Assembly (NCBI GenBank): GCA_001512665.1
Contig: LFSF01000002.1
Location: forward strand, 1 to 44,226
Length of the DNA: 44,226 bases
Direction: 5' to 3'
Source of the DNA: Clostridiales bacterium DTU073
Lineage (GTDB): Bacteria > Bacillota > Peptococcia > DRI-13 > DTU073
Shown here: in pieces, positions 1 through 44,226 of the stretch
Numbering within the stretch: position 1 is the stretch's first letter
Layout of the letters: each line of letters begins with the position of its first letter
The notes under the pieces: model-generated
Databases searched by the model: none
The model's input: the letters and a program-made list of their open reading frames with translations, nothing else
What the model was told of the DNA's origin: nothing
Made by a program: the position numbers and the translations under genes

Positions 1-456
1 AATGCTGTAATGCTTAAATACCATTTACAACACATTAATTTTTCTTTTGGTAAAGAGGACAGCCCGGCTAAACAGAGTGCTATTCAAGCTGCTAAAGATT
101 ATCATGTAGTTAGAACTGAAGGAGCAAATACACCGCCGGAAGTAATGGAGAGATTAGTTAAATATGAGCGTAATCGTGCGCTTGAAAATCAAGGTCGCAT
201 AATTGCAGTTGTAAAATTGGGAGAGATGAATAAAGAATTAGGTATAATCCCACAACCTCGGGCTGCTGAGGTTTTCCCTGAATATGAAAGCGTAAAAAGA
301 GATTTGGCGCAATTTAAAACAGATATAGAATCAGGAAAATTTAACGAACTTAATCAATTTACGAAAGAAGATAGAGAAGAGAGAGACAATGGATGGTCAG
401 AAAGAAATAAAAGAGAAAACGTTCGTAGCGAACATCATAAAGGAGAGGCAAGATAG
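1..456 (+). CDS. hypothetical protein, probably 5'-truncated by the window edge
   Basis: I do not recognise this family. The frame is open from base 1 through the first ATG at 10, and no ribosome binding site is visible before that ATG, so the gene probably starts outside the window. The visible part is about 150 residues, charged and without membrane segments. Its middle carries the motif LGEMNKELGII followed by FPEY. The same motif pair recurs in the protein at 2227-2775 (LGELNEKLGII, FPEY), and the helix before it also aligns, so the two are distant paralogs. The C-terminal 40 residues are very polar and probably disordered. A hairpin terminator at 495-531 closes the transcript. Function is unknown. 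The paralog arrangement around a phospholipase D-like gene suggests a small accessory island. Confidence 0.6.
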   Translation, partial: NAVMLKYHLQHINFSFGKEDSPAKQSAIQAAKDYHVVRTEGANTPPEVMERLVKYERNRALENQGRIIAVVKLGEMNKELGIIPQPRAAEVFPEYESVKRDLAQFKTDIESGKFNELNQFTKEDREERDNGWSERNKRENVRSEHHKGEAR

Positions 457-494
457 TATTTATGTAAAAAGCCGATAAAAAGACTTGTATTTGT

Positions 495-531
495 AATTAG
501 AGGTAGCTTTTGAAAACTGTCTCTAATTTTT
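495..531 (+). terminator. rho-independent terminator of the first hypothetical gene
   Basis: Arms AATTAGAG (495-502) and CTCTAATT (521-528) extend inward through wobble pairs (GTAG against CTGT). A T-rich tract follows at 527-531. It lies 40 bases after the stop of the first gene. Confidence 0.65.
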
Positions 532-629
532 CTCAATATAAATCATTTTTAAAAGACAATTTTAATTATAAATAGGTATTGGTGTATTAAAATAAGTTAT
601 AGTTATATGTGATGGGGGATGAGCCATAG

Positions 630-2105
630 ATGAGCAGAAGAAAAAAACTTATCTTCATAGTTTTTTTAATTGTGTTTTTTGTTTTTTTATATGGTATTTT
701 TAAGCCTCTTCCACATGGAGTCTCTTGGCAGGGTGAGTTTTATGATGATGCCAAAGTTAAGTTTATTTATGACCTAACCTATGAACAAGATGGGTTGATA
801 GTACATCAACAGAATATTTTTCAAAAGGCTTTAGAAATAATTGAGGAAGCAGAAGAATTTATTGTTTTGGATATGTTTTTATTCAATGATGATTATGATC
901 GGAAAAATGAATTTCCTCAGCTAGCTAATACTATCACCCAGGCACTTGTGAAGAAAAAAGAGGAGGACCCCTCAATATCTATAACCCTAATTACGGATGA
1001 GATCAATACCTTCTATGGTGCGTATCCTTCTAAATATCTGGAGGAATTAAAGCATAACGGAATAGAGGTGGTGCTCACTGATTTAAATGCTTTACGGGAT
1101 TCCAACCCTTTATATTCAGGAGTATGGAATACCTTTATTCGTTGGTTCGGTACATCGGGGAAAGGTTGGTTACCTAATGCTTTTAGTCCGCAAGCCCCTA
1201 AGGTTACGGCACGTTCTTATTTAAAATTGTTAAATTTTAAAGCCAACCATCGCAAAGTTCTGGTAACAGAAAAAAATGCGATGCTTACTTCAGCTAACTT
1301 TCATGATGCCAGTGCTTTTCATTCAAATATTGCCTTTGTTGTAGAGGGGGATATTATTAGAGATATTCTGGCTTCAGAGAAAGCGGTGGTTGCTTTTAGC
1401 GGTGAGGAGATTAAGGTGTTTTATCAAGGAGAGGATGAACAAGTTAAGGATGTTGCTCAATCAGGACGGGATGCAACCTCTTTAACGATAGAGCAAGCAA
1501 AAAATTCAGCGCAAATTGAAGTTTGCTTATTAACAGAAGGTATGATCAAAAGAGAACTATTAAAAGCAATAAATAAAACAGAGCAAGGCGATCATATTTG
1601 GATGGGAATGTTTTATCTTTCGGATCGACAGATTATCAATAGCTTATTAATGGCATCCCGGCGTGGTGTAGAAGAGATTAATTTAGTATTAGACCCCAAT
1701 AAAGATGCATTTGGGTTAGAAAAAAACGGGATTCCCAATAGACCGGTAGCTAATGAACTTTATGAAAAATCTGACGGAAAAATAAAAATAAGATGGTATA
1801 AAACTCATGGGGAACAGTTTCATACGAAATTAACTTTTATTAAAAACAAAGAAAAAAGTATAATTATTGGAGGTTCAGCCAATTTGACGAAAAGGAATAT
1901 TAGCAATTATAATTTAGAAGCCAATTTGGCTATTTATGCTGATAATGAAAGTTTATTGGTTTCAGATATTGAAAATTATTTTCAGCAGATCTGGAGTAAT
2001 AAAAAAGGTATTTATACTGTAGACTTAGAAGTATATAGGGAAAAATCGACATGGAAGAGACTACTTTATTTATTTCAAGAATTCACAGGGTTTTCCACAG
2101 TATAA
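630..2105 (+). CDS. membrane-anchored phospholipase D-like protein (cardiolipin synthase-like)
   Basis: A 491-residue protein with one N-terminal membrane anchor (about residues 7-24) and two phospholipase D (HKD) repeats. Repeat one has HRK at 207-209, followed by SANFHD. Repeat two has HTK at 398-400, followed by GGSANLT. The family makes a phospho-histidine intermediate to hydrolyse or transfer phosphodiester groups, as in cardiolipin synthase or PLD nucleases. Both repeats deviate from HxKx4D: the acidic position is Glu in the first and Lys in the second, so substrate and activity are uncertain. The start ATG has GGGGGAT about ten bases upstream. Its neighbours are two paralogous hypothetical proteins, not lipid genes, which argues against a plain housekeeping cardiolipin synthase. 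Confidence 0.8.
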   Translation: MSRRKKLIFIVFLIVFFVFLYGIFKPLPHGVSWQGEFYDDAKVKFIYDLTYEQDGLIVHQQNIFQKALEIIEEAEEFIVLDMFLFNDDYDRKNEFPQLANTITQALVKKKEEDPSISITLITDEINTFYGAYPSKYLEELKHNGIEVVLTDLNALRDSNPLYSGVWNTFIRWFGTSGKGWLPNAFSPQAPKVTARSYLKLLNFKANHRKVLVTEKNAMLTSANFHDASAFHSNIAFVVEGDIIRDILASEKAVVAFSGEEIKVFYQGEDEQVKDVAQSGRDATSLTIEQAKNSAQIEVCLLTEGMIKRELLKAINKTEQGDHIWMGMFYLSDRQIINSLLMASRRGVEEINLVLDPNKDAFGLEKNGIPNRPVANELYEKSDGKIKIRWYKTHGEQFHTKLTFIKNKEKSIIIGGSANLTKRNISNYNLEANLAIYADNESLLVSDIENYFQQIWSNKKGIYTVDLEVYREKSTWKRLLYLFQEFTGFSTV

Positions 2106-2226
2106 GCTTGCTAAAAGAAAAAGGAGTTATAAAAATTGAGTAGAATTTAGTATAAATTTATGATACAATTACTAATGCCCAAGCGCTTAAGATAAAATAT
2201 AATAAGGAGGAAAAGATATAAATTAA

Positions 2227-2775
2227 ATGGAATTTAAAAGACTAATCAGGAAACTAACCGATAATGAACGAGTAGAGTTTGCAGATTTTAAAGATAATCC
2301 TAAGCTAAAGCAATTAAGAGATCAAATTGATCAGTATATTTCCCATAAGGTACATGAAAATTATTTTAGTTTAGATCTTAGTAAAGAACAAAGTGCCAAA
2401 ATATTGTTTTGGGAAAAGAAAATGATTGAAAACTGTTTTAATGTATATTTTAAGTTAGATTTAAAAAATGTTCTGGAAGAGCAAGTTCAATTAATACGGG
2501 CTCAATTATTGATGAAAGCGGAATTGATGCATGAATTTAGGATAAAGGGTAAATCTTTTTCGCCGGAAAAAATGAAGAAATTAGCTAAGTTGATGCATAA
2601 TTCTTTAGTAATTAACGGCATGATCGAGTTAGGCGAGCTTAATGAGAAATTAGGTATCATTAAACAAGGTGTTGATACAATTTTCCCGGAATATATTCAA
2701 TTATGTAATGAGTTAGATGAATTAGTTCAAGGAGTCGGAACACAGAAGGATGGTGATTATCATGAACAAAACTAA
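2227..2775 (+). CDS. hypothetical protein, paralog of the first gene in the window
   Basis: A 182-residue soluble, helix-rich protein of unknown function. The C-terminal third carries LGELNEKLGII and FPEY, matching LGEMNKELGII and FPEY in the gene at 1-456. The N-terminal halves are not clearly alike. The start is fixed by an in-frame TAA just before the ATG. The AAGGAGG at 2204-2210 is 16 bases away, longer than usual. Its 3' end overlaps the next gene, so the two are probably translationally coupled. No enzymatic motif or membrane segment is visible. Confidence 0.65.
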   Translation: MEFKRLIRKLTDNERVEFADFKDNPKLKQLRDQIDQYISHKVHENYFSLDLSKEQSAKILFWEKKMIENCFNVYFKLDLKNVLEEQVQLIRAQLLMKAELMHEFRIKGKSFSPEKMKKLAKLMHNSLVINGMIELGELNEKLGIIKQGVDTIFPEYIQLCNELDELVQGVGTQKDGDYHEQN

Positions 2776-3091
2776 TAAAAAGAGTACAGGTTTTGTTTTA
2801 AACAATGATGTAGAAGTAGTAATCAATAGTACTTTTGGTAAGATACGGATAAATAGAAAGAGATATAATGAACTTGTGGAAGGATTAAAATACGGTGAGA
2901 ACTTAGGAAGAACAATACTTGAAAGATATGCAACGGAATTATTGAGGCAACAATTAGAAAGACAAGCACCGTCAGGATTAGATGAGATTACTGCTAAAGC
3001 TCTGGCGGGGAAAACTGTTGCAAATAATGATAAGGGCATACGTAGTGGCAGAAAAGCACGTACATCAGTAGAACCTATAGTTAGATATTAA
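2762..3091 (+). CDS. small basic hypothetical protein
   Basis: About 109 residues, starting at the ATG at 2762. An alternative in-frame ATG at 2750 lies within the AAGGATGG that probably serves as the ribosome binding site. The gene overlaps the end of the upstream gene by 14 bases, implying coupled translation. The protein is basic (many Arg and Lys), has a helical middle with repeated Leu and Arg, and ends in a flexible, Arg-rich tail. It has no recognisable domain. A strong terminator follows, so it ends the transcript that begins upstream of 2227. Confidence 0.6.
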   Translation: MNKTNKKSTGFVLNNDVEVVINSTFGKIRINRKRYNELVEGLKYGENLGRTILERYATELLRQQLERQAPSGLDEITAKALAGKTVANNDKGIRSGRKARTSVEPIVRY

Positions 3092-3106
3092 TAGGTATTA
3101 AGAAGA

Positions 3107-3141
3107 AAGGACGGCTTTAGTTAAGTCGTCCTTTTCTTTTT
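3107..3141 (+). terminator. rho-independent terminator
   Basis: Eleven-pair stem from AAGGACGGCTT (3107-3117) to AAGTCGTCCTT (3123-3133), with one G-T pair, a 5-base loop and a following T-rich tail. It closes the 2227-3091 transcript and abuts the htpX remnant on the other strand. Confidence 0.8.
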
Positions 3142-3442
3142 ACATATTTTTAAGTAAATTAATACGTTCTTTTATCGGCGGATGGGTGCTGAAGGCTGAA
3201 TTTATGTTAAATTTTTTTGTCAGAGGATTTATGATGAATAATCCCGCCGTGGCTTCGTTGGCAAAACCCTTTTGCTGCACTTGCTGGGGGTTCTGATAGC
3301 TTGCGAGTTTTTCTAAGGCTGAAGCAAGGTCTAAAGGATAGCCTAAAGTGCGGGCAGCAGTAGCATCGGCCAGATATTCCCTACTGCGCGACATGGCCAT
3401 TTGGATTAATTTAGCGAAGAGAGGAGCAAAAATTTTTTCGAA
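3140..3442 (-). pseudogene. htpX: HtpX-type M48 protease, C-terminal fragment only
   Basis: The minus-strand frame encodes about 100 residues matching the end of HtpX membrane metalloproteases. It includes APLFAKLIQMAMSRSREYLA, carrying the Glu (REYLAD) that is the third zinc ligand in this family, and the terminal THPPIKERINLL. The frame continues upstream of the ATG at 3398-3400 but is closed by TAG at 3443-3445. The N-terminal membrane helices and the HEXXH site are absent from the adjacent sequence. It is therefore a truncated, inactive remnant. The break lies next to an inverted repeat at 3458-3490. Confidence 0.8.
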
Positions 3443-3457
3443 CTATGTAGATTACCA

Positions 3458-3490
3458 CCGGAACCATGGCACTATCGTTTTCGGTTCCGG
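3458..3490. repeat. inverted repeat between the htpX remnant and nagB
   Basis: Perfect 8-base arms CCGGAACC (3458-3465) and GGTTCCGG (3483-3490) with a 17-base spacer. It lies just after nagB and just before the point where htpX homology ends. It has no T-tract on the nagB side, so it is a weak terminator candidate. It could mark the rearrangement that truncated htpX. Confidence 0.5.
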
Positions 3491-3499
3491 CTGAGTTGA

Positions 3500-4240
3500 T
3501 TAGTATTTATCATTGTGGAAGTTTGCAGCTTCTTCATCCACAATTACTGTTACATCTCTATGTGCCCTAAGAAATGAAACGGGAAATTCAGTAGTAATAT
3601 ACCTTTCATTAATTAATTTATTAATAACATTTGTTTTTTTTCTTCCCGTTGCCAATAATACTATTTTTTTAGCTTTCATTATCGTGCCAATACCCATGGT
3701 AATAGCTTGTTTGGGAACTTCATCTATACTTTGAAAAAAGCGTGAATTTACTTTAATCGTATCTTCAGATAAATCGATTATATGAGTAGTAGAGTATAAC
3801 CTGGTACTGGGTTCATTAAAAGCGATGTGACCATTTTCACCCACACCTAACAAAAGCAGATCTATTCCACCGGCAGAATCGATCATTTTTTCATATTCAG
3901 CACAGTAAATAGCGTAGTCTTTTTCCGTTCCTGACGGGATATGATAGTTTTCTTTTTTAATGTTGATATGATTGAAAAGGTTACTTTTCATATAAAAGCT
4001 ATAACTATTTTCATGCTCTGCAGATAAACCTACATATTCATCTAAATTAAAAGTTCTAACCTCAGAAAAATCAATGCTTCCCTCCTGATATGCCTTGATT
4101 AATTCACTATATAACCCTAAAGGAGTACTACCTGTAGCCAGACCAAGAACAGCTTTAGGATTATTTTGTAGAAAAATAATGAAGATCTCAGCTGCCGCTT
4201 TACTAACCTCATCATAATTTTTTTTGACTATAAATTTCAT
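3500..4240 (-). CDS. nagB: glucosamine-6-phosphate deaminase
   Basis: A 246-residue cytoplasmic enzyme that converts glucosamine-6-phosphate to fructose-6-phosphate and ammonia, in amino-sugar catabolism. Family signatures visible are LGLATGSTPLG near the N-terminus (phosphate loop), TFNLDEYVGL (catalytic Asp/Glu region) and LLLGVGENGHIAFNEP (substrate-binding loop with the catalytic His region). Length fits the family. The start has GGAGG eleven bases upstream. No nagA or regulator is adjacent, and the gene is divergent from nadE, so it appears to be a single-gene unit. Confidence 0.95.
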   Translation of the reverse strand: MKFIVKKNYDEVSKAAAEIFIIFLQNNPKAVLGLATGSTPLGLYSELIKAYQEGSIDFSEVRTFNLDEYVGLSAEHENSYSFYMKSNLFNHINIKKENYHIPSGTEKDYAIYCAEYEKMIDSAGGIDLLLLGVGENGHIAFNEPSTRLYSTTHIIDLSEDTIKVNSRFFQSIDEVPKQAITMGIGTIMKAKKIVLLATGRKKTNVINKLINERYITTEFPVSFLRAHRDVTVIVDEEAANFHNDKY

Positions 4241-4382
4241 AGGCCTCAGCCTCCTAAAATAAAAGATAAAACTTAATTTTTGTTCTGATTAATTATATTA
4301 CCTAATTCCGCTTTATTACAATACCCCAAACTAAAATTGAATGTTTTTATAATTTATTTATAATAACTAACTTATATTAATT

Positions 4383-4412
4383 TTGACGGACACATTATTG
4401 TGATTGTATAAT
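4383..4412 (+). promoter_or_regulatory. sigma-A type promoter of nadE
   Basis: TTGACG at 4383-4388 and TATAAT at 4407-4412, with an 18-base spacer, in the nagB-nadE divergent region. It is a near-consensus vegetative promoter about 75 bases ahead of nadE. Confidence 0.7.
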
Positions 4413-4465
4413 TAAAGCGAAAACAAACTGTGCTAGCTATATGATACAAGAGGGGGAACACTATT

Positions 4466-4486
4466 ATGCAAGAGGGGGAATATTAG
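4466..4486 (+). other. six-codon leader ORF / duplicated ribosome binding site before nadE
   Basis: An ATG at 4466 preceded by AAGAGGGGGAA opens a six-codon frame (MQEGEY, then TAG). The frame itself contains a second copy of CAAGAGGGGGAA that serves the nadE ATG at 4488. The two ribosome binding sites are near-identical direct repeats about 22 bases apart. The leader stop lies one base before the nadE start, an arrangement compatible with termination-reinitiation. Translation of the leader is inferred. Confidence 0.4.
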
Positions 4487-4487
4487 T

Positions 4488-5219
4488 ATGCGGAGAGATT
4501 ATCAAGTAGAATTTGCCAACAGAGTATCATTTATTAAGGATGTACTTAAAAAAAGCGGAGCATCCGGTATAGTTTTTGGAAACAGTGGCGGTAAGGACAG
4601 TGCCTTGGTGGGTATCCTCTGTAAAGCAGCTTGTGCAAATACTGTGGGGATAATTATGCCTTGCTCGGCTAAACGGAATTTTGGTCTGGATAAGGAGGAC
4701 GGTTTAGAGTTGGCCAAGCAGTTTGATATTGAAACACGGATAATTGATCTTACTGCACAAAAGGAGCTGGTGCTGGATAACTTAAAGCAAATCACTACAC
4801 CTACTCAATCGGCTATAGCTAATATTGCGCCACGGTTAAGGATGATTACACTTTATGCGGTAGCAGCCAGTGAGGGACGCTTGGTAGCGGGGACAGGTAA
4901 TAGGAGTGAGATCTTTATGGGTTATTTCACAAAATGGGGCGATGGGGCATATGATCTTAATCCTATTGCTGATTTGACCGTTACGGAGGTTTATGAATTT
5001 TTGAAATATCTAAATGCCCCGAAGAGTATTTTGGAAAAGGCTCCATCCGGGGGGCTTTTTGAAGGTCAGACTGATGAAGCAGAAATGGGTGTCAGCTATC
5101 AAGCGATTGATGAATATATCACTACGGGACAGGTCACTGAACGTGATAAGGAGATAATTGATAGATTTCACCTCGGAAGTGAGCATAAACGCGTAGGCCC
5201 GGTTGTTTATAAGCCGTAA
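4488..5219 (+). CDS. nadE: NH3-dependent NAD+ synthetase
   Basis: A 243-residue cytoplasmic enzyme that amidates nicotinic acid adenine dinucleotide with ATP and ammonia to form NAD+. The ATP-pyrophosphatase loop SGGKDS is at residues 33-38. GTGNRSE and the following Lys/Asp-rich segment (FTKWGDGAYDLNPIADLT) form the deamido-NAD site. There is no N-terminal glutaminase domain, so free ammonia is the nitrogen donor. The ribosome binding site is GGGGGAA eight bases upstream. The next gene, a corrinoid adenosyltransferase, follows after 49 bases and is probably co-transcribed. A second NAD gene, nadD, lies far away at 26838. Confidence 0.95.
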   Translation: MRRDYQVEFANRVSFIKDVLKKSGASGIVFGNSGGKDSALVGILCKAACANTVGIIMPCSAKRNFGLDKEDGLELAKQFDIETRIIDLTAQKELVLDNLKQITTPTQSAIANIAPRLRMITLYAVAASEGRLVAGTGNRSEIFMGYFTKWGDGAYDLNPIADLTVTEVYEFLKYLNAPKSILEKAPSGGLFEGQTDEAEMGVSYQAIDEYITTGQVTERDKEIIDRFHLGSEHKRVGPVVYKP

Positions 5220-5268
5220 ATTAACGGATCAAGTTTAAAGGTTAGATTCGAAGAGGAGGAGTTTAGAA

Positions 5269-5859
5269 GTGTCTGTTCAAGGATATGTGCAAGTATATAC
5301 GGGAGAAGGTAAAGGCAAGACTACAGCAGCATTAGGTTTAGCCTTACGTGCACTAGGAGCGGGGAAGAGGGTATTCATTCTTCAATTTATGAAAGAACAG
5401 GTTTATAGTGAGCATCGAATTCTTCCGCATCTTTCGGAGAATTTATGTTTAGAGACAATCGGGAAACCTTTCTTTTTAATTAAAGAAGGAAGTATGCCTG
5501 AAGAAGAATTAGCTAAATGGGCCAAAAAAGCGGTGGTTTTTCCACCGGGAAAACCACCGCAGGAATATTTAGATTTGCTTGCTAAGGGAATGGCCAGAGC
5601 ACAGGAAGTTGTAACAAGTGGAGAATATGATTTGGTTATCTTGGATGAAATTAATGTGGCTCTTCATTTTGGCCTAGTGACTTGGGCACAGGTTGAAGAT
5701 TTAATAAAGTATAAAGGTGAGCATGTAGAACTGGTACTTACCGGTAGAGGAGCCCCGCCCGAATTAATTGAGCGTGCGGATTTGGTTACGGAGATGAAGG
5801 AAATTAAACATTATTACCAAACAAAAGGGGTAGAGGCTAGAAAGGGGATTGAAAACTAA
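5269..5859 (+). CDS. cobO: cob(I)alamin adenosyltransferase, CobA/CobO/BtuR type
   Basis: A 196-residue protein that transfers the 5'-deoxyadenosyl group of ATP to Co(I) corrinoids, giving adenosylcobalamin. The atypical P-loop GEGKGKTTA lies at residues 12-20, followed by the family pattern FILQFMK, and later YDLVILDEIN (Walker B) and LTGRGAPPELIERADLVTEM. The start is GTG with GAGGAGGAG upstream. Residues 88-95 (KAVVFPPG) are encoded by a perfect 11-base inverted repeat, described separately. It implies corrinoid-dependent metabolism or salvage in the host. It ends in a strong terminator that overlaps the convergent rhomboid gene. Confidence 0.92.
   Translation: MSVQGYVQVYTGEGKGKTTAALGLALRALGAGKRVFILQFMKEQVYSEHRILPHLSENLCLETIGKPFFLIKEGSMPEEELAKWAKKAVVFPPGKPPQEYLDLLAKGMARAQEVVTSGEYDLVILDEINVALHFGLVTWAQVEDLIKYKGEHVELVLTGRGAPPELIERADLVTEMKEIKHYYQTKGVEARKGIEN
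5530..5560. repeat. perfect inverted repeat inside cobO
   Basis: Arms GCGGTGGTTTT (5530-5540) and AAAACCACCGC (5550-5560) with a 9-base loop, inside the coding region. The mRNA would form a stable hairpin. It is not followed by a T-tract. Confidence 0.75.
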
Positions 5860-5911
5860 GGAGATGCCCTAAGATAATCCGTAGTTAGTAATACTACTAG
5901 ATTTTTGAAAA

Positions 5912-6592
5912 TCAGGTATAAGTATACCTGTTTTTCTTTTTCAGCAGTGGCATGAGGAGTAAACCGACAATAAAGCCACCTATATGAGCCCACCAGGCCA
6001 CAGAACTGCCTGTTGTTCCGGCATTTAGGATGCCGTTAAAGATTTGGATAACAAACCAAAAGAAGAGAAAAAAGGTGGCCGGTATTTTCCGGATAGTTAC
6101 AAAGATAAACACAAAAATAAGTGTGGTAATTTTAGCTTTTGGAAAGGTAATAAAATAAGCTCCCAAGATACCGGCAATGGCTCCACTAGCTCCAACCAGA
6201 GGGATAGGGGAATTAATTGCAGTCAGATAATATATTAAGTTTGCGGCAATCCCGGAGATAAGGTAAAAGAGGAGGAAGCGGAAATGCCCCAAGCGGTCTT
6301 CGATATTATCACCGAATATCCACAAAAAAAGCATATTAGAGATAACATGAAACCAACTGCCGTGTAAGAAAGTTGCGGTAAGGAGTGGTGGATACAGAAA
6401 TCCTAACAAAGAGAGTGCTTCTACTCTTTCCGTAAGTAAGGCAGGAGTAAAACCATAGTGTAAAATCATATATTCCATTTGTAAAGGTGTACTAAGGGAT
6501 TGTTGTAGAAAGATAAATAAATTGAGAGCAATTAAAATCACGGTTACTAGTGGGAAATGCTGTGAGCGAGTGCTATCTCGTAATGGTATCAT
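5912..6592 (-). CDS. rhomboid family intramembrane serine protease
   Basis: A 226-residue polytopic membrane protein with about six hydrophobic segments. The rhomboid catalytic dyad is visible: Ser136 in GASGAIAG and His203 in WWAHIGGF. The HGSWFHVISNMLFLWIFG segment (from about residue 77) carries the conserved His and Asn of the oxyanion region. Rhomboids cleave transmembrane substrates within the bilayer; the substrate here cannot be told. The C-terminal tail is short and basic. The start ATG is preceded by AGGAG. It is a single gene, convergent with cobO. Confidence 0.92.
   Translation of the reverse strand: MIPLRDSTRSQHFPLVTVILIALNLFIFLQQSLSTPLQMEYMILHYGFTPALLTERVEALSLLGFLYPPLLTATFLHGSWFHVISNMLFLWIFGDNIEDRLGHFRFLLFYLISGIAANLIYYLTAINSPIPLVGASGAIAGILGAYFITFPKAKITTLIFVFIFVTIRKIPATFFLFFWFVIQIFNGILNAGTTGSSVAWWAHIGGFIVGLLLMPLLKKKNRYTYT
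5913..5940 (+). terminator. terminator of the nadE-cobO transcript
   Basis: Palindrome CAGGTATA (5913-5920) AG TATACCTG (5923-5930), followed by TTTTTCTTTT. It overlaps the last codons of the convergent rhomboid gene, whose stop is at 5912-5914. Confidence 0.8.
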
Positions 6593-6667
6593 TTTTCACC
6601 TCTCCTTATTACCTTCTTATTATCTCTTAGAAAAAAAAAATTATCAGTTTTGTCTTCTGAAAATGGT

Positions 6668-6689
6668 GGCGCGGTGTTTGTACCGCGCC
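6668..6689 (-). terminator. GC-rich hairpin after the small gene at 6712
   Basis: Perfect 8-pair stem GGCGCGGT (6668-6675) and ACCGCGCC (6682-6689) with a 6-base loop, 22 bases after the stop of the small minus-strand gene. The following T-tract is weak (CCATTTT), so termination is only moderately supported. Confidence 0.5.
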
Positions 6690-6711
6690 GGTATTGTTGG
6701 GTTGCTTCTTA

Positions 6712-6888
6712 TTATGTTGTTTTTTTATTTTCAGAATACTCTTTTAGGCAAAAGGTGGTTTGTTGTTTTATTTCTGCTTCTTTTTGACCACGATGCAGAT
6801 AAATCCATGATTCCGGCGAAGGTGTTTCTTTTATTGCAGCAATTTTTGAGGGTGCATAGTTTTTAATTGTCCAACACCATTTGTCCAT
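6712..6888 (-). CDS. small hypothetical protein, 58 residues
   Basis: A short minus-strand frame beginning MDKWCWTIKNYAPSKIAAIK and ending YSENKKTT. The start is well supported: TAGGAGG lies 8 bases before the ATG, and a GC-rich hairpin follows the stop. It is basic, with three Trp and two Cys, no signal peptide and no membrane segment. I recognise no family. It lies downstream of dinB on the same strand with a 60-base gap, so it could be read from the SOS promoter of dinB or independently. Confidence 0.55.
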   Translation of the reverse strand: MDKWCWTIKNYAPSKIAAIKETPSPESWIYLHRGQKEAEIKQQTTFCLKEYSENKKTT

Positions 6889-6948
6889 ATTTTTAACCTC
6901 CTAGTAAATGATCAGAAAATAAAACTGTTGTCCTATTATCATATGAAT

Positions 6949-8142
6949 TTATTTGTTGAAATGATTATCCTTGTAGAAAACTCCTGCTTCTAGGAGGAAG
7001 CTGCCGCGTAAAAGGCTTTTTTCTCCGTATTTATTTTTAATTTTATCAATCGTGGTATAAAGTTTTTCCTCTTGCAAAAAAAAAGTTAGTTGTTGGCCTT
7101 TATTGTAATTAAGGTTACTTAGGCTAATCCCTAAGAGCCGGATGGGTTTATCTTTTGGCCACCACCTTTGTAAAAGTTTTAGTGCTAAATGATAAACAGG
7201 TAAAGGGAGAGCAGTAGGCTTAGTTAAGGAAGCGGAGCGGTGCAGACCTGTAAAGTCAGCACCCCTTACATAAAGGGATACGGTTTTCCCTTGATAATTT
7301 CCTAGTCTGGCTCGACGGCAGACTGCGTCAGCCAGTTCTAAGAGGACAACTTTTATTTCTCCTATTTTGGTATAGTCTTTGGGCAGGGTAATTTGGTGTC
7401 CGATACTCTTAACTGTATCCAGTGAATGAGGATCGACAGGACTGGGATCTATGCCGTGAGCGTATCCGTGGAGACGGGTGCCGATGATGCCAAATCTATG
7501 AGTGAGTAAATCTACGGGAGTTTGTGCCAAGTCTCCAATTGTGCGGATGCCCATATTTCGGAGGTGCTGTTTCATCCGTCTGCCTACCCCGAAAAGTTCC
7601 TCAATGGGTAGAGGCCAAAGACGTTGCGGCAGATCTTCCACTGTAAGGACGGTAAGCCCGTCAGGCTTTTGTAGTTCTGCCGCCATTTTAGCCACAACTT
7701 TGCACGGCCCGATACCCACGGAGCAAAGGATACCTATTTCGTTTTTGATGCGTTTTTTGATGGTTTGAGCAGCTTTTACGGGGGATTCCCATAACCCTTC
7801 TGTACCGGTCATATCCACGAAGGCTTCATCAATACTATATGGTTCGACTAATGGACTAAATTCACGTAATAATAGCATTATACGGTTAGAAAAATCAAGA
7901 TAGGCCGGGAAATTAGGAGGACGTAAAATTGCTTGAGGACAGTAGGTTAAGGCTTCCCAGATGGGCATCCCTGTTTTGACGCCCATTCTTTTTGCTTCAT
8001 AGCTTGCGGCTAAGATGATGCCATGGCGCTTTTCCGGATTGCCGGCCACAAGTAAGGGTTGATCCGCAAGTTCCGGTTCTAAAACTTGGGTTACGCTGGC
8101 ATAAAAGGCATTCATATCAACTAAAAAAATAGTTTTTTTCAT
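6949..8142 (-). CDS. dinB: DNA polymerase IV (Y-family translesion polymerase)
   Basis: A 397-residue Y-family polymerase. Catalytic carboxylates are Asp9 (FLVDMNAFYASV) and Asp105-Glu106 (YSIDEAF). The helix-hairpin-helix segment (FGVGRRMKQHLRNMGIRTIG) and a C-terminal little-finger domain follow. It copies damaged or misaligned template DNA at the cost of fidelity. I choose the ATG at 8142 over the in-frame GTG at 8151 because AAGGAG lies 11 bases before the ATG but only 2 before the GTG. A LexA box sits between the -35 and -10 of its promoter, so it is SOS-induced. A C-terminal beta-clamp motif is not obvious. Confidence 0.95.
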   Translation of the reverse strand: MKKTIFLVDMNAFYASVTQVLEPELADQPLLVAGNPEKRHGIILAASYEAKRMGVKTGMPIWEALTYCPQAILRPPNFPAYLDFSNRIMLLLREFSPLVEPYSIDEAFVDMTGTEGLWESPVKAAQTIKKRIKNEIGILCSVGIGPCKVVAKMAAELQKPDGLTVLTVEDLPQRLWPLPIEELFGVGRRMKQHLRNMGIRTIGDLAQTPVDLLTHRFGIIGTRLHGYAHGIDPSPVDPHSLDTVKSIGHQITLPKDYTKIGEIKVVLLELADAVCRRARLGNYQGKTVSLYVRGADFTGLHRSASLTKPTALPLPVYHLALKLLQRWWPKDKPIRLLGISLSNLNYNKGQQLTFFLQEEKLYTTIDKIKNKYGEKSLLRGSFLLEAGVFYKDNHFNK

Positions 8143-8183
8143 AAAATACACAACTCCTTAAAAGGGTGTGAGACGTGTATTTT

Positions 8184-8212
8184 AGTATATATTACGAACA
8201 TCTGTTCGTCAA
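8184..8212 (-). promoter_or_regulatory. SOS promoter of dinB
   Basis: On the minus strand, TTGACG (8212-8207), a 17-base spacer and TATACT (8189-8184). The spacer contains the LexA box, so bound repressor would block RNA polymerase directly. The promoter overlaps the stop codon of the upstream Fe-S protein gene. Confidence 0.85.
8194..8209. promoter_or_regulatory. LexA box (Gram-positive SOS operator) of dinB
   Basis: ACGAACATCTGTTCGT has perfect 7-base arms around a 2-base centre and fits the Firmicutes LexA consensus CGAACNNNNGTTCG exactly. It sits between the dinB -35 and -10. Confidence 0.9.
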
Positions 8213-8901
8213 GAATAAACATTGGGAACATTTGTTTGTTGATTATTTTTTTGAGCAAGGATGCGAATATCTTCAATCCGAACATGATAACCGCAAGATT
8301 TTTCCAGCACCATATTGATAAGCCCGGTATGGTTAAGGTTCATCATACAAAAACCGGGAAGGAAAGTCATGCGTGAACCAAAGACAGGTTCTTTGCGAAC
8401 GGCGGTGGCAATTCCTTCAAAACCTATCATGTGATAAGCAACTACATCTTTGACTTGTCGTTCACGAGAGTATTGGGGACCTACTACCCAAGTATAGAGA
8501 AGTCCGGTGACCGGTTCGGCTTTAATTACTTTAAGTACATGGGGAATGGGACAACCTGCGCCCATAGGTCTGCCCAGGACCAAGTCTCCCGGAATAATCT
8601 CCATTTTTTCAACGAGATCACTACGAAAGGGGAGCACGATTTTACGCGCAGATATTTCCCCCGGTAAAGGGTTGAGGATGAAGTCATAGGGGTTGCCCAA
8701 AATGTCATAAGGTGAATAGGTAGCTTCTTTAAGTTCATCATGTTTTTTTTGCTGTTCTTTCTTTGCTCTTTTGTGAAAATAAGGGCAATCTTCGTACGTT
8801 TTTTTGCCGGCTTGTAGCAGACGAAGGAAGCTTTTACAATTCTCGGCTCCGCATAAGCCACAATTTTTGCCCGGGGGCAACCAATGATTTGTTGAAGACA
8901 T
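8209..8901 (-). CDS. Fe-S binding protein, last gene of the comA-comB operon
   Basis: A 230-residue soluble protein. The N-terminus has Cys14, Cys17, Cys22 and Cys39 in the C-x2-C-x4-C-x16-C pattern of the small 4Fe-4S domain found in RnfB and the corrinoid iron-sulfur protein large subunit. The remainder is a conserved beta-rich domain with LGRPMGAGCP and a late FCMMNLNHTG segment that holds further Cys and His residues. I do not recognise a named function. It starts 3 bases after the GTPase gene and closes the five-gene minus-strand operon. An electron-transfer or cluster-scaffold role for that operon is inference. The LexA-controlled dinB promoter overlaps its stop. Confidence 0.8.
   Translation of the reverse strand: MSSTNHWLPPGKNCGLCGAENCKSFLRLLQAGKKTYEDCPYFHKRAKKEQQKKHDELKEATYSPYDILGNPYDFILNPLPGEISARKIVLPFRSDLVEKMEIIPGDLVLGRPMGAGCPIPHVLKVIKAEPVTGLLYTWVVGPQYSRERQVKDVVAYHMIGFEGIATAVRKEPVFGSRMTFLPGFCMMNLNHTGLINMVLEKSCGYHVRIEDIRILAQKNNQQTNVPNVYS
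8226..8237. promoter_or_regulatory. possible second, degenerate LexA half-matching box
   Basis: GAACATTTGTTT deviates from GAACNNNNGTTC at one position. Its centre is 30 bases, about three helical turns, from the main LexA box, and it lies inside the 3' end of the Fe-S protein gene. Cooperative binding is conjecture. Confidence 0.35.
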
Positions 8902-8904
8902 CAG

Positions 8905-9615
8905 TTATTCCCCCCGATATAAGTATTCAGCCGCAAGGCTATCTAATTTTTTGACTATACCGAAATGATGTTTCCAACCAATTTCTTTTTTCCCTACACA
9001 GATGGTACAAACTCCAAGGGGAGGGTTACCTTTAAGCTGTAGAGTTTCTTTATCAATATCTGCGGAGTTTTTGATTAGGTTGTAGAGACGCTGGAGAGAG
9101 GTGCCTTGGAGGGCATTGGTTTCTAAAAGAATGATTTTCGGATGAACTTCTTTAATTTTTTGGATCAAAACTTCTCGTTCAGCTTGGCTGACTAAATCTA
9201 TTTTTGTTACCACGGCGATGTCGGCCAGGGAAACCATGGCACCCATTTTTTCCGGTGTATGAATACCGGCGATAGAGCTTAAGACCACAATTCCTAAGCC
9301 TTGATTAAGATAGGGGGAACAGCGTAAACAAAGTCCGGCACTTTCCACAATAAAGAGGTCGGCTTTGGTACTTTCTGCCCATTCGATGGCATCACCCATC
9401 ACCATTACTTCGGCATGGTCCGGGCAGAGATCACCGGAATATACCTTTTTGGTCAGGATATTAAATTCTTTACGAAGTTCAATATCTTCAAAGGCTTTGA
9501 CCACATCTATTTTTAAGTAAGCAATCTTCATTTCATTTTGAAATCTGCGAATGAGCTGTTTAGTTAAGGCTGTTTTACCCGTTGAGGGGGGGCCGGCAAT
9601 TATTACTAGTTTCAA
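8905..9615 (-). CDS. P-loop GTPase of the HypB/UreG-like (SIMIBI) type with two CxxC motifs
   Basis: A 236-residue soluble protein. Walker A GPPSTGKT is at residues 8-15 and the guanine-specificity motif TKID at 137-140. Two extra pairs of cysteines are visible: CLRC at 96-99 after the switch-like ESAG, and CTIC at 203-206. HypB, UreG and CobW-type GTPases use such features to bind and deliver Ni, Zn or Co into enzymes. Here the client is unknown, as no hydrogenase or urease gene is near. It sits between an ABC ATPase (50-base gap) and the Fe-S protein (3-base gap) in the comA-comB operon. Metallochaperone function is inferred from motifs and context. Confidence 0.82.
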   Translation of the reverse strand: MKLVIIAGPPSTGKTALTKQLIRRFQNEMKIAYLKIDVVKAFEDIELRKEFNILTKKVYSGDLCPDHAEVMVMGDAIEWAESTKADLFIVESAGLCLRCSPYLNQGLGIVVLSSIAGIHTPEKMGAMVSLADIAVVTKIDLVSQAEREVLIQKIKEVHPKIILLETNALQGTSLQRLYNLIKNSADIDKETLQLKGNPPLGVCTICVGKKEIGWKHHFGIVKKLDSLAAEYLYRGE

Positions 9616-9665
9616 GTATTACACCACCTTTAATGTAATTTTTTCTATTTTTTATGCAAATTTTT

Positions 9666-10445
9666 TTAAGCAAAATTTGCACTGACTAGTTCCTTAGTTA
9701 TTTCGAAACCAGCCCTGAGATTTTCCCGGATTACGCCCATTTTTTGGTCATATTCCAAAAGGTTTTTGGCGGCCCCGGACTCTGATTCATTTTGACTAAC
9801 AATTTTTCTGACACCACCGTTGCTCATAATCAGTCGTTTTTTGGTTAATAGAGCAATAACCGGGTCATGAGTTACAAAGATAATTATTTTGGAGGTACTT
9901 TTGATGATTTCAATTACTTCCTGCTTGAAGATACCGGCATTTTCTATTTCATCGAGGAGGATAATCGGTGCTGCGCCTATGAGTAAAGCATCGGCGATTA
10001 AGAGGGATCTGGTTTGACCTCCTGATAGCAAAGTGACCTTATTTTGGAGGGTGATTTTTTCTCCCGTAAATTTATTGGCTAATCTCATCGTATCGTTTAC
10101 AATTTTTTTATTATTGATCTTACGGGCTCGGGCATGGATATATAAAAATTCTTCTACACTTAAGTCTGCAAAACACTTGGTATTTTGAGTAATCATGGCA
10201 ATGGGTTTTTGTGCAGGATCATATCTTACTTCTTCCGCGGGCTTTTTTCCGTTTATGAGAATATATCGCCCGGTAGATGTATCTCCTTGTGCCAGTAGTT
10301 CTATATCGGTGATAAAGGCGGTTTTCCCACTTCCGGTAGGACCGACAATAGAGATCGTTTCTCCTGCTTTTAAGGTAATTTGGTCAAAATTTTCTTTGTG
10401 ATCATTTTTATCTTTGCCCGGGAGGATGGTGATTTCTTTAATCAT
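9666..10445 (-). CDS. soluble ABC-type ATPase without a permease partner
   Basis: A 259-residue single ABC domain. Walker A GPTGSGKT is at 35-42, signature LSGGQ at 140-144, Walker B ILLDE at 162-166 and the switch His at 193 (THD). No membrane protein or binding protein is nearby, so it is unlikely to be a transporter subunit. Permease-less ABC ATPases act in cofactor or cluster assembly and enzyme activation (SufC, or component A2 of methyl-coenzyme M reductase activation in methanogens). Its position between comB (35-base gap) and a HypB-like GTPase makes a cofactor-related role plausible. The exact reaction is unknown. Confidence 0.82.
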   Translation of the reverse strand: MIKEITILPGKDKNDHKENFDQITLKAGETISIVGPTGSGKTAFITDIELLAQGDTSTGRYILINGKKPAEEVRYDPAQKPIAMITQNTKCFADLSVEEFLYIHARARKINNKKIVNDTMRLANKFTGEKITLQNKVTLLSGGQTRSLLIADALLIGAAPIILLDEIENAGIFKQEVIEIIKSTSKIIIFVTHDPVIALLTKKRLIMSNGGVRKIVSQNESESGAAKNLLEYDQKMGVIRENLRAGFEITKELVSANFA

Positions 10446-10480
10446 GCGTTTGCTCCTTTCGCTTTCTTTTTTCTTATTTT

Positions 10481-11203
10481 TTATTTTGAGGCACTGATGT
10501 CAATAATGGCAGAATCGGAATAGATGGGAATAGTGGGCAAAAAGTTTTGTGCGCAGCAGAATTCAATATCGAGCCAGTAACCTTTTGATAATAAAGTTCG
10601 CCCGTTTTTGGATCTGCTTAAATAATAGGGGAGGTTCTTTTGAAAACTATGATATAACGCGAGGGCACTTAAAGCTTTGTCATTAAGAAAAGGCTTGACA
10701 GTATTTTTTAAAAGGTGAAGAAAATATCCGGCACAACAAACATCCTCCAAGGAATATTCTCCTTGGGTACCGGCACAGGCCAACAGTAAGTCATTCTTGT
10801 CGGTTTCTAATTTTCGGACAAGAGCTGAAGCGTTAAGAAATGAGCCGATATAAATATTAGCGGCTTCTTTGGCTTGATGTATAGTTGTGGTACCGTTAGT
10901 GGTGGTAAGAATAACTATTTTGTTTTTAATTTTTTCCGGAGTATATTCGAGAGGAGAATTACCTAGGTCAAAGCCTTCTATTTTTAAACAGTTTATCTCG
11001 CCACCTAGGACGGAAGAGGGAGTTTCCTTTTTTAATTGCCGGGCGGTTTGAGCGTTGAGAGCTGGAAGTATTTTCGTGGCTCCTTGGTACAGCGCCATAA
11101 TTATCGTAGAAGAGGTACGAAAAACATCAAGAACAATGACATTTTTTCCATATACCAGGGAGGGAGTGAGTTTTTGTGCAGTAAAGCAGAGATCTATGTT
11201 CAC
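10481..11203 (-). CDS. comB: 2-phosphosulfolactate phosphatase
   Basis: A 240-residue enzyme of the ComB family, which hydrolyses (2R)-phosphosulfolactate to sulfolactate. This is step two of the phosphoenolpyruvate route to coenzyme M in methanogens and the route to sulfolactate in bacteria. Family patterns seen are VIVLDVFRTSSTI near the N-terminus, LGGEINCLKIEGFDLGNSP, ILTTTNGTTTIHQA and CAGTQGEYSLEDVCCAGY. Length fits the family. It follows comA by 25 bases and precedes the ABC ATPase by 35, all on one strand. Bacillus spores store sulfolactate made by homologs YitC and YitD, which is one alternative to a coenzyme M role. Confidence 0.92.
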   Translation of the reverse strand: MNIDLCFTAQKLTPSLVYGKNVIVLDVFRTSSTIIMALYQGATKILPALNAQTARQLKKETPSSVLGGEINCLKIEGFDLGNSPLEYTPEKIKNKIVILTTTNGTTTIHQAKEAANIYIGSFLNASALVRKLETDKNDLLLACAGTQGEYSLEDVCCAGYFLHLLKNTVKPFLNDKALSALALYHSFQKNLPYYLSRSKNGRTLLSKGYWLDIEFCCAQNFLPTIPIYSDSAIIDISASK

Positions 11204-11228
11204 GTGCTTTACCTCCTCTGTGAGAAAT

Positions 11229-12041
11229 TTATGAACAGTGGTATTTATTAGTAAAAGTCTTAGCTAAAGGTAAGGTGTCTGCTCTAAGACCTGCTCTTAA
11301 GGCTTCCAGGGCTAACAATTCATGTGGTTGAATATTGCCAAGATTGACTTCCGGACCAAACCTTTTGATTAAGTTAACCTGTTGATTTTTTAAAGGTGCT
11401 TCCCAGATAATTTTGTTGGGTTCACCACAGTTTTTAAGAAAGTTGTCTAATTTATCTACAGCTATTTCACCTTTCTCATCATATATGCCGATACCTTTGC
11501 CGCTTTCCCGTGCCTCAATGATGACTTTCCAGGCTCCGTTAGCTAAATCTTTTTGTCCTTGTGACCAGAGCGTTTGGGGCGAAAGAGCATCTTGAGGCGA
11601 TTTCTTGCCTAGTTCTGTAAGCACTGTAAAGCCCATGTTAACTGCTCTTTTAATGCAATAGGCACGTTTTTGGGCATCAAGGGAGATTGTTCCGTCAGAT
11701 ATTTCGATGGTTTTAAATCCTAACTTTGCTGCTTGTTCTAAATAAGTTTCGTAACGGCCTTGAAGTAAAGCTATTTCCATCAAGGTACCGCCTAGATAGA
11801 TTTCGGTTTGATATTCTTGGCAGAGGGCAATTTTAGCCTTGATTAGTTTTTCGTTATAAAGAAGAATAGTGCCGAAGCCAAGTTTGAGAAAATCAAGGTA
11901 TTCACCTGCTACTTCAAAGAGGTCATGTAATTCTCTTAATCCCAGTCCTTTATCAATAACCATGGTTATTCCTGTTTCCCTAGGTTTGGTCTTTCTTTTT
12001 CCCAGGGGCAAATCAATAATCTGTTCCCATACACTGTTCAT
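11229..12041 (-). CDS. comA: phosphosulfolactate synthase
   Basis: A 270-residue TIM-barrel enzyme of the ComA family that adds sulfite to phosphoenolpyruvate, giving (2R)-phosphosulfolactate. Recognisable segments are KPRETGITMVIDKGLGL, LDFLKLGFGT, YLGGTLMEIA, GFKTIEISDGTI and VNLGNIQPHE. I choose the ATG at 12041, with GGAG 11 bases upstream, rather than the ATG at 12104, because it gives the usual family length and drops a non-conserved leader of 21 residues. It is the first gene of the operon. No comC, comD or comE homolog is present in the window, so the endpoint could be sulfolactate rather than coenzyme M. Confidence 0.92.
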   Translation of the reverse strand: MNSVWEQIIDLPLGKRKTKPRETGITMVIDKGLGLRELHDLFEVAGEYLDFLKLGFGTILLYNEKLIKAKIALCQEYQTEIYLGGTLMEIALLQGRYETYLEQAAKLGFKTIEISDGTISLDAQKRAYCIKRAVNMGFTVLTELGKKSPQDALSPQTLWSQGQKDLANGAWKVIIEARESGKGIGIYDEKGEIAVDKLDNFLKNCGEPNKIIWEAPLKNQQVNLIKRFGPEVNLGNIQPHELLALEALRAGLRADTLPLAKTFTNKYHCS

Positions 12042-12148
12042 AAAGAGGTCAACTCCTTTTTTAGCTCTTGTTGCTTCTCGCTCTTTTATGATATGTAAGG
12101 ACAATAAAGGGAAGTGCTTGCTTTAATGAGCAGGTCAAACATAAATTT

Positions 12149-12199
12149 AAAAAAACAGGCTGAGCGTAAAAATAATTAATTATTACGCTCAGCCTGTTT
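12149..12199 (-). terminator. long hairpin terminator upstream of comA
   Basis: Seventeen-base perfect arms, AAACAGGCTGAGCGTAA (12153-12169) and TTACGCTCAGCCTGTTT (12183-12199). Read on the minus strand it ends in a run of seven T. It ends the 12221-12625 transcript and insulates the comA operon. Confidence 0.9.
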
Positions 12200-12220
12200 C
12201 TATTTTTAGAAGTCATTAAT

Positions 12221-12625
12221 TTAATTTTTATTAGAGAGATAGATAACTCTCAAGGCATTTATTTGTTGCTCTATCATTGCATTGAAGCAGGTGTTTTTAT
12301 CATTGGAGTCTGTTTTGAGATACAAATTTTTCAGCATTTGGATGATTTGTGTTTCTTCGATAAAGGCGCAGTGTACTGCTGATGGAAAATCAACAGGCTC
12401 AGGAATAACTTCTGCAACTTCTTCAGAATCATTAAAATCCTTACCAAAGGTATTTTTGTATATTCTTGCTAAGGTCTCGATGGAATTATTTATTGTTTTT
12501 TTATTTAAATCTAAAAGCATTAAGGCTTCTTCAGTAGAAGCATTTTGGATTAGATAATTATAAACAATAAGCAAATTTTTTGCTTTGATCATCAGGCTTC
12601 TAATCGCTTGGTACATAGCCATCAT
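12221..12625 (-). CDS. hypothetical helical protein, possibly ferritin-like fold
   Basis: A 134-residue soluble protein, almost entirely helical, with the pattern of four amphipathic helices (LLIVYNYLIQNAS, then TINNSIETLARIYKNTFG, then a Pro-rich break, then FIEETQIIQMLKNLYL). This resembles small ferritin-like proteins of spore-forming Clostridia, but the paired ExxH iron ligands are not evident, so the assignment is weak. The start has GGGGGAA seven bases upstream. It is a single-gene unit ended by the strong hairpin at 12149-12199 and lies divergent from the ger operon. Confidence 0.55.
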   Translation of the reverse strand: MMAMYQAIRSLMIKAKNLLIVYNYLIQNASTEEALMLLDLNKKTINNSIETLARIYKNTFGKDFNDSEEVAEVIPEPVDFPSAVHCAFIEETQIIQMLKNLYLKTDSNDKNTCFNAMIEQQINALRVIYLSNKN

Positions 12626-12766
12626 TGTCTGATTCCCCCTTTTTTGTGATGCAGAAGTTTATTAATTTTTATTAATACTTTATGAATGAGAGGAGGGAAG
12701 TGCGATAAGCATAATTTTAACAATACTTTCAAAAACTATCAGTGTAAAATGAAAGGGTGAATTTAA

Positions 12767-14629
12767 TTGAAGCTTTTGCAACAATTAGGGAAAAACATAG
12801 CCAAAATCCTAATCTTCAATGGTAGCAAAGAGCGGGAGCATTTTATAATCACAGACAATAATAATTCCTCTCAAGGTAAGGAGACAAATAAGGAGAAGGA
12901 AACCGGTAGCAGCAACGGAGATGGTGACAGTAAGTATACCGGTAATGACAAGAATAAGGTTAAAGGAACAGGTGGTAAGAAGCGTAAAAATGGTCGCTGT
13001 CAAATAAAAAAACCGGTGCGAGTGGCCAAGTCTTCCTTAAGTGTTAAAGAGCAAGAGTTAAAGAATATAGAAGAAGAGATAAAACAAAAGAATTTTGATT
13101 TTGAAGAGTTAAGTGTAAATTCCAGTTTGGAGGTAAATAAAAGATATCTGGAAATAATATATTCTCTTCCTAAAAACAAAGATATTATTATTCGTGAATT
13201 TTATATTGCCTTAGAGAAACCGCTTAAAGCTTTTGTACTTTTTATTGATGGTCTTAGTAATGCCGATATAATCAACAATTCTATTTTAAAGCCCTTAATG
13301 GTGCTTTTGGATGAGGGCGTAAAGATTAAGCATGGTGAAGTTGCGGAATATATTAAAGAACATTTACTTCCCGGCCATGATGTAAAGCTTTTAAATAAAT
13401 ATCGACAGCTTTTAGATTTTGTTAATTACGGAAATACGGCCATCTTTATTGAGGGTAGTTCTCAGTGTTTAGTAGTAGAAACAAAAGGATGGGAAAGACG
13501 TTCTGTCGGCAAGCCGGAAGTTGAGCAGGTTATTCTAGGACCCCATGAGGCCTTTAATGAGACTTTGCGCAGTAATACGGGCTTAATTAGAAAAGCTTTG
13601 CGTAATGAGAATCTAATAACCGAAATGCTTAAAATAGGTTCTCGCAATAGGATAGATGTAGCGATCATGTATTTAGAGGATTTAGCTAATCCTCAATTAG
13701 TGGAAGAAGTAAAAAAAAGGATTTCTTCTATTAAAACTGATTATGTGGGAGTAGCCGGAGTTTTAGAACAGTTTATTGAAGACTCTCCCTTTATGTTTAG
13801 TCCTCAGATTTTGACCACGGAAAGACCGGATAGGGTTGTTTCGTTTTTAGTGGAAGGACATGTCTCCATAATTGTTGATGGCGGTCCCCGGGTATTGATT
13901 GTACCGGCGACGCTTTTTTCTCTGATGCATAGTGCGGAGGATTATTACTTACGGTTACCTTATGGAAATTTTTTACGTGTATTGAGGATATTTGCCCTTT
14001 TTATTTCCATATTAACTCCAGCCGCATATGTATCTATTGTTAATTATCATCAGGAGATGATTCCCACGGAGCTCCTTTTGTCAATTGCTGCTTCTCGCGC
14101 TACAGTACCTTTTCCTACAATTTTTGAAATTTTTGCGATGGAGTTTGCCTTTGAGCTTATTCGGGAAGCGGGAGTGCGGGTTCCGGGAGTAATCGGGAAT
14201 ACGATTGGGATAGTTGGTGCACTTATTCTTGGTCAGGCGGCGGTACAGGCAGGTATTGTCAGTCCTATTTTAATTATAGTAATTGCTATTACAGGGCTGG
14301 CTTCCTTTGCTATTCCTAATTTTTCCATTTCCTTTGGTTTTCGCGGTATACGCTTTATTTTTACCATCTTAGCTGCATTTTTTGGGATTTTAGGTATTTC
14401 CGGCGGTTTATTTGTTTTACTGCTTTCTATGGTTAATATGAAATCCTTTGGTGTTCCTTTTCTGGCACCGGTTAGTCCGAAAACTACAACAGGTCCCGAT
14501 GTGATTTTGAGGGGACCGGTTTGGTCAATGGAGAGACGGGTCGATTATTTAAAACCTTTAGATACGCGTCGTCAACCTAAGATAAGTCGGGGTTGGCTGA
14601 AAAATCCCCGGCAAGGGGGGAAAAAATGA
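12767..14629 (+). CDS. gerA: spore germination receptor A subunit (GerA family)
   Basis: A 620-residue inner spore membrane protein; with GerB and GerC it senses germinants. The conserved GerA core begins near residue 110. It includes FVLFIDGLSNADIINNSILK, FIEGSSQCLVVETKGWERR and the four or five C-terminal membrane segments ending with GPDVILRGPVW. The start is TTG with AAGGG nine bases upstream. Unusually, about 100 N-terminal residues are a low-complexity Asn/Lys/Glu/Gly-rich tail, making it roughly 100 residues longer than typical GerA. The stop overlaps the gerB start as ATGA. Operon expression in the forespore (sigma-G) is expected from the family, but I could not fix the promoter. Confidence 0.93.
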   Translation: MKLLQQLGKNIAKILIFNGSKEREHFIITDNNNSSQGKETNKEKETGSSNGDGDSKYTGNDKNKVKGTGGKKRKNGRCQIKKPVRVAKSSLSVKEQELKNIEEEIKQKNFDFEELSVNSSLEVNKRYLEIIYSLPKNKDIIIREFYIALEKPLKAFVLFIDGLSNADIINNSILKPLMVLLDEGVKIKHGEVAEYIKEHLLPGHDVKLLNKYRQLLDFVNYGNTAIFIEGSSQCLVVETKGWERRSVGKPEVEQVILGPHEAFNETLRSNTGLIRKALRNENLITEMLKIGSRNRIDVAIMYLEDLANPQLVEEVKKRISSIKTDYVGVAGVLEQFIEDSPFMFSPQILTTERPDRVVSFLVEGHVSIIVDGGPRVLIVPATLFSLMHSAEDYYLRLPYGNFLRVLRIFALFISILTPAAYVSIVNYHQEMIPTELLLSIAASRATVPFPTIFEIFAMEFAFELIREAGVRVPGVIGNTIGIVGALILGQAAVQAGIVSPILIIVIAITGLASFAIPNFSISFGFRGIRFIFTILAAFFGILGISGGLFVLLLSMVNMKSFGVPFLAPVSPKTTTGPDVILRGPVWSMERRVDYLKPLDTRRQPKISRGWLKNPRQGGKK

Positions 14630-15735
14630 AAAAAATTCTGGTAGGTCATTGGGAAACTGCTGCTTTTGTTATTATTTTAATCGGGGCGAAGGCATTTTTA
14701 GGTTATCCCCGTATGGTAACGGATTGGGGCTTAACAGCCGGTTGGTTAGTAGTATTGTTCAGCGGTCTATTAAGTATAGTTTTTTGGTTGTTTATTGCCG
14801 GTGTTTTGGCGCGTTTCCCCGGTAAACCTTTAACGGAAATTACCGAACTAACTTTTGGCCCTTTTTTAGGATTAGGGATAAATATAATTGTATTTTTATA
14901 TCTTCTTTTTAGCACAAGTAATGTTTTGCGGCTTTTTAGTGAGGCTTCTACTCTTACCGTCTTAACGGAAACGCCTGTAAATATTCTTGCTTTATTATAT
15001 TTATTAGCGGCTTGGTTGGCTGCTTATTACGGAATTGAAGCTATTTTCCGTTGTTCCTATTTTTCCTTTCCGTTGATATCCATAGGGGTAGTCTTAGTTT
15101 TATTACTTCTTTATCCATATTTTGACCTAAAAATGTTATTTCCGTTAATGGGTTCAGGGATGGGACCGGTACTAATGAGCAGTCTTTGGGGTACATCAGC
15201 TTTTAGTGAAGTGGTGCTTTTGACCTATTTGGTGCGCTATTTTTCTTTTAATCCGCAAAGATTAAAAAATGTGGGTGTTTTTAGTATTAGTTATATTATG
15301 TTCTTTTTTATCGTAATAGTGATGGTATATCAAATGGTACTACCATATCCTACCGGTTCGGAGACCTTAGTTCCCTTTTATCAATTAAGCCGGAGTATTT
15401 TTTTAGGACACTATTTTCAGCGTGTTGAGGCTTTCTTTGTGATTTTTTGGACTTTTACAGCTTTTTTGTGGATAGCTACAGGATTACTGGTAGGAGCGAT
15501 TATTTTGCAAGATACGTTTAAATTACCTTTTTATCGACCTCTTCTTCCGGCACTTACTCTTTTAACTTTTACTACTGCTTTTCTACCTGAAGATTTAATA
15601 CAAGCGATAAAATTAGAAGGGGAAATTAGGATGGTTTATGGTTGGATTATTGCTTTTATCCTACCTATTTTTGTTTCACTGGTTGCTTTAATTTTGAGGA
15701 AAGGAGAAGACAAAGTAAATGGTTCCCAAAATTAA
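14626..15735 (+). CDS. gerB: spore germination receptor B subunit (GerB family permease-like)
   Basis: A 369-residue protein with about ten hydrophobic helices, the APC-superfamily-like B subunit thought to bind the germinant. The start at 14626 is supported by AAGGGGGG six bases upstream. An earlier in-frame ATG at 14593 lies inside gerA and lacks a site. Family features include GAKAFLGYPRMVTDWG near the N-terminus and YGIEAIFRCSYF in the middle. It overlaps gerA by 4 bases (ATGA) and gerC by 17 bases, giving tight translational coupling. The ligand cannot be predicted. Confidence 0.93.
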   Translation: MKKILVGHWETAAFVIILIGAKAFLGYPRMVTDWGLTAGWLVVLFSGLLSIVFWLFIAGVLARFPGKPLTEITELTFGPFLGLGINIIVFLYLLFSTSNVLRLFSEASTLTVLTETPVNILALLYLLAAWLAAYYGIEAIFRCSYFSFPLISIGVVLVLLLLYPYFDLKMLFPLMGSGMGPVLMSSLWGTSAFSEVVLLTYLVRYFSFNPQRLKNVGVFSISYIMFFFIVIVMVYQMVLPYPTGSETLVPFYQLSRSIFLGHYFQRVEAFFVIFWTFTAFLWIATGLLVGAIILQDTFKLPFYRPLLPALTLLTFTTAFLPEDLIQAIKLEGEIRMVYGWIIAFILPIFVSLVALILRKGEDKVNGSQN

Positions 15736-16990
15736 AGGAGTTCTCTTGTTATGTTTAATGATACCTTTATTGTTATTAATCCAGGGATGTTGGGGTTCCC
15801 AAGAAACTGATGAGACGGGATATATTTTATTAATGGGTTTTGATAAAGGAGAGAAAGATATTTTAAAGGTAACTTATCAAATGGCTATACCTCATCCTGT
15901 AGAAGGTGGAGAAGCAGAAAAAGCAACAGAAATTATCAGTGTAGAAGCTGCTTCTATATACGGTGCACAGCAGTTAGTTAGTGCTTTTGTCAGTAAACGT
16001 TTAACATTAGCACATAACAGAGGAATTATTATTTCTGAGGAGTTGGCCAGGGAAGGATTAAGTAAATACATTAATCCTTTAGTTAGAAGCAGAGATTTAA
16101 GAAGGACAACCTTTCTCATGGTGGTGAAAGGTAAGGCCGGAGATTTTATTGAAAAGAATAAAGGACTGATTTTCGAAAAATATCCTTCCCGACAGATTGA
16201 TATATTTATGACTTCCTCAGATGTAACCGGTTTTATTTACAAATCGGATATTCATAGCTTTTATCAAGGTTTGAAATTACCGGGGCAACAAGCAGTTACT
16301 GCTCTAGTGGGTGTGCAAAAAGAAAAAGAAGATGAAGATCCTAAGCTTGAGCAGAAAAAACCCCGAAGCTATGAGGAAAAAGTTAAGGAAGAGGTGGCTT
16401 ATCTGCCTGGTGAAATTCCTCGGAAGGGAGGGAACAAGATAGAATTAATCGGTTTAGCGGTATTTAAGGATGATAAATTAGTCGGTTTTTTGAATGGAGA
16501 AGAAACGCGCTATTTTCAAATGTTAACCGGGGATTTTAAAAAAAGTATTTTTTCTTTCCCTGATCCGCATGAGCCGGAAAGTAGTTTGATTGTGATGGAA
16601 ATAAAAAAAAGAGCTCATCCTAAGATTAAAATTAAGGCTGATGAGTTTAAGACGGTAATTGAAGTGGATATTTTATTAGAGGGTGAAATTCTTTCTATTC
16701 AAAGCGGTAGAAATTATGAAAACGGTGAATTACGACAGGAACTGGAGAATTATATCAGTACGTTTATTTCCCAAGAAGCAACTCATCTAATTAAAAAAAC
16801 ACAGGAGGAATTTACCAGTGATATTTTTGGCTTTGGTGAATATACGAGGGGTTTTTTCTGGACTTGGTATGAATGGGTTAATTATGCCTGGTTAGCACAA
16901 TATCCCTATTGTGAAGTAAAGGTCCAAACCTTATTTAAAATTCGTCGGCCCGGGATGATGGTGAAGACTGCTCCTACTCATAAATATTAA
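15719..16990 (+). CDS. gerC: spore germination receptor C subunit, Ger(x)C lipoprotein
   Basis: A 423-residue lipoprotein. A hydrophobic signal peptide ends in the lipobox LIQGC, with the lipidated Cys at residue 24, followed by WGSQETDETGYILLMGFD, typical of Ger(x)C proteins. The C-terminal Ger(x)C domain includes RNYENGELRQELENYIS and the Trp-rich FFWTWYEWVNYAW near the end. A charged insertion around residues 200-220 (KEKEDEDPKLEQKKPRSYEE) is probably a flexible loop. It sits on the outer face of the inner spore membrane with GerA and GerB. Confidence 0.93.
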   Translation: MVPKIKGVLLLCLMIPLLLLIQGCWGSQETDETGYILLMGFDKGEKDILKVTYQMAIPHPVEGGEAEKATEIISVEAASIYGAQQLVSAFVSKRLTLAHNRGIIISEELAREGLSKYINPLVRSRDLRRTTFLMVVKGKAGDFIEKNKGLIFEKYPSRQIDIFMTSSDVTGFIYKSDIHSFYQGLKLPGQQAVTALVGVQKEKEDEDPKLEQKKPRSYEEKVKEEVAYLPGEIPRKGGNKIELIGLAVFKDDKLVGFLNGEETRYFQMLTGDFKKSIFSFPDPHEPESSLIVMEIKKRAHPKIKIKADEFKTVIEVDILLEGEILSIQSGRNYENGELRQELENYISTFISQEATHLIKKTQEEFTSDIFGFGEYTRGFFWTWYEWVNYAWLAQYPYCEVKVQTLFKIRRPGMMVKTAPTHKY

Positions 16991-17052
16991 GACATAAAAT
17001 GAGGACGTCTTAAAGTAGAAATATTCACTAGCAGCATTAAGGGGTGAGCATT

Positions 17053-17235
17053 TTGGCAGCAAGGGGGTTTTTTCTGGTTGTAGTTTTGCTCATAAGTATC
17101 TATACATTAAGTTATATGGTCTGGTTATGGCGTAAAAAAAAGAAAAAGGGAGCTATGGGAGTACTTTTATTAGCTTTAGCTTCATTTTTTTATCCACTCT
17201 TTGTATTATTTTTCATCTGGAGTAGATATGGCTAA
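17053..17235 (+). CDS. small two-helix membrane protein after gerC, candidate germinant-receptor D subunit
   Basis: About 60 residues with two hydrophobic helices separated by the basic turn WRKKKKKGAMG. I prefer the TTG at 17053, which has AAGGGGTG at proper distance, over the GTG at 17044, which falls within that site. Small two-helix proteins encoded next to or within ger operons are known as D subunits that modulate receptor function. The location 62 bases after gerC fits that. Sequence identity to known D subunits cannot be judged here. Confidence 0.6.
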   Translation: MAARGFFLVVVLLISIYTLSYMVWLWRKKKKKGAMGVLLLALASFFYPLFVLFFIWSRYG

Positions 17236-17319
17236 TAATAAGGTTCGATAAATAACCAAACAAGGACTTGACACATATGATATAAGGCAGAGAATTTCTT
17301 TTTAAAGGAGATGAGCCTT

Positions 17320-18363
17320 ATGCAATATGTTGTCCAGCCAGGTGATACCTTAGCGGCGATAGCACAAAGATTTGGGACTACAGTACAGGCAATCGTGCGT
17401 GCTAACAATATTTCTGATCCAAACTTAATTTTTGTAGGGCAAGTTTTAACCATTCCCGTAGCAGATGGTGCTCCTCCAACACCGCCAACACCGCCAACAC
17501 CTCCTGCAACCGGTCGTTGCCCGCGCTTACAGCGTGGTTCCAGAGGTGCTGCTGTCAGAAGATTACAGACGCTTTTAAGAGATGCGGGTGCAGATCCGGG
17601 TGTTATAGATGGAATCTTTGGAGCGGAGACAGAGGCAGCGGTTAGATTAGTGCAAACCCGGAGAGGATTGCCAGTAACGGGTATTGCAGATGTACGGACG
17701 TGGGAAGCTTTAGGCGTTGATTGCCGTGTACCGGAACCGGAGCCGGAACCAGAACCAGAACCTGAACCTCCAACTCAGCAATTTTTCTGCCCTGTTCTCA
17801 GAGTCGGCAGCAGGGGACCGGCCGTGAGATTATTGCAGACTTTGCTTAGAGACAGAGGTTTTTATCGTGGCCCTATTGATGCTATTTTTGGGGCAAGAAC
17901 AGAGAGAGCGGTAAGAGAGTTTCAACGTCAACAAGGCCTTAGTGTAACTGGTGTAGTAAGGGTTCAAACTTGGCGTGCTTTAGGTGTTACTTGTACACAA
18001 GCACCAACACCTCCTGCGGGCATACCTGTTGCAACAGCAGTAGGCAGAGGATTACGACATGTTCTTTTTACCAATAAGCGTGTCTATAACAGGGGAGAAG
18101 TTGTGAGAATTACTCTTGCCAAGACTAATATTACTGATGACGAAATAACCCTTCGCTATCGGACCAGCCAAATTGTAGAAATCACAGCAACCAATGCTTC
18201 AGGGACTGTTGTTTGGCGTTATTCACAAGGACGCTCTTTTGCTCAGGCAACAAGATTGATTACGATCTTTCCCGGAGGAACTCAGGTTATTGAAAACACT
18301 TGGAATCAAAGAGATAATAACGGTAGGCTAGTCCCCCCCCCGGTACCTATAGAATTACGGTAA
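17320..18363 (+). CDS. LysM / double peptidoglycan-binding / BsuPI-domain protein, 3' end frameshifted at a C9 tract
   Basis: Starts MQYVVQPGDTLAAIAQRFG, a LysM domain (residues 1-46), at the ATG 9 bases after AAAGGAG; an ATG at 17311 abuts that site. Then come a Pro-Thr linker, two PG_binding_1 domains (each with RGSRGAAVRRLQ or VGSRGPAVRLLQ) joined by a Glu-Pro repeat linker, and a BsuPI domain (intracellular proteinase inhibitor family). The frame ends in NGRLVPPPVPIELR after nine C at 18333-18341. With ten C the frame would continue PGTYRITVTN and so on to a stop at 18411-18413, restoring the normal end of the BsuPI domain. It has no signal peptide; a spore coat or cortex role is inferred from domains and the neighbouring ger operon. 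Confidence 0.85.
   Translation: MQYVVQPGDTLAAIAQRFGTTVQAIVRANNISDPNLIFVGQVLTIPVADGAPPTPPTPPTPPATGRCPRLQRGSRGAAVRRLQTLLRDAGADPGVIDGIFGAETEAAVRLVQTRRGLPVTGIADVRTWEALGVDCRVPEPEPEPEPEPEPPTQQFFCPVLRVGSRGPAVRLLQTLLRDRGFYRGPIDAIFGARTERAVREFQRQQGLSVTGVVRVQTWRALGVTCTQAPTPPAGIPVATAVGRGLRHVLFTNKRVYNRGEVVRITLAKTNITDDEITLRYRTSQIVEITATNASGTVVWRYSQGRSFAQATRLITIFPGGTQVIENTWNQRDNNGRLVPPPVPIELR
18333..18341 (+). repeat. homopolymeric C9 tract causing a -1 frame change in the BsuPI domain
   Basis: Nine consecutive C. One more C would extend the protein by about 21 residues that match the family pattern. It could be slipped-strand phase variation, a fixed mutation or a sequencing error. Confidence 0.7.
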
Positions 18364-18414
18364 CCAATCTGGCTACTAATGTTAGCTTATCAGTTTTAAT
18401 CCAAATCAGATAAT

Positions 18415-18445
18415 ATGTGGCACGGGGACGTTTCTCCTGCCACAT
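18415..18445. repeat. palindromic intergenic repeat, copy A
   Basis: Unit with ends ATGTGGCA and TGCCACAT around a core containing GGGGACGTTTCTCC. It is nearly identical to copy B at 18559-18586 and to the inverted copy C at 18616-18644. It begins directly after the restored-frame stop of the LysM gene. Confidence 0.85.
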
Positions 18446-18479
18446 TGGAAAACAATTATTGGTGATATTTAGTTAAGGA

Positions 18480-18514
18480 AAGGGGACACTCCGCTGCAAG
18501 CGGTGTGTCCCCTT
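18480..18514. repeat. second palindromic repeat type (hairpin)
   Basis: AAGGGGACAC (18480-18489) pairs with GTGTCCCCTT (18505-18514); an inner CCGC/GCGG stem lies around a 5-base loop. It is followed by TTATTTTG and may also act as a terminator for the LysM gene. Confidence 0.75.
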
Positions 18515-18558
18515 ATTTTGCATTATGTCCCTTTTTTTGATTGGAGGTAGAGGGATGG

Positions 18559-18644
18559 GTGGCGCGGGACGTTTCTCCTGCCACATTAAGTAGAAATAAA
18601 AATAAGCTTAGGTGAATGTGGCAGGAGAAACGTCCCCGTGCCAC
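18559..18644. repeat. palindromic intergenic repeat, copies B and C forming a large inverted repeat
   Basis: Copy B (18559-18586) and inverted copy C (18616-18644) face each other across about 30 bases and can pair over nearly 28 bases. They show small differences (GGCGCGGGAC against GGCACGGGGAC). Copy C ends 4 bases from the stop of the diguanylate cyclase gene, so the structure may also terminate that gene. Confidence 0.85.
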
Positions 18645-18647
18645 CTC

Positions 18648-19619
18648 TTATTTGTAAAGATGAATGTAATTTTTTCCTCTGGATTTAGCTATATAGAGGG
18701 CTTCATCAGCTTTTTCTATAATTTCGTTCATGGTATGACCATCATTTGGATAGGCGGATATACCCATAGAAAGGCTTACTTGAGCATAAGGAATGAATTT
18801 AGGATTAACCATGACGCTATTGCGGATTCTTTCCGCAATAGCTTTACTTTTTTCTTTACTGGTTTCGGGAAGGATTATGGCGAATTCATCGCCGCCAAAG
18901 CGGGCAATAACATCTGTGTTTCTGGTATATTGTTTCATAATATTAGCAATTATTTTTAAGACGTAATCACCATGACTATGCCCTTCGGTATCATTGAGCA
19001 TTTTAAAATTATCTAAGTCAATAAGAATTAAAGAAAAGGGGATATTTTTACTAATAAGTGAGTTCATACTATTATTAAAAAAACGGCGATTATGTATTTT
19101 AGTTAGAGTATCAAGATTAGCTAAGAGAAAACAGGATTTATGAAAATTTTGCGCTTGAGTTGTCACATAAAAAGAAAGGATATAGAAAATAATAATTTGT
19201 AGTATAATAGGAGGTAATGTTTGATTATTCAATATGCAGACTAAAAGATACGCAAAACTTGCTAAAGTAGTAATGACATAAGTCCAAAAAGTTTTATTAT
19301 TAATGGCAAGTGTAATAATAGGAAAGAGATAAAATAAAGAAAAGGCTAAAGTATATTTCTTTTCGAAAAAAATAAAAAGAGAGATGAAAAGCAGGTCAAA
19401 GACAGCTGCAATGGGGTATGATTTATTCAGAGTATTATTGATTTGGGGTAAAACAAGCAGAAGAACAGAGTATAATACTGTGATTAAGGCAATGTAGTAA
19501 AGGTTTGGGGATATACTTGTATCCATTAAGAAAAAACAGGGAAAAAAGAGAACACAGACAAAAAAACGTAAAAAGGGAATGTTCTGGCTTATATCCATTT
19601 TTACTTTATATGATGTCAT
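18648..19619 (-). CDS. membrane diguanylate cyclase (GGDEF domain)
   Basis: A 323-residue protein. The first 150 residues hold about five or six hydrophobic helices (a membrane sensor region of no recognised family), followed by a complete GGDEF domain starting LDTLTKIHNRRFF. The active motif GGDEF is at residues 242-246, so it should make cyclic di-GMP from two GTP. An RxxD inhibitory site is not obvious five residues before GGDEF. GGGG/AGGAGG-type site just upstream of the ATG. It is divergent from the QueT-type transporter gene. Confidence 0.93.
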   Translation of the reverse strand: MTSYKVKMDISQNIPFLRFFVCVLFFPCFFLMDTSISPNLYYIALITVLYSVLLLVLPQINNTLNKSYPIAAVFDLLFISLFIFFEKKYTLAFSLFYLFPIITLAINNKTFWTYVITTLASFAYLLVCILNNQTLPPIILQIIIFYILSFYVTTQAQNFHKSCFLLANLDTLTKIHNRRFFNNSMNSLISKNIPFSLILIDLDNFKMLNDTEGHSHGDYVLKIIANIMKQYTRNTDVIARFGGDEFAIILPETSKEKSKAIAERIRNSVMVNPKFIPYAQVSLSMGISAYPNDGHTMNEIIEKADEALYIAKSRGKNYIHLYK

Positions 19620-19666
19620 AAATGCCCCTCCTTTTGGGACTAATAATTTATTTTTTATAAGTTGTA

Positions 19667-19692
19667 TATACTTAATATTCTTATTAAGTATA
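19667..19692. promoter_or_regulatory. perfect palindrome in the GGDEF-queT divergent region
   Basis: Eleven-base arms TATACTTAATA (19667-19677) and TATTAAGTATA (19682-19692) around TTCT. It could be an operator for either divergent gene or an AT-rich hairpin. Confidence 0.45.
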
Positions 19693-19783
19693 GCGTTTCC
19701 CTTTTTTAATAATCTATAATTTATGAAAAATTAACTAAGAATAGAATATTATGTAAAATGGACGTATGAAAGGTAGTTGAGAT

Positions 19784-20236
19784 ATGAAGACAAGTAAGGT
19801 TGTAAGAGTTAGTGTTATTGCAGCTTTATATGCGGTAGTTACCGTTGTTTTTGCCCCTCTTAGTTACGGGCTTACACAGGTACGTATTTCCGAAGCGCTT
19901 ACTGTATTACCTTTTATCTTTCCGGAAAGTGTTATGGGACTGTTTTTGGGCTGTTTTATTGCTAATATATACGGAGGGCTGGGGATTATTGATGTGGTTT
20001 TTGGTAGTCTCGCTACACTTATTGCCGCATTTTTAACCAGTAAAATGCCCAGCCCTTTATTGGCTCCATTGCCGCCGGTATTAGTTAATGCTGTAATTAT
20101 TGCCTATGTTTTATATTATACTTTAGGATATCCATTATTGACCAGTATGCTTTATGTAGGTATAGGGCAATTTTTATCCTGTTACTTAATTGGATTGCCT
20201 TTGCTGTTTTTGTTAAAAAAATATCTGCCCAAGTAA
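19784..20236 (+). CDS. queT: QueT-type transporter (ECF substrate-binding subunit, queuosine precursor family)
   Basis: A 150-residue protein with about five membrane helices. It matches the QueT family: VSVIAALYAVVTVVFAPLSYG, then QVRISEALTVLPFIFP, then GCFIANIYGGLGIIDVVFGS. These are S components of ECF transporters thought to import preQ1 or related precursors of queuosine. The ECF energising module is not in the window, as is usual for group II S components. I looked for a preQ1 riboswitch upstream and did not find the conserved core. A bidirectional terminator follows. Confidence 0.88.
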   Translation: MKTSKVVRVSVIAALYAVVTVVFAPLSYGLTQVRISEALTVLPFIFPESVMGLFLGCFIANIYGGLGIIDVVFGSLATLIAAFLTSKMPSPLLAPLPPVLVNAVIIAYVLYYTLGYPLLTSMLYVGIGQFLSCYLIGLPLLFLLKKYLPK

Positions 20237-20292
20237 GTTATACGTAAATAGTGTGATACCAAAAAGTATGATGCAAAAATATTGTGATACAA

Positions 20293-20321
20293 AAAAGCTC
20301 GGAAATTTCTTTCGAGCTTTT
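20293..20321. terminator. bidirectional terminator between the queT-like and glycosyltransferase genes
   Basis: Arms AAAAGCTCG (20293-20301) and CGAGCTTTT (20313-20321), with A-rich and T-rich flanks, between two convergent genes. Confidence 0.8.
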
Positions 20322-20347
20322 GTACATATTAGGCTGCATTTTTTTAT

Positions 20348-21610
20348 CTATCTTTGCCTAAGTATATCTGCATAACTGATGCTTCTGGTATGCAGCGTAT
20401 GTGACCAGGATACTCGCGTATTCCCAAAGAAACAAAGGAAGACAATGGGTACCCAGCTATACACAAAAATGGGAAAATGAAGGAACATCCATTTGATAAC
20501 TTTGCGGGGTAAGTGATCCATCCACATTACTAAAAAAGGATAAATTAGTTGCAGCACACTGACTAATTCCCAAACCAGGGGAGGCCAGATGTATTTAAAA
20601 ATAGGTGTATAAATGTCAGCGATAAATAGATCTATTAAACCAATAATGGTGAAAAGCCCCATAAAAACTACCAGCAAAGGTTGGATAGCCAGCATAGTCG
20701 AATCAAGGAGGACAATACTTCTTTTACGGATCGCTTCTTTGATTAAACGAAAAGTATAGGTTCTAAAGAGTTCCACGTGACCACGAGCCCAACGTTTTCT
20801 TTGTTTCCAAGCCTGTTTAAAAGTCAGTGGTTTTTCGTCATAAACGATAGCTTCATGAGCCCAAGTAGTTTTATAGCCGCTAAGCAGAGCTTTAAGACTG
20901 AACTCTAAGTCTTCCGTCAGAGAAGTAGCACCCCAACCGATTTCGCGTAAGACATCTAAGGAAATAACCATTCCTGTACCACCTAAATAATTGGAGAGTC
21001 CTAGGTTATATCTAGCTTTTTGCAACATGCGGTTAGCTACCCAGAAAGACATGGCAAATGAAGCAGTTACCCAGGTATCTTGAGGGTTTTTAGCATCAAT
21101 ATATCCTTGGACGATTTTTGCACCTTCACAGAGACGGTTATTCATATGTTGCAAAAAATCGGAGTGAACTAAGTTATCAGCATCAAAGATCACTACGGCA
21201 TCATATTTTTTTGGGGAATTATAAAGTTTAGCAAAAAACCATTCAAGAGCATAACCTTTGCCTTTTTGTTCATGGTTTGTTCTTTCATAAACCAAAGCCC
21301 CGTGTGCTCTGGCGATACTAGCCGTAGAATCAGTACAATTATCAGCGATGACAAAAACATCATATAATTCTTTAGGGTAATTTAAGGAAGTTAGATTATC
21401 AATAAGTGGACCAATAACAAGTTCTTCATTATGTGCAGGAACAATTACAGAAAACTTTTTTTGTGGCTGATAATGGTTTGGTGTTCGAAATTGAACTAAC
21501 CCTGATACTCCGAGAATAAAGAAATATATAGCTACAAAGGCCAGAATAATCTGACTCGGGATCATAATATAATCTAAAGGTAAATATGAAATGTCCAGTG
21601 AATCAAACAT
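20348..21610 (-). CDS. membrane glycosyltransferase, family 2
   Basis: A 420-residue protein: one N-terminal membrane helix, a GT2 catalytic domain, and three or four C-terminal helices. Catalytic features are VIVPAHNEE at the start of the domain, VIFDADNLV (DxD), TSLTEDLEFSL (the ED motif with the general base) and QRKRWARG (the Q/RxxRW motif of processive or cellulose-synthase-like enzymes). It likely transfers a sugar from a nucleotide donor to an extracytoplasmic polymer or lipid; the product is unknown. It is a single gene with no polysaccharide cluster around it. Confidence 0.9.
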   Translation of the reverse strand: MFDSLDISYLPLDYIMIPSQIILAFVAIYFFILGVSGLVQFRTPNHYQPQKKFSVIVPAHNEELVIGPLIDNLTSLNYPKELYDVFVIADNCTDSTASIARAHGALVYERTNHEQKGKGYALEWFFAKLYNSPKKYDAVVIFDADNLVHSDFLQHMNNRLCEGAKIVQGYIDAKNPQDTWVTASFAMSFWVANRMLQKARYNLGLSNYLGGTGMVISLDVLREIGWGATSLTEDLEFSLKALLSGYKTTWAHEAIVYDEKPLTFKQAWKQRKRWARGHVELFRTYTFRLIKEAIRKRSIVLLDSTMLAIQPLLVVFMGLFTIIGLIDLFIADIYTPIFKYIWPPLVWELVSVLQLIYPFLVMWMDHLPRKVIKWMFLHFPIFVYSWVPIVFLCFFGNTRVSWSHTLHTRSISYADILRQR

Positions 21611-21778
21611 GATTTTCCTCCATTTAGCTTAATATTTAAACTTAATATTAAAAATTTATGTGATTAATGCATTAAATTCATTTAATCATTTAATATTTCC
21701 GATTCCGCTTTTAGTATTATAACACAAAATTATAATAAATATTACATTTAGTAATGGTAGTGTTTTAAGGAGCTAAGG

Positions 21779-22738
21779 TCATAGTTTATGAAAATGTTTA
21801 AGCTTAAACTTTTTATTTTTCGTGCCAAAAATTTTTTCGGTTAAATGTGCTGCAGCATTATAACCGGCTCTTTTTAGTCTAAAATCTCTAGCGGCAGCTT
21901 CAATAATAATAGCGAGATTACGTCCCGGTTTAATGGGAATTGTTATTTTATGCACATTTACATCAAGAAAACTAATAAAAGTTTCATCAATACCTAATCT
22001 ATCACAGAAGCTTTCTTTTTCCCAAGGAACAAGTTCGATGACCAGGTCTATTGCTTTAGCATTGATAATTGCCCCGATACCATACATGGCTTTAATATCA
22101 ATTATACCAATTCCGCGAATTTCCAGAAAGTGCCGAAGTACTTCCGGTGCTTCCCCAATTAGGCGTTTACTGGCTACTTTTTTAATATTAACCACATCAT
22201 CACTGACGAGTCGATGTCCTCTTTTGATTAGTTCGAGGGCAGTTTCGCTTTTTCCTATGCCGGATTCTCCAATTAGCAGAACTCCGGTTCCATAAACATC
22301 TACCAAGACACCATGTTGGGTCATCTGAGGAGCCAATTTGCTATTTAAATAATTGGAAGCATTATTGATAAATTCAGTGGTTATTAATTCAGATTTAAGC
22401 AGAGGCCGCTCATATTTTATGGCGGCTTTTTTCATATCCGGGATTGGATCCATGCCGCGGCAAAGAATGACACAGGGTATTTGGTAACTGAAATATTTAT
22501 CTAATCTTTCTTTACGTGTTTTTGCATCTAGTTCGTTAAGAAAGGCCAGTTCTATTAAGCCTATTACTTGTAGGCGTTCTGAAGTTCCTTCGTCAAAGTA
22601 AGTAAAGAAATTAGCCAGTTGTAAGCCGGGTCTGTTAACATCACTAGTTTTAATAGAAATATTTTTTTGGTTTCCTTTGTAGATTACTTCTAAGTTTAAA
22701 TCTTTGATGAGTTCAGGAATAGTTACTGATTTAGTCAT
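21779..22738 (-). CDS. hprK: HPr kinase/phosphorylase
   Basis: A 319-residue bifunctional enzyme that phosphorylates HPr (or Crh) on Ser46 and removes the phosphate, controlling carbon catabolite repression in Firmicutes. The P-loop GESGIGKS is at residues 157-164, the catalytic His142 in QHGVLVDVYG, and the HprK signature SDDVV follows. Length is typical. The ribosome binding site AAAGGAG lies 13 bases before the ATG. Neither ptsH/crh nor lgt, its frequent neighbours, is present in the window, so it stands alone. Confidence 0.95.
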   Translation of the reverse strand: MTKSVTIPELIKDLNLEVIYKGNQKNISIKTSDVNRPGLQLANFFTYFDEGTSERLQVIGLIELAFLNELDAKTRKERLDKYFSYQIPCVILCRGMDPIPDMKKAAIKYERPLLKSELITTEFINNASNYLNSKLAPQMTQHGVLVDVYGTGVLLIGESGIGKSETALELIKRGHRLVSDDVVNIKKVASKRLIGEAPEVLRHFLEIRGIGIIDIKAMYGIGAIINAKAIDLVIELVPWEKESFCDRLGIDETFISFLDVNVHKITIPIKPGRNLAIIIEAAARDFRLKRAGYNAAAHLTEKIFGTKNKKFKLKHFHKL

Positions 22739-22935
22739 AGGTTTTAGTTTACTCCTTTATGTTTATTGCTCCTTTGTATCACTGCTGATTATAGCATAAG
22801 TTTTCTTTTGATAATATATTTATATTTAAAGCTATACGGGTTAATTAATTTTTTTTGTCGGTTTCTTTTTAAAAAATTGACGAAATTAAATAAATAATGT
22901 TCCGAGAACTTGTATTTATTTTTTGCCTTTTTTGC

Positions 22936-22941
22936 TATAAT
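22936..22941 (+). promoter_or_regulatory. probable -10 element for the adaptor-proBA unit
   Basis: TATAAT preceded by TGC (extended -10 like), 44 bases before the chosen TTG start of the adaptor gene. No good -35 is seen. Its position inside the longest possible ORF argues for the downstream start. Confidence 0.45.
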
Positions 22942-22984
22942 AGGAAAGGAAGGGCATATTTGCCCAAAAAGTGAGGCGATAGTC

Positions 22985-24181
22985 TTGAATTTACAAGTTA
23001 AGTATTTTAATAAAAAAGTAAAATTAGGACTGGGTGTTACGGTAATTGCCAGTATTTTTATTATAACCTATTTTTCTTGGTCTTTTCTTATAAATAAAAA
23101 TCTTCCGACGGTAAATGTAGTACCTGTAGAAAAACAGGAATTCACCGCTGAAATTAATACTAGCGGTATTTTGCAGTGTATTAAACAGCAGGATTTTTAT
23201 GCGGGGACAAACTCTATTGTGAAGGAAATCCGAAAAAATGAAGGTTCCAGAGTTACTATTGGAGAGGCTATTCTTTTATTAGATAATAGTATTGCTTTGC
23301 GGGAACTTGGTAAAGCGGAGAATACTTTAGCTCTTTTGGAAAATGAGTATTTACAGGCAGTTAGCAATAAAGTGTATCTTATGAATAAGAGAGATGAAGC
23401 ACGGGAAAAGTTAGAATTGTTGGAACAGCAGTATGCTAAAGAATTGGTTACGTTTAATGATGTGGAAGCAGCCAGAACTGTTGTAGTTGATTTAGAGAAT
23501 CAGATTAAGGCGATTAATTTGAATATTCTAGAAAGTGAAGTAAACAAAGGACGTTTAACCGTTCAAGAAGCGAGGGAAAATTTGGCTAATACAGTGATCA
23601 CTAGTCCCTTTGAAGGTACTGTATTGAGAATGGCGGTTAATCGTGGTGAACCGGTAAATAAGGACAAGTTCCTTTTTAGCATAGGGAAAACGGATAATTT
23701 AGAGGTAATAGCTTTTGTTAATGAATATGACGCTATAAAAGTGCAAGAAGAACAGCCTGTAGAAATATATAGTGAAGCTTTAAAAGGCAAAACTTATTGG
23801 GGACATGTAGCCCAAATTGCCCCTTTGGCTGAGGTGGAACAGACTTCTGCAGGACCGGAGAGTAAAGTAAAACTAAAAATAGCTTTAGAAGAAATGACCG
23901 AGGAACTAAAACCCGGTTATACGGTTAATGTCAATATTCTTTTAGATAAGAAATCTGATGCGTTGGTAGTACCCAAGGAAGCAATAGTACAACAGGATGG
24001 AGAAAATTATGTCTTTGTTTATGAAGATGGGATTGCCAAAAGGCGTGTAGTAGAAATAGGTTTATCTTCTGAGTCTTTACAGGAAATTACCTCAGGTTTA
24101 CAAGAAGGACAAATGGTAATCATCAATCCGCAGGAAGGTATATATGATAATATGAAGATAAAAGCGCATAGTGATACATAG
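22985..24181 (+). CDS. HlyD/MacA-like efflux adaptor protein without a transporter partner
   Basis: About 398 residues: an N-terminal membrane anchor (GLGVTVIASIFIITYFSW), a lipoyl/barrel-sandwich domain split by a helical hairpin, and a beta-barrel domain. NTVITSPFEGTVLRM is the returning half of the lipoyl domain, and VPKEAIVQQDGENYVFVY marks the C-terminal part. I choose the TTG at 22985 (GAGGCG upstream) because the longer frame from 22910 covers a -10 element. Such adaptors link an inner-membrane ABC or RND pump to the outside. No ABC ATPase or permease gene follows; proB starts 17 bases after, so the adaptor is an orphan co-transcribed with proline genes. Confidence 0.85.
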   Translation: MNLQVKYFNKKVKLGLGVTVIASIFIITYFSWSFLINKNLPTVNVVPVEKQEFTAEINTSGILQCIKQQDFYAGTNSIVKEIRKNEGSRVTIGEAILLLDNSIALRELGKAENTLALLENEYLQAVSNKVYLMNKRDEAREKLELLEQQYAKELVTFNDVEAARTVVVDLENQIKAINLNILESEVNKGRLTVQEARENLANTVITSPFEGTVLRMAVNRGEPVNKDKFLFSIGKTDNLEVIAFVNEYDAIKVQEEQPVEIYSEALKGKTYWGHVAQIAPLAEVEQTSAGPESKVKLKIALEEMTEELKPGYTVNVNILLDKKSDALVVPKEAIVQQDGENYVFVYEDGIAKRRVVEIGLSSESLQEITSGLQEGQMVIINPQEGIYDNMKIKAHSDT

Positions 24182-24197
24182 AAAAGGTGATTATTTT

Positions 24198-25331
24198 ATG
24201 GAAGATCATAGCTGGACATTTTTGCGGGAAGCACGACGTATCGTCGTTAAAGTAGGCAGTAGTACCTTGACTTATGCCAATGGGAAATTGAATTTATATC
24301 AGATGGAAAGATTGGTTAGGGAGTTGGCTGATTTAAAAAATCAGGGGTTGGAAATAATCCTTGTAAGCTCAGGGGCTGTTGGTGCAGGCATGGGTAAAAT
24401 GGATTTTGAGGAAAGACCGAAAAATATCCCTGAAAAACAGGCTTTAGCCGCTATTGGACAGGGTATTTTAATGCATTTATATGAAAAATTTTTTAGTGAA
24501 TATGGTAAAACTGTAGCTCAGGTATTACTGACCAGAGAAGATCTGGCCAACAGAGATCGATTTTTGAATGCCCGTAATACTTTATTAACACTTTTAAGAT
24601 TAGGGGTAACACCAATTATTAATGAGAATGATACAGTCGCTTATGAAGAAATAAAATTTGGTGATAATGATACTTTGGCTGCTCTTGTTGCTGGATTGAT
24701 TGATGCAGATTTGCTCATTGTTCTTTCGGATATTGATGGTTTATATACCTCTGACCCACGAGATGATGAGACAGCTCAATTAATAAAGGTTGTTGAGGAG
24801 ATTACTCCGGAAATAATTGAACAAGCCGGGGGAACCAAGACTAAATTAGGTAGTGGTGGAATGGTAACGAAGCTTGAAGCGGCGAAGATAGCCAGTAATT
24901 CAGGCATACCGATGTTAGTAACGAATGGCTCGAGGGAGGGTGTAATCAGAGAAACTATTAAAGGAATAAACCCCGGGACCTTATTTATTCCACGGGAGCA
25001 TCATCGCTTGAAAACTAGGAAGGCATGGATTGCTTTTGGTTCTAAGGTAAAGGGTCGGCTCTTTGTGGACAGCGGAGCAGAAAAAGCGCTTGTGGTAAAA
25101 GGAAAGAGTTTGTTGCCCAGTGGTATAACTGCGGTGGAAGGTGATTTCCAACGTGGTAATGTGGTCAGTATAATCGGACAATCCGGAGAAATAGCAAGAG
25201 GCATCGTTAACTACGCGTCAAAGGAAATAAATAAACTTAAGGGATGTCAAAGTAAAGATATTTATAAAATTCTCGGACATAAGGATTATGATGAGGTTAT
25301 TCATCGCGATAATTTAACCTTGAAAGTATAG
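24198..25331 (+). CDS. proB: glutamate 5-kinase
   Basis: A 377-residue cytoplasmic enzyme, first step of proline synthesis: glutamate to glutamyl-5-phosphate. The amino acid kinase domain starts RRIVVKVGSSTLT and includes SSGAVGAGMGKM, NENDTVAYEEIKFGDNDTLA and LLSDIDGLYT-like LIVLSDIDGLY. A C-terminal PUA domain (about 280-355) follows. I choose the ATG at 24198 with AAAGGTGA upstream rather than the earlier ATG at 24171, which lies within the previous gene. It is followed by proA and is probably feedback-inhibited by proline, as known for the family. Confidence 0.95.
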   Translation: MEDHSWTFLREARRIVVKVGSSTLTYANGKLNLYQMERLVRELADLKNQGLEIILVSSGAVGAGMGKMDFEERPKNIPEKQALAAIGQGILMHLYEKFFSEYGKTVAQVLLTREDLANRDRFLNARNTLLTLLRLGVTPIINENDTVAYEEIKFGDNDTLAALVAGLIDADLLIVLSDIDGLYTSDPRDDETAQLIKVVEEITPEIIEQAGGTKTKLGSGGMVTKLEAAKIASNSGIPMLVTNGSREGVIRETIKGINPGTLFIPREHHRLKTRKAWIAFGSKVKGRLFVDSGAEKALVVKGKSLLPSGITAVEGDFQRGNVVSIIGQSGEIARGIVNYASKEINKLKGCQSKDIYKILGHKDYDEVIHRDNLTLKV

Positions 25332-25356
25332 TTTAGACAAACAGGGGGTGTTTGTT

Positions 25357-26610
25357 TTGTTAAATGAAGAATTAATTTTGAAAGGCGAACTGGCAAAAGA
25401 AGCGGCTTTTCAGCTGGGAATGGTTTCTACAGATTTAAAGAACCAAGCACTTTTAGCAATGGCTTCATCTTTAGTAGATCAAGAAGAGTTAATATTATCA
25501 GCTAATGAACAAGATGTTCTGGCGGCGAAAAAGCAAGGGATGAATAAAGCTCTCTTGGATCGCTTGACCTTAACTCCTGCCAGAATTAAGGATATGGCTG
25601 AAGGCTTACGGGTTATTGCTGCTTTAGAAGATCCTGTGGGTCAGGTTGAGAGGATTTGGAAAGGAGCACAAGATATAGAGGTTGGACGAGTGCGTGTGCC
25701 GCTTGGTGTTATTGGCATTATTTATGAAGCCAGACCTAATGTGACAGCAGATGCAGCCGGACTTTGTTTGAAGTCAGGTAATGCGGTAATTTTAAAAGGT
25801 GGTTCGGATGCTATACAGTCCAATAAGACGATAACGGCAGTCATTGCCGGTGCTGCTGAGGCGGCGGGCATGCCGAAGGCCTGTATTCAACTAATCGAGA
25901 ATACGCAGCGGGAAGTAACTACACAGCTGATGAAAATGAATCAATATCTTGATGTTTTAATTCCTCGGGGTGGAGCGGGATTAATTCGTTCAGTTATGGA
26001 AAATGCTACTGTACCTGTTATTGAAACAGGTATAGGTAATTGTCACATTTATGTGGACTGTGAAGCTGATTTGCAGATGGCGGCGGAAATTGTGATTAAT
26101 GCCAAAACACAAAGACCGGGTGTTTGTAATGCTCTGGAAACTTTACTTGTTCATGAGAGAGTAGCACCACATATATTACCACAATTATCCACGAAACTGC
26201 TGGAGTTAGGTGTAGAATTGAGAGGTGATTCTTTAACCCGAGAGCTTGTCCCACAAGCTAAGGAGGCTACGGAAGATGATTACAGGAGTGAGTTTCTCGA
26301 TCTAATTTTAGCCATCAAGGTAGTAAACAGTTTAGAAGAAGCGATGGCTCATATTCGACACTATGGAACAAAACACTCTGAAGCCATTATTACGGAAAGT
26401 TATAGTAATGCTAGGACATTTTTACAAGGCGTTGATGCTGCTGCTGTATATGTTAATGCGTCCACCAGGTTTACGGATGGATTTGAGTTCGGTTATGGTG
26501 CAGAAATCGGTATAAGTACGCAAAAACTTCATGCGCGTGGTCCTATGGGGTTAAAGGAATTGACTACAGTAAAACATATTATTTATGGACATGGGCAGAT
26601 TAGAAAATAA
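25357..26610 (+). CDS. proA: gamma-glutamyl phosphate reductase
   Basis: A 417-residue enzyme, the standard ProA length, that reduces glutamyl-5-phosphate to glutamate-5-semialdehyde with NADPH. The aldehyde dehydrogenase fold is visible with VIYEARPNVTADAAGLCLKS and the catalytic Cys in TQRPGVCNALET. ASTRFTDGFEFGYGAEIGIS is the conserved late motif. I choose the TTG at 25357, 8 bases after AGGGGG, over the GTG at 25348, which lies inside the site. It is co-transcribed with proB (25-base gap). proC is not in the window. Confidence 0.95.
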   Translation: MLNEELILKGELAKEAAFQLGMVSTDLKNQALLAMASSLVDQEELILSANEQDVLAAKKQGMNKALLDRLTLTPARIKDMAEGLRVIAALEDPVGQVERIWKGAQDIEVGRVRVPLGVIGIIYEARPNVTADAAGLCLKSGNAVILKGGSDAIQSNKTITAVIAGAAEAAGMPKACIQLIENTQREVTTQLMKMNQYLDVLIPRGGAGLIRSVMENATVPVIETGIGNCHIYVDCEADLQMAAEIVINAKTQRPGVCNALETLLVHERVAPHILPQLSTKLLELGVELRGDSLTRELVPQAKEATEDDYRSEFLDLILAIKVVNSLEEAMAHIRHYGTKHSEAIITESYSNARTFLQGVDAAAVYVNASTRFTDGFEFGYGAEIGISTQKLHARGPMGLKELTTVKHIIYGHGQIRK

Positions 26611-26616
26611 TTTTAG

Positions 26617-26752
26617 GGTGAGAAAGCACATTAACGTAAAAAATTGCGTAATTTATAATAGAGTAACTTATGAACTCCAAGCCAATAAAGTCTTGATTTT
26701 ATTAGCCAAAATAGCTTTTTAAATAAAAGTCGCATTGCACTCACCTTTTTTT
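26617..26752 (+). ncRNA. possible structured RNA between proA and nadD
   Basis: GGTGAG (26617-26622) can pair with CTCACC (26740-26745), and an inner GCA with TGC. A run of seven T follows at 26746. Inside, small hairpins are possible (GAGT/ACTC; AATAAA/TTTATT). It could be a small RNA with an intrinsic terminator or a large-loop terminator of proBA. I recognise no family. Confidence 0.3.
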
Positions 26753-26837
26753 ATTATATGTTATGTAAAAATTTTTCTAGCTGTTCTTAAATTATAGTAA
26801 ATGCTATACTATAAAAAATTATAATTATGGAGAGATC

Positions 26838-27482
26838 ATGGGCATTAATGAAATTATTAACTTACAAAGAAAAAAACGAATTGGCATAATGGGTGGCACT
26901 TTTGATCCTATTCATCAAGGGCATTTAGTTACGGCGGAGACAGCAAGGTCAAAATTCTTACTGGAAAAGGTTATTTTTGTGCCTTCGGGTCAACCTCCGC
27001 ATAAAAAGGGCAAAGTGATCAGTAATAAAGAAGCGCGGTATTTAATGACAGTATTAGCGACTTCCGGGAATCCTTATTTTGAAGTTTCCCGGGTGGAATT
27101 AGATCGGCCCGGAGAATCTTACGCTATAGACACGGTAAAATATTTTCGTAGTAAAATGGAAGAAGGAAGCGAGCTTTTTTTTATTACCGGTGCTGATGCT
27201 ATTTTGGAAATAGTAAACTGGAAGAGTGTCGAAGAGTTACTTGAATGCTGTACTTTTATTGCGGCTACACGTCCGGGGTTTGATTTAGGTGCTTTAAGAG
27301 ATAAACTGTTAGAAAAGTTAACAGTTAATCATTTGCAAAAAATAATTCCGTTAGAAGTCCCGGCTATGGCCATTTCTTCTACGGATATTCGCGAAAAGGT
27401 AAAAAAGGGTTTGACGATTAAATATTTACTCCCTGTTGAGGTAGAGAATTTTATTTATAAGAACAACTTATATAAGAATTAA
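26838..27482 (+). CDS. nadD: nicotinate-nucleotide adenylyltransferase
   Basis: A 214-residue enzyme that adenylates nicotinate mononucleotide to deamido-NAD, the substrate of NadE (also in this window). The nucleotidyltransferase motif GGTFDPIHQGHL is near residue 19, and the late ISSTDIREKVKKG motif matches the family. The start ATG has GGAGAG 6 bases upstream; about 14 residues precede the conserved core. The locus order nadD-(RRM)-yqeK-rsfS is the usual Firmicutes arrangement except for the inserted RRM gene. Confidence 0.94.
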   Translation: MGINEIINLQRKKRIGIMGGTFDPIHQGHLVTAETARSKFLLEKVIFVPSGQPPHKKGKVISNKEARYLMTVLATSGNPYFEVSRVELDRPGESYAIDTVKYFRSKMEEGSELFFITGADAILEIVNWKSVEELLECCTFIAATRPGFDLGALRDKLLEKLTVNHLQKIIPLEVPAMAISSTDIREKVKKGLTIKYLLPVEVENFIYKNNLYKN

Positions 27483-27581
27483 TTAGGCGCAGACTTGGGT
27501 TTATAGAAAAGTATAATTAGTGGGGTTTAACACATAATAAAGACAGGTTGGCATTTCGAAGGTGAGCGAGGTGAAAGGAAA

Positions 27582-27830
27582 TTGGTAAAAACTTTGTATG
27601 TTGGTAATCTTCCCTGGGCGACTACTCCCGATGATTTAACCGCCTATTTCAGTGAATATGGTCAGGTTGTTAGCAGTCGGATTATCAAAGAAAGGGAGAC
27701 TAACCGTTCCAGAGGATTTGGGTTTGTAGAAGTGGCTGATGAAGATGCGGAAAAGATGATTGCTGAACTGGATGGTAAAGAGTTCAATGGCAGACCTCTT
27801 ACTGTCAATGAAGCCAAAGCACGAGAATAA
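27582..27830 (+). CDS. RRM-type RNA-binding protein
   Basis: An 82-residue single RNA recognition motif. RNP2 is LYVGNL (residues 4-9) and RNP1 is RGFGFVEV; the exposed aromatic residues needed for RNA stacking are kept. Such stand-alone RRM proteins occur in some bacteria, notably cyanobacteria and some Clostridia, and bind single-stranded RNA; targets are unknown. The start is TTG with GAAAGGA upstream. It is inserted between nadD and yqeK and ends with its own terminator, so it may be expressed separately. Confidence 0.9.
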   Translation: MVKTLYVGNLPWATTPDDLTAYFSEYGQVVSSRIIKERETNRSRGFGFVEVADEDAEKMIAELDGKEFNGRPLTVNEAKARE

Positions 27831-27846
27831 AGATAAAGTAATTTAG

Positions 27847-27872
27847 CCCCCTGGTTCATAAAGGGGGTTTTT
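27847..27872 (+). terminator. terminator of the RRM gene
   Basis: CCCCCT (27847-27852) pairs with AGGGGG (27862-27867), followed by TTTTT. Confidence 0.85.
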
Positions 27873-27902
27873 GTTTAATATTATTGGGGAAGAGGTAAAG
27901 GG

Positions 27903-28490
27903 ATGGATAAGAATTATTATGTTAATATTCTTAAAGCTAGACTAAGTCCGGTCAGATATATGCACACCCAGAATGTTGTAGAAACAGCGATGAAAATGGG
28001 GGAAAAGCTGGGTATAAATGAGGAAATGATGGAAAAGCTTTGGTTGGCTGCTTTATTACATGATTTTGCTAAAGATTTATCCGGTCAAGAGCTTTTAAAA
28101 ATAGCCGGAGCACATAACTTGATTATCTATAAAGCGGAGGAAGTGCAGCCTGATCTTCTACATGGACCTGTGGGGGCTTTTTTGTGTCGGCGTGATTTAC
28201 AGATTGCCGATGAAGAGATTTTACGGGCGATTCATTTTCATACTACGGGTCATGAAAGGATGACATTATTGGAGAAGCTTGTATTTTTGGCTGATTTGAT
28301 TGAACCTAGCCGTAATTATGCAGGTGTTGACGAATTGCGGAAGATATGCGAAGATGATTTGGACAAGGGGTTACTCTTGGCTTTTGACAGTACACTGCAA
28401 TATGTGCTGAGAAAGAAAATGTTAATACATCCTTTGACTGTACAAGCAAGGAATGCGCATCTATTATCTATGGGGGGTATGGAGCATTAA
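27903..28490 (+). CDS. yqeK: YqeK, HD-domain diadenosine tetraphosphate hydrolase (symmetrical)
   Basis: A 195-residue HD-superfamily phosphohydrolase. Metal ligands are visible: the His in RYMHTQNVVETA, HD in LLHDFAKDL, the His in LHGPVGAF, the His in IHFHTTG and the Asp in FLADLIEP. YqeK proteins split Ap4A symmetrically to two ADP and are conserved between nadD and rsfS. The start has GAGGTAAAGGG upstream. The stop is one base before rsfS, so the two are coupled. Confidence 0.93.
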   Translation: MDKNYYVNILKARLSPVRYMHTQNVVETAMKMGEKLGINEEMMEKLWLAALLHDFAKDLSGQELLKIAGAHNLIIYKAEEVQPDLLHGPVGAFLCRRDLQIADEEILRAIHFHTTGHERMTLLEKLVFLADLIEPSRNYAGVDELRKICEDDLDKGLLLAFDSTLQYVLRKKMLIHPLTVQARNAHLLSMGGMEH

Positions 28491-28491
28491 G

Positions 28492-28851
28492 ATGGAGATG
28501 GAGAGTAAGGAAAAAGCTCTTTTGGCATGTAAAGCCATTGATGATAAAAAAGGACAAAAGATTATATTGCTGGAATTAAACGGGATTTCTCTGTTAACAG
28601 ATTTTTTTATAATTTGTAGTGGCAATTCTCGCACACAAACTCAAGCAATTGCTGATAATGTGGAAAAAGAAATGAAAGAGGCCGGACTTTTTCTCAACCG
28701 TCGGGAGGGATATGCCGAAGGGAGATGGATATTACTGGATTATGGAACAGTGATTATTCACATTTTCCAAGAGGAGGAACGTGAATTTTATAATTTAGAA
28801 AGATTATGGGGCGATGCTCAGATCACTTATTATCAAGATTATGTAGATTGA
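28492..28851 (+). CDS. rsfS: ribosome silencing factor
   Basis: A 119-residue protein of the RsfS/YbeB/Iojap family, which binds ribosomal protein L14 and blocks 30S-50S joining in starvation. Family features are DIKKGQKI-like DDKKGQKIILLELNG, TDFFIICSGNSRTQTQAIAD and YGTVIIHIFQEEEREFYNLE with a final WGDA. I choose the ATG at 28492, with GGAG 7 bases upstream, since the longer frame from 28453 lies inside yqeK. Its stop overlaps the promoter of the tRNA gene. Confidence 0.94.
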   Translation: MEMESKEKALLACKAIDDKKGQKIILLELNGISLLTDFFIICSGNSRTQTQAIADNVEKEMKEAGLFLNRREGYAEGRWILLDYGTVIIHIFQEEEREFYNLERLWGDAQITYYQDYVD

Positions 28852-28876
28852 CAAAAAACTATTTAGGTCATATAAT
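28848..28876 (+). promoter_or_regulatory. consensus promoter of tRNA-Ala
   Basis: TTGACA (28848-28853), a 17-base spacer and TATAAT (28871-28876), a full consensus match, ending 30 bases before the tRNA. The -35 overlaps the rsfS stop codon (28849-28851). Confidence 0.9.
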
Positions 28877-28906
28877 TAATAAATGTGACAGCAAAATATT
28901 AGATAT

Positions 28907-28982
28907 GGGGCTATAGCGCAGCTGGGAGCGCGCCTGACTGGCAGTCAGGAGGTCAGGGGTTCGAACCCCCTTAGCTCCACCA
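28907..28982 (+). tRNA. tRNA-Ala (anticodon GGC)
   Basis: A 76-base cloverleaf. The acceptor stem GGGGCTA pairs with TAGCTCC and ends with encoded CCA. The anticodon stem CCTGA/TCAGG has loop CTGGCAG with anticodon GGC. The T arm AGGGGTTCGAACCCCC-like segment carries GGTTCGAACC. GGC reads the Ala codons GCC and GCU. Confidence 0.97.
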
Positions 28983-29697
28983 AATGAAACATCAATCATC
29001 TATTGATAAAGAGCTTTATTGGTAGGTGGTTTTTTATTTTATTCTGACAATATTACTTTCAATAAAAATACCTGTAATATATAATATTAGTAAAGTAAGT
29101 GAATCAAGAGGTGAATAGAATTTGAAAGTAGTGAAAATAAATAATATAAAAAAGAATACATATACGGTAGTTTTGAAGAAGAAGCAATTTAAAAGATTGC
29201 TTATGTATGATAATGCTGTGCAAATACTTGGATAAACATGCGCTAATTGCGCACAATTTCTTGGGGTTGAAGAAAAATTCTGCCCATTATGCGGCACAAA
29301 AGTCTATTAATAAAATGATCAAGAAAAAGGGGGAAGCCCATGTGTAAACGTGGGGAATTTCTTTTGCAACTTTGTCCATTTTTATTATGCAATAAACAAG
29401 GTAAAAATATATAGAAGATATAATAGCTAAAATTCATTAAGCGTAACAGTTTATTATTGAAGGAGAAGGAAATAACCGACAAGTTAGTTGAAGTAGTTAA
29501 AGCCAGTCGGAACATTACCAAGAAAACCGCTTCGATGTGGCAAAACTATTTTAATTTGCCAATGAAGGAAATTATAATGTATGAATTTATTATTGGGAGG
29601 AAATGAAATCTTATTTTCTTCAGAGACAAAAGGAATTGCTTGAATGGGAATTGAACAAGTAGTTAAAAACCATCTTAGGGTAATATCTTAGATAATT
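28983..29697. other. gene-poor stretch with decayed coding remnants
   Basis: Between the tRNA and the oxidoreductase terminator there is no intact gene of convincing size. On the plus strand it holds the broken zinc-ribbon gene (29122-29310). A 24-codon frame from 29340 follows, with AAGGGGG ahead of it (MCKRGEFLLQLC and so on). A 49-codon frame from TTG 29457 to 29606 contains KLVEVVKASRNITKKTASMW. A GGGAGG-led 20-codon frame starts near 29602. The good ribosome binding sites ahead of several tiny frames suggest a once-functional cluster now decaying. The minus-strand frames here look like shadows. Confidence 0.5.
29122..29310 (+). pseudogene. small zinc-ribbon protein gene interrupted by an in-frame TAA
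   Basis: TTG at 29122 with AAGAGGTG upstream opens 37 codons (LKVVKINNIKKNTYTVVLKK onward), stopped by TAA at 29233-29235. The same frame then continues TCANCAQFLGVEEKFCPLCG and ends at 29308-29310. The CxxC...CxxC pair is a typical zinc ribbon. Without the TAA the product would be a 62-residue protein. The stop is TAA, so selenocysteine recoding is excluded. Confidence 0.55.
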
Positions 29698-29733
29698 AAA
29701 ATTTATCTCTAGATTTGAGGGATAAATTTTTTT
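29698..29733. terminator. terminator at the end of the oxidoreductase gene
   Basis: AAAATTTATC (29698-29707) and GATAAATTTT (29721-29730), ten pairs, T-rich on both sides. It directly follows the stop of the minus-strand gene at 29732. Confidence 0.7.
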
Positions 29734-30757
29734 ACTTATCTACGCGAATAATTTTGCGTTCCTTGATGGAATCCAAAATAGCAAATACAGTCATGGCATC
29801 ACCGTACTCTATTTCCGGGGTAACGGACAGAGTTTCTTCCCCTGTTGCAGCCTTGTAGAAATTGAGCAATTCGTTGTAAAATCCCCGTTGAGGTTGATAG
29901 GGAATCTGCTTATTGGAACCGTCGTTATAGGCTACATTGACTGTACCGCAGTCACGTTCTTCCAGATAAATCATGCCGTTCGTTCCGAAAATGCGTAGTC
30001 CGACTAACGGCTTTTGCATTTCTTTCCCCGCAGAAAAAAAGGTGAAATGACCGGTAATACCGCTTTTAAACTGTAAGTTAGCTTGAATTACCGAGTAAGG
30101 GGCAAAATCCTCTTTTTGTTTCTTGCCGAAGGCCTGTACATAATCAATTGCTCCAAAAATATGCCTGAGTGCTGCTAGATCATGTACTCCTGTATCCAGA
30201 AAAGCTCCCCCCAGAAATTCTGGATGTTGTCTCCACTCTCTAGCAGGGAATTTATTTTTTAGCATATCACTAGGGAAGTCTACTACTCTGTTTTGGATAA
30301 AATAATAGACTGTTCCAATATTATTTGTCCTGATCAGATCTCTGATTATGTTTATTTCCTCATTATGGCGATAATTTTCCGCAATCATAATCGGAATGTT
30401 AAATCTTTTGGGTAAATCTCTGGCTGCTTCTGCTTGTTCCTTTGTTGGGGCAAGGGGTTTTTCACAGATGATTGGTTTTCCGGCTTGGGCTACTTCTTCT
30501 GTAACTTCGTAATTCAGTTCAATAGGAACCATGATGTCAAAAGCATCAAGATCATCTCTTTTCATCAGTTCATGAAAATCACTATAAATGTCTTCAGGTC
30601 TTAGTCTAAGGGGCTCACGCCAGTTTTCCGCTTTTTTTATATCCGAATCACAAATTGCTACGATCTGAAATTTATCTGCCAACTCCTGGTAAGCCGGAAA
30701 GTGCAATTTTTCAAAGGCCATTCCGGTGCCGATAATCCCCATCCTTAATTTTTTCAA
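29732..30757 (-). CDS. Gfo/Idh/MocA family oxidoreductase
   Basis: A 341-residue NAD(P)-dependent dehydrogenase. The N-terminal Rossmann motif is MGIIGTGMAFEKLHFPAY and the catalytic motif CEKPLAPT carries the family Lys. ENYRHNEEIN and GGAFLDTGVHDLAAL (with the conserved Asp and His) follow. These enzymes oxidise or reduce sugars, inositols and related polyols; the substrate cannot be told. It is divergent from the TPP enzyme gene. AGGAG site upstream (GAAAGGAGAC). It is a single-gene transcript. Confidence 0.9.
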   Translation of the reverse strand: MKKLRMGIIGTGMAFEKLHFPAYQELADKFQIVAICDSDIKKAENWREPLRLRPEDIYSDFHELMKRDDLDAFDIMVPIELNYEVTEEVAQAGKPIICEKPLAPTKEQAEAARDLPKRFNIPIMIAENYRHNEEINIIRDLIRTNNIGTVYYFIQNRVVDFPSDMLKNKFPAREWRQHPEFLGGAFLDTGVHDLAALRHIFGAIDYVQAFGKKQKEDFAPYSVIQANLQFKSGITGHFTFFSAGKEMQKPLVGLRIFGTNGMIYLEERDCGTVNVAYNDGSNKQIPYQPQRGFYNELLNFYKAATGEETLSVTPEIEYGDAMTVFAILDSIKERKIIRVDK

Positions 30758-30916
30758 GTTGTTTGCAGTCTCCTTTCCATTAGCAAAAAAGCAAGGTCAT
30801 TTAGAGATTATTTTTTTCTAAATTTGCCTGTTTTATGTGCCAAAAGAATATTACCCGTACCTATCAGGAAATGCTAAATTACAAAGAAAGAGGCAGGCTA
30901 TTTAGGAGGCAGGTTA

Positions 30917-32533
30917 TTGGTGGAACAAAACATTACCGTTAGTGAAGCACTGATTAAGTTTTTTAAACAAAATGGTATAGATACCGTATTCGGAGTAGTG
31001 GGAGATGTCATTTTGCCTTTTGTTGATGCTTTGGGAAAACAAACGGAGGTAAAATTTTACGCTACTAGCCATGAGTCCGGTGCGGCTTTTATGGCTTCCT
31101 ATTATGCTAAACTTACCGGAAAGATTGGAGTTTGTATTGCTACCTCCGGTCCAGGCTGTGCTAATCTGGTCAACGGTCTAGCCGATGCCTATTTTGATAA
31201 AGCTCCTGTTTTGGCCATAACAGGTCAAGTACAGAGGAAGAAGATAGGAACCAATGCTAAACAGTATATCAACCAGCAAACTCTCATACAGTCAGTATCT
31301 AAAAGTTCGGAGCTGGTGACCGATGCAGCTAATATCTTGTCAGTGGTTGCCAAAGCTCTGATCATGGCCGTGAGTGAGCATACAGTCACACATGTTTCTG
31401 TTCCCGTTGATCTTTTTACGCAAAAGGTTCCTAATGCAAATTTTCCGGAAGTTGCGATAAAAGATTCTGCTCGGTGGGGAAGTAAATATGCGGATGCCTT
31501 AGAAGAGTCTGTTATGTTGCTGCAATCTTCTCAAAAACCATTACTTGTTATTGGAAAAGGGCAACAGGCTTGGAGAGAAGTTCTTACGAATCTGGCTGAA
31601 AAACTCGGCGCAGGGATCATTCTTGCTCAACAGGCCAAAGGTGTGATGCCGGATAGGCATCCTCTGGTAATCAGCGGTATCGGGGAGGCTTATCTTCCGG
31701 CATTTTTAAATGAAGTCGATTGCATCCTGCTGGTTGGTAATGCTTCTTTCGAGACAAAGTTTTGGCCCGCTTCAGCTAAGGTAATCCAGCTAGTGGATAA
31801 CCCTGAGAATCTTGATTATTTGCTGCTGACGAAGGGAATAGTCGGAGATGTTCGGCAGATTATGAAAGTCTTATCTGAGCGGTTGAATTCTAACCGAAAT
31901 CAGAATTGGCAAGATAAAATAGTTCAGGAAAAACAAAATCTTGAGAACATCATCAGGGTACAGGTACAGAACAAGACTACGCCCATTCATCCGGCTTATC
32001 TCATGACAACTTTAAATAAAGTTATTCCTGAAGACGCGGTGATAGTGTGTGATGATGGCGGCTTTATTCACTGGTTTGATACTTATTTTCAAGCTCAAGA
32101 GCATACTGTTCTTGTCTCCAGTCATTGGCGTAGCATGGGTGGGGGATTGCCCGCAGCGCTTAGTGCTTGTATTGCTCAAAAAGAGAGAAAAGTTATTGCT
32201 CTTGTAGGTGATGGGGGTCTGCTCATGTCAGTAGGAGAAATTGCTACTGCCATAAAATATCAATTACCGGTAGTAGTGGTGGTTGCCAACAATCACCACT
32301 ATAATCTGGAAAAAGGCAAGATGGAGTCCCAAGGGCTAATACCTTTTGGCTGTGATTTAGTAGTACCTGACTTTGCGGCACTGGCTAAAGCCTTTGGTGG
32401 AGAAGGAAAGATGGTTAAAAAACCGGAACAGCTGGAAATAGTACTGAAAGAAAGTCTGACCAGCAGTAAACCGTATATAGTAGATGAGCAGATAGATAAT
32501 GTATCTTTACCGTTTCTGCAAGGGGAGATATAA
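30917..32533 (+). CDS. thiamine pyrophosphate enzyme of the pyruvate oxidase / acetolactate synthase family
   Basis: A 538-residue three-domain TPP enzyme. The N-terminal Pyr domain carries the activating Glu in SHESGAAFMASYYAKLTGK and ATSGPGCANLVNGLADAY. A central NAD/FAD-like domain follows. The C-terminal PP domain has the metal motif GDGGLLMSVGEIATA and ending NNHHYNLEK. It resembles pyruvate oxidase more than acetolactate synthase; I see no regulatory ilvN-like gene. The likely reaction is decarboxylation of a 2-oxo acid, with the acceptor unknown. The start is TTG or the next codon GTG, with AGGAGG 7 or 10 bases upstream. It is divergent from a Gfo/Idh/MocA oxidoreductase. Confidence 0.88.
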   Translation: MVEQNITVSEALIKFFKQNGIDTVFGVVGDVILPFVDALGKQTEVKFYATSHESGAAFMASYYAKLTGKIGVCIATSGPGCANLVNGLADAYFDKAPVLAITGQVQRKKIGTNAKQYINQQTLIQSVSKSSELVTDAANILSVVAKALIMAVSEHTVTHVSVPVDLFTQKVPNANFPEVAIKDSARWGSKYADALEESVMLLQSSQKPLLVIGKGQQAWREVLTNLAEKLGAGIILAQQAKGVMPDRHPLVISGIGEAYLPAFLNEVDCILLVGNASFETKFWPASAKVIQLVDNPENLDYLLLTKGIVGDVRQIMKVLSERLNSNRNQNWQDKIVQEKQNLENIIRVQVQNKTTPIHPAYLMTTLNKVIPEDAVIVCDDGGFIHWFDTYFQAQEHTVLVSSHWRSMGGGLPAALSACIAQKERKVIALVGDGGLLMSVGEIATAIKYQLPVVVVVANNHHYNLEKGKMESQGLIPFGCDLVVPDFAALAKAFGGEGKMVKKPEQLEIVLKESLTSSKPYIVDEQIDNVSLPFLQGEI

Positions 32534-32545
32534 TATAAATAATCA

Positions 32546-32575
32546 TGAAAACTACCGAAATTAAGGTAGTTTTCA
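32546..32575 (+). terminator. hairpin after the TPP enzyme gene
   Basis: Eleven-pair stem TGAAAACTACC (32546-32556) and GGTAGTTTTCA (32565-32575). T-tract is short (TATTT), so it may be a weak terminator or a processing hairpin before the macrodomain gene. Confidence 0.6.
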
Positions 32576-32600
32576 GTATTTATGGGGGAGGAATCGTGTT

Positions 32601-33101
32601 ATGTTTGAGTTAACTACGGTCTTAGGTGATATCACTAAAATAAAATGCGATGCTATTGTCAATGCTGCGAACACTTCCTTACTTGGTGGGGGAGGGGTTG
32701 ACGGCGCGATACATAGAGCAGCAGGACCGCAGCTGTTAGAAGAATGTCGACTTTTAAACGGTTGTGAAACGGGAAAAGCGAAGATTACTAAAGGGTATAA
32801 TTTACCGGCAAAATATGTGATCCACACACCCGGGCCGATTTGGCGAGGCGGAAAGAATAATGAAGAAGCACTGTTGGCAAGTTGTTATCGGAGTTGTATG
32901 GAATTAGCCGAAAAATACAATTGCGGCAGTATTGCCTTCCCTTCCATAAGTACAGGTGTATATCGTTTTCCCTTGGAAAAGGCTGCTCGTATTGCGGTAA
33001 AGACAATTTTGGATTGTAATAGGGAAGACAGTAAAATCTCTCAAGTTATAATTGTGTGCTTTGATGAAAAAACAAAAAGCCATTATGATGCGGCTCTTTG
33101 A
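32601..33101 (+). CDS. macrodomain protein, probable O-acetyl-ADP-ribose deacetylase
   Basis: A 166-residue MacroD-type macrodomain. Motifs are [19 protein letters not shown] (adenine and ribose site), [14 protein letters not shown] (catalytic loop with the conserved Asp) and [15 protein letters not shown] (phosphate loop). Family members such as YmdB remove acetyl from O-acetyl-ADP-ribose or ADP-ribose from Asp/Glu of proteins. The start has GGGGGAGG upstream. It lies between a hairpin and a strong terminator, so it is expressed alone or by read-through. No partner ADP-ribosyltransferase or sirtuin is in the window. Confidence 0.93.
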
Positions 33102-33139
33102 GAATTTGCTTAATTAATAATGTGCTGTTTATATTTAAC

Positions 33140-33185
33140 AAGGACCTTTGAAGTCTTAGCTATGATTTCAAAGGTTCTTTTTTAT
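33140..33185 (+). terminator. terminator of the macrodomain gene
   Basis: Thirteen-pair stem AAGGACCTTTGAA (33140-33152) and TTCAAAGGTTCTT (33167-33179), with one G-T pair, and a T-rich tail. Confidence 0.88.
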
Positions 33186-33219
33186 TTGTCGCAATAACTT
33201 TAAAAGAGATCATTTACCC

Positions 33220-33248
33220 TTGACAGTTATATAGATAGGTATTAATAT
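33220..33248 (+). promoter_or_regulatory. promoter of the cadC-cadA operon
   Basis: TTGACA (33220-33225), 17-base spacer, TAATAT (33243-33248). It is overlapped just downstream by the CadC-type palindrome. Confidence 0.85.
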
Positions 33249-33260
33249 GAATATTAGAAC

Positions 33261-33280
33261 ATATGAGCATATATTCATAT
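33261..33280. promoter_or_regulatory. ArsR/SmtB-family operator for CadC
   Basis: ATATGAGCATATATTCATAT is an imperfect palindrome that fits the TGAxCA...TTCA core of ArsR/SmtB metal-sensor operators. It lies just after the promoter -10, where bound repressor would block initiation. A further ATATGAATAT half lies at 33245. Confidence 0.7.
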
Positions 33281-33338
33281 AAAAAATTAAAGAAAATAGC
33301 TTTTGTTTTGTAATTATTTGATTAAATGGGGTGATCTT

Positions 33339-33698
33339 GTGGCTGTAAACCATGATTTTTGTGAGATGCCATGCGTTCATCAGGAAAATGTAGACAGAGT
33401 CAAAGGAAAGGCTCTTACACCAGAGGAAATTTTAGGGTTATCTGAGATCTTTAAAACCTTAGGAGATCCTACGCGTTTGCGGATTTTACAGGCTTTATCA
33501 CAAGAGGAACTTTGTGTCTGTGATTTAGTGGAAGTATTGGAAATGACGCAATCGGCAGTTTCACATCAATTGAGAGTTTTGAGAGATCAGCGTTTGGTTA
33601 AATATCGTAAGGAAGGAAAAATGGTTTTTTACTCCTTAGATGATGAGCATATAATTAATCTCTTTGCCCAAGGGTTAGCGCATGTTCGTCATAAATGA
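33339..33698 (+). CDS. cadC: CadC-type metal-responsive repressor (ArsR/SmtB family)
   Basis: A 119-residue winged-helix repressor. The GTG at 33339 has GGGGTGAT upstream; a longer frame to 33303 adds residues not seen in the family. Metal ligands of the CadC type are visible: the N-terminal DFCEMPC pair, and ELCVCDL at the start of the recognition region (the alpha3N Cd/Pb site). A possible alpha5 site is carried by DDEHI and GLAHVRH. The HTH is TQSAVSHQLRVLRDQRLV. Metal binding should release it from the operator at 33261 and switch on cadA, which follows after 52 bases. Confidence 0.92.
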   Translation: MAVNHDFCEMPCVHQENVDRVKGKALTPEEILGLSEIFKTLGDPTRLRILQALSQEELCVCDLVEVLEMTQSAVSHQLRVLRDQRLVKYRKEGKMVFYSLDDEHIINLFAQGLAHVRHK

Positions 33699-33750
33699 AT
33701 AATCATGCCTAAGTTATGACAACCGAGTGAGTGGAAGAGGGGGAAATAAG

Positions 33751-35712
33751 ATGTGTCAAGCTAAGTGTGAGTTAAACATAGAACAGGAAAAAAATATAAA
33801 GTGGGAAGAAAACATGGAGCAGGAAGAAAACATGGAACAGGAAGAAAAACTGGAGTTAATTCGACTAGGGATAGGTATATTGCTTTATCTGGTGGTGTTA
33901 TTACTAAATTTTTCCCCTGTAATAGAATTAGCTTTTTTCGGTTTAAGCTATCTATTAATTGGTGGTGAAGTGGTTCTTAAAGCGTTTCTCAATTTGCAAC
34001 GCGGGAAGGTGTTTGACGAAAATTTTTTGATGACTCTTGCGACAATAGGAGCCTTTGCTATTCAGGAGTATCCGGAAGCAGTAGCGGTAATGCTTTTTTA
34101 TCAAATCGGGGAATTTTTTGAGGATAAGGCTGTAAACCGTTCTCGCCGCTCTATTAAAGCACTTTTGGACATCCGTCCTGATTTTGCTAATCTTCAAAAG
34201 GGTGAAGAGCTTATTCGGGTTAGTCCGGAAGAAGTAGCGGTTGGCGAGGTGATTATGATTAAGCCGGGGGAAAAGGTACCTCTCGACGGCATTATTATTA
34301 AAGGCCAATCGCTGATGGATACAGCGGTATTAACCGGTGAATCTGTTCCGAGAAGAGTGGAAATTGGTGACGAGATTTTAAGTGGTTTTATTAATACCAG
34401 TGGGGTTATATCTATGAAAGTTACGAGGGAATTTGGGGAGTCTACGGTGGCAAAAATTCTCAATTTAGTTGAAAATGCCGGTCATAAAAAAGCCCCTACG
34501 GAGAACTTTATTACTAAGTTTGCTCGTTATTATACTCCGGCAGTTGTTGCGGTAGCGCTAGTACTAGCTGTAATTCCTCCTTTAATCATTCCCGGAGCGC
34601 TCTTCTCTGATTGGCTGTATCGGGCTCTGGTTTTTTTGGTGGTATCATGTCCTTGTGCGCTGGTTATTTCTATTCCTTTGGGCTTTTTCGGCGGTATTGG
34701 TTGTGCTTCCCAAAATGGGATACTGGTGAAAGGCAGTAATTATTTAGAAGCCTTAAATCATGTTAATTCTGTAGTTTTTGATAAGACCGGGACTCTTACT
34801 AAAGGGGTCTTTAAGGTTACCGATCTTGTTCCTGCAGAGGGCTTTACCCGGGAACAGTTGTTAGAGGCTGCTGCACTTGCGGAGGTATATTCTACACATC
34901 CTATTGCTAAATCTATTCTTGAAGCCTATAGTTTTGAGGCAAATAAAAAGATTATTTCTAAAGAGAGAATTGATTTATATGAGGAGATGGCCGGACTTGG
35001 TGTTAAAGTTGTGGTTGAAGGGAAAACAATCTATGCCGGGAACAGAAAACTGTTGGCTCAAGTAGGAATTACTCTTGACAAGCCGGAAGTTTTCGGGACA
35101 GTAGTTCATGTAATCATTGACAGCGAATATGCAGGCTACCTGCTTATCTCTGATGAAGTTAAAGAGGACAGTGCCTCGGCTATAGCAGGGTTGAAACAGA
35201 TGGGGATAAGAAGATTAGTGATGTTATCCGGTGACGATAAGGATGTTGCAGCTCATGTTGCCGGAGAATTAAAGCTAGCTGAAGTTTATGCAGAACTTTT
35301 ACCTCATGAAAAGGTTGTCAAGACTGAAGAAATTTACGCAACTAAAGGGAAAGGTAAACTGGTTTTTGTTGGTGACGGAATCAATGATGCTCCTGTACTC
35401 GCCCGGGCAGATGTAGGCGTAGCGATGGGGGGGTTGGGTTCTGATGCTGCTATTGAAGCTGCGGATGTGGTGATTATGACAGATGAACCCTCGAAATTAG
35501 TCACGGCGATAAAAATAGCCAAAAGAACCAGGAGTATAGTTTGGCAAAATATTATTATTGCTTTAGGGGTGAAAGGGATTGTTCTGGTATTAGGAGCAGG
35601 TGGTGTGGCTACTTTGTGGGCGGCTGTATTTGCTGATGTAGGTGTAGCTGTTATTGCTATTCTGAATGCCTTGCGGGTTCTGAACACCAGAGTAATGGAG
35701 ATAACTAGTTAA
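33751..35712 (+). CDS. cadA: P1B-2-type Zn2+/Cd2+/Pb2+ exporting ATPase
   Basis: A 653-residue membrane pump. The start at 33751 has GAGGGGG upstream. Motifs: TGES in the actuator domain, SCPCALV (CPC metal site), DKTGTLTKG with phosphorylated Asp344, STHPIAKS (HP locus), GDGINDAP, and the late FADVGVAVIAILNALR, whose Asp is a Zn/Cd ligand in this subgroup. The usual N-terminal HMA domain is missing. Instead there is a CxxxC pair (MCQAKC) and a Glu-rich tail built on an 18-base tandem repeat. It exports divalent soft metals under CadC control. Its intact catalytic motifs contrast with the CopA-like protein at 41684. Confidence 0.94.
   Translation: MCQAKCELNIEQEKNIKWEENMEQEENMEQEEKLELIRLGIGILLYLVVLLLNFSPVIELAFFGLSYLLIGGEVVLKAFLNLQRGKVFDENFLMTLATIGAFAIQEYPEAVAVMLFYQIGEFFEDKAVNRSRRSIKALLDIRPDFANLQKGEELIRVSPEEVAVGEVIMIKPGEKVPLDGIIIKGQSLMDTAVLTGESVPRRVEIGDEILSGFINTSGVISMKVTREFGESTVAKILNLVENAGHKKAPTENFITKFARYYTPAVVAVALVLAVIPPLIIPGALFSDWLYRALVFLVVSCPCALVISIPLGFFGGIGCASQNGILVKGSNYLEALNHVNSVVFDKTGTLTKGVFKVTDLVPAEGFTREQLLEAAALAEVYSTHPIAKSILEAYSFEANKKIISKERIDLYEEMAGLGVKVVVEGKTIYAGNRKLLAQVGITLDKPEVFGTVVHVIIDSEYAGYLLISDEVKEDSASAIAGLKQMGIRRLVMLSGDDKDVAAHVAGELKLAEVYAELLPHEKVVKTEEIYATKGKGKLVFVGDGINDAPVLARADVGVAMGGLGSDAAIEAADVVIMTDEPSKLVTAIKIAKRTRSIVWQNIIIALGVKGIVLVLGAGGVATLWAAVFADVGVAVIAILNALRVLNTRVMEITS
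33805..33855 (+). repeat. 18-base tandem repeat in the cadA 5' end
   Basis: Two copies of GAAGAAAACATGGAGCAG (second with GAACAG) and a partial third, encoding repeated EENMEQ. It makes an acidic, probably flexible tail where an HMA domain normally sits. Confidence 0.85.
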
Positions 35713-36055
35713 TTTTTTCTGGTAAACAAATACTTTGACCAATTTGGAGATTGTTAGGGTCTATCCCAGGATTAAGTTCCAGCAGTCTTTGCACAGTTGT
35801 ATTTGTGGCTATGGCGATTTGATAAAGGGTATCACCTGGTGCCACCCGCCAGAATATACCTGATGCGCAAGGCGGCACTTCAGGTGGCAGACAAATCAGG
35901 CTTCCTATTTGCAGGTTTTCAGGTATTATTCCGGGGTTAAGCGCCAGTAAAATATCTATGGTTGTTTGTGTGCGTATGGCAATGTTGTATAAAGTATCTC
36001 CACTCCTTACCCGCCAGAAACGTCCGGAAGAACAAGGTTGTTGTCTGGTATTCAT
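35705..36055 (-). CDS. double LysM-domain protein
   Basis: About 116 residues made of two near-identical units of about 53 residues. Each has PCxSGxFWRV, then GDTLYxIAI, LNPGI, NLQIG and ICLP, the LysM consensus. LysM binds N-acetylglucosamine chains of peptidoglycan. There is no signal peptide, which for such short LysM proteins in spore formers suggests a spore coat or cortex location (inference). I prefer the ATG at 36055 (GAGAGTG upstream) to the ATG at 36064. The 3' end overlaps convergent cadA by 8 bases, so no terminator fits between them. Confidence 0.88.
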   Translation of the reverse strand: MNTRQQPCSSGRFWRVRSGDTLYNIAIRTQTTIDILLALNPGIIPENLQIGSLICLPPEVPPCASGIFWRVAPGDTLYQIAIATNTTVQRLLELNPGIDPNNLQIGQSICLPEKIN

Positions 36056-36287
36056 GATCATCACTCTCAGTTGTTTTATTTAATATATGTTATGATTTTA
36101 ATGAAAAATGTTTTCTTTGGTTAAGCTATTTAAGTTTTAAAGATTTTTTGAATTAAATCCAAAATTTTACTGGATTTCTTATTAAAAAAAGTATATTATT
36201 AAATTTATTTAATTGGTTAATTTAACAAGAAAAAGGGTAGTTATTTTAATTGGGGTTTTTGAGTTCAAAAGGAGGTTATTTAGTAGA

Positions 36288-39002
36288 ATGCAAGAAAAAA
36301 ATTGGTTTTCTTTTGAAGTAAAAGAGGTCGAACAGCAACTAAACTCTAATTTAGAAGTTGGTTTGTCCACTGAGGAAGTAAATACTCGGTTGGAAACATA
36401 TGGCCATAATACTTTAAAAGAAGCACCACCGCGCAGCTTGTTGGCGATGTTTATTGATCAAATAAAGGAGCCGTTGGTCTTAATTCTACTTATTGCGGCA
36501 ATTATTTCAGGTATAGTAGGAGAAGTTGCCGATACTGTTCTTATTCTGGTCATTGTTGTTTTGAATGCGGCTCTGGGTGTGTTTCAGGAGAATAAGGCAG
36601 AACAAGCTCTACAAGCTTTAAAAGCTATGACCAAGACGTATGTTAAAGTAATTCGAGATGGAAAGACAACGCAAACCCCAGCTGAAGATCTGGTACCTGG
36701 TGATATTATCTTACTGGAAGCCGGGGATTCAGTACCTGCTGATGCTCGTTTGATCGAAGCGGCTTCTTTACGCGTAAATGAAGCGGCTATGACCGGTGAA
36801 TCGGTTCCGGTAGAAAAATCTCTTGAGGTTATTACGGCAGAAGATGTTCCGCTAGGAGATCGCAAAAATATGGTCTTAGCAGGAACGGCAGTAACTGGGG
36901 GAAGGGCTAAAGCTGTGGTTACAGGAACTGGGATGAATACAGAGCTGGGGAAAATTGCCCAAATGCTTCAAGATGCTCCTAAAGAGCAAACCCCTTTACA
37001 GCGTCAATTGGCTAAATTGGGTAAAACATTGGGGCTGATAGCTTTAGCAATTGTAATTATCGTCTTCATTACCGGTATTTTGCGGGGCGAAGAAATCTTT
37101 AATATGTTTATGACTGCTATTGCCTTAGCGGTTGCAGCTATTCCGGAAGGGTTGCCGGCTGTGGTAACAATTGTTTTAGCTCTTGGTGTAACCAGGATGA
37201 GTCATAGAAATGCGGTTATTAGAAAACTCCCGGCAGTTGAAACTCTGGGTGTGGCTACATATATTTGTTCGGATAAAACCGGTACACTAACGAAAAATGA
37301 AATGACCACTATTGGGCTTTATGTCTATGATCAGATGTTGCAAGTTACCGGTGGGGGTTATGTACCGGAAGGTGAATTTTATACAGCAGAGGAAAGTAAA
37401 ATTGCTCCACTGGATAATAAGGTCTTACGGTTATTACTTATGGGCGGTGTATTGAATACAGATGCACGTTTGGAGCAAAGTAAGGGAACCTATGGAATTA
37501 TTGGTGATCCTACAGAAGGTGCTTTAGTAGTTGTGGGCGCTAAGGCCGGACTGTGGAAAGAAGATCTGGAAAAAACATATCCTCGTTTAGAAGAGATTCC
37601 TTTTGATTCAGCTCGTAAAATGATGACTACTTTTCACGATATTGAGGGAGAACTTTGTTCTTTAACTAAAGGTGCACCGGATATTCTTATTGCCCTTTGT
37701 AAGGATGCGTTGACTTCAGAGGGAGTTAAAGAGCTAAATCAAGAGATTCGCGATAAACTATTAGAGGTAAATAAGAGTTTGGCATCTCAAGGTCAACGTG
37801 TTTTAGCTTTAGCCGTACGTAAATGGGGCGAAATCCCCAGTCAATTAGATTCAGAACATGTGGAAACGGATTTGACTTTTGTGGGGTATTTTGCTTTGCA
37901 GGATCCTCCGCGTGATGAAGTAAAAGATGCTGTTGCGGTTAGTCGTCGCGCCGGAATTAAAACAGTAATGATTACCGGTGACCATCAGGATACAGCTGTG
38001 GCTATCGCTCAAAAGTTAGATATATGGCGAGAGGGCGACAATATTCTCACCGGAATTCAATTAGAAAAAATGTCTCAGGAAGAGTTAGAAAAGCAGGTTA
38101 TGAAGACAACCGTATATGCTCGTGTTTCACCGGAACATAAACTCCGTATAGTGGATGCCTTAAAGGCTAAGCAACAGATTGTAGCTATGACCGGTGACGG
38201 AGTTAATGACGCTCCTGCTCTCAAAAGAGCGGATATCGGTGCGGCTATGGGTATAACGGGTACAGAAGTATCGAAAGAAGCTTCGGATATGGTTCTGCTT
38301 GATGATAATTTTGCCACCATTGTAAATGCCGTCGAGGAAGGTAGAACAATTTATGATAATATCCGTAAAGCTGTGCAATATTTGCTCTCTTGTAATTTAG
38401 GCGAGATCGTTGCTATTTTTACGGCGATTCTTTTGGGTCTGGGCAGTCCTTTACTTCCGGTACAAATTCTTTGGATGAATCTTGTTACAGATAGTGCCCC
38501 TGCTTTAGCTTTAGGTGTGGAACCTACGGAAAGAGGGGTTATGAAGAGAAAACCTCGTAATTCACATGCAGGAATTTTTGCTGATGGTGTAGGGCTCGAG
38601 ATTTTTATTCAAGGTATGGTTATTGGTTTGGTTTCTTTTGGTGCATATTGGGCGGCTATCTTAGAGGGAAGACCTTTAGTTGAGGCACGTACCATGGCAT
38701 TTTTGACCATGGCTTTCTCTCAGCTTGTTCATTCTTTTAATATGCGGAGCAGAGAAGAATCTGTTTTTGCCTTTGCGAAAAATCCTAACAGTAAATTAGT
38801 TTTAGCTTTCTTGGTTTGTGCATTACTACAACTAGTTGTTGTTTTTGTTCCTTTCTTAAGAGAACTCTTTGATACAGCATTGTTACAGACTCAGGATTGG
38901 CTGATTGTTTTAGCTTTAAGTTTGTCACCAATGTTGGTCGTGGAAATTATAAAATTAATCAAGAGGATGAACAAGAAAGTTTTAACTAGTGATAATGCCT
39001 AA
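36288..39002 (+). CDS. P2A-type Ca2+-transporting ATPase
   Basis: A 904-residue P-type pump of the SERCA/PacL/LMCA type. The ATG at 36288 follows GGAGG at 36271-36275. The N-terminal cation ATPase domain (GLSTEEVNTRLETYGHN) comes first. Then come MTGESVPVEK, AAIPEGLPAVVTIVLALG (the M4 calcium site with Glu in PEGL), DKTGTLTKNE with Asp329, GDPTEGALVV, MTGDGVNDAP, and NLVTDSAPALALGVEP (M6 site with Asn, Thr and Asp). All catalytic residues are present. It exports Ca2+ from the cytoplasm; whether it has one or two sites is not decided here. It is a single gene closed by a strong terminator. Confidence 0.93.
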   Translation: MQEKNWFSFEVKEVEQQLNSNLEVGLSTEEVNTRLETYGHNTLKEAPPRSLLAMFIDQIKEPLVLILLIAAIISGIVGEVADTVLILVIVVLNAALGVFQENKAEQALQALKAMTKTYVKVIRDGKTTQTPAEDLVPGDIILLEAGDSVPADARLIEAASLRVNEAAMTGESVPVEKSLEVITAEDVPLGDRKNMVLAGTAVTGGRAKAVVTGTGMNTELGKIAQMLQDAPKEQTPLQRQLAKLGKTLGLIALAIVIIVFITGILRGEEIFNMFMTAIALAVAAIPEGLPAVVTIVLALGVTRMSHRNAVIRKLPAVETLGVATYICSDKTGTLTKNEMTTIGLYVYDQMLQVTGGGYVPEGEFYTAEESKIAPLDNKVLRLLLMGGVLNTDARLEQSKGTYGIIGDPTEGALVVVGAKAGLWKEDLEKTYPRLEEIPFDSARKMMTTFHDIEGELCSLTKGAPDILIALCKDALTSEGVKELNQEIRDKLLEVNKSLASQGQRVLALAVRKWGEIPSQLDSEHVETDLTFVGYFALQDPPRDEVKDAVAVSRRAGIKTVMITGDHQDTAVAIAQKLDIWREGDNILTGIQLEKMSQEELEKQVMKTTVYARVSPEHKLRIVDALKAKQQIVAMTGDGVNDAPALKRADIGAAMGITGTEVSKEASDMVLLDDNFATIVNAVEEGRTIYDNIRKAVQYLLSCNLGEIVAIFTAILLGLGSPLLPVQILWMNLVTDSAPALALGVEPTERGVMKRKPRNSHAGIFADGVGLEIFIQGMVIGLVSFGAYWAAILEGRPLVEARTMAFLTMAFSQLVHSFNMRSREESVFAFAKNPNSKLVLAFLVCALLQLVVVFVPFLRELFDTALLQTQDWLIVLALSLSPMLVVEIIKLIKRMNKKVLTSDNA

Positions 39003-39042
39003 GAAATCTTAAGATAAGAGATAGATAAAGAAATAGAAGAAA

Positions 39043-39079
39043 AAGAAGGTGCTTCGGAAATGAAGCACCTTCTTTAATT
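39043..39079 (+). terminator. terminator of the Ca2+ ATPase gene
   Basis: Thirteen-pair stem AAGAAGGTGCTTC (39043-39055) and GAAGCACCTTCTT (39062-39074) with a 6-base loop and T-rich tail. Confidence 0.9.
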
Positions 39080-39202
39080 TCGGCTTCCTTAATCCATAGA
39101 AAAACATATCCAGGGAAATTCAGGGAACTTTTTTCTTTTTGCCACGTCATTTGATTTAGTGAATAGTACATCAATATTATTGATACGGGGAGGTTTTGGC
39201 GA

Positions 39203-41440
39203 ATGAAAAGGAGAGGAAAAAAATTTTTTAAGCAAATAGTAGCGTGGTGTACTGTCTTTACGTTATGCTTATCTTTTACTCCGGGAAATTTGATAGCGGC
39301 TCAGGAACCGCCTGTTTCCTTGGAAAAGGCTGTTCAGACAGCCAAGAGAGCATTTGACATACCAAAGGAGTTCTCGGATTTTTCTTCGGGATATGGTCAG
39401 TATGACCAACATCAGGCTTGGCAATTACGGTGGAGTTCTGCTAAAGAACCAAGAGGAAATATGTATGTGCAGGTGGATTCGCAAACTGCGGAGATTTTAC
39501 AGATGAGTTTCTGGCAGGCTAGTAAAGAACCGTCTACTATGGGTATTCTTCCTGCAATCTCTAGGGAAGAAGCAATTGAGATAGCTGCTGAATTAGTGAA
39601 CTCCTTACAGTCTCAACGCATGTCTGAGTTGAAGCTGGAAGAAACCGGGGAGGAAATCTTACCGCTGACTTTGTGGTCCCCTAGTACATACAGGATTAAA
39701 TGGACGCGTCAAGTCCAGGGAGTACCTTTTCCACAGGATGGTGTTACTGTTAATGTAGATAATCAAACGGGGAGGATTACCGGCTATAATTTTAATTGGA
39801 CTGAGGGCAATTTTCCGGATGCGGAGCAAGCCATTGACTTAGCAGAGGCCAGAGCAGCTTGGGATAAAGCGGAAATGCTGCAACTGCAGTATTTTTATCC
39901 AAATATTAGAGATGCGGAAGAGCCGGAGGCAGAACGGAAAGTTATGCTTGTTTATCGTTTAGTTCATCCTTCGCAAGGAATTCTGGATGCCCTTACAGGA
40001 AAGCCTTTAGAATTTAGTGGGGGTATAGGTATTGATGAAATTGCTAAAACCAATGGCAGTCTGATGGAAAAAGCAATGGACAGGGGAGAGGAAATAATTC
40101 TTACTCCGGAGGAAATTAAAGAAATAGAGGCTGCCGGTCAAGTAATTTCGCAAAAAGATGCTGAAACAGTAGTGGGACAGTGGGTCCTTATCCCCGAATA
40201 TTTAACTTTGCAAAGTGCACGTTTAAGTAAAGATGAACAACGTGCAGCGGAAGCACGTACTTGGTATTTGAGCTGGCGTAATCAAAACAGAGAGTCGAAT
40301 GATGGTGAGGTCAGTTGGGTAGAGGCTAGTGTTGATGCGATTAGCGGAGAATTGTTAGGTTTTAGTTGGGATAAATATGTAATTAAAGAAGACGGTCAAC
40401 AGGTTAAACGGCTTAATCGTAAGGAAGCACAAGAGAAAGCCGAGGCTTTCTTACGGGAAATACAACCGGAATTATTTAAGCAGGTAAAGTTGAATGAATT
40501 ACAAGTTGCTGAACCGCCTCGTCCTTTAGCTGTAGAACAGCTTCCTTTAAAACAGTATTTTTCCTATGAAAGGATAGTAAACGACGTGGTCTTTCCTACT
40601 AACGGGCTGTCGGTGTCTGTAGATACCACTACCGGAGAAATCAACTCTTATAGTTTAAGATGGCAGCAGCTGCAATTTCCAGCTCCGGAAGGAATTTTAA
40701 ATGCGGCACAAATTAATGAGCAATATTTAAGTAGACAGCCTCTTACCTTGCAGTATATGGAGAGAGCGGAAACACCTCAAGTTAGAATTATGGAGATTCC
40801 TCGGAGTAACAATAAGGAAATTAGCTTAGTTTATCGCCCTGTGCTTATACCCGGACAGCGGAATGAAGCAATGTGTGATGCTAAGACCGGTGCCCCTTTA
40901 GATTGGCAAGGGAAACCTTTGGCTAAACAACCAATACCCTATAGTTTTACGGATATTTCCGGACATTGGGCAGAAAAAGAGATTGCCTTGCTTGGTCAAG
41001 CCGGTATTTTAGGGGATTATGGTAATACGTTTAATCCAGAGAGACCCATTACTGCTGTTCAATTTTTACGTGCACTTTTGATGTTGGAAAGAGGTGTAGA
41101 ACAGGTACAAACTTTAAATGATGACGAAGTAATTAAAGAAGCTACAGATTTGGGTTGGTTAAAAGAAAAACTCCAAGCGGGTGATTCTATTAATCGCTTG
41201 TTGTTGGCCCGTTGGGGAATACGCTTTTTGGGTCTGGAAAAAGTAGCCGGTATTGAAGGGATCTATACTGCACCTTATCAAGACTTTGCCGGTATTTCAG
41301 CTCCGGATCAGGGATATGTAGCACTTACATGGGGGTTAGGAGTCTTAAAAGGAGAGCAGGGCTTTTTCCGGCCGGAGCAAACAGTAACTCGAGCACAAGC
41401 AGCAGTTACTTTGGTGAGATTATTAAAGACTCAATGGTGA
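39203..41440 (+). CDS. secreted YcdB/YcdC-repeat protein with S-layer homology domains
   Basis: A 745-residue exported protein. A Sec signal peptide (basic start MKRRGKKFFK, hydrophobic core, cleavage near residue 33) is followed by several PepSY-like YcdB/YcdC repeats. Repeat hallmarks such as VPFPQDGVTVNVDNQTGRI and VVFPTNGLSVSVDTTTGEI recur twice, separated by about 290 residues. The C-terminus has SLH domains (FTDISGHWAEKEIALLGQAG, then FRPEQTVTRAQAAVTLVRLL). SLH domains bind pyruvylated secondary cell-wall polymers, so it is anchored on the envelope. The role of YcdB repeats is unknown, perhaps peptidase inhibition. The start has GGGGAGG 12 bases upstream. Confidence 0.9.
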   Translation: MKRRGKKFFKQIVAWCTVFTLCLSFTPGNLIAAQEPPVSLEKAVQTAKRAFDIPKEFSDFSSGYGQYDQHQAWQLRWSSAKEPRGNMYVQVDSQTAEILQMSFWQASKEPSTMGILPAISREEAIEIAAELVNSLQSQRMSELKLEETGEEILPLTLWSPSTYRIKWTRQVQGVPFPQDGVTVNVDNQTGRITGYNFNWTEGNFPDAEQAIDLAEARAAWDKAEMLQLQYFYPNIRDAEEPEAERKVMLVYRLVHPSQGILDALTGKPLEFSGGIGIDEIAKTNGSLMEKAMDRGEEIILTPEEIKEIEAAGQVISQKDAETVVGQWVLIPEYLTLQSARLSKDEQRAAEARTWYLSWRNQNRESNDGEVSWVEASVDAISGELLGFSWDKYVIKEDGQQVKRLNRKEAQEKAEAFLREIQPELFKQVKLNELQVAEPPRPLAVEQLPLKQYFSYERIVNDVVFPTNGLSVSVDTTTGEINSYSLRWQQLQFPAPEGILNAAQINEQYLSRQPLTLQYMERAETPQVRIMEIPRSNNKEISLVYRPVLIPGQRNEAMCDAKTGAPLDWQGKPLAKQPIPYSFTDISGHWAEKEIALLGQAGILGDYGNTFNPERPITAVQFLRALLMLERGVEQVQTLNDDEVIKEATDLGWLKEKLQAGDSINRLLLARWGIRFLGLEKVAGIEGIYTAPYQDFAGISAPDQGYVALTWGLGVLKGEQGFFRPEQTVTRAQAAVTLVRLLKTQW

Positions 41441-41481
41441 AATTTTTGACAAACAAACGAATTTAAGTTCTTTCTGAATAT

Positions 41482-41513
41482 AAAAAGACCCTTTTCATTA
41501 AGGGTCTTTTTTT
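41482..41513 (+). terminator. terminator of the YcdB/SLH gene
   Basis: Twelve-pair stem AAAAAGACCCTT (41482-41493) and AAGGGTCTTTTT (41500-41511), followed by more T. Confidence 0.92.
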
Positions 41514-41649
41514 GAAGACATAATTTGATAAATAGGGTAACAAAAAAATATCTAAATAATTTATAATATAAAGGTAATTAAGCAGGGATTGTTAGAAGCT
41601 TTCTTGAATAATTATCTTGTTAGCATATGTTAGTATTTAGTGTTTTGTA

Positions 41650-41669
41650 ATCGAATTATATCGAATTAT
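41650..41669 (+). repeat. 10-base tandem direct repeat before the CopA-like gene
   Basis: ATCGAATTAT occurs twice with no gap, ending two bases before the GGGGAGAG ribosome binding site. The one-helical-turn period suggests a protein-binding site or a slipped duplication. Confidence 0.6.
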
Positions 41670-41683
41670 CGGGGAGAGAGGAT

Positions 41684-44104
41684 GTGCACAAGGTGGAAAG
41701 AATAACTTTGCAGATTCAAGGCCTAAAAGGTACAACATGTGCTGCTGAAATTGAAAAGTCATTAGAAAAAATGAAAGGGGTATCCGATGCTTTTATAAAT
41801 TTAGCATTGGAAAAATTAACTGTAGAATATGACCCTGTTGTGATCAATCTCGATCAAATTAATTATAGAATTAAGCAACTAGGTTTTACTTTAATTGAAG
41901 ATAGTGTGACTTTAAAGGTTCGTGGGTTAAAATGTGCAGACTGTGCCATCAAAATTGAAAAGAAATTAAAACAGGTTCCCGGTGTATGTAGAGTTACTGT
42001 GAACTATGTTGCAGAAAAGCTCTTTCTTACTTATTATTCCTCACAGGTCAGTGTTAAAGAAGTTATGGATATCCTTGAAAAGCTTGGTTATGATGTTGTT
42101 TCAATAAATGATTGTATGGGAATGAGTAAGGAAAAAGAAATCAGAGCACATGATGTGCAAAGTCAGAAAAGATACTTTTTTTTCGCAGTACTGCTTTCTT
42201 TGCCGCTGTTACTTTATATGCTGGCGGAAATCTTTCTTTGGAATTGGGTGCCGGAGTTTTTTGGTAACAAGTATTTCCAGTTGGCTTTGGCTACACCTAT
42301 TCAATTTATCGCCGGAGCACAGTTTTACAGAGAAGCTTATTATGCTCTTAAGAATAAATGCACCAACATGTCAGTACTCATTGTGTTGGGGACTTCAGCT
42401 GCCTATTTTTTTAGTCTGGCTGTGGTTATTTGGGAAGAGCAAATGCAATATCAATATGTCTACTTTGATACTTCTGCCTTAATTATGACGATTGTTATTT
42501 TAGGTAAATTATTGGAATCATTGGTTAAAGGTAAAACTACTGAATCTATTGAAATGTTAATGGATTTACAGGCAAAAAAGGCGCGAGTGCTTCGAGACGG
42601 GGAAGAAAAAGAGATACCTCTTGTTGAAGTTGAAATTGGTGATATTCTTTTGGTTCGTCCTGGGGAAAAAATTCCGGTTGATGGCGTAATTATTGAAGGT
42701 TTTACCTCTGTTGATGAGTCGATGTTCACCGGGGAAAGCATACCTGTGGATAAAAAAGTAGGTGATAAAGTTATCGGTGCCACGATCAATAGATATGGCA
42801 CATTTAAGTATGAAGCTGTTAAGGTCGGTGCAGATACAGTCTTAGCTCGGATAATTAAAGCTGTAGAAAATGTACTCAGTTCAAAAACTCCGATTCAACG
42901 TACAGTTGATGTTATTTCCGCATATTTTGTTCCGGTAGTTTTGATTACAGCTATATTTGTATTTGTAGCTTGGTATACCTTTTTGGATATAGGAAATTTT
43001 AATCGTGCGCTGATTAATTTTATAGCGGTTTTAGTGATTGCCTGTCCTTGTGCATTAGGTTTAGCCACACCGACGGCTATTGTGGCTGGTGCCGGGAAAG
43101 CTGCTGAATACGGAATTCTCATTAAAGGTGGGGAGCACTTAGAAAATGCCCAGAAGGTAGACACTGTTGTTTTACAGAAAACAGGGATTATCACTAATGG
43201 ACAACCTGAAGTTTCGGATATTGTTTCTCTATCTTCTTTCTCGACTGAGGAAATCTTGCGTTTTGCGGCTATTGCGGAGGAAGCATCTGAACACCCTATA
43301 GGAAAAGCAATTGTGGAGAGAATTAAAAGAAACTGCCCAAATTTACCTGATGCTACAAAGTACACGGTCCTACCTGGGCGGGGCGTGAAAGCAGAGGTGG
43401 AAGGGCAGAAAGTGTTGGTAGGCAACAGAAAATTATTGCAAGAAAATAACATTTCTCTAGATACAGTAGAAAGTAAAGTAGAAGAACTAGAGATACAGGG
43501 TAAAACTGTAGTGTTGGTAGCTGTTGGACAGCAAGTGTCAGGAATTATTGCTGTAGCAGATACTTTAAAGGATAATGCCATGGCCGCTATTACTGAATTA
43601 CGTGCTATGGGTATTGAGATTATAATAATTACCGGTGATAATTACCGTACAACACGGGCTATTGCGGAACAGTTAGGGATAAAACGTGTTATTGCAGATG
43701 TGCTTCCGGAGGATAAAGCTAAGGAAATAGAAAAATTAAAGGCAATGGGTAAAGTTATAGTTATGGTGGGAGATGGTATCTATGATGCTCCGACGTTAAT
43801 TTCGGCTGATGTCAGTTTAGTAATTGGTTCCGGGATAGATGCTGCCATTGAAGCCGCTGATATTACGTTGTTAAGAGATGATTTACGTGGCGTTCCCGCC
43901 AGTATCAAATTGAGTCGGGCAACGATGAGAAATGTTAAACAAAATCTTTTTTGGGCTTTAATCTATAATGCTTTAGGAATTCCTATTGCGGCAGCCGGTT
44001 TGTTAAATCCGGTATTCGCCGGTGGGGCGATGGTCTTTAGTTCTGTTTCTGTTTTGCTAAATTCGCTGCGGCTAAGGCGGTGGAAATATAATGACATGAG
44101 TTGA
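41684..44104 (+). CDS. CopA-like P1B-type ATPase homolog with a mutated catalytic site (probable pseudo-ATPase)
   Basis: An 806-residue protein with full copper-ATPase architecture: two N-terminal HMA domains, eight membrane segments, actuator, P and N domains. HMA1 has lost one metal Cys (GLKGTTC, Gly16 in its place); HMA2 is intact (CADC, Cys84 and Cys87). TGES (349-352), [12 protein letters not shown] (Cys454, Cys456), EHP (His537), TGDN, the YN of helix 7 and the Met/Ser-Ser of helix 8 (AMVFSS) are kept. The phosphorylation motif DKTGTLT reads QKTGIIT, with Gln498 (CAG, 43175-43177) in place of the Asp. GDGIND reads GDGIYD (Tyr700). It therefore should not form the aspartyl-phosphate and probably binds copper without pumping. 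The start is GTG with GGGGAG upstream. Confidence 0.88.
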
Positions 44105-44168
44105 GGTGTTTGTCGTTTTGTGCTCAGTATAAGAACAGACTAGCACTTGGTTCGGGTGAATGCAGACC

Positions 44169-44224
44169 ACCCTCCACATACATCCATGTACTGCGAGGGT
44201 TGGAACTGACGTCCTGTCAGTTCC
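44169..44224. repeat. two adjacent hairpins at the right edge of the window
   Basis: ACCCTC (44169-44174) pairs with GAGGGT (44195-44200) around TACAT-CC-ATGTA. Next, GGAACTGAC (44202-44210) pairs perfectly with GTCAGTTCC (44216-44224) around GTCCT. They may be a terminator-less structured repeat or the start of another element beyond the window. Confidence 0.6.
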
Positions 44225-44226
44225 TC

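Follow-up and report, generated by a model that had tools for sequence, protein, structure and literature searches.

A CopA-type copper ATPase gene with glutamine in place of the phosphorylated aspartate

Described P-type ATPases and the window gene

The phosphorylated aspartate is the defining feature of P-type ATPases, and its phosphorylation by ATP drives the E1P-E2P change in these pumps. The closest described systems to the protein analysed here are the CopA copper exporters of A. fulgidus (PDB 3J09, 7R0G) and Legionella (3RFU), of which A. fulgidus CopA (3J09) matches it over the full length of the sequence (E = 6.7e-179). Replacement of the aspartate has been reported to abolish activity in SERCA (D351N), the Na,K-ATPase (D369N), the H,K-ATPase (D386N) and ERMA (D427N) (PMC13322241). 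ERMA/TMEM94 resembles the window protein in its divergent P-domain motifs (DKQGI, GSSANL); however, it retains D427, on which its activity depends, and is a eukaryotic protein that does not belong to the P1B group (PMC13322241). An Asp-less P1B-1 ATPase is represented by the ATP7B mutant C983S/C985S/D1027A (PDB 7XUK, 7XUN), which folds well enough for structure determination and is a fold match of the predicted window protein. This mutant is engineered and has lost the CPC cysteines too, whereas the window protein is natural and its CPC motif is intact. A limited literature search for natural P-type ATPase pseudoenzymes found none without the aspartate; Plasmodium guanylyl cyclase-alpha retains its Asp.

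The window, i.e. the whole analysed stretch of 44,226 nucleotides, corresponds to the complete contig C50 of a 1.67 Mb genome (96.4% complete). Its copA-type (P1B-1) gene is located at 41684..44104 on the + strand and forms an uninterrupted frame of 806 codons with a GTG start, although a second GTG at 41693, which agrees with the starts of the homologs, is the probable true start. Codon 498 (43175-43177) is CAG, encoding glutamine, and the phosphorylated Asp of DKTGT is absent. The surrounding motif (43175..43195, +) reads QKTGIIT instead of DKTGTIT (D498Q, T502I), the second Thr of DKTGT being additionally replaced by Ile within the phosphorylation loop. GDGINDAP is represented by GDGIYDAP (43769..43792, +), in which N700Y (AAT to TAT) removes the Asn of the Mg2+/phosphate site and leaves both Asp residues of the motif in place. 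The earlier note had described both altered motifs in an open frame of this length, as the reading frame and the alignment confirm, and had argued that Asp to Gln needs two base changes, in agreement with the GAT codon found in the sister genome (G004) against CAG here. Its remark that the CadA and Ca-ATPase genes of the window have normal motifs also holds, since both read DKTGTLT, GDGxNDA and TGES.

The gene stops 122 bases before the end of the contig, in a dispersed repeat, and the genome is metagenome-assembled, which may raise the question of a sequence or assembly artefact. Such an origin is very improbable: besides the double change in codon 498, N700Y and T502I are independent substitutions, errors would be expected to break the frame too, and the excess changes are distributed over the whole gene.

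Domain organization and the copper path

By sequence and fold, the window protein is a P1B-1 copper ATPase (CopA). It scores 558.1 bits with the copper-translocating ATPase model TIGR01511 (cut-off 397), and AlphaFold models it with the entire P-type fold (mean pLDDT 75.5), CopA and ATP7B being the best structural matches (TM 0.63-0.64 by query for A. fulgidus CopA, 7R0G). As the TIGR01511 cut-off is passed, annotation pipelines would label even a dead pump as a copper exporter, which calls for caution.

The first HMA domain (41705..41887, +) has no CxxC (GTTCAAE), and the second (41909..42094, +) carries an intact one (C84, C87). The CxxC of HMA1 is also absent in three orthologs of the family, which points to loss of the first copper-binding domain at the level of the family; in contrast, a relative from genome G007 has two intact HMA motifs. 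The following elements, all on the + strand, are intact: (i) TGES, the dephosphorylation motif of the A domain (residues 349-352; 42728..42739); (ii) the CPC copper motif of M4 (C454/C456; 43043..43051); (iii) the HP motif of the N domain (H537-P538; 43292..43297); (iv) the YN copper-site motif of M5 (Y761-N762; 43964..43969); (v) the MxxSS copper-site motif of M6 (M783, S786, S787; 44030..44044). The earlier note had listed these elements as preserved, and each was verified by a residue check. Further catalytic residues are also in place, namely TGD (650-652), K678, D697 and D701.

The residues of the copper path have been mapped from A. fulgidus CopA (PMC9433437) through the alignment to 3J09, and all ten are kept: M229, E278, D409, C454, C456, Y761, N762, M783, S786 and S787. 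In the A. fulgidus enzyme, these ten make up the entry and the high-affinity sites for copper, and the first three align with M158, E205 and D336, its copper entry residues (PMC9433437). The window protein thereby shares every copper-path residue with the CopA exporters (3J09, 7R0G, 3RFU) and differs from them in the Gln for Asp, the Tyr for the Asn of GDGxND, the Ile for the second Thr and the CxxC-less HMA1.

Because the Asp is gone and N700Y and T502I are present, a phosphoenzyme cycle and pumping are not expected, as judged from the behaviour of the family, while copper binding at HMA2 and at the membrane sites is expected to remain. If made, the protein would still be expected to adopt its fold and to bind Cu(I) through HMA2, CPC and MxxSS, but would neither pass through E1P and E2P nor pump. 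Residual transport, through phosphorylation of another residue or through a passive or ATP-gated copper path, would be consistent with the intact TGES, TGD, HP, K678, D697 and D701 and with an ATP-site fold that is predicted to be kept. It is nevertheless improbable, given the reported loss of P-type ATPase activity upon replacement of the catalytic Asp (PMC13322241), and N700 and T502 are gone as well. The complete copper path argues for another reading, that of a retained pseudo-ATPase whose fold and copper sites are under selection, acting as a membrane copper buffer, a sensor or a partner that takes over Cu(I) from a chaperone, via HMA2 and the CPC/MxxSS site, and does not pump; this alternative is possible but doubtful.

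Orthologs, gene order and the second copA

Upstream of the window copA, and on the same strand, lie an ArsR-family regulator with a CadA-type ATPase (33303..35712, +), a Ca2+-type P-ATPase (36213..39002, +) and a YcdB/YcdC-repeat protein with SLH (39203..41440, +). The order ArsR-CadA-CaATPase-YcdB/SLH-CopA is identical in G001, the YcdB/SLH-CopA pair is preserved in G002, and in G004 CopA directly follows the Ca-ATPase. The copA genes of G004 (JAQVYD010000043.1), G002 and G001 encode proteins of 61-71% identity to the window protein, and the conserved gene order indicates that they are true orthologs. The window gene belongs to these orthologs, which represent a second copper exporter (P1B-1, CopA-like) present in the family and the class. 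Genome G005 (93% complete) possesses the YcdB/SLH gene and has the copA of this clade neither there nor elsewhere, so that the gene may be dispensable. In G004, a short stretch similar to the beginning of the YcdB/SLH gene lies between the Ca-ATPase and copA (L015, about 4590-4690), which suggests an internal deletion of the neighbour gene.

A promoter-like (-10) element, TTTATAATATAA (41560..41571, +), precedes the window copA, and the G004 ortholog has it upstream as well. Its role would be that of a promoter, and its presence at both genes is in line with a retained pseudo-ATPase. A sigma-70 scan upstream of the window copA gave nothing above chance and did not pick up this element.

The three syntenic orthologs share with the window protein the CxxC-less HMA1 as well as the gene order; unlike it, all of them keep DKTGTIT and GDGINDAP. 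The Asp and the Asn are kept in 30 of the 30 relatives aligned from class-, family- and order-level and genome-collection searches. A clade sharing the Gln, as suggested in the earlier note, was sought in the class-level, family-level and genome-collection searches and not found; Q498 occurs in one genome only, with Asp in every relative examined. A DNA pattern with Q, H, N or K in front of KTG[T/I]xTxG, which detects those four residues and this spelling of the motif only, gave 7 matches in 399 genomes of the phylum; the window's own is the sole P-type ATPase among them, and the six others include none. As a positive control, the same pattern with Asp was run over 101 genomes and matched in 98 of them, usually at 1-6 sites per genome. 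The apparently non-canonical LKTG (G012) and GKTG (L016) in a regular-expression scan were mis-hits, both proteins having DKTGT.

The genome of the window encodes a second copA (contig C41), which is canonical and has a CsoR-family repressor gene immediately in front of it, so the window copy may be redundant; the earlier note had proposed looking for such a gene. One strong CopA match only is present in each of G001 and G002. The canonical copA genes of G004 (C160, L014) and G006 (C86, L012) are nearly identical, although these genomes belong to different genera of the family. This suggests a recent transfer or cross-binning of a contig, and weakens the claim that G004 has a second copA of its own.

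Rate, constraint and the state of the gene

In a relative-rate test with G002 as the outgroup, 110 unique changes were counted in the window copA and 53 in that of G004 (chi2 19.9), whereas the neighbouring Ca-ATPase is clock-like (45 vs 36, chi2 1.0). The acceleration of the window copA is about two-fold relative to its sister and is gene-specific. The other 11 close relatives share 330 invariant sites; the window protein differs at 35 of these, compared with at most 17 changes in any relative. These changes affect 12 of 134 sites in the membrane domain, 7 of 57 in the A domain, 11 of 89 in the P domain, 4 of 26 in the N domain and none of 14 in HMA2; the intact HMA2 favours a retained pseudo-ATPase, and the nearly even spread over the membrane, A and P domains speaks against it. 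When the comparison is made with 30 sequences of wider diversity, 121 sites are invariant and 11 of them are changed in the window protein: the P domain accounts for 8 (of its 43) and the membrane domain for 1, with 41 of its 42 sites kept. The P-domain excess (Fisher P = 0.016 against the rest) also points to selection on the copper sites, but as a post hoc contrast of small counts.

The codon model, although weakened by saturated synonymous sites, indicates an unconstrained fraction on the window branch (2dlnL 22), followed by G004 (13.6), most other branches being near zero. This fraction is about equal across domains, and a model with no such fraction in the membrane domain is worse by 3.8 lnL. 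Plain branch omega is of little use here, the synonymous sites being saturated and G004 also raised. A relaxation confined to the catalytic domain finds support in the deep-invariant count, but the codon model does not prefer it. Selection acting on the copper path and no longer on catalysis, as proposed in the earlier note, is accordingly no more than possible: the deep-invariant losses agree with it, and the equal relaxation in the codon model does not. The weakening of constraint extends over the gene as a whole and perhaps began before this lineage and G004 diverged.

The changes themselves are conservative. Radical substitutions (BLOSUM62 < 0) account for 4 of the 35 conserved-site changes, compared with 8 of 59 (13.6%) in functional relatives and with 46% expected neutrally from mutation alone (P = 1.6e-5). 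The drastic changes are T502I and N700Y in the phosphorylation site, along with D498Q, the others being S226C and K291M; the placement of several of these few changes in the active site, like the conservative nature of the rest and the lack of stops, supports a retained pseudo-ATPase. No stops or frameshifts are present in the 806 codons, nor any internal indels relative to G004. About 5 nonsense changes would be expected if the fitted fraction were fully neutral. Of the 35 changes, no more than about 14 can be fully neutral (5% level, more lenient count), which corresponds to about 1.5 expected stops, and zero stops are therefore unsurprising if the inactivation is recent. An old, freely neutral pseudogene is ruled out by the open frame and the radical-change test. 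Simple decay had been tied in the earlier note to relatives that all carry Asp and to a lone mutated copy accumulating stops; the former has been found, and stops are not accumulating.

Judged on its codons and alignments, the gene is relaxed yet not freely neutral. Since the frame is intact, the changes are conservative and the loss is biased to the P domain, either the inactivation would be recent or the protein would still be under selection. The reading that we narrowly hold to be probable is that of a redundant copper exporter lately inactivated by missense changes in one lineage, its frame still open. The second copA would have rendered the window copy redundant, and constraint would have weakened first, some signal being present in the sister G004 too, with the catalytic residues lost afterwards. 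D498Q, N700Y and T502I would then have knocked out the phosphorylation site so recently that neither a stop nor a frameshift has yet arisen.

Against this reading stands the copper-binding pseudo-ATPase of the earlier note. The parts of that proposal which stood are the catalytic cycle that is not expected, the whole copper path, the second copA and the conservative changes, and the part which fell is the Gln clade. With a single genome, a retained pseudoenzyme would lack the clade needed to convince, and neither a partner nor a new domain is seen. That the protein is a natural P1B-type pseudo-ATPase serving as a buffer, a sensor or a partner of the CsoR-linked CopA is rather unlikely.

If the protein is retained, the P-type scaffold would be reusable without catalysis, as with pseudokinases, and would offer a natural non-cycling protein for the study of the copper-bound state. 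If the gene is in an early stage of loss, which is judged the likelier, it would illustrate a redundant metal exporter dying by active-site missense changes while its frame is open.

On contig C31 of the same genome, a P1B-like ATPase (L028, 2791-4692) carries GCPGAL at the position expected for CPC, with DKTGTLT intact, and is followed by a stand-alone HMA protein of 79 aa (L028, 4742-4981). The copA stop is directly followed by the end of the contig (44105-44226), which lies in a dispersed repeat; about 20 copies of this repeat, complete or partial, are present in the genome.
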